Origin: Lentisphaeria bacterium
Lineage (GTDB): Bacteria; Verrucomicrobiota; Lentisphaeria; Victivallales; UBA1829
Assembly: GCA_017456805.1 (NCBI GenBank)
Contig: JAFTIQ010000095.1
Coordinates: forward strand, 1 to 6,740
Length of the DNA: 6,740 nt
Reading direction: 5' to 3'
Part shown: positions 1-6,740 of the stretch, piece by piece
How positions within the stretch are numbered: position 1 is the first letter of the stretch
Layout of the letters: the number at the start of each line of letters is the position of its first letter
Translations under genes and position numbers: made by a program
The notes under the pieces: generated by a model
Databases searched by the model: none
What the model was told of the DNA's origin: nothing
Seen by the model: only the letters and a program-made list of their open reading frames with translations

Positions 1-149
1 CCAAAATCAAAGCTGCCGCTCTCCTCTATGTTTCTGCTGCTGACGATAAACAGGCATTGCAGGAAACCGCTGAGAAGGCTCCCGATTTTCTTCTTTTTAC
101 CGCTTCCAGCGCAAATCTGAAACTGATTGACGATGAAATCCTCAAATAA
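1..149 (+). CDS. C-terminal fragment of an unidentified protein (5' end outside the window)
   Basis: An open frame runs in from the left edge (first full codon at base 3) and ends with TAA at 147-149. It encodes about 48 residues, reading KIKAALLYVSAADD near the start and ending LKLIDDEILK. The pattern suggests strand (ALLYVSA), helix (DKQALQETAEKA), strand (DFLLFTAS), helix (NLKLIDDEIL), so the end of a soluble alpha/beta domain. I do not recognise the family. The stop overlaps the next start in a TAATG arrangement, so the gene is very probably co-transcribed and translationally coupled with the PBP-pedestal and SEDS genes downstream and may share their role in envelope growth, but that is inference from position. 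It does not look like MreC, MreD or a transpeptidase end. Confidence 0.6.
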   Translation, partial: KIKAAALLYVSAADDKQALQETAEKAPDFLLFTASSANLKLIDDEILK

Positions 150-730
150 TGGAAGATCCTGACGCTCAAGATTTCCGGAAAAAAAGCGGCTGGATCATCA
201 TTCTGATCCTTCTCTGGGGCTTTTTTGCCCTGACAAGCGTATTTTATTTCAGTATTCTCAAACGTTCCGAATATCAGGCAAAAGCCCGGGAAACCGCTTG
301 GCGTCAGGGGATACTGCCCGCTCTCAAAGGGAAAATTTATTCCTCCGACGGAACCGTTCTTGCCGCTTCAAAACTGGAATTTTTTCTCATCTGGGATAAA
401 AAACATATCGGAGATTCTGTGCAGGAAATCCTCGGACGCCCCATCAGAAACGGCGGAAAAATTTCCGATTCCGAACTTTTAAAACTGGAAGCGATCACCC
501 GGAGATACCCCAGAAATCTGCGGATCAAAACCATTGAACAGCGGAATACCTCCCTCTTCCTGACAAAAATGGAAGAAAAATACCGGAGTGTTTTGACGGG
601 ACAGGACGGGATTTTTGTGGTGATGTTCGACCGTTACGGACGGCGGGTCCCGGGAACGTTGAAAGTGATCCGTCAGCCGGTTCCGGGAAAATCTGTCACG
701 CTGACTCCGGAAGAGGAGGCCGGACAATGA
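149..730 (+). CDS. Class B PBP-like protein with membrane anchor and pedestal domain only, no transpeptidase domain
   Basis: The 193-residue protein has a short cytoplasmic N-terminus, one transmembrane helix (about residues 14-36) and an extracytoplasmic domain. Residues 54-72 (GILPALKGKIYSSDGTVLA) match the hallmark of class B penicillin-binding proteins after the anchor, usually written RG-x-IYDRNG-x-x-LA. Residues 149-167 (LTGQDG, then DRYGRRV) and 175-186 (RQPVPGKSVTLT) match the segment that normally closes the pedestal and leads into the transpeptidase domain at LTID-x-x-LQ. The protein ends seven residues later, against about 550-700 residues for complete family members. The SxxK, SxN and KTG motifs are therefore absent, and it cannot be a transpeptidase. 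In known pairs (PBP2-RodA, FtsI-FtsW) the pedestal contacts and activates the SEDS polymerase, so I infer an accessory activator for the SEDS protein encoded next. The start codon overlaps the upstream stop (TAATG) with no good ribosome site, suggesting coupled translation. Confidence 0.8.
   Translation: MEDPDAQDFRKKSGWIIILILLWGFFALTSVFYFSILKRSEYQAKARETAWRQGILPALKGKIYSSDGTVLAASKLEFFLIWDKKHIGDSVQEILGRPIRNGGKISDSELLKLEAITRRYPRNLRIKTIEQRNTSLFLTKMEEKYRSVLTGQDGIFVVMFDRYGRRVPGTLKVIRQPVPGKSVTLTPEEEAGQ
714..719 (+). promoter_or_regulatory. Ribosome binding site of the SEDS gene, inside the pedestal gene
   Basis: A perfect AGGAGG lies 7 bases before the ATG at 727. The same bases encode the Glu-Glu near the C-terminus of the pedestal protein. 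Together with the ATGA stop/start overlap at 727-730, this sets the start of the SEDS gene and indicates coupled translation of the pair. Confidence 0.8.
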
Positions 731-1839
731 AAGAACGGAAGAATATTTTATGGAATCTGATCATCGGACTTCTGGTCATCGGGATCGGCGGCTGTGCAGC
801 GGTCTATTGTGCAAGAGCATACGGAGAGGATCCCTGGTATTTTTCCGGACGGCAAATGCTCTGGCTGACCATCGGCGTTTTTCTCTTCTGGGGAACAGCC
901 TGCATCCCTTATCCGAAATTGAAACTTGCAGCGGTTCCGGCAGTAATAATATCCCTGATCGTTCTTGCACTTACAGCGGTCTGGGGGGTTAAAATCAATA
1001 ATATGAACGGCTGGATCCCCATTCCCTTTACCGGGATCCGTTTTCAGCCCTCGGAAATTGTCAAACCTGCCTATCTCCTGCTTCTGTGCATGCTGGCGGT
1101 CAAGGAGGATTGGAGCGAAAAAAAACGGTTCCTTTTCTGTCTGCTTCTGACCGCTCTTTTCTGCGGTCTGATCCTGTTTCAGCCGGATTTCGGAACGGCG
1201 ACGATCTATGCCTGTATGCTTCCGCTGGTGCTTCTCTGCGGCGGTTTCCGGAAACGGTACACCCTGCCGATCTTCTTCGGCTGGATCCCGCCGGCAGTTC
1301 TGTTTGTTCTTCTGCATCCTTATGCATGGCGGCGGATCGTGGCGTTTCTGAATCCTTCGGATGACCATTTGGGCGCGAGCTGGCACATCAACCAATTCCG
1401 GATCACCATGGCAAACGGCGGCTGGCTGGGAGCGGAGGATCCGGGGGCAATCTGGGCAAATGCATATCTGCCCTATTCCCACAGTGACTCTGTTTTCGCC
1501 TCACTGGTGGAAGCTGCCGGATTTACGGGGGGCGCGCTGGTGCTTGCGGGATTTTGTGTGATGATCATACTGTTCCGGAAAGCGGCGCTGGAAACAAGAG
1601 ATAAAAATGCCCGGCTCTTTCTGTTCAGTGCCGGGCTTATGCTCATCGTGCAGGCATTTCTGCACATTGGAGTGAATGTAACGATTATTCCGCCGACAGG
1701 ATTGCCTTTGCCGTTTTTCTCATACGGCGGCAGCAATCTTGCCGGGGTTATGCTCCTGTTGGGAGCGGCATGTTCCGCTTACAGGAGCACTTCTTCAGAA
1801 TCCCAGATTGATCCCGAGACTGTGAAGGAAGACGAATAA
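727..1839 (+). CDS. SEDS-family peptidoglycan glycosyltransferase (FtsW/RodA/SpoVE family)
   Basis: This 370-residue polytopic inner-membrane protein has about ten hydrophobic helices, usual for the family. SEDS proteins polymerise lipid II into glycan strands at the outer face of the cytoplasmic membrane. Visible family motifs are FQPSEIVKPA (106-115), QPDFGT (152-157), the extracytoplasmic loop with NQFRITMANGGWLG (222-235) followed by LPYSHSDSVFASLVEAAGF (248-266), and PPTGLPLPFFSYGGSNL (322-338). Aligned from memory to E. coli RodA, the functional residues are kept: W96, E110, K113, D154 and the essential loop aspartate D254 (HTDFIF in most members, HSDSVF here). The usual GAxRW motif is changed to NMNGW. 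The gene overlaps the pedestal gene by ATGA, so it probably works with that protein. Pairing with a PBP2-like pedestal hints at RodA rather than FtsW, and no dcw-cluster genes are nearby, but I would not fix the symbol. The 3' end overlaps the convergent transporter gene. Confidence 0.93.
   Translation: MKERKNILWNLIIGLLVIGIGGCAAVYCARAYGEDPWYFSGRQMLWLTIGVFLFWGTACIPYPKLKLAAVPAVIISLIVLALTAVWGVKINNMNGWIPIPFTGIRFQPSEIVKPAYLLLLCMLAVKEDWSEKKRFLFCLLLTALFCGLILFQPDFGTATIYACMLPLVLLCGGFRKRYTLPIFFGWIPPAVLFVLLHPYAWRRIVAFLNPSDDHLGASWHINQFRITMANGGWLGAEDPGAIWANAYLPYSHSDSVFASLVEAAGFTGGALVLAGFCVMIILFRKAALETRDKNARLFLFSAGLMLIVQAFLHIGVNVTIIPPTGLPLPFFSYGGSNLAGVMLLLGAACSAYRSTSSESQIDPETVKEDE
1795..1839. other. 45-base convergent overlap of the SEDS and transporter coding sequences
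   Basis: The + strand SEDS gene ends with TAA at 1837-1839 and the - strand transporter gene ends with TCA (TGA on its own strand) at 1795-1797, so the two share 45 coding bases. The shared stretch encodes the hydrophilic tail of the SEDS protein (SESQIDPETVKEDE) on one strand and the last hydrophobic residues of the transporter (about LFVFLHSLGINLGF) on the other. No hairpin followed by a T-run is visible for either transcript, so the two messages probably overlap at their 3' ends. Confidence 0.85.
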
Positions 1840-3429
1840 GATAATGATCGGTGCAACGAACCTGATCAGGATCGCCCAGAACGTCATCAGAGTGAATCCA
1901 TTACGGATCATCTGGGAATAGAACGGCTCATCCCGGAAACCGGAGAGCAGAAGCAGAATATTGGTATCCTGCAGATGGGTAAGATCACCTTCCCGAAGTT
2001 CACGTGCAGCTTTCCGGGCAGTCCAGAGCCATCCGGTGAAGATTGCTGTCATCATACCGGCAAGAGGCAGACACCAGTTGGATGTGATATAATCCAGCAC
2101 ATCAAAGAAGTTTCCTTTGACATATTCCGGACTGAAACAGAAATCAAAAGCCTTTTTGACCCAGGGAATATTTTCCCATCCGGTAACAGAGATTGCAGAG
2201 AGGATTCCCAGCAAACTGATGATCACAAAAAGAACGGAAATCGCTTTTTTACGGCTCCATTTCAACTGGTCGATGAGGAATGTCACTCCCATTTCCAGCA
2301 GAGAAGCACCGCTTGTAAATGCGGCAATCGTCAGCATCAGGAAGAACAACCCAGCCCAGAACCATCCGAATCCGCCGGGGAAGTGATTGAATGTCACAGG
2401 CAGAACCTGGAAAATCAACCCCGGTCCCGCTGTGGGCTGTCCGCCCATTGCAAAAACTGCCGGAAAGATCGCAAGACCTGCCATCAGAGCTGCGATCGTA
2501 TCAAGAATAATGATGAATACAGAAGTCCGGAGGATATTTTCCTGCTTTTTCATATAACTTCCGTATGTAATCATGATACCCATTCCGAGACTCAATGAGT
2601 AGAAGGAGTGACCGAGTGCTTCCAGAATACTTCCTGTTGAGAGTTTGGAGAAGTCGGGAGACAGGAAGAACTTGACTCCGTCGATTGCTCCGGGGAGGGT
2701 GACCCCGCGGATGATCACGGCAATCAGAAGAAGCAGAAGCAGCGGCATCAGAATTTTGCTCCAGCGTTCCACACCTTTCCGGATTCCACCCCACAGCATG
2801 GCACCGCAAAGAACCATAAATGCAAGATGCAGCAGAACGACTTTCCAGGGACAGGTGATGAAATTGCCGAAAGATTCTTTTGCCTGGGCAACGGTTTCAA
2901 AATTCATCTGTCTGCTGAAAGCAAGATAAACGTATTCCAGAATCCAGCCGCCGATAACAGAATAGTAGGAAAGAATTGCCAGACCGGTCAGAATGGAGAA
3001 CAAACCGACCATTGCAACGCCTTTCCAGATAATCAAGGCTCCGGCAAGAGCTGAGACCACACCGAAGCCGATCATTCCGCTGTTCGTGCCGTTATCGACC
3101 AGATTGTCGATTCCGGAATAGATCATGAAAACAGCCTGAAGCAGTAACAGGATTCCCAGTACCCGGGAGAATTTCGATCCGGCAGGAGAGATTTCTTTGA
3201 ATGCTCCATACGGATTTTTCTGTGTTTTGCGCCCGATAGCGATTTCGCTCAGCATCAGAGGAGTGCCAAGCAGAAAGATACAGAGCAGATAAACAATCAC
3301 AAATGCTCCGCCTCCGTTCATCCCGGTAATATACGGAAATTTCCAGATATTTCCGAGACCGATGGCAGAACCGGCTGCTGCAAGCACAAAACCGATCGTT
3401 CCGCCCCAAGTTTCTCTTTGCTGTTCCAT
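1795..3429 (-). CDS. Sodium-dependent transporter of the NSS/SNF (LeuT-like) family
   Basis: This 544-residue membrane protein should import an amino acid or related small molecule coupled to sodium. The first helix carries the family signature AGSAIGLGNIWKFPY (19-33), in register with LeuT: G20, A22 and N27 match its sodium and substrate site, and the gate arginine R30 is a lysine. Helix 2 follows with NGGGAFVIVYLL (38-49) and GTPLMLSEIAIGR (55-67). Helix 3 carries LSYYSVIGGW (153-162), helix 6 LGMGIMITYGSY (281-292), and helix 8 FTSGASLLE (371-379), where T372 and S373 fit the second sodium site. LDYITSN...LPLAG...GW (445-467) is the usual late helix. I count the 11 helices of bacterial members plus an apparent extra hydrophobic hairpin at about residues 92-142. 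The substrate cannot be read from the sequence. The start has AAAGGA 7 bases upstream. It lies 14 bases after hisB and is probably the last gene of that operon. Confidence 0.93.
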   Translation of the reverse strand: MEQQRETWGGTIGFVLAAAGSAIGLGNIWKFPYITGMNGGGAFVIVYLLCIFLLGTPLMLSEIAIGRKTQKNPYGAFKEISPAGSKFSRVLGILLLLQAVFMIYSGIDNLVDNGTNSGMIGFGVVSALAGALIIWKGVAMVGLFSILTGLAILSYYSVIGGWILEYVYLAFSRQMNFETVAQAKESFGNFITCPWKVVLLHLAFMVLCGAMLWGGIRKGVERWSKILMPLLLLLLIAVIIRGVTLPGAIDGVKFFLSPDFSKLSTGSILEALGHSFYSLSLGMGIMITYGSYMKKQENILRTSVFIIILDTIAALMAGLAIFPAVFAMGGQPTAGPGLIFQVLPVTFNHFPGGFGWFWAGLFFLMLTIAAFTSGASLLEMGVTFLIDQLKWSRKKAISVLFVIISLLGILSAISVTGWENIPWVKKAFDFCFSPEYVKGNFFDVLDYITSNWCLPLAGMMTAIFTGWLWTARKAARELREGDLTHLQDTNILLLLSGFRDEPFYSQMIRNGFTLMTFWAILIRFVAPIIILFVFLHSLGINLGF

Positions 3430-3436
3430 AAAAAAT

Positions 3437-3442
3437 TCCTTT
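3437..3442 (-). promoter_or_regulatory. Ribosome binding site of the transporter gene
   Basis: AAAGGA on the - strand (TCCTTT as printed) lies 7 bases before the ATG at 3429 and directly after the hisB stop (3446-3444). It supports the chosen start and leaves no room for a separate promoter between the two genes. Confidence 0.7.
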
Positions 3443-3443
3443 C

Positions 3444-4028
3444 TCAGAGTGAACCCTTGGTCGAGGGGATACCAACGACACGGGGGTCATGTGTTACAGC
3501 TGTACAAAGAGCCCGTCCGAATCCTTTGAAAATGGATTCAAACACATGGTGAGTCTCTCCTGTTTCCAGCATGCGGATGTGAAGATTCATTCCTGCGGTA
3601 TTGGATAACGCTCGGAAAAATTCGCCGAACAGATCTGTATCAATATCCTTGATATACTGAGCTTTCGGTTCAACGCGATATACCAGATAGGGGCGTCCGG
3701 AAAGATCGACTGCCACCATGGAAAGGGTTTCATCCATGGGCAGGATGCAGCTTCCGCAGCGGGTGATCCCCGCTTTATCTCCAAGAGCATCGGCGATCAC
3801 TTTCCCCAGGACAAGCCCGGTATCTTCCATGCTGTGATGCGCATCCACTTCCAGATCCCCTTTGACTTTCACGGTCAAATCAAATTTTCCATGCTTGGAA
3901 AAAAGGGTCAGCATGTGATCAAAAAACGGGATCCCGGTATCAATCTCGGAAACGCCGCTTCCGTCAAGATTGATCCTGACGAAAATATCCGTTTCCTTCG
4001 TCGTGCGGGCGAGTTCAGCTGTTCTCAT
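3444..4028 (-). CDS. hisB: Imidazoleglycerol-phosphate dehydratase
   Basis: This cytoplasmic enzyme converts D-erythro-imidazole-glycerol phosphate to imidazole-acetol phosphate, the dehydratase step of histidine biosynthesis, and uses manganese. The 194 residues are the full length of the monofunctional form, with no fused histidinol-phosphatase. Landmarks run in the expected order: MRTAELARTTKET (1-13), DTGIPFFDHML (30-40), HHSMED (64-69, metal site), PMDE (97-100), DLSGRP (108-113), HHVFESIFK (160-168, second metal site) and the terminal PSTKGSL. The usual N before the second HH is a T here, a minor change. The start at 4028 has AGGTGG (4033-4038 on the + axis) a little close at 4 bases, but the N-terminus fits the family exactly. 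It sits between DUF1015 (23-base gap) and the transporter (14-base gap), with no other his genes in view. Confidence 0.97.
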   Translation of the reverse strand: MRTAELARTTKETDIFVRINLDGSGVSEIDTGIPFFDHMLTLFSKHGKFDLTVKVKGDLEVDAHHSMEDTGLVLGKVIADALGDKAGITRCGSCILPMDETLSMVAVDLSGRPYLVYRVEPKAQYIKDIDTDLFGEFFRALSNTAGMNLHIRMLETGETHHVFESIFKGFGRALCTAVTHDPRVVGIPSTKGSL

Positions 4029-4051
4029 CTCTCCACCTCAGTTTCTGCGGT

Positions 4052-5290
4052 TCAGCACTTGAAGTTATGAACCACAAGTCCATCCCGGAGTTTGGGTTCA
4101 AACCAGGTTGATTTCGGAGGCATGATCTCACCGGCATCTGCAATATCCATCAGCTGATCCAGGGTCGTGGCATACATGGAGAACGCAACTTCTGCTTTTC
4201 CGCCGTCCACAAGCCGTTCCAGTTCGCCGGTTCCGCGGATCCCGCCGACAAAATCAATCCGTTTATCGGTTCTCGGATCGCCGATTCCAAGCAGCGGTGC
4301 AAGAACATTATCCTGCAGCACGCTGACATCCAGACGTTCGATCACGCCCAGGTCAGCTGTATTGAATTTCGGGGCAAGAGCATACCACTGTTTGCCGAGA
4401 TACATCCGGAAGGTTCCGCTCTTTGCAGGGGCAGGATCAGAAGTCTTTTCAACAGTGAACTTTTCTTCCAGTTTGGCAAGAAACGCTTCTGCTGTCATAC
4501 CGTTCAGATCTTTGACGACACGGTTGTAGGGCAGGATTTTGAGTTCGCTTGCCGGGAAGGTAACTGCCAGGAAGAAGTTGTAATCTTCTGCGCCGCTGTG
4601 CATGGGATTGCGCGCCATACACTGAGCTTTTGCGCGGGAGGCAGATGCCGCGCGGTGGTGACCGTCTGCGATATACATGCAGGGAACTTCTTTCCGGAAG
4701 AGTTCGGAGATTTTGCGTCCGCGTTCGGTTCCGGTTTTCCAGAGTTTGTGTTCGATTCCATCGGGAGCCACAAAAGAGTAGTAAGGAGTTTCGGTGCAGA
4801 TATCCTTGACGATCGCATTGATCTTTTCGTTGTCGCGATAGGTCAGGAACACGGGGCCGGTGTGGGAACGGAGTTCCATCACATGTCTTGCCCGGTCATC
4901 TTCCTTATCTTTACGGGTTTTTTCGTGTTTCTTGATCACGTTGTTATCGTAATCATCAGCGGAAGCGCCGCCCACGATACCAACCTGGGTTCTGCCATCC
5001 ATCTTGAGAGAGTAGACGTAGAGGTTGGGCTGGGGGTCATATTCCAGCGGAGCTTCTGCGATCAATCTGCGGAAATTGAAAACAGCCTTGGCATAGACTG
5101 GATCGGAATGGAGATCAATTCCCGGTTCCATTTCGATTTCCGGTCTGGAAACACGCAGGAAAGAAAGGGGATTCCCCTTTGCCAGTTCCGCTGCTTCTTC
5201 GGTGTTTACAACATCATACGGAACGGCTGCGACCTGTGCCGCATTTTCCGGTTTCGGCATCATGCCCTGAAAAAGTTCAAAAATTGCCAT
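4052..5290 (-). CDS. DUF1015 family protein
   Basis: This 412-residue soluble protein without signal peptide or membrane helices has the conserved features of the DUF1015 family over its whole length: AAVPYDVVN (21-29), NPLSFLRVSRPEI (40-52), the basic block KHEKTRKDKEDDR (121-133), YIADGHHRAAS (207-217), IDFVGGIRG (345-353) and the closing MPPKSTWFEPKLRDGLV (390-406). The DGHHR-x-x-x motif resembles the nucleotide-binding motif of ParB/sulfiredoxin-fold proteins, which include free-serine kinases. I recall, without being able to check, that DUF1015 proteins often neighbour serine-pathway genes and that some hyperthermophile members were reported as ATP-dependent L-serine kinases. No serine gene is visible here, so that role stays a hypothesis. 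A strong AGGAGG lies 9 bases before the ATG. It is the first gene of the probable DUF1015-hisB-transporter operon. Confidence 0.9.
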   Translation of the reverse strand: MAIFELFQGMMPKPENAAQVAAVPYDVVNTEEAAELAKGNPLSFLRVSRPEIEMEPGIDLHSDPVYAKAVFNFRRLIAEAPLEYDPQPNLYVYSLKMDGRTQVGIVGGASADDYDNNVIKKHEKTRKDKEDDRARHVMELRSHTGPVFLTYRDNEKINAIVKDICTETPYYSFVAPDGIEHKLWKTGTERGRKISELFRKEVPCMYIADGHHRAASASRAKAQCMARNPMHSGAEDYNFFLAVTFPASELKILPYNRVVKDLNGMTAEAFLAKLEEKFTVEKTSDPAPAKSGTFRMYLGKQWYALAPKFNTADLGVIERLDVSVLQDNVLAPLLGIGDPRTDKRIDFVGGIRGTGELERLVDGGKAEVAFSMYATTLDQLMDIADAGEIMPPKSTWFEPKLRDGLVVHNFKC

Positions 5291-5299
5291 CGACTGTTT

Positions 5300-5305
5300 C
5301 CTCCT
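5300..5305 (-). promoter_or_regulatory. Ribosome binding site of the DUF1015 gene
   Basis: A perfect AGGAGG on the - strand (CCTCCT as printed) lies 9 bases before the ATG at 5290. It fixes the start and suggests the gene is well translated. Confidence 0.8.
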
Positions 5306-5341
5306 GAGTAATAGTCAATCACTTCTTGCAAATTTTGCGGT

Positions 5342-5371
5342 AATATATCCCCGGTTTCCGGAAAAGTCCAG
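5342..5371 (-). promoter_or_regulatory. Possible sigma-70-type promoter of the DUF1015-hisB-transporter operon
   Basis: The 186-base gap 5291-5476 is the only sizeable untranslated stretch in the window. Read on the - strand it contains CTGGAC (5371-5366) and TATATT (5347-5342) separated by 18 bases, placing transcription start roughly 45 bases before the DUF1015 ATG. The -35 box matches the consensus only partly. A 10-base palindrome, TTTCCGGAAA (5355-5364), lies in the spacer where an operator could sit, but the same word also occurs in coding sequence. The rest of the gap (5372-5476) is A-rich on the - strand and shows no clear terminator for aguA. Confidence 0.3.
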
Positions 5372-5476
5372 TAGCAGGAACTGCAATCATAAACTTTTTT
5401 TACAGTTTTTCTCTCTTTTTCATACAGATAACAGCGAATTTTTCAACGGTTTCCGGGGATCAGAGTTCTTTTCTGC

Positions 5477-6475
5477 TCATTCGGGCATTTGCTGGGAAAG
5501 ACAATGCAATGCGCCCCCTTCCAGAATGATCTCCCGGCAATTGATCCCTTTCACAGAACGGTCCGGGAAACATTTTCCGATAATCTCCAGCGCCCGGGAA
5601 TCCTCTTCCGCAAAACCGTAAACCGGTACAAGAACACAACGGTTCGTGATCAGAAAGTTTGCGTAAGTCGCAGGAAGATACTCTTCCCGCCACCCCTCCG
5701 GAGGCGGAATCAGAGGCGGACAGGGCAGTTCCACGATTTCCAATCCGGCAGATTCCAGAACCCGGCGGTTGTTCGCCGTCACTTCCACATTCTCTCCGAT
5801 CTCAGAAGCTGCCATGATCACGGATCCCGGACGGAAAAACCGCACTTGAGTATCGACATGCCCATCTGTATCATCTCCGGCAAGACCGGATTTCAGCCAG
5901 ATCACACGGTCGCATCCCAAAGCATCGCAAAGAATCTTTTCTGCCTGGGCTTTGGACATCCCCGGATTCCGGTTCGGATTCAAAATCACGGATTCTGTCG
6001 TGATCAGCGTCCCTTTTCCATCCACTTCCAGCGCACCGCCTTCGCAGACAATAGGGATCTCAAAACGGCGCAATCCGAATGTTTCAGCGATCCGCGCCGG
6101 AATGGAAGCATCATTCTCCCACGGCGGAAATTTTCCGCCCCACGCATTGTAGGTGAAATGCGCCATCGCAAGCTCGCCGGAAGCATCATTTTTCAAGAAA
6201 GTCGGACCGTAATCCCGGCACCAGACATCATTGGTCGGATAGTCAAATGCCTGAGCGTTGGCGGGCAGTTCAACGGGATTTCCGCCGGTCAGAACAAAGA
6301 CCTTTTCTCCGCACTCCTCAGCAACGGCACGGTAATATTCCTGAAAGACATCCCGGACTTCCGGCATGATTCCGGGCCAGGTTTCCGGATTGTGGGGATA
6401 AGCGATCCAGACAGCCTGCTGTTTTTCCCACTCAGCAGGCATCCGGAATCCGAGGGAGGCGGGAGTCTCAGTCAT
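5477..6475 (-). CDS. aguA: Agmatine deiminase (agmatine iminohydrolase)
   Basis: This enzyme hydrolyses agmatine to N-carbamoylputrescine and ammonia in the arginine-to-putrescine route. With the start at 6475 the protein has 332 residues and begins MTETPASLGFRMPAEWEKQ, as family members usually do. It belongs to the guanidino-group-modifying superfamily (PAD_porph type). Visible active-site blocks are NDVWCRDYGP (82-91, D88), CEGGALEVDG (144-153, E145), LNPNRNPG (165-172), DDTDGHVDT (201-209, H206) and EGGALHCLSQQ (319-329), where C325 is the expected nucleophile. The frame stays open upstream to a TTG at 6508 and an ATG at 6505, which would add 10-11 residues, but those lie deep inside the preceding gene; ATG 6475 has GGAG 7 bases upstream and matches the family N-terminus. 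It overlaps the AguB-like gene by 8 bases, which favours agmatine over peptidyl-arginine as substrate. Confidence 0.93.
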   Translation of the reverse strand: MTETPASLGFRMPAEWEKQQAVWIAYPHNPETWPGIMPEVRDVFQEYYRAVAEECGEKVFVLTGGNPVELPANAQAFDYPTNDVWCRDYGPTFLKNDASGELAMAHFTYNAWGGKFPPWENDASIPARIAETFGLRRFEIPIVCEGGALEVDGKGTLITTESVILNPNRNPGMSKAQAEKILCDALGCDRVIWLKSGLAGDDTDGHVDTQVRFFRPGSVIMAASEIGENVEVTANNRRVLESAGLEIVELPCPPLIPPPEGWREEYLPATYANFLITNRCVLVPVYGFAEEDSRALEIIGKCFPDRSVKGINCREIILEGGALHCLSQQMPE

Positions 6476-6740
6476 GAAAACGCTCCATGATTCCATCGTA
6501 AGCATCAATTCTGCGATCCCGGAAGAAGGGCCACATCCGGCGATGATCTTCCATGGCTTTCAAATCGCAATCGGCATAAACAATTTCCTGTTGATCCTGA
6601 GAACCTTCCGCAATCCGGCGTCCGTAAAAATCACAAACAAAACTGCTGCCCCAGAATGTGGTTTCCGCCTCAGTTCCGACCCGGTTGATTGCGGCATAAT
6701 AGCATCCGTTTGCAACGGAATGACCGCACTGAACATTGAG
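6468..6740 (-). CDS. aguB: N-carbamoylputrescine amidase, C-terminal part (nitrilase family; 5' end outside the window)
   Basis: An open frame enters from the right edge on the - strand and stops with TGA at 6470-6468, giving the last 90 residues. They follow the C-terminal pattern of carbon-nitrogen hydrolases of the AguB type: HSVANGCYYAAINRVG (the usual RSHAIANG...AAVNRVG), FWGSSFVCDFYGRRIAEG (FWGGSF...D..G), and RRMWPFFRDRRIDAY (R..WPF.RDRR.D.Y). The catalytic Glu, Lys and Cys lie upstream, outside the window, so activity cannot be judged. The expected reaction is hydrolysis of N-carbamoylputrescine to putrescine, ammonia and carbon dioxide, directly following agmatine deiminase, whose gene overlaps it by 8 bases (ATGACTGA). 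A more general amidase is possible from the fragment alone, but the neighbour makes the AguB role likely. Confidence 0.9.
   Translation of the reverse strand, partial: LNVQCGHSVANGCYYAAINRVGTEAETTFWGSSFVCDFYGRRIAEGSQDQQEIVYADCDLKAMEDHRRMWPFFRDRRIDAYDGIMERFHD
6483..6486 (-). promoter_or_regulatory. Ribosome binding site choosing the aguA start
   Basis: GGAG on the - strand (CTCC as printed) lies 7 bases before the ATG at 6475, within the last codons of the upstream amidase gene. The longer alternatives (TTG 6508, ATG 6505) have no comparable site, so this decides the start. Confidence 0.6.

Follow-up and report, generated by a model that had tools for sequence, protein, structure and literature searches.

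The window, by which we mean the whole 6,740-nucleotide stretch of DNA that was analysed, carries at its 5' end a series of overlapping open reading frames on the forward strand. The first of these (3..149) is the C-terminal part, 48 codons plus stop, of a gene for a small one-helix protein, identified from its sequence and by resemblance, judged by eye, to an open reading frame of ~90 aa that separates the mraZ-like gene from the pedestal gene in the loci L001-L003. Its TAA stop codon overlaps the ATG (TAATG) of a gene for a pedestal-only class B PBP homologue of 193 aa (149..730), which in turn overlaps by ATGA the gene for a SEDS glycosyltransferase of 370 aa (727..1839); the pedestal and SEDS genes are probably translationally coupled. 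On the opposite strand, 3' of the SEDS gene, lie genes for a sodium-dependent transporter, HisB and a 412-aa protein without an NCBIfam match, followed further on by an agmatine deiminase-like protein and a carbamoylputrescine amidase-like fragment. The pedestal-SEDS pair is also present in three Lentisphaeria metagenome assemblies, namely SIG79, RGIG3871 (roe deer) and RGIG5373 (sheep). The gene order transporter, HisB, 412-aa protein recurs after the pair in SIG79 (where the contig end cuts it) and in RGIG5373, and the RGIG3871 contig ends within the transporter gene. A Lentisphaeria origin of the window is therefore very probable.

The original prediction described the 193-residue product as a membrane-anchored pedestal that breaks off at the expected start of the transpeptidase (TPase) domain, and this description is borne out by the open reading frame, profile matches, alignment and predicted fold. 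The predicted structure consists of an N-terminal hydrophobic helix (model residues 4-37) and a pedestal fold, whose top Foldseek match is a PBP pedestal (6pl5_B); the best structure match of the model stops at PBP3 residue 222. A fold unrelated to the PBP pedestal, which had been named as an outcome that would speak against the prediction, was not obtained, as the predicted single-chain fold matches PBP pedestals. At the profile level, the protein matched PF03717 (PBP_dimer) with an E-value of 5.5e-4 and 20.8 bits, under the cut-off of 24.4; used on its own, this model is a poor detector, which recovered the pedestal from a single genome out of three. The best NCBIfam match was the PBP2/MrdA model (E 4e-10, covering parts of the first ~220 positions), and the SpoVD model also matched (E 6.4e-7, within the first ~220 model positions), both with scores far under the whole-protein cut-offs. 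The segment KGKIYSSDG (326..352, forward strand) aligns with the RGxIYDRxG anchor motif of E. coli PBP2 as well as with its counterpart in E. coli FtsI and in the full PBPs from two Lentisphaeria genomes. Towards the C-terminus, PVPGKSVTLT (677..706, forward strand) resembles the last pedestal segment of full PBPs (GxDVxLTxD), after which the protein ends; the resemblance of this tail, for which the aligner gave no reliable placement, was judged by eye. The TPase motif set SxxK, SxN and KTG is absent from the protein, which ends before the TPase domain, and the sole such strings, SxxK at residue 35 and KSG at residue 12, both lie inside the N-terminal helix. A Pfam search of the window pair gave no PF00905 match in the pedestal protein or the adjoining SEDS protein. 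The protein has the single N-terminal helix and the pedestal domain of a class B PBP and lacks the TPase domain.

The SEDS protein encoded next to it (727..1839, forward strand) was assigned to a third SEDS lineage, here referred to as SEDS3, based on PF01098, equivalog scores and a phylogenetic tree. It scored 229 bits against PF01098 (cut-off 26.4), and it stayed under the cut-offs of both the RodA equivalog (225.6 vs 336.7 bits) and the FtsW equivalog (213.8 vs 337.5 bits), a threshold that the Lentisphaeria FtsW of L114 (303.1) does not reach either. The tree comprised 105 sequences: 65 pedestal-adjacent SEDS, 38 other Lentisphaeria SEDS and E. coli FtsW and RodA. All 65 pedestal-adjacent proteins formed one clade (SH 1.0), to which no other Lentisphaeria SEDS and neither of the two E. 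coli proteins belonged; this clade received UFBoot 100 on a thinned set (35 + 27). The window protein falls outside the E. coli RodA clade and outside the E. coli FtsW group, which is itself weakly supported in the tree (0.259). After the addition of 20 SEDS from hand-picked loci (18 in 17 genomes that had been counted as pedestal-negative, plus G080 and G006), the clade grew to 69 members with a support of 0.875; the four newcomers came from G088, G062, G033 and, as an unlinked copy, G080, and the other 16 were not SEDS3. As E. coli was the sole source outside the Lentisphaeria, the scope of this tree is the class. Judged by these data, SEDS3 is a putative glycan polymerase of the membrane that belongs neither with RodA nor with FtsW.

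The original prediction also stated that the SEDS protein keeps W96, E110, K113, D154 and D254, residues thought to be needed for polymerisation. All five occur in the window protein, at the positions of E. coli FtsW W138, E150, K153, D197 and D297, and their equivalents are kept in 64-65 of the 65 SEDS3 proteins. D254-S255 (1486..1491, forward strand) combines the putative catalytic Asp (E. coli FtsW D297), found in 64/65 SEDS3, with a signature of the lineage, as the residue that follows is Ser in 65/65 SEDS3 vs Phe in 38/38 other Lentisphaeria SEDS. According to a study on E. coli FtsW, changes at W138, Q147, P196, G199, Y242 and D297 inactivate the enzyme (PMC8765783); these sites are kept in 64, 65, 64, 63, 63 and 64 of the 65 SEDS3 proteins, respectively, and the cavity residues W138, Q147, P196, G199, Y242, D297, G371 and Y379-G381 in 61-65. 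Two further positions from the same mutational set differ. The equivalent of FtsW A135 is Met in 60/65 SEDS3 (Met93 in the window), and the equivalent of FtsW R243, where RodA carries Gln or His, is Ala, Val, Ile, Leu, Gly or Met in 65/65 (Ala200 in the window). FtsW substitutions at A135 and R243 are dominant-negative, so the substrate or the regulation of SEDS3 may be different. T227 of SEDS3 (1405..1407, forward strand) aligns in ECL4 with E. coli RodA A234 and FtsW A270; this position is Thr in 42 and Ala in 15 of the 65 SEDS3 and Ala in 38/38 other Lentisphaeria SEDS. In published work, RodA A234T increased wall synthesis by the Rod system in vivo while polymerisation by the purified fusion was not raised (PMC6207328), and Ala-to-Thr at the FtsW A270 position left E. 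coli FtsW partly defective and made Caulobacter FtsW hyperactive (PMC8078798). The Thr can be read as a hint of altered activation, and we take it no further.

Regarding the distribution of the pedestal gene, 13 homologous protein clusters were found, all of 191-195 aa, which is the length in the clade of the window; much of the class has about 235 aa, the difference being ~40 residues in the middle of the protein. A class-wide profile (A2) gave matches in 134/197 genomes of the class Lentisphaeria at E 1e-12, many of which also show full PBPs. The pedestal gene was counted in 120/197 class genomes, this count being made up of matches in open frames below 400 aa (a few of them cut by contig ends) plus G161. 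With 13 clusters of constant length and 120 genomes, chance is excluded. Some of the genomes counted negative do have the module, since G088, G062 and G033 carry a diverged, short or cut pedestal directly upstream of SEDS3. For the ten pairs of pedestal genes with 79% identity or more, dN/dS was 0.09-0.31, and the gene is present in the near-closed genomes G086 and G196. To look beyond the class (G001-G197 as returned by the class search, with handles from G198 on taken as out of class), 387 genomes of the phylum were sampled; among the matches listed (to E 5.9e-11), none from outside the class sits in an open frame below 400 aa, the shortest being 455 aa (G392). A protein search with the class-wide alignment returned 20 proteins, 18 pedestal-only and two partial longer PBPs; as 7997 candidates were scored, distant or independent pedestal-only cases may exist elsewhere.

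To describe the organisation of the locus across the class, 43 wide loci chosen from strong matches, near-closed genomes and distant matches were read, 41 of which had at least 1 kb downstream. In 37/41 loci the SEDS gene directly follows the pedestal gene on the same strand, so no TPase-coding remnant is left after the pedestal, and these relatives do not show the full-length PBP, frameshifted or prematurely stopped in the window, that would have contradicted the original prediction. The same short protein beside a SEDS protein, which the prediction proposed to look for in related genomes, occurs in much of the class, in association with the third SEDS lineage. The four exceptions are L161, where SEDS is present and the called frames overlap, G080, where SEDS3 (L194) and the pedestal with its mraZ-like gene (L178) lie on different contigs, and the genomes G006 and G007. 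Among the loci read, G080 holds the only unlinked pedestal/SEDS3 pair. An mraZ-like gene lies upstream of the pedestal in 28 of 41 loci that offered space for it; three proteins of this kind were scored, and all exceeded the Pfam MraZ cut-off. In L001 the mraZ-type gene heading the module is located at 9200-9712, and in G001 it is separate from the mraZ of the dcw cluster. A protein of ~90 aa with one hydrophobic stretch is encoded between the mraZ-like and pedestal genes (9732-10001 in L001) in 23 of the 29 loci having an mraZ-like gene; the small one-helix proteins of four module copies matched no Pfam family over the cut-off, FtsL models included. No TPase gene was found in the module among the loci read.

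In the inventory of SEDS proteins, among 25 pedestal genomes, 22 had exactly three PF01098 matches, G003 and G143 had four including fragments and G007 had one. Of 77 genomes counted as pedestal-negative, 50 have at most two SEDS, a share that is 43/48 for G063-G197 but 7/29 for G001-G062. The three genomes nearest to the window among those analysed (G001-G003) encode two PF00905 proteins (class B PBPs) each, and searches of them gave no PF00912 (class A PBP) and no YkuD match; two PF00905 matches only were also found in 14/22 further genomes. In G001-G003 and the near-closed G086, both matches lie in open frames of 617-665 aa. FtsI of G001, named by its position, is the PF00905 protein that follows mraZ, rsmH-like and ftsL-like genes; PBP2 follows mreC- and mreD-like genes and scored 444.7 bits against a cut-off of 455, and RodA scored above its cut-off and adjoins a purA-like gene. 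Names of G001 genes given without a score were assigned by reading, and FtsI and PBP2 of G086 were recognised from gene order alone. The complete class B PBPs of the genomes examined, a list of which the original prediction had asked for, are FtsI and PBP2 in loci of their own. Because class A PBPs and YkuD enzymes are missing from G001-G003, cross-linking of SEDS3 glycan in these genomes would need FtsI or PBP2, within the reach of the families searched and provided that the assemblies are complete; across the class, where YkuD enzymes occur in 19/27 genomes, cross-linking in trans would not be confined to PBPs. GT51 proteins were found in 26/120 pedestal genomes vs 37/77 others (odds ratio 0.30, Fisher p 1.6e-4, uncorrected for kinship). 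Thirteen consecutive genomes (G103-G115) contain GT51 and lack the pedestal in the count.

Sequence, structure prediction and phylogeny establish what the two proteins are, that they are inherited together, that a TPase domain is lacking and that SEDS3 conserves the putative catalytic Asp and most cavity residues. In our preferred reading, to which we assign a probability of roughly 0.6, the pair is a third SEDS synthase in which the pedestal activates polymerisation, and cross-linking occurs in trans by FtsI or PBP2 or does not occur. According to the literature, the helix of PBP2 packs on TM8-9 of RodA and its pedestal on ECL4, and disruption of the pedestal-ECL4 contact abolishes the stimulation of RodA in vitro (PMC8078798). 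As the pair has the helix, the pedestal and the SEDS protein without the TPase, a pedestal that still activates is the simplest reading. It would dock on SEDS3 as PBP2 does on RodA, with its helix against TM8-9 and the pedestal on ECL4, and thereby switch on the polymerisation of lipid II without adding cross-links; FtsI or PBP2 would then cross-link the strands in trans, or the strands would stay uncross-linked. The Thr in place of RodA A234 hints that the enzyme could be biased to the active state. SEDS3 may share part of its role with class A PBPs, which are absent from G001-G003. The sequence-level reading of the original prediction stands; its functional part, activation by the pedestal and cross-linking in trans, is inferred.

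The strongest counter-evidence comes from two genomes that keep a pedestal-only gene without an adjacent SEDS gene, G006 (L180, 4674-5363) and G007 (L073, 7849-8520). The near-closed genome of G007 (~2 Mb) has a single SEDS, which belongs to the RodA clade; G006 has two, and the one read is not SEDS3. The two pedestals gave a dN/dS of 0.088 at a dS of 1.85, so this value is rough. In these genomes the pedestal may act without SEDS3, in another manner or on another SEDS. The unlinked pair of G080, the two altered cavity positions of SEDS3, the share of 7/29 in G001-G062, the YkuD enzymes of 19/27 genomes and the GT51 proteins of 26/120 pedestal genomes likewise weigh against the preferred reading. 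The pedestals of G006 and G007 would suit a regulator, be it a stand-alone competitor of PBP2 or FtsI for access to RodA, FtsW or the regulators of these, or a protein that keeps SEDS3 inactive until it is displaced, and so would the shortening to 191-195 aa from about 235, with ~40 middle residues lost, in the clade of the window. We nevertheless consider a regulator unlikely: 37/41 loci place the pedestal directly before one SEDS lineage with conserved putative catalytic residues, and because of this adjacency a stoichiometric partner fits better than a decoy for other SEDS. To a similar degree we doubt that the product of SEDS3 is different, be it made from a modified or non-peptidoglycan lipid-linked substrate or a glycan meant to stay uncross-linked, in which case no TPase would be needed. 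The lineage-specific Ser after the Asp (65/65), Met for A135 (60/65), the small or hydrophobic residues for R243 (65/65) and a module without a TPase gene in the loci read are in keeping with such a product; however, the other FtsW cavity residues are kept in 61-65/65 SEDS3, and FtsW itself varies at some cavity sites within the class.

Other explanations concern the missing domain itself. A class B PBP split in two, with the TPase half encoded elsewhere as a separate protein, is favoured by extra PF00905 matches in short open frames of G196, G197, G118, G073 and G101. However, one of these five, the third match of the near-closed G196 (L121, 7300-8106), looks on reading like a secreted protein of class D beta-lactamase type, and both matches of G001-G003 and G086 lie in the long frames described above, with neighbours that mark FtsI and PBP2 in G001 and G086. 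A free TPase partner was rejected on the finding of two PF00905 matches only in G001-G003 and 14/22 further genomes, and a split PBP appears very improbable. Even less credence can be given to an artefact of assembly or to a PBP gene that has decayed or been cut short. The domain ends abruptly, and the three named relatives are metagenome assemblies, but the end falls at a domain boundary and the gene recurs in the near-closed genomes G086 and G196; constant length in 13 clusters, presence in 120/197 genomes and low dN/dS rule out a pseudogene or frameshift.

The reading of the pair as a third SEDS synthase can be extended to an ancient third SEDS lineage with a TPase-less activator, often accompanied by an MraZ-type gene and a small membrane protein of its own, forming a polymerisation-only synthase that is biased to the active state by the ECL4 change and makes uncross-linked glycan or is the SEDS answer to class A PBPs; we put this extended version forward tentatively and consider it somewhat doubtful. 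GT51 enzymes could overlap with SEDS3 as an extra glycan polymerase and are rarer in pedestal genomes, whereas SEDS3 belongs to a different Pfam family. Among known systems, RodA-PBP2 (MrdB-MrdA) likewise combines a SEDS protein with a single-helix protein bearing a PBP pedestal, in line with 6pl5_B as the top Foldseek match and PBP2 as the best NCBIfam match. In contrast to RodA-PBP2, the pair described here has no TPase, its SEDS lies outside the RodA clade, the loci read show no linkage to mreCD, and G001 has a separate RodA and PBP2. The frequent gene order mraZ-like, small one-helix protein, pedestal and SEDS resembles the order mraZ ... ftsL-ftsI ... ftsW of the dcw cluster with FtsW-FtsI. 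However, the mraZ of the module is an additional one, genes of the rsmH and mur type were not seen in between in the loci read, a dcw start with a full ftsI is found elsewhere (L107 in G001, L123 in G086), and the small proteins tested match no Pfam FtsL model. The definition of a SEDS-bPBP synthase as a polymerase and a transpeptidase in one complex does not apply to the pair, in which no PF00905 domain was found. That the presence of a class B PBP can matter apart from its TPase activity is indicated by two papers (PMC7617827; PMC8078798), S. aureus PBP1 S314A being an example of such a protein without TPase activity, but those are laboratory mutants of full-length proteins; a further source reports the TPase activity of PBP1 to be essential in methicillin-sensitive S. 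aureus (PMC9426605). The parts of the pair belong to known families. We found no description of a TPase-less SEDS partner or of a third SEDS lineage in the open-access literature covered by our searches; a PVC-wide survey of dcw clusters reports high conservation in Lentisphaerota, and a third SEDS is unmentioned in its available part (PMC12283558).

The current view is that a SEDS enzyme and a cross-linking class B PBP function as a unit, and beta-lactams hit the transpeptidase. In the literature found, the question whether a pedestal suffices for SEDS activation was approached by point mutations, and here a natural truncation has apparently been made and kept across much of one bacterial class. 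The pair suggests that the building of wall strands and their cross-linking are separable in nature, and it bears on how a glycan polymerase could run without a bound transpeptidase and hence on the uncoupling of both activities by beta-lactams.

Finally, a group of FtsW-type Lentisphaeria SEDS (L013, L014, L015, L096, L097, L099, L100, L102-L106, L118 and L125) lacks the equivalents of FtsW P196 and Y242, with K/R/H and E/M at these positions in 14/14. Both are dominant-negative sites in E. coli FtsW (PMC8765783), and both are mostly kept in SEDS3.
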